From: a bacterium
Lineage (GTDB): Bacteria > ARS69
Assembly: GCA_025774865.1 (NCBI GenBank)
Contig: JALGZO010000582.1
Location: forward strand, 1-5,606
DNA: 5,606 bases
Reading direction: 5' to 3'
Positions within the stretch are counted from its first letter, which is position 1; each line of letters begins with the position of its first letter. A program made the position numbers and the translations under genes. The notes beneath the pieces were generated by a model. It did no database searches and was not told the origin of the DNA. It was given only the letters and a program-made list of their open reading frames with translations. Shown here piece after piece: positions 1 through 5,606 of this stretch.

Positions 1-1
1 G

Positions 2-190
2 GTCGAGCTGCACTTGGGTGAGGAACAGACCATTGCGGCTCTCGAAGAAGGCGTCGTGGGTATGCGGGTCGGCGGCCACCGCCGCCTCATTGCGCCCTCC
101 GATCTCGCCTACGGGCCCACCGGTCACGGCGACACCGTGCCACCCTACGCCACGCTGATCCTCGACGTGGAGCTCGTCTCCGTGGGTTGA
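2..190 (+). CDS. FKBP-type peptidyl-prolyl cis-trans isomerase, C-terminal part (5' end outside window)
   Basis: These are the last 62 residues of an FKBP-fold prolyl isomerase, which catalyses cis-trans isomerisation of Xaa-Pro bonds during protein folding. The start lies upstream of the window, so signal peptide and cell location cannot be judged. The fragment aligns without gaps to the C-terminal half of human FKBP12: a glycine-rich EEGVVGMRVGG segment, then a loop with LAYG (the Tyr is equivalent to FKBP12 Tyr82), then PPYATL and the closing strand LDVELV. Two pocket aromatics are changed: FKBP12 Trp59 is Leu (fragment residue 14) and Phe99 is Leu (fragment residue 54). Tyr82 and Ile56 are kept. 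Family assignment is firm. Catalytic strength is uncertain because of the two substitutions. It is separated by 435 bases from the next gene and is probably an independent unit. Confidence 0.93.
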   Translation, partial: VELHLGEEQTIAALEEGVVGMRVGGHRRLIAPSDLAYGPTGHGDTVPPYATLILDVELVSVG

Positions 191-248
191 TCGAGGGCGA
201 GCCCGATCCCTGTGAACATCGCGCACAGCGGCCGCCTCGGAGTCTCTC

Positions 249-264
249 CCCGTCCGGCGACGGG
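249..264 (+). repeat. Short GC hairpin downstream of the FKBP gene
   Basis: CCCGTC (249-254) and GACGGG (259-264) form a perfect 6-bp stem with a CGGC loop, 58 bases after the FKBP stop. A competing 4-bp stem (259-262 with 266-269) overlaps it. No T-tract follows, so it is not a standard intrinsic terminator. It could slow polymerase or protect a 3' end, or it may be a chance result of high GC. Confidence 0.3.
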
Positions 265-330
265 CCGTCGCGGCAGCCACCGGGCCAGCCGACGCGAAAT
301 ACCGCGAGCTTCGGCCAAAGGTGTGAACGT

Positions 331-359
331 TTGACTCAGCAGCGTATCGTTGCTAGGGT
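331..359 (+). promoter_or_regulatory. Candidate sigma-70-type promoter for the exported protein/regulator unit
   Basis: TTGACT (331-336, five of six match TTGACA) is followed by a 17-base spacer and TAGGGT (354-359, three of six match TATAAT). Spacing is ideal and the -35 is strong, while the -10 is weak and GC-shifted. Transcription would start near 366, giving a leader of about 260 bases before the ATG at 626. It is the best promoter-like sequence in the gap and points into the downstream gene cluster. Confidence 0.5.
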
Positions 360-609
360 GTCTGGGCGTTCCCGGATGTCCGACTTCGCTCCCCCCACCG
401 GGACTCGCGCCTTCGATGGTGTGGCCGTCCTCCACTTCGAAGGGAGCCTCTCTCAGGTGAGCTCGATGGCGGTTGCTTCGTTCCCCAGTCAATCCGCCAG
501 CTTGTTGGCCCCAGTGCGTATTCCGGAAGGACGGGGGCCCCATTCGCCGACATCCCTGGAGAGATCACACCCATTGTCAAGACACCTGGATTGTCGAATT
601 CCCATCAAG

Positions 610-617
610 AAAGGCGG
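610..617 (+). promoter_or_regulatory. Ribosome binding site supporting the start at 626
   Basis: The purine-rich AAAGGCGG ends eight bases before ATG 626. It resembles a degenerate Shine-Dalgarno and supports this internal ATG, rather than the in-frame upstream start at 473, as the true start. The signal peptide begins exactly at 626, which agrees. Confidence 0.5.
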
Positions 618-625
618 CTGCTCGG

Positions 626-883
626 ATGCACCGGAGTAGAACGTTCAAGTTCGTCCTTCTTTTCGTCGTCTTCATCGGATCGTCGTTTCTCGCGGCCCCT
701 GTCGCGTGGGCTGACGACGACCTCATCGCCGACACCGGCGAGCCCACCGATCCCGAACGCGCTCGCGGCTTCGTCGACCGGTTTCTGGAAGATCGCGACG
801 GATTCAAGGACGTTTCGATCAGATCCCTGTGGCAGTACCTGCGGACGCTCAGACTCATCAGCCCCTGGAGAGCCGATTCATGA
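626..883 (+). CDS. Small exported protein of unknown function (85 aa, Sec signal peptide)
   Basis: I do not recognise a family. The N-terminus is a clear Sec signal peptide: a basic n-region (residues 1-8, with two Arg, one His and one Lys), a hydrophobic core (about 9-26) and an A-W-A cleavage motif ending at Ala29. The predicted mature chain is 56 residues and begins with three Asp. It has an acidic first third, a charged probably helical middle (about 43-60) and a more basic amphipathic helix near 64-78, ending in SPWRADS. There is no Cys, so no lipobox and no disulfide. The frame has high GC at third codon positions, like the neighbouring genes. The in-frame start at 473 would bury the signal peptide behind 51 unrelated residues, so 626 is preferred. 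The stop overlaps the start of the TPR regulator (ATGA at 880-883), so the two are probably translationally coupled. Possible roles are a secreted signal precursor, a periplasmic partner or a membrane-active peptide. Confidence 0.72.
   Translation: MHRSRTFKFVLLFVVFIGSSFLAAPVAWADDDLIADTGEPTDPERARGFVDRFLEDRDGFKDVSIRSLWQYLRTLRLISPWRADS
867..872 (+). promoter_or_regulatory. Shine-Dalgarno that fixes the regulator start at 880
   Basis: GGAGAG lies seven bases upstream of ATG 880, inside the end of the preceding gene. The alternative in-frame GTG at 829 has no comparable site. Together with the ATGA overlap this decides the start. Confidence 0.75.
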
Positions 884-3306
884 TCTCGAGGCTTCGCGAT
901 CTGCCGGTCTCCGACCGGTATAATCGAGCGGAGCTGCATTTCCACCGGGGCATGTATGCCCTCGCGCGCCAGGAATTCGACACGCTTCTTGCCGCGGGGG
1001 ATGACGAACCAGTCCCGTGGAAGGCAGAGGTCAGCTGGCACCTCGCGGTGTGTTGCGCCGCCCTCGGCAAGTGCGACGACGCCGATGACGCGGTCGAGCG
1101 AGCGCTGGAGATTCCCGGAATCTCCCGCACGTATGTCGCGAGACTACAGGCGGTCCAGGGCTTCAGCGCTCTTTCCCGTGGTGAATACGCCCTGGCGCGG
1201 GAAATCTGCCAGCGCACGACCCGGACCCTCCGCGACATCGGCGACCATGCGGGACTGACATCTTCGCTGCGCTGGCTCGCCCTCACCCACCTGCGGCTCG
1301 GAGAACTCGAGCCCGCGTTCGAGTGTGGGTACTGCGCGCTCGCAGAGGCCCGACATGCGGGTGTCGAGGCGGAGTCGGGTCACGCCCACGCCTTGCTCTG
1401 CGTCGCGTTCATTCAGAACGGCCAGTACGACGCCGCGAAGCGTCACGGCCGGGAAGCGCTCGACATCGCGACCCGCCTCGGCCATCAATCGGGCGTCGTC
1501 CGAAACAACATCCAGCTTTCCATCGCGTGCCGGCTCTCGGGTGAGCTGGAGGCGGCGGCCAAGCACGCGCTGCGAGCGCTCGCGGGGGCGGAAGAGTCCG
1601 ACGCTCCGATGCTCGCCATCAGTGCGAGACTGGCGGGGGGGCGCGCGCTACGCGAGACCGGCCGTCACGACGCGGCTCGCGAGCTCGTGCAGGGCGCGTT
1701 GAAGATCGCGGAGTCGAGTGAACGCTCACGCGACTACGTTCTCGTGCTGGAAGATCTCGGGGACCTGGACATGGCGGCGGGCAACGTCCGCGCCGCGGTG
1801 GAGAAGTTCCGCACCGCGTATCGCCGCGCCGAGACCATCGCGGCGGAAGGCGATCTCATCGCCGAGCTCGGCTGGCGAATCGGAGCGACGCTCCTCGAGC
1901 TGGGCGACCGCGAGGGGGCGATCGCGTGGATCGAACGAAGTCTCACGGTGTCGGAAAAGGCCGGTGAGCGAAAAGAGAAGGCCCTGGCATTCCGGGCCCG
2001 CGCCCGGTGGCGCGCTCGGTCCGGACAGCTAGAGTCGGCCCGGGTGGACCTCGACGAGAGTCTGAGGATACTCGCGTCGCTGAACGTGCCGTACGAGCTC
2101 GCGCGGACGCACGTCGCGTTCGACCTCGTGCTTTCCGAGTCGGGGTCCGACTCGGCCAAGGTTCGTGCGGAGCGGCGGGAGCACCTGAGCGTCGCGCGCC
2201 GGATCTTCGAGCAGATCGGGGCGGCTCACGATCTCGCCGTGACCGAGGAGGCCGAGATTCGCCTGACCTCCGAAGGCGGAGAGCCTCCCAGTCCTCGCCG
2301 CTCGCGAGGGAGCCGGGGGCAGCAGAGCCTCGAGGCGAAGTGGGCCTCGCCCGCTTTCCGGGCGACGCTCGAGGAGTGCCGAAAGCTCGGCCCGACGAGC
2401 CTACCCCTTCTGCTCGTCGGGGAGACCGGTACGGGCAAGACGCTGCTCGCCGACGCTCTGCACCACCTCGGCCGACGCGAGCAGGGGGATTTCTTCCCGG
2501 TGAACTGCGCGGCGCTGCCGGAGCACTTGCAGGAATCCGAGCTCTTCGGGCACCGGAAAGGTGCGTTCACCGGAGCCGAACGCGAGCACTCCGGGATTCT
2601 TCGCGAAGCGGGTCGCGGCACGGTGTTTCTCGACGAGATCGACAAGAGTTCCCTCGAGTTCCAGGCGAAGCTCCTGGACGTTCTCGATGTCCGCGAAGTG
2701 CGGCCGGTCGGTTCGACGCGTCGGGTTCCGGTGGAGGCGCGGATCATCTGCGCCACGAATCGTGACCTGTTCGCGCTCGTGGAAGAAGGAAAGTTCCTCG
2801 AGGATCTGCACCATCGGTTGATGTGCGGGATCATCACGGTGCCGGCGCTTCGCGAACGCATCGAAGATCTGAGCTTGCTCTGTGGCGCTCTACTGGAGGA
2901 GATCGCCAAGTTGGAGAACGTGGAGTCGGTCACGATCGCCGACGATGCCTGGAGGGTGCTCCGTTCCCACGCCTGGCCCGGCAACGTGCGTGAGCTCAAG
3001 GCTCTTCTGCACCGCGCGGTGGCGCTGAACCGCGGCAAGGTCCTCGATGCCGCCGCCGTGCGGGCGAGCGCACCGCTCGGGTCCACTCTCCAAGGATCGC
3101 GATCGACAAGGGCGTCCGTCGAAGCCGACATGGACCTCGCCAGGAGAATGGCGCACCTGGAGAGAGAAGAGATTCGTCGGGCGCTCGTGGAGGCCGGCGG
3201 GGTTCGCCGGAAGGCGGCCGAGATCCTGGGCGTCTCGTACCGCGGGCTCGGAAAGAAGATGGTTCGCCTCGGCCTCGCCGACCGCGAGCGCAAGCGACCG
3301 GTCTGA
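880..3306 (+). CDS. Sigma-54-dependent transcriptional activator with N-terminal TPR sensor domain
   Basis: An 808-aa one-component enhancer-binding protein that should use ATP hydrolysis to open sigma-54 holoenzyme promoters. Residues about 10-460 are roughly ten TPR helix pairs, replacing the usual receiver, GAF or PAS sensor. Residues 463-487 are a Ser/Pro/Arg/Gly-rich linker. The AAA+ domain (about 488-725) has Walker A GETGTGKT (514-521), ESELFGH (552-558), the sigma-54-contacting GAFTGA loop (561-566), Walker B VFLDEI (582-587), sensor I ATN (625-627), LRER (657-660) and WPGNVREL (699-706). The Fis-type helix-turn-helix is at about 758-798. One oddity: the first of the two conserved arginine fingers (PspF Arg162) is Leu640, while the second (PspF Arg168) is kept as Arg646. 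The start at 880 is preferred over GTG 829 because of a good Shine-Dalgarno and the ATGA overlap with the small exported protein gene. The target promoter is unknown. Family assignment is very secure, and the TPR ligand is unknown. Confidence 0.95.
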   Translation: MISRLRDLPVSDRYNRAELHFHRGMYALARQEFDTLLAAGDDEPVPWKAEVSWHLAVCCAALGKCDDADDAVERALEIPGISRTYVARLQAVQGFSALSRGEYALAREICQRTTRTLRDIGDHAGLTSSLRWLALTHLRLGELEPAFECGYCALAEARHAGVEAESGHAHALLCVAFIQNGQYDAAKRHGREALDIATRLGHQSGVVRNNIQLSIACRLSGELEAAAKHALRALAGAEESDAPMLAISARLAGGRALRETGRHDAARELVQGALKIAESSERSRDYVLVLEDLGDLDMAAGNVRAAVEKFRTAYRRAETIAAEGDLIAELGWRIGATLLELGDREGAIAWIERSLTVSEKAGERKEKALAFRARARWRARSGQLESARVDLDESLRILASLNVPYELARTHVAFDLVLSESGSDSAKVRAERREHLSVARRIFEQIGAAHDLAVTEEAEIRLTSEGGEPPSPRRSRGSRGQQSLEAKWASPAFRATLEECRKLGPTSLPLLLVGETGTGKTLLADALHHLGRREQGDFFPVNCAALPEHLQESELFGHRKGAFTGAEREHSGILREAGRGTVFLDEIDKSSLEFQAKLLDVLDVREVRPVGSTRRVPVEARIICATNRDLFALVEEGKFLEDLHHRLMCGIITVPALRERIEDLSLLCGALLEEIAKLENVESVTIADDAWRVLRSHAWPGNVRELKALLHRAVALNRGKVLDAAAVRASAPLGSTLQGSRSTRASVEADMDLARRMAHLEREEIRRALVEAGGVRRKAAEILGVSYRGLGKKMVRLGLADRERKRPV

Positions 3307-3392
3307 CGACCCGACCCCATCACACCCGTACGTTTCGCTACGCCACTCCGGGCGGCGCCCGCGAGGTTGCGGTTCTCGCGTGGCCAGCGGTC

Positions 3393-4715
3393 GTGAACAT
3401 GCTCTCGTTCACGCTGATGGGGACGGCCGACACGTTCTTCGTCGGTCGGCTCGGCACCGTCGAGCAGGGAGCGGTGGGCTTTTGCGGAACCGTTCTCTGG
3501 GCGGTCATGTGCTTCTTCATCGGGACGCTGGAGATCGTCCAGACGTTCGTGGCGCAGCACATCGGAGCCGGCAACCCGCGACGGGCCGCGCGTTGGGGAA
3601 CGACGGGCTATCATGTGGCGCTCGCCTTCTCGATCCTGCCCTTGCCGCTGGCGTTCGCCGGCGCTTCGATCTTCGAGCAGTTCGGGATCGCGGACGAAAT
3701 GATCCCGTTTGCCGACATCTACTTCCAGATCCGCATCTTCGGGACGTCGCTCTTCTTCCTGTCCCGAGTCGCCGATTGTTACTTTCGCGGCGTCGGCGAT
3801 ACCGTCACGCCGATGGTCGTCACGATCGTCGCGAACGCCGTCAACATCGTTCTCGATCCTCTTCTCATCTTCGGTTGGGATCCGCTCGGAATCCCGGCGA
3901 TGGGCGTGGCTGGCGCCGCGTGGGCCACGGTCATCGGAACCGCGGTGCATGTGGCGGTCTACTGGGGAATTCTGCACCGACGAGGTCGGGCGGGGCGCCA
4001 CGTTCCGCGGTACCGATCACGGACCCGCACCGAGGACGTGAAGGAGCTCCTCCGCATCGGCGCGCCGTCGGGTCTGCACTGGCTCCTGGACCTCGGAGCA
4101 TGGACGATGTTCACGATTGCCGTCGCGCGTCTCGACGCAGTGCAGTCGGCGGCGAACATCATCGGCATCACGCTGATCCGCGCATCGTTCATGCCGGGCT
4201 ACGGGATCAGTACGGCGGCCCAAACTCTCGTAGGGCAGTATCTCGGAGCCCGCGACGTGAGCTCGGCGAGGCGCTCCGGCTGGACGAGTGTGTGGATCAC
4301 GTGCGCGTACATGGGCGCGGTCGGCGGGCTCTTCTACGCATTTCGTTATCAGCTCGTGGGCTTGTTCACCGACGATCCGGCGGTGATCGAGGTGGGCGTC
4401 CGGCTGATGGTGTGGGCGGCTCTGTTCCAGCTCGGCGACGGCGTGCAGGTGGTGCTCGCGGGCGCTCTCCGCGGGGCGGGTGATACGCGGTACGTGATGG
4501 TCATCGGGCTGGCGGGTGCCTGGTTCGTGTTCGCGCCGCTGACGTTCTACTTGATGCTGGTGCACGACCTCGGGGCGGAGGGAGGCTGGATTTCGGTGAA
4601 TGCATGGGTGATCGTACTGTCCGTGCTGCTCGTGGCTCGCTTCCGCAGCGACGTCTGGACCCGGGGTGGAATCAACCTCGAGCCGCGGCCAGTCCCGGAG
4701 GCGGAGGTCACGTGA
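3393..4715 (+). CDS. MATE family efflux transporter (N-terminus probably begins upstream, near 3303)
   Basis: A multidrug and toxin extrusion (MATE) transporter of the inner membrane, a family that exports organic molecules by Na+ or H+ antiport. Counting from GTG 3393 (440 aa), the hallmarks are MGTADTFFVGRLG (9-21), FRGVGDT (131-137), NIVLDPLLIFG (151-161), GQYLGARD (281-288) and LRGAGDTR (359-366). The two-fold family symmetry is visible: QHIGAGNPRRA (55-65) pairs with QYLGARDVSSA (282-292), and the two RG.GDT loops pair with each other. Eleven to twelve hydrophobic helices fit. GTG 3393 is the first ATG/GTG/TTG in frame, but it falls inside the first membrane helix and has no Shine-Dalgarno. 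The frame stays open upstream and encodes REVAVLAWPAVV, typical MATE N-terminal sequence. The likely real start is CTG 3303, overlapping the TGA of the regulator, giving 470 aa. Substrate cannot be told. Position suggests co-transcription with the regulator. Confidence 0.93.
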   Translation: MNMLSFTLMGTADTFFVGRLGTVEQGAVGFCGTVLWAVMCFFIGTLEIVQTFVAQHIGAGNPRRAARWGTTGYHVALAFSILPLPLAFAGASIFEQFGIADEMIPFADIYFQIRIFGTSLFFLSRVADCYFRGVGDTVTPMVVTIVANAVNIVLDPLLIFGWDPLGIPAMGVAGAAWATVIGTAVHVAVYWGILHRRGRAGRHVPRYRSRTRTEDVKELLRIGAPSGLHWLLDLGAWTMFTIAVARLDAVQSAANIIGITLIRASFMPGYGISTAAQTLVGQYLGARDVSSARRSGWTSVWITCAYMGAVGGLFYAFRYQLVGLFTDDPAVIEVGVRLMVWAALFQLGDGVQVVLAGALRGAGDTRYVMVIGLAGAWFVFAPLTFYLMLVHDLGAEGGWISVNAWVIVLSVLLVARFRSDVWTRGGINLEPRPVPEAEVT

Positions 4716-4717
4716 CC
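4706..4717. repeat. Perfect 12-bp palindrome upstream of the AMP-ligase promoter
   Basis: GGTCACGTGACC reads the same on both strands, with a CACGTG core. It covers the last codons and stop of the MATE gene and ends 10 bases before the -35 at 4728, so its centre is near -51 from the predicted transcription start. That is a usual place for a dimeric activator. A palindrome this long is expected about once by chance in a window of this size, so only the position argues for function. Confidence 0.35.
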
Positions 4718-4727
4718 GCGACCGCCG

Positions 4728-4756
4728 TTGAGCGTTTTCGCGTGTGCGGCTATTCT
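4728..4756 (+). promoter_or_regulatory. Candidate sigma-70-type promoter of the AMP-binding enzyme gene
   Basis: TTGAGC (4728-4733), a 17-base spacer and TATTCT (4751-4756) form a promoter matching four of six positions in each box. It begins 12 bases after the MATE stop. The start site is predicted at about 4762-4765, at or just before the ATG, so the message would have almost no leader. No Shine-Dalgarno precedes the ATG, which agrees. Confidence 0.6.
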
Positions 4757-4764
4757 CGCTTCTC

Positions 4765-5606
4765 ATGACGCCGAGCACGCTCATCGAATATCTCGTCCAC
4801 CACGGCGAGACCCGTGCGGACGGCCTCTACGCCCGCTACCTCTTCTCGGATCGCACTCCCGTGGAGGTGACCTTCGGACAGAACCTGGCGCGAACGCGCC
4901 GGTTTGCCGCCGGTTATTCCGCCCACGGAATACGGAAGGGAGACATCGTGCTCGTGATCCTCGAGCATCATGAGGATCTGATGCCGGCCTACCTGGGGGC
5001 CACATGGCTTGGCGCGATTCCCACGTTTCTCCCACACCCGAATCCGAAAACGAACCTCGAGCGGTACTACCTCAACCTCGAGACGCTGACGGCGTCGTCG
5101 GTGGTGGCCGCGATCCTGGCTCGCCCCGCGGTGCGGGAAATGCTGGCGCGAAAGCTTCCCGAGGGGAGCAGGCCCGCTCTTCTCGACGTGGATGAGGTCA
5201 CCTCGCACGGGCTCTCCCCCGCGCCGTCGCCGCACTCTCCCGAGGACGTTGCTCTCATCCAGTACTCGTCCGGCAGTACCGGGCTCCAGAAGGGCGCAGT
5301 TCTCTCCCATCGCGCGATCCTCGCCGAGATCGCGGGGGTCGGTGAGTTCTTCGACATCGGCCAAGACGACCGTCTTCTCAGCTGGGTGCCGCTCTACCAT
5401 GACTGGGGCCTCGTTTGCGTCGCCCTCCACGCGCTGGCGGACGGCATCGAGTACACGTTGCTGTCGCCGATCGATTGGGTGCGTGATCCCGTCATCGCCT
5501 GGAGAGCCGCGAACGACCACCGGTGCACGGTATTCTACCAGCCGAATTTCGCGTTCAACCTGATGACTCGGCGCATCAAGGACGGTGACATGGATGGCGT
5601 CGATCT
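4765..5606 (+). CDS. AMP-binding enzyme, fatty acyl-AMP ligase (FAAL)-like or acyl-CoA synthetase, N-terminal part (3' end outside window)
   Basis: The first 280 residues of an ANL-superfamily adenylating enzyme, usually 550-600 aa, cut by the window end. These enzymes activate a carboxylic acid as acyl-AMP and pass it to an acyl carrier protein or CoA. Visible motifs: the ATP-binding loop YSSGSTGLQKG (167-177) followed by LSH, SWVPLYHDWGLV (206-217) and SPIDWVRDP (234-242) leading to YQPNFAFNL (258-266). QYSSGST, PLYHDWGL and PNFAFNL resemble FAALs more than ordinary acyl-CoA synthetases. The FAAL-specific insertion and the C-terminal catalytic Lys lie beyond the window, so the thiolation partner cannot be decided. 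The ATG at 4765 has no Shine-Dalgarno and sits 8 bases after the -10 box, suggesting leaderless translation. The gene has its own promoter, so it need not belong to the upstream unit. A role in lipid or polyketide/nonribosomal peptide synthesis is plausible but unproven. Confidence 0.9.
   Translation, partial: MTPSTLIEYLVHHGETRADGLYARYLFSDRTPVEVTFGQNLARTRRFAAGYSAHGIRKGDIVLVILEHHEDLMPAYLGATWLGAIPTFLPHPNPKTNLERYYLNLETLTASSVVAAILARPAVREMLARKLPEGSRPALLDVDEVTSHGLSPAPSPHSPEDVALIQYSSGSTGLQKGAVLSHRAILAEIAGVGEFFDIGQDDRLLSWVPLYHDWGLVCVALHALADGIEYTLLSPIDWVRDPVIAWRAANDHRCTVFYQPNFAFNLMTRRIKDGDMDGVD

Follow-up and report, generated by a model that had tools for sequence, protein, structure and literature searches.

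The window (the whole stretch of DNA that was analyzed, 5,606 nucleotides) is contig 586 of G000, a metagenome-assembled genome of 4.7 Mb in 785 contigs. It carries, in order, the end of an FKBP-type isomerase gene, a small open reading frame (ORF), a gene for a TPR-sigma54 regulator, a MATE transporter gene, and the start of a fatty-acyl ligase gene (Table 1). A reading made from the letters of the window alone, here called the sequence-only reading, had described an 85-amino-acid protein with a Sec signal peptide, joined to the regulator gene by an ATGA overlap with an internal Shine-Dalgarno sequence. The ORF, the sequence, and a rule-based score bear this out; the stop codon of the small ORF (TGA, 881-883) overlaps the start codon of the regulator (ATG, 880-882). 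Further downstream, the MATE gene has no in-frame ATG, GTG, or TTG upstream of position 3393, and typical MATE N-terminal residues precede this position; a CTG at 3303, which overlaps the regulator stop codon, is a possible MATE start (3303-3393).

Table 1. Features of the two-gene locus, in coordinates of the window.
Feature	Position	Strand	Basis
Small exported protein, 85 aa	626..883	+	ORF; homologues adjoin the regulator in 5/5 genomes of the phylum; purifying selection measured in homologues
Sec-type signal peptide, aa 1-29, predicted cleavage after AWA	626..712	+	Rule-based score; AF2 helix 3-22, low confidence
GEPTDP, window version of the family motif G-[DE]-P-D-x-[P/L/A]	737..754	+	Gibbs motif search; pN/pS 0.30
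C-terminal amphipathic tail, last 24 aa, sequence-variable	809..880	+	Hydrophobic moment; evolves about as fast as the linker
Shine-Dalgarno sequence GGAGAG for the regulator	867..872	+	Sequence; within the last codons of the small ORF, 7 nt before the ATG
TPR - sigma54 AAA+ - Fis HTH regulator, 808 aa	880..3306	+	Pfam PF13424, PF00158, PF25601, PF02954
TPR superhelix, about 11 repeats, aa 1-463	880..2268	+	AF2 pLDDT mostly 80-95; PDB matches LGN, Rap, NprR, MalT domain III
Conserved charged set R284, E291, D325, E329, R333, E366, A-helices of TPRs 8-10	1729..1977	+	Alignment of regulators
Sigma54-interaction AAA+ domain; GAFTGA at 2560-2577	2347..2823	+	PF00158, E = 2.7e-55; sequence
Fis-type helix-turn-helix HTH_8	3151..3261	+	PF02954

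The small exported protein and its partner regulator

The N terminus of the small protein combines a basic n-region with a hydrophobic core, and cleavage at its AWA-type site, after residue 29, would leave a mature part of 56 residues (signal peptide MHRSRTFKFVLLFVVFIGSSFLAAPVAWA, mature part DDDLIADTGEPTDPERARGFVDRFLEDRDGFKDVSIRSLWQYLRTLRLISPWRADS); signal peptides throughout the set were called by the same simple rule-based score. The 95 small proteins that we collected are 70 to 145 residues long (median, 103), and 93 of them lack a lipobox-like pattern. A Gibbs search of 90 non-redundant mature sequences returned the motif G-[DE]-P-D-x-[P/L/A], with a mean LLR of 7.74 versus about 4.9 in shuffled sequences. 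At their C termini, a tail of 24 residues exceeds the linker in hydrophobicity, and its hydrophobic moment is above that of shuffled tails (P = 8e-10; 95 proteins). Comparison with Pfam and NCBIfam gave no credible family match for the small proteins, comparison with the PDB gave weak SOD1 look-alikes only, and the AF2 model of the window's small protein is poor (mean pLDDT, 55.5).

In some families, PWDD or WDDD stands at the motif position; PWDD or PWDF replaces GDPD in L204 (943-1254), L177, L181, and L195, and these versions resemble the W-acidic motifs bound by kinesin light chain TPRs. In kinesin light chain, the TPR groove recognizes short motifs that are acidic and share a conserved core (PMC6214655). 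That system is eukaryotic and has no transcription function; the likeness of these small proteins to its ligands is an analogy.

The sequence-only reading had stated beforehand that a lack of purifying selection on the small gene would count against a functional pair. Such selection is present, with dN/dS values of 0.13 to 0.76 in close pairs. Pooled pN/pS is lowest in the motif (0.30), the most constrained part of the protein, and reaches 0.59 in the signal peptide, 0.64 in the linker, and 0.69 in the tail; between G142 and G143, the tail holds five of the six amino-acid changes of the small protein. These values bear on the view that the small ORF serves as a leader or as a translational-coupling device, its protein product being irrelevant. 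Such a device would account for the ATGA overlap and internal Shine-Dalgarno sequence in the window and for the overlaps at 16 of the 95 loci (exactly 4 nt at 9 of these). However, the gap between the two genes ranges from -35 to 139 nt with a median of 64 nt, so that coupling is not general, and the gene is conserved as a protein, with dN/dS below 1, a constrained motif, and a signal peptide throughout the set. We therefore regard this view as very improbable.

The regulator has the make-up of a sigma54-dependent activator, combining PF00158 (residues 490 to 648), an intact GAFTGA loop (residues 561 to 566), and, after an AAA+ lid, a Fis-type HTH_8 domain, in a host that encodes RpoN (PF04552; found in all 14 host genomes tested, G000 included). 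Its TPRs span residue 14 to about residue 460 (PF13424, E = 4.4e-30), and an AF2 model built from four sequences gives a confident TPR superhelix for approximately residues 10 to 463 and a poorly modeled AAA+ part. The solved folds nearest to the TPR part are LGN (Z = 27.5), Rap-PhrC (24.4), NprR (24.1), and MalT domain III (1hz4; 19.9). The first three of these are peptide binders, but the fold alone is weak evidence of peptide binding because LGN, MalT, and many non-signaling proteins share it.

Largely specific to these regulators is a set of six charged residues (Table 1). Along with the small residues typical of TPRs, each of them is 86 to 94% conserved in an alignment of 86 regulators. 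Of these regulators, 74 have five or six of the set, versus none or one in six of seven alignable TPR proteins without the sigma54 domain. A-helices line the inside of a TPR superhelix, and the helices that carry the charged set are accordingly predicted to line the groove.

Full-length relatives of the regulator are 732 to 1051 residues long. The longest (about 1,020 to 1,050 residues; L153 and L156 to L158) have, by eye, a GAF-like segment between the TPRs and the AAA+ domain, and a second, small-molecule input is possible there. Some paired regulators (L191, L196, L205, and L206) match PF00158 without the strict G[AS]FT[GDN]A loop, and their action may therefore depart from the usual sigma54 mode; of the regulators without a strict GAFTGA, all those tested retain matches to PF00158 and HTH_8.

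Distribution of the pair

The sequence-only reading had proposed a search for homologues of the 56-residue mature part beside TPR/sigma54 AAA+ genes in related genomes, and had named regulators consistently lacking the small gene as a finding that would count against the pair. All five genomes analyzed from the window's phylum encode an orthologous regulator (identity over the TPRs, 53 to 61% in the four relatives), and immediately 5' of each lies a small exported ORF; GEPTD is invariant in six sequences. Paralogous TPR-sigma54 regulators in the same genomes are also paired, with motif versions that include GDPDMP, GDPDIP, and GEPEAP.

In a second phylum (80 genomes), a search with an N-terminal 51-amino-acid fragment of the G029 regulator, later supplemented by profiles of the small protein and of the TPR part, returned 36 places in 35 genomes; all 34 places with enough upstream DNA have an exported ORF of 97 to 131 residues with GDP (starts as first called). 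The reverse search, with a profile of 22 small proteins (A7) over the same 80 genomes, matched 43 genomes at essentially one place each, 5' of the regulator. Six of these matches were new (G107, G143, G142, G174, G172, and G170), and every one is followed by a TPR regulator that had been missed before, although in G170 the sequence examined stops short of the AAA+ region. When 386 genomes of the domain were screened with a TPR-region profile (A8), more regulators turned up in ten families that belong to neither phylum; wherever the start was intact, an exported small ORF precedes the gene.

Altogether we collected 95 pairs, 20 from the window's phylum, 43 from the second phylum, and 32 from elsewhere, with regulator starts set at a nearby ATG. 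The pair occurs at no fewer than 95 loci in 16 families of uncultured bacteria, namely the window's and 15 outside its phylum (in at least two more phyla), where families and phyla were counted by genome handle. Exported small ORFs precede all TPR-sigma54 regulators whose 5' ends are intact, and neither orphan receptors nor orphan small proteins were found among the 95 loci or in the profile search of 80 genomes. The two checks set by the sequence-only reading, on unpaired regulators and on purifying selection, thus both favor the pair. Two TPR proteins without a recognized sigma54 domain, a 280-residue TPR-only ORF (G003:C18, L089) and a kinase-type protein (L091), have no such small gene and were left uncounted. 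Viral contigs held no relatives detectable with profile A8 or A3, and none were found on plasmids.

The pairing exceeds chance. Under a fixed criterion (ATG start, 70 to 150 residues, signal-peptide score of at least 2.9, stop -35 to +140 nt from the regulator start), an adjacent small ORF was found for 92 of the 95 pairs and for 4 of 191 control genes, which were ordinary genes for proteins of at least 230 residues from two of the same organisms. The Fisher P value of about 8e-66 is descriptive only, since the pairs are related and the small ORFs had been picked with the same signal-peptide rule. Ordinary sigma54 activators give the same picture; none of the 16 with complete 5' ends in G000 has an adjacent exported small ORF.

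The neighborhood of the pair is less constant. An FKBP-type isomerase gene lies 5' of it in the window (2-190) and in several close relatives, such as L040 (722-1111) and L010 (34-456, reverse strand). This bears on the view that the small protein is a periplasmic sensor whose signal a membrane protein relays to the cytoplasmic TPR regulator. Such a relay would explain export and conservation without re-import of the protein, but no third gene consistently adjoins the pair: the FKBP neighbor is common to close relatives only, and the genes 3' of the pair vary. We consider a relay of this kind quite improbable.

Proposed direct contact and its alternatives

The established features of the pair are adjacency, the export signal, the conserved motif, the conserved charged set on the regulator, purifying selection, and the presence of RpoN in the hosts. 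A near-obligate partner that always lies upstream, one invariant motif on it, and one invariant charged set on the receptor are best explained by direct contact, and we think it somewhat more probable than the contrary that the small exported protein is a dedicated ligand of the adjacent TPR domain. The small protein would be made first, from the same transcript as the regulator, and sent out via Sec; the TPR groove would read the protein, or its C-terminal part, in the cytoplasm, and this reading would switch the sigma54 AAA+ motor on or off. Its GDP-type motif would most likely touch the invariant charged set in the inner helices of TPRs 8 to 10, while the variable amphipathic tail may give pair-specific recognition. 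Binding, the direction of the switch, and the route by which an exported protein meets a cytoplasmic receptor are what we infer here.

Two routes could bring the partners together, and both fall within the probability that we assign to direct contact. In the first, which we hold possible if doubtful, a processed peptide would be re-imported, by analogy with RRNPP quorum sensing. In the second, rather unlikely when taken singly, the regulator would read precursor that failed to be exported, and the pair would monitor the state of secretion. Neither orphan receptors nor orphan peptides turned up, unlike in RRNPP systems, so that a role in cis is no less plausible than that of a diffusible pheromone; the hosts are also presumed to have an outer membrane, and a diffusible peptide would therefore have to cross two membranes.

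Covariation of the partners differs between groups. In a mixed outside group (26 pairs), distances in the mature part and in the TPR part, controlled for AAA+ distances, are correlated (partial r, 0.52 to 0.56), versus 0.20 for the signal peptide. The same test is weaker in the second phylum (0.17 to 0.29) and fails in the window's own phylum, and tail charge shows no correlation with TPR charge.

Autoregulation through -24/-12 promoters before the small gene was considered and rejected: such promoters are not enriched there over the reverse strand or shuffled sequences, and none in the window is convincing. Nothing obvious thus marks the small gene as a target of the adjacent regulator. Five host genomes contain few exact TGGCAC-N5-TTGCW sites, and their total is only slightly above that of a control pattern; those found (L260 to L286) often precede genes for exported proteins, pseudopilins, or lipoproteins. 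A target regulon was sought among these sites, but none of them could be assigned to these regulators.

The promoter data also touch on a different view, in which the small protein belongs to the envelope or the cell surface, is controlled by the regulator or merely coexpressed with it, and never touches the TPR domain, which would sense something else. The protein is exported and its tail is amphipathic and membrane-active-looking, as expected of such a component, and the exact -24/-12 matches before exported and pseudopilin genes are in keeping with it, although their number is little above that of control patterns. However, the small gene always lies 5' of the regulator and is never parted from it across 95 loci, and no orphan copies were found; sigma54 promoters are not enriched before it; and a variable linker that harbors one conserved motif is seen more typically in docking peptides. 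We judge this view unlikely, and direct contact remains the reading that we prefer.

Relation to known systems

The sequence-only reading had likened the pair to RRNPP systems. The likeness in logic stands, since adjacency, Sec export, and a TPR fold with Rap and NprR among its matches are all present; membership in RRNPP is not supported. RRNPP systems are described by five criteria, namely a propeptide of 10 to 100 residues, SEC secretion, a receptor of 250 to 500 residues, TPRs, and directly adjacent genes, and validated systems have intergenic distances of -50 to 191 nt (PMC10075063). The gap in our pairs falls within that range, the genes are directly adjacent, the small protein is SEC-secreted by the rule-based score, and the receptor has TPRs. 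At 85 residues the window's small protein is within the size range, whereas the family median of 103 lies above it. As in Rap-Phr, PlcR-PapR, NprR-NprX, Rgg-SHP, and AimR-AimP, all from Firmicutes, a Sec-exported small gene lies beside that of a cytoplasmic TPR protein, and the C terminus of the small protein evolves fast.

The differences are as marked. Receptors are 285 to 473 residues long in RRNPP systems and 732 to 1051 here (808 in the window), beyond the 250-to-500 range, and the small proteins are 21 to 50 residues long there and 70 to 145 here. In place of an HTH_3-type effector or the Rap phosphatase helix bundle, the output is a sigma54 AAA+ domain with HTH_8. The small gene is always upstream and has an internal GDP motif, orphan receptors are not seen, and the hosts belong to uncultured phyla outside Firmicutes. 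Profile A3 matched LGN/Pins and consensus TPRs in the PDB and no RRNPP receptor at E values up to 0.001, so that the match to such receptors is one of structure only. The excess length of the receptor, an output through a sigma54 AAA+ motor and a Fis-type HTH, and hosts from outside Firmicutes keep us from filing the pair under RRNPP, though by analogy it may work like an RRNPP system. The survey behind the criteria covered complete Firmicutes genomes only (PMC10075063), and RRNPPA evolution has been described within Firmicutes (PMC9765709).

Two further systems resemble the pair in part. As in PspA-PspF, a sigma54 AAA+ activator would be under an envelope-responsive protein partner with an amphipathic helix. 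PspA, however, is a cytoplasmic protein that attaches to PspF at its AAA+ domain, and PspF lacks an N-terminal sensory domain; in the present pair, a Sec signal is found on the partner and a TPR domain on the activator. In MalT-type regulators, too, a TPR solenoid (domain III) does the sensing for a transcription activator. Unlike this pair, MalT joins its solenoid to a STAND ATPase and a LuxR-type HTH and is not known to have an adjacent exported small protein.

A search of open-licence papers returned no description of a pair formed by an exported small protein and a TPR-sigma54 regulator; TPR receptors with exported peptides have been described from Firmicutes and their phages and plasmids. 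The pair is probably an undescribed kind of signal-and-receptor pair, and we treat it as a candidate. The broader proposal, to which we give about even weight, is a widespread one-component class in at least three phyla outside Firmicutes, in which a TPR-gated sigma54 activator is under the direct control of an exported protein that bears a GDP motif and a variable tail and serves as a pheromone or as an export monitor. A short motif on the small protein and six charged residues on the regulator offer a concrete assay. If the proposal is true, it would extend peptide signaling or export sensing to several uncultured phyla, for which the literature searched describes nothing comparable.
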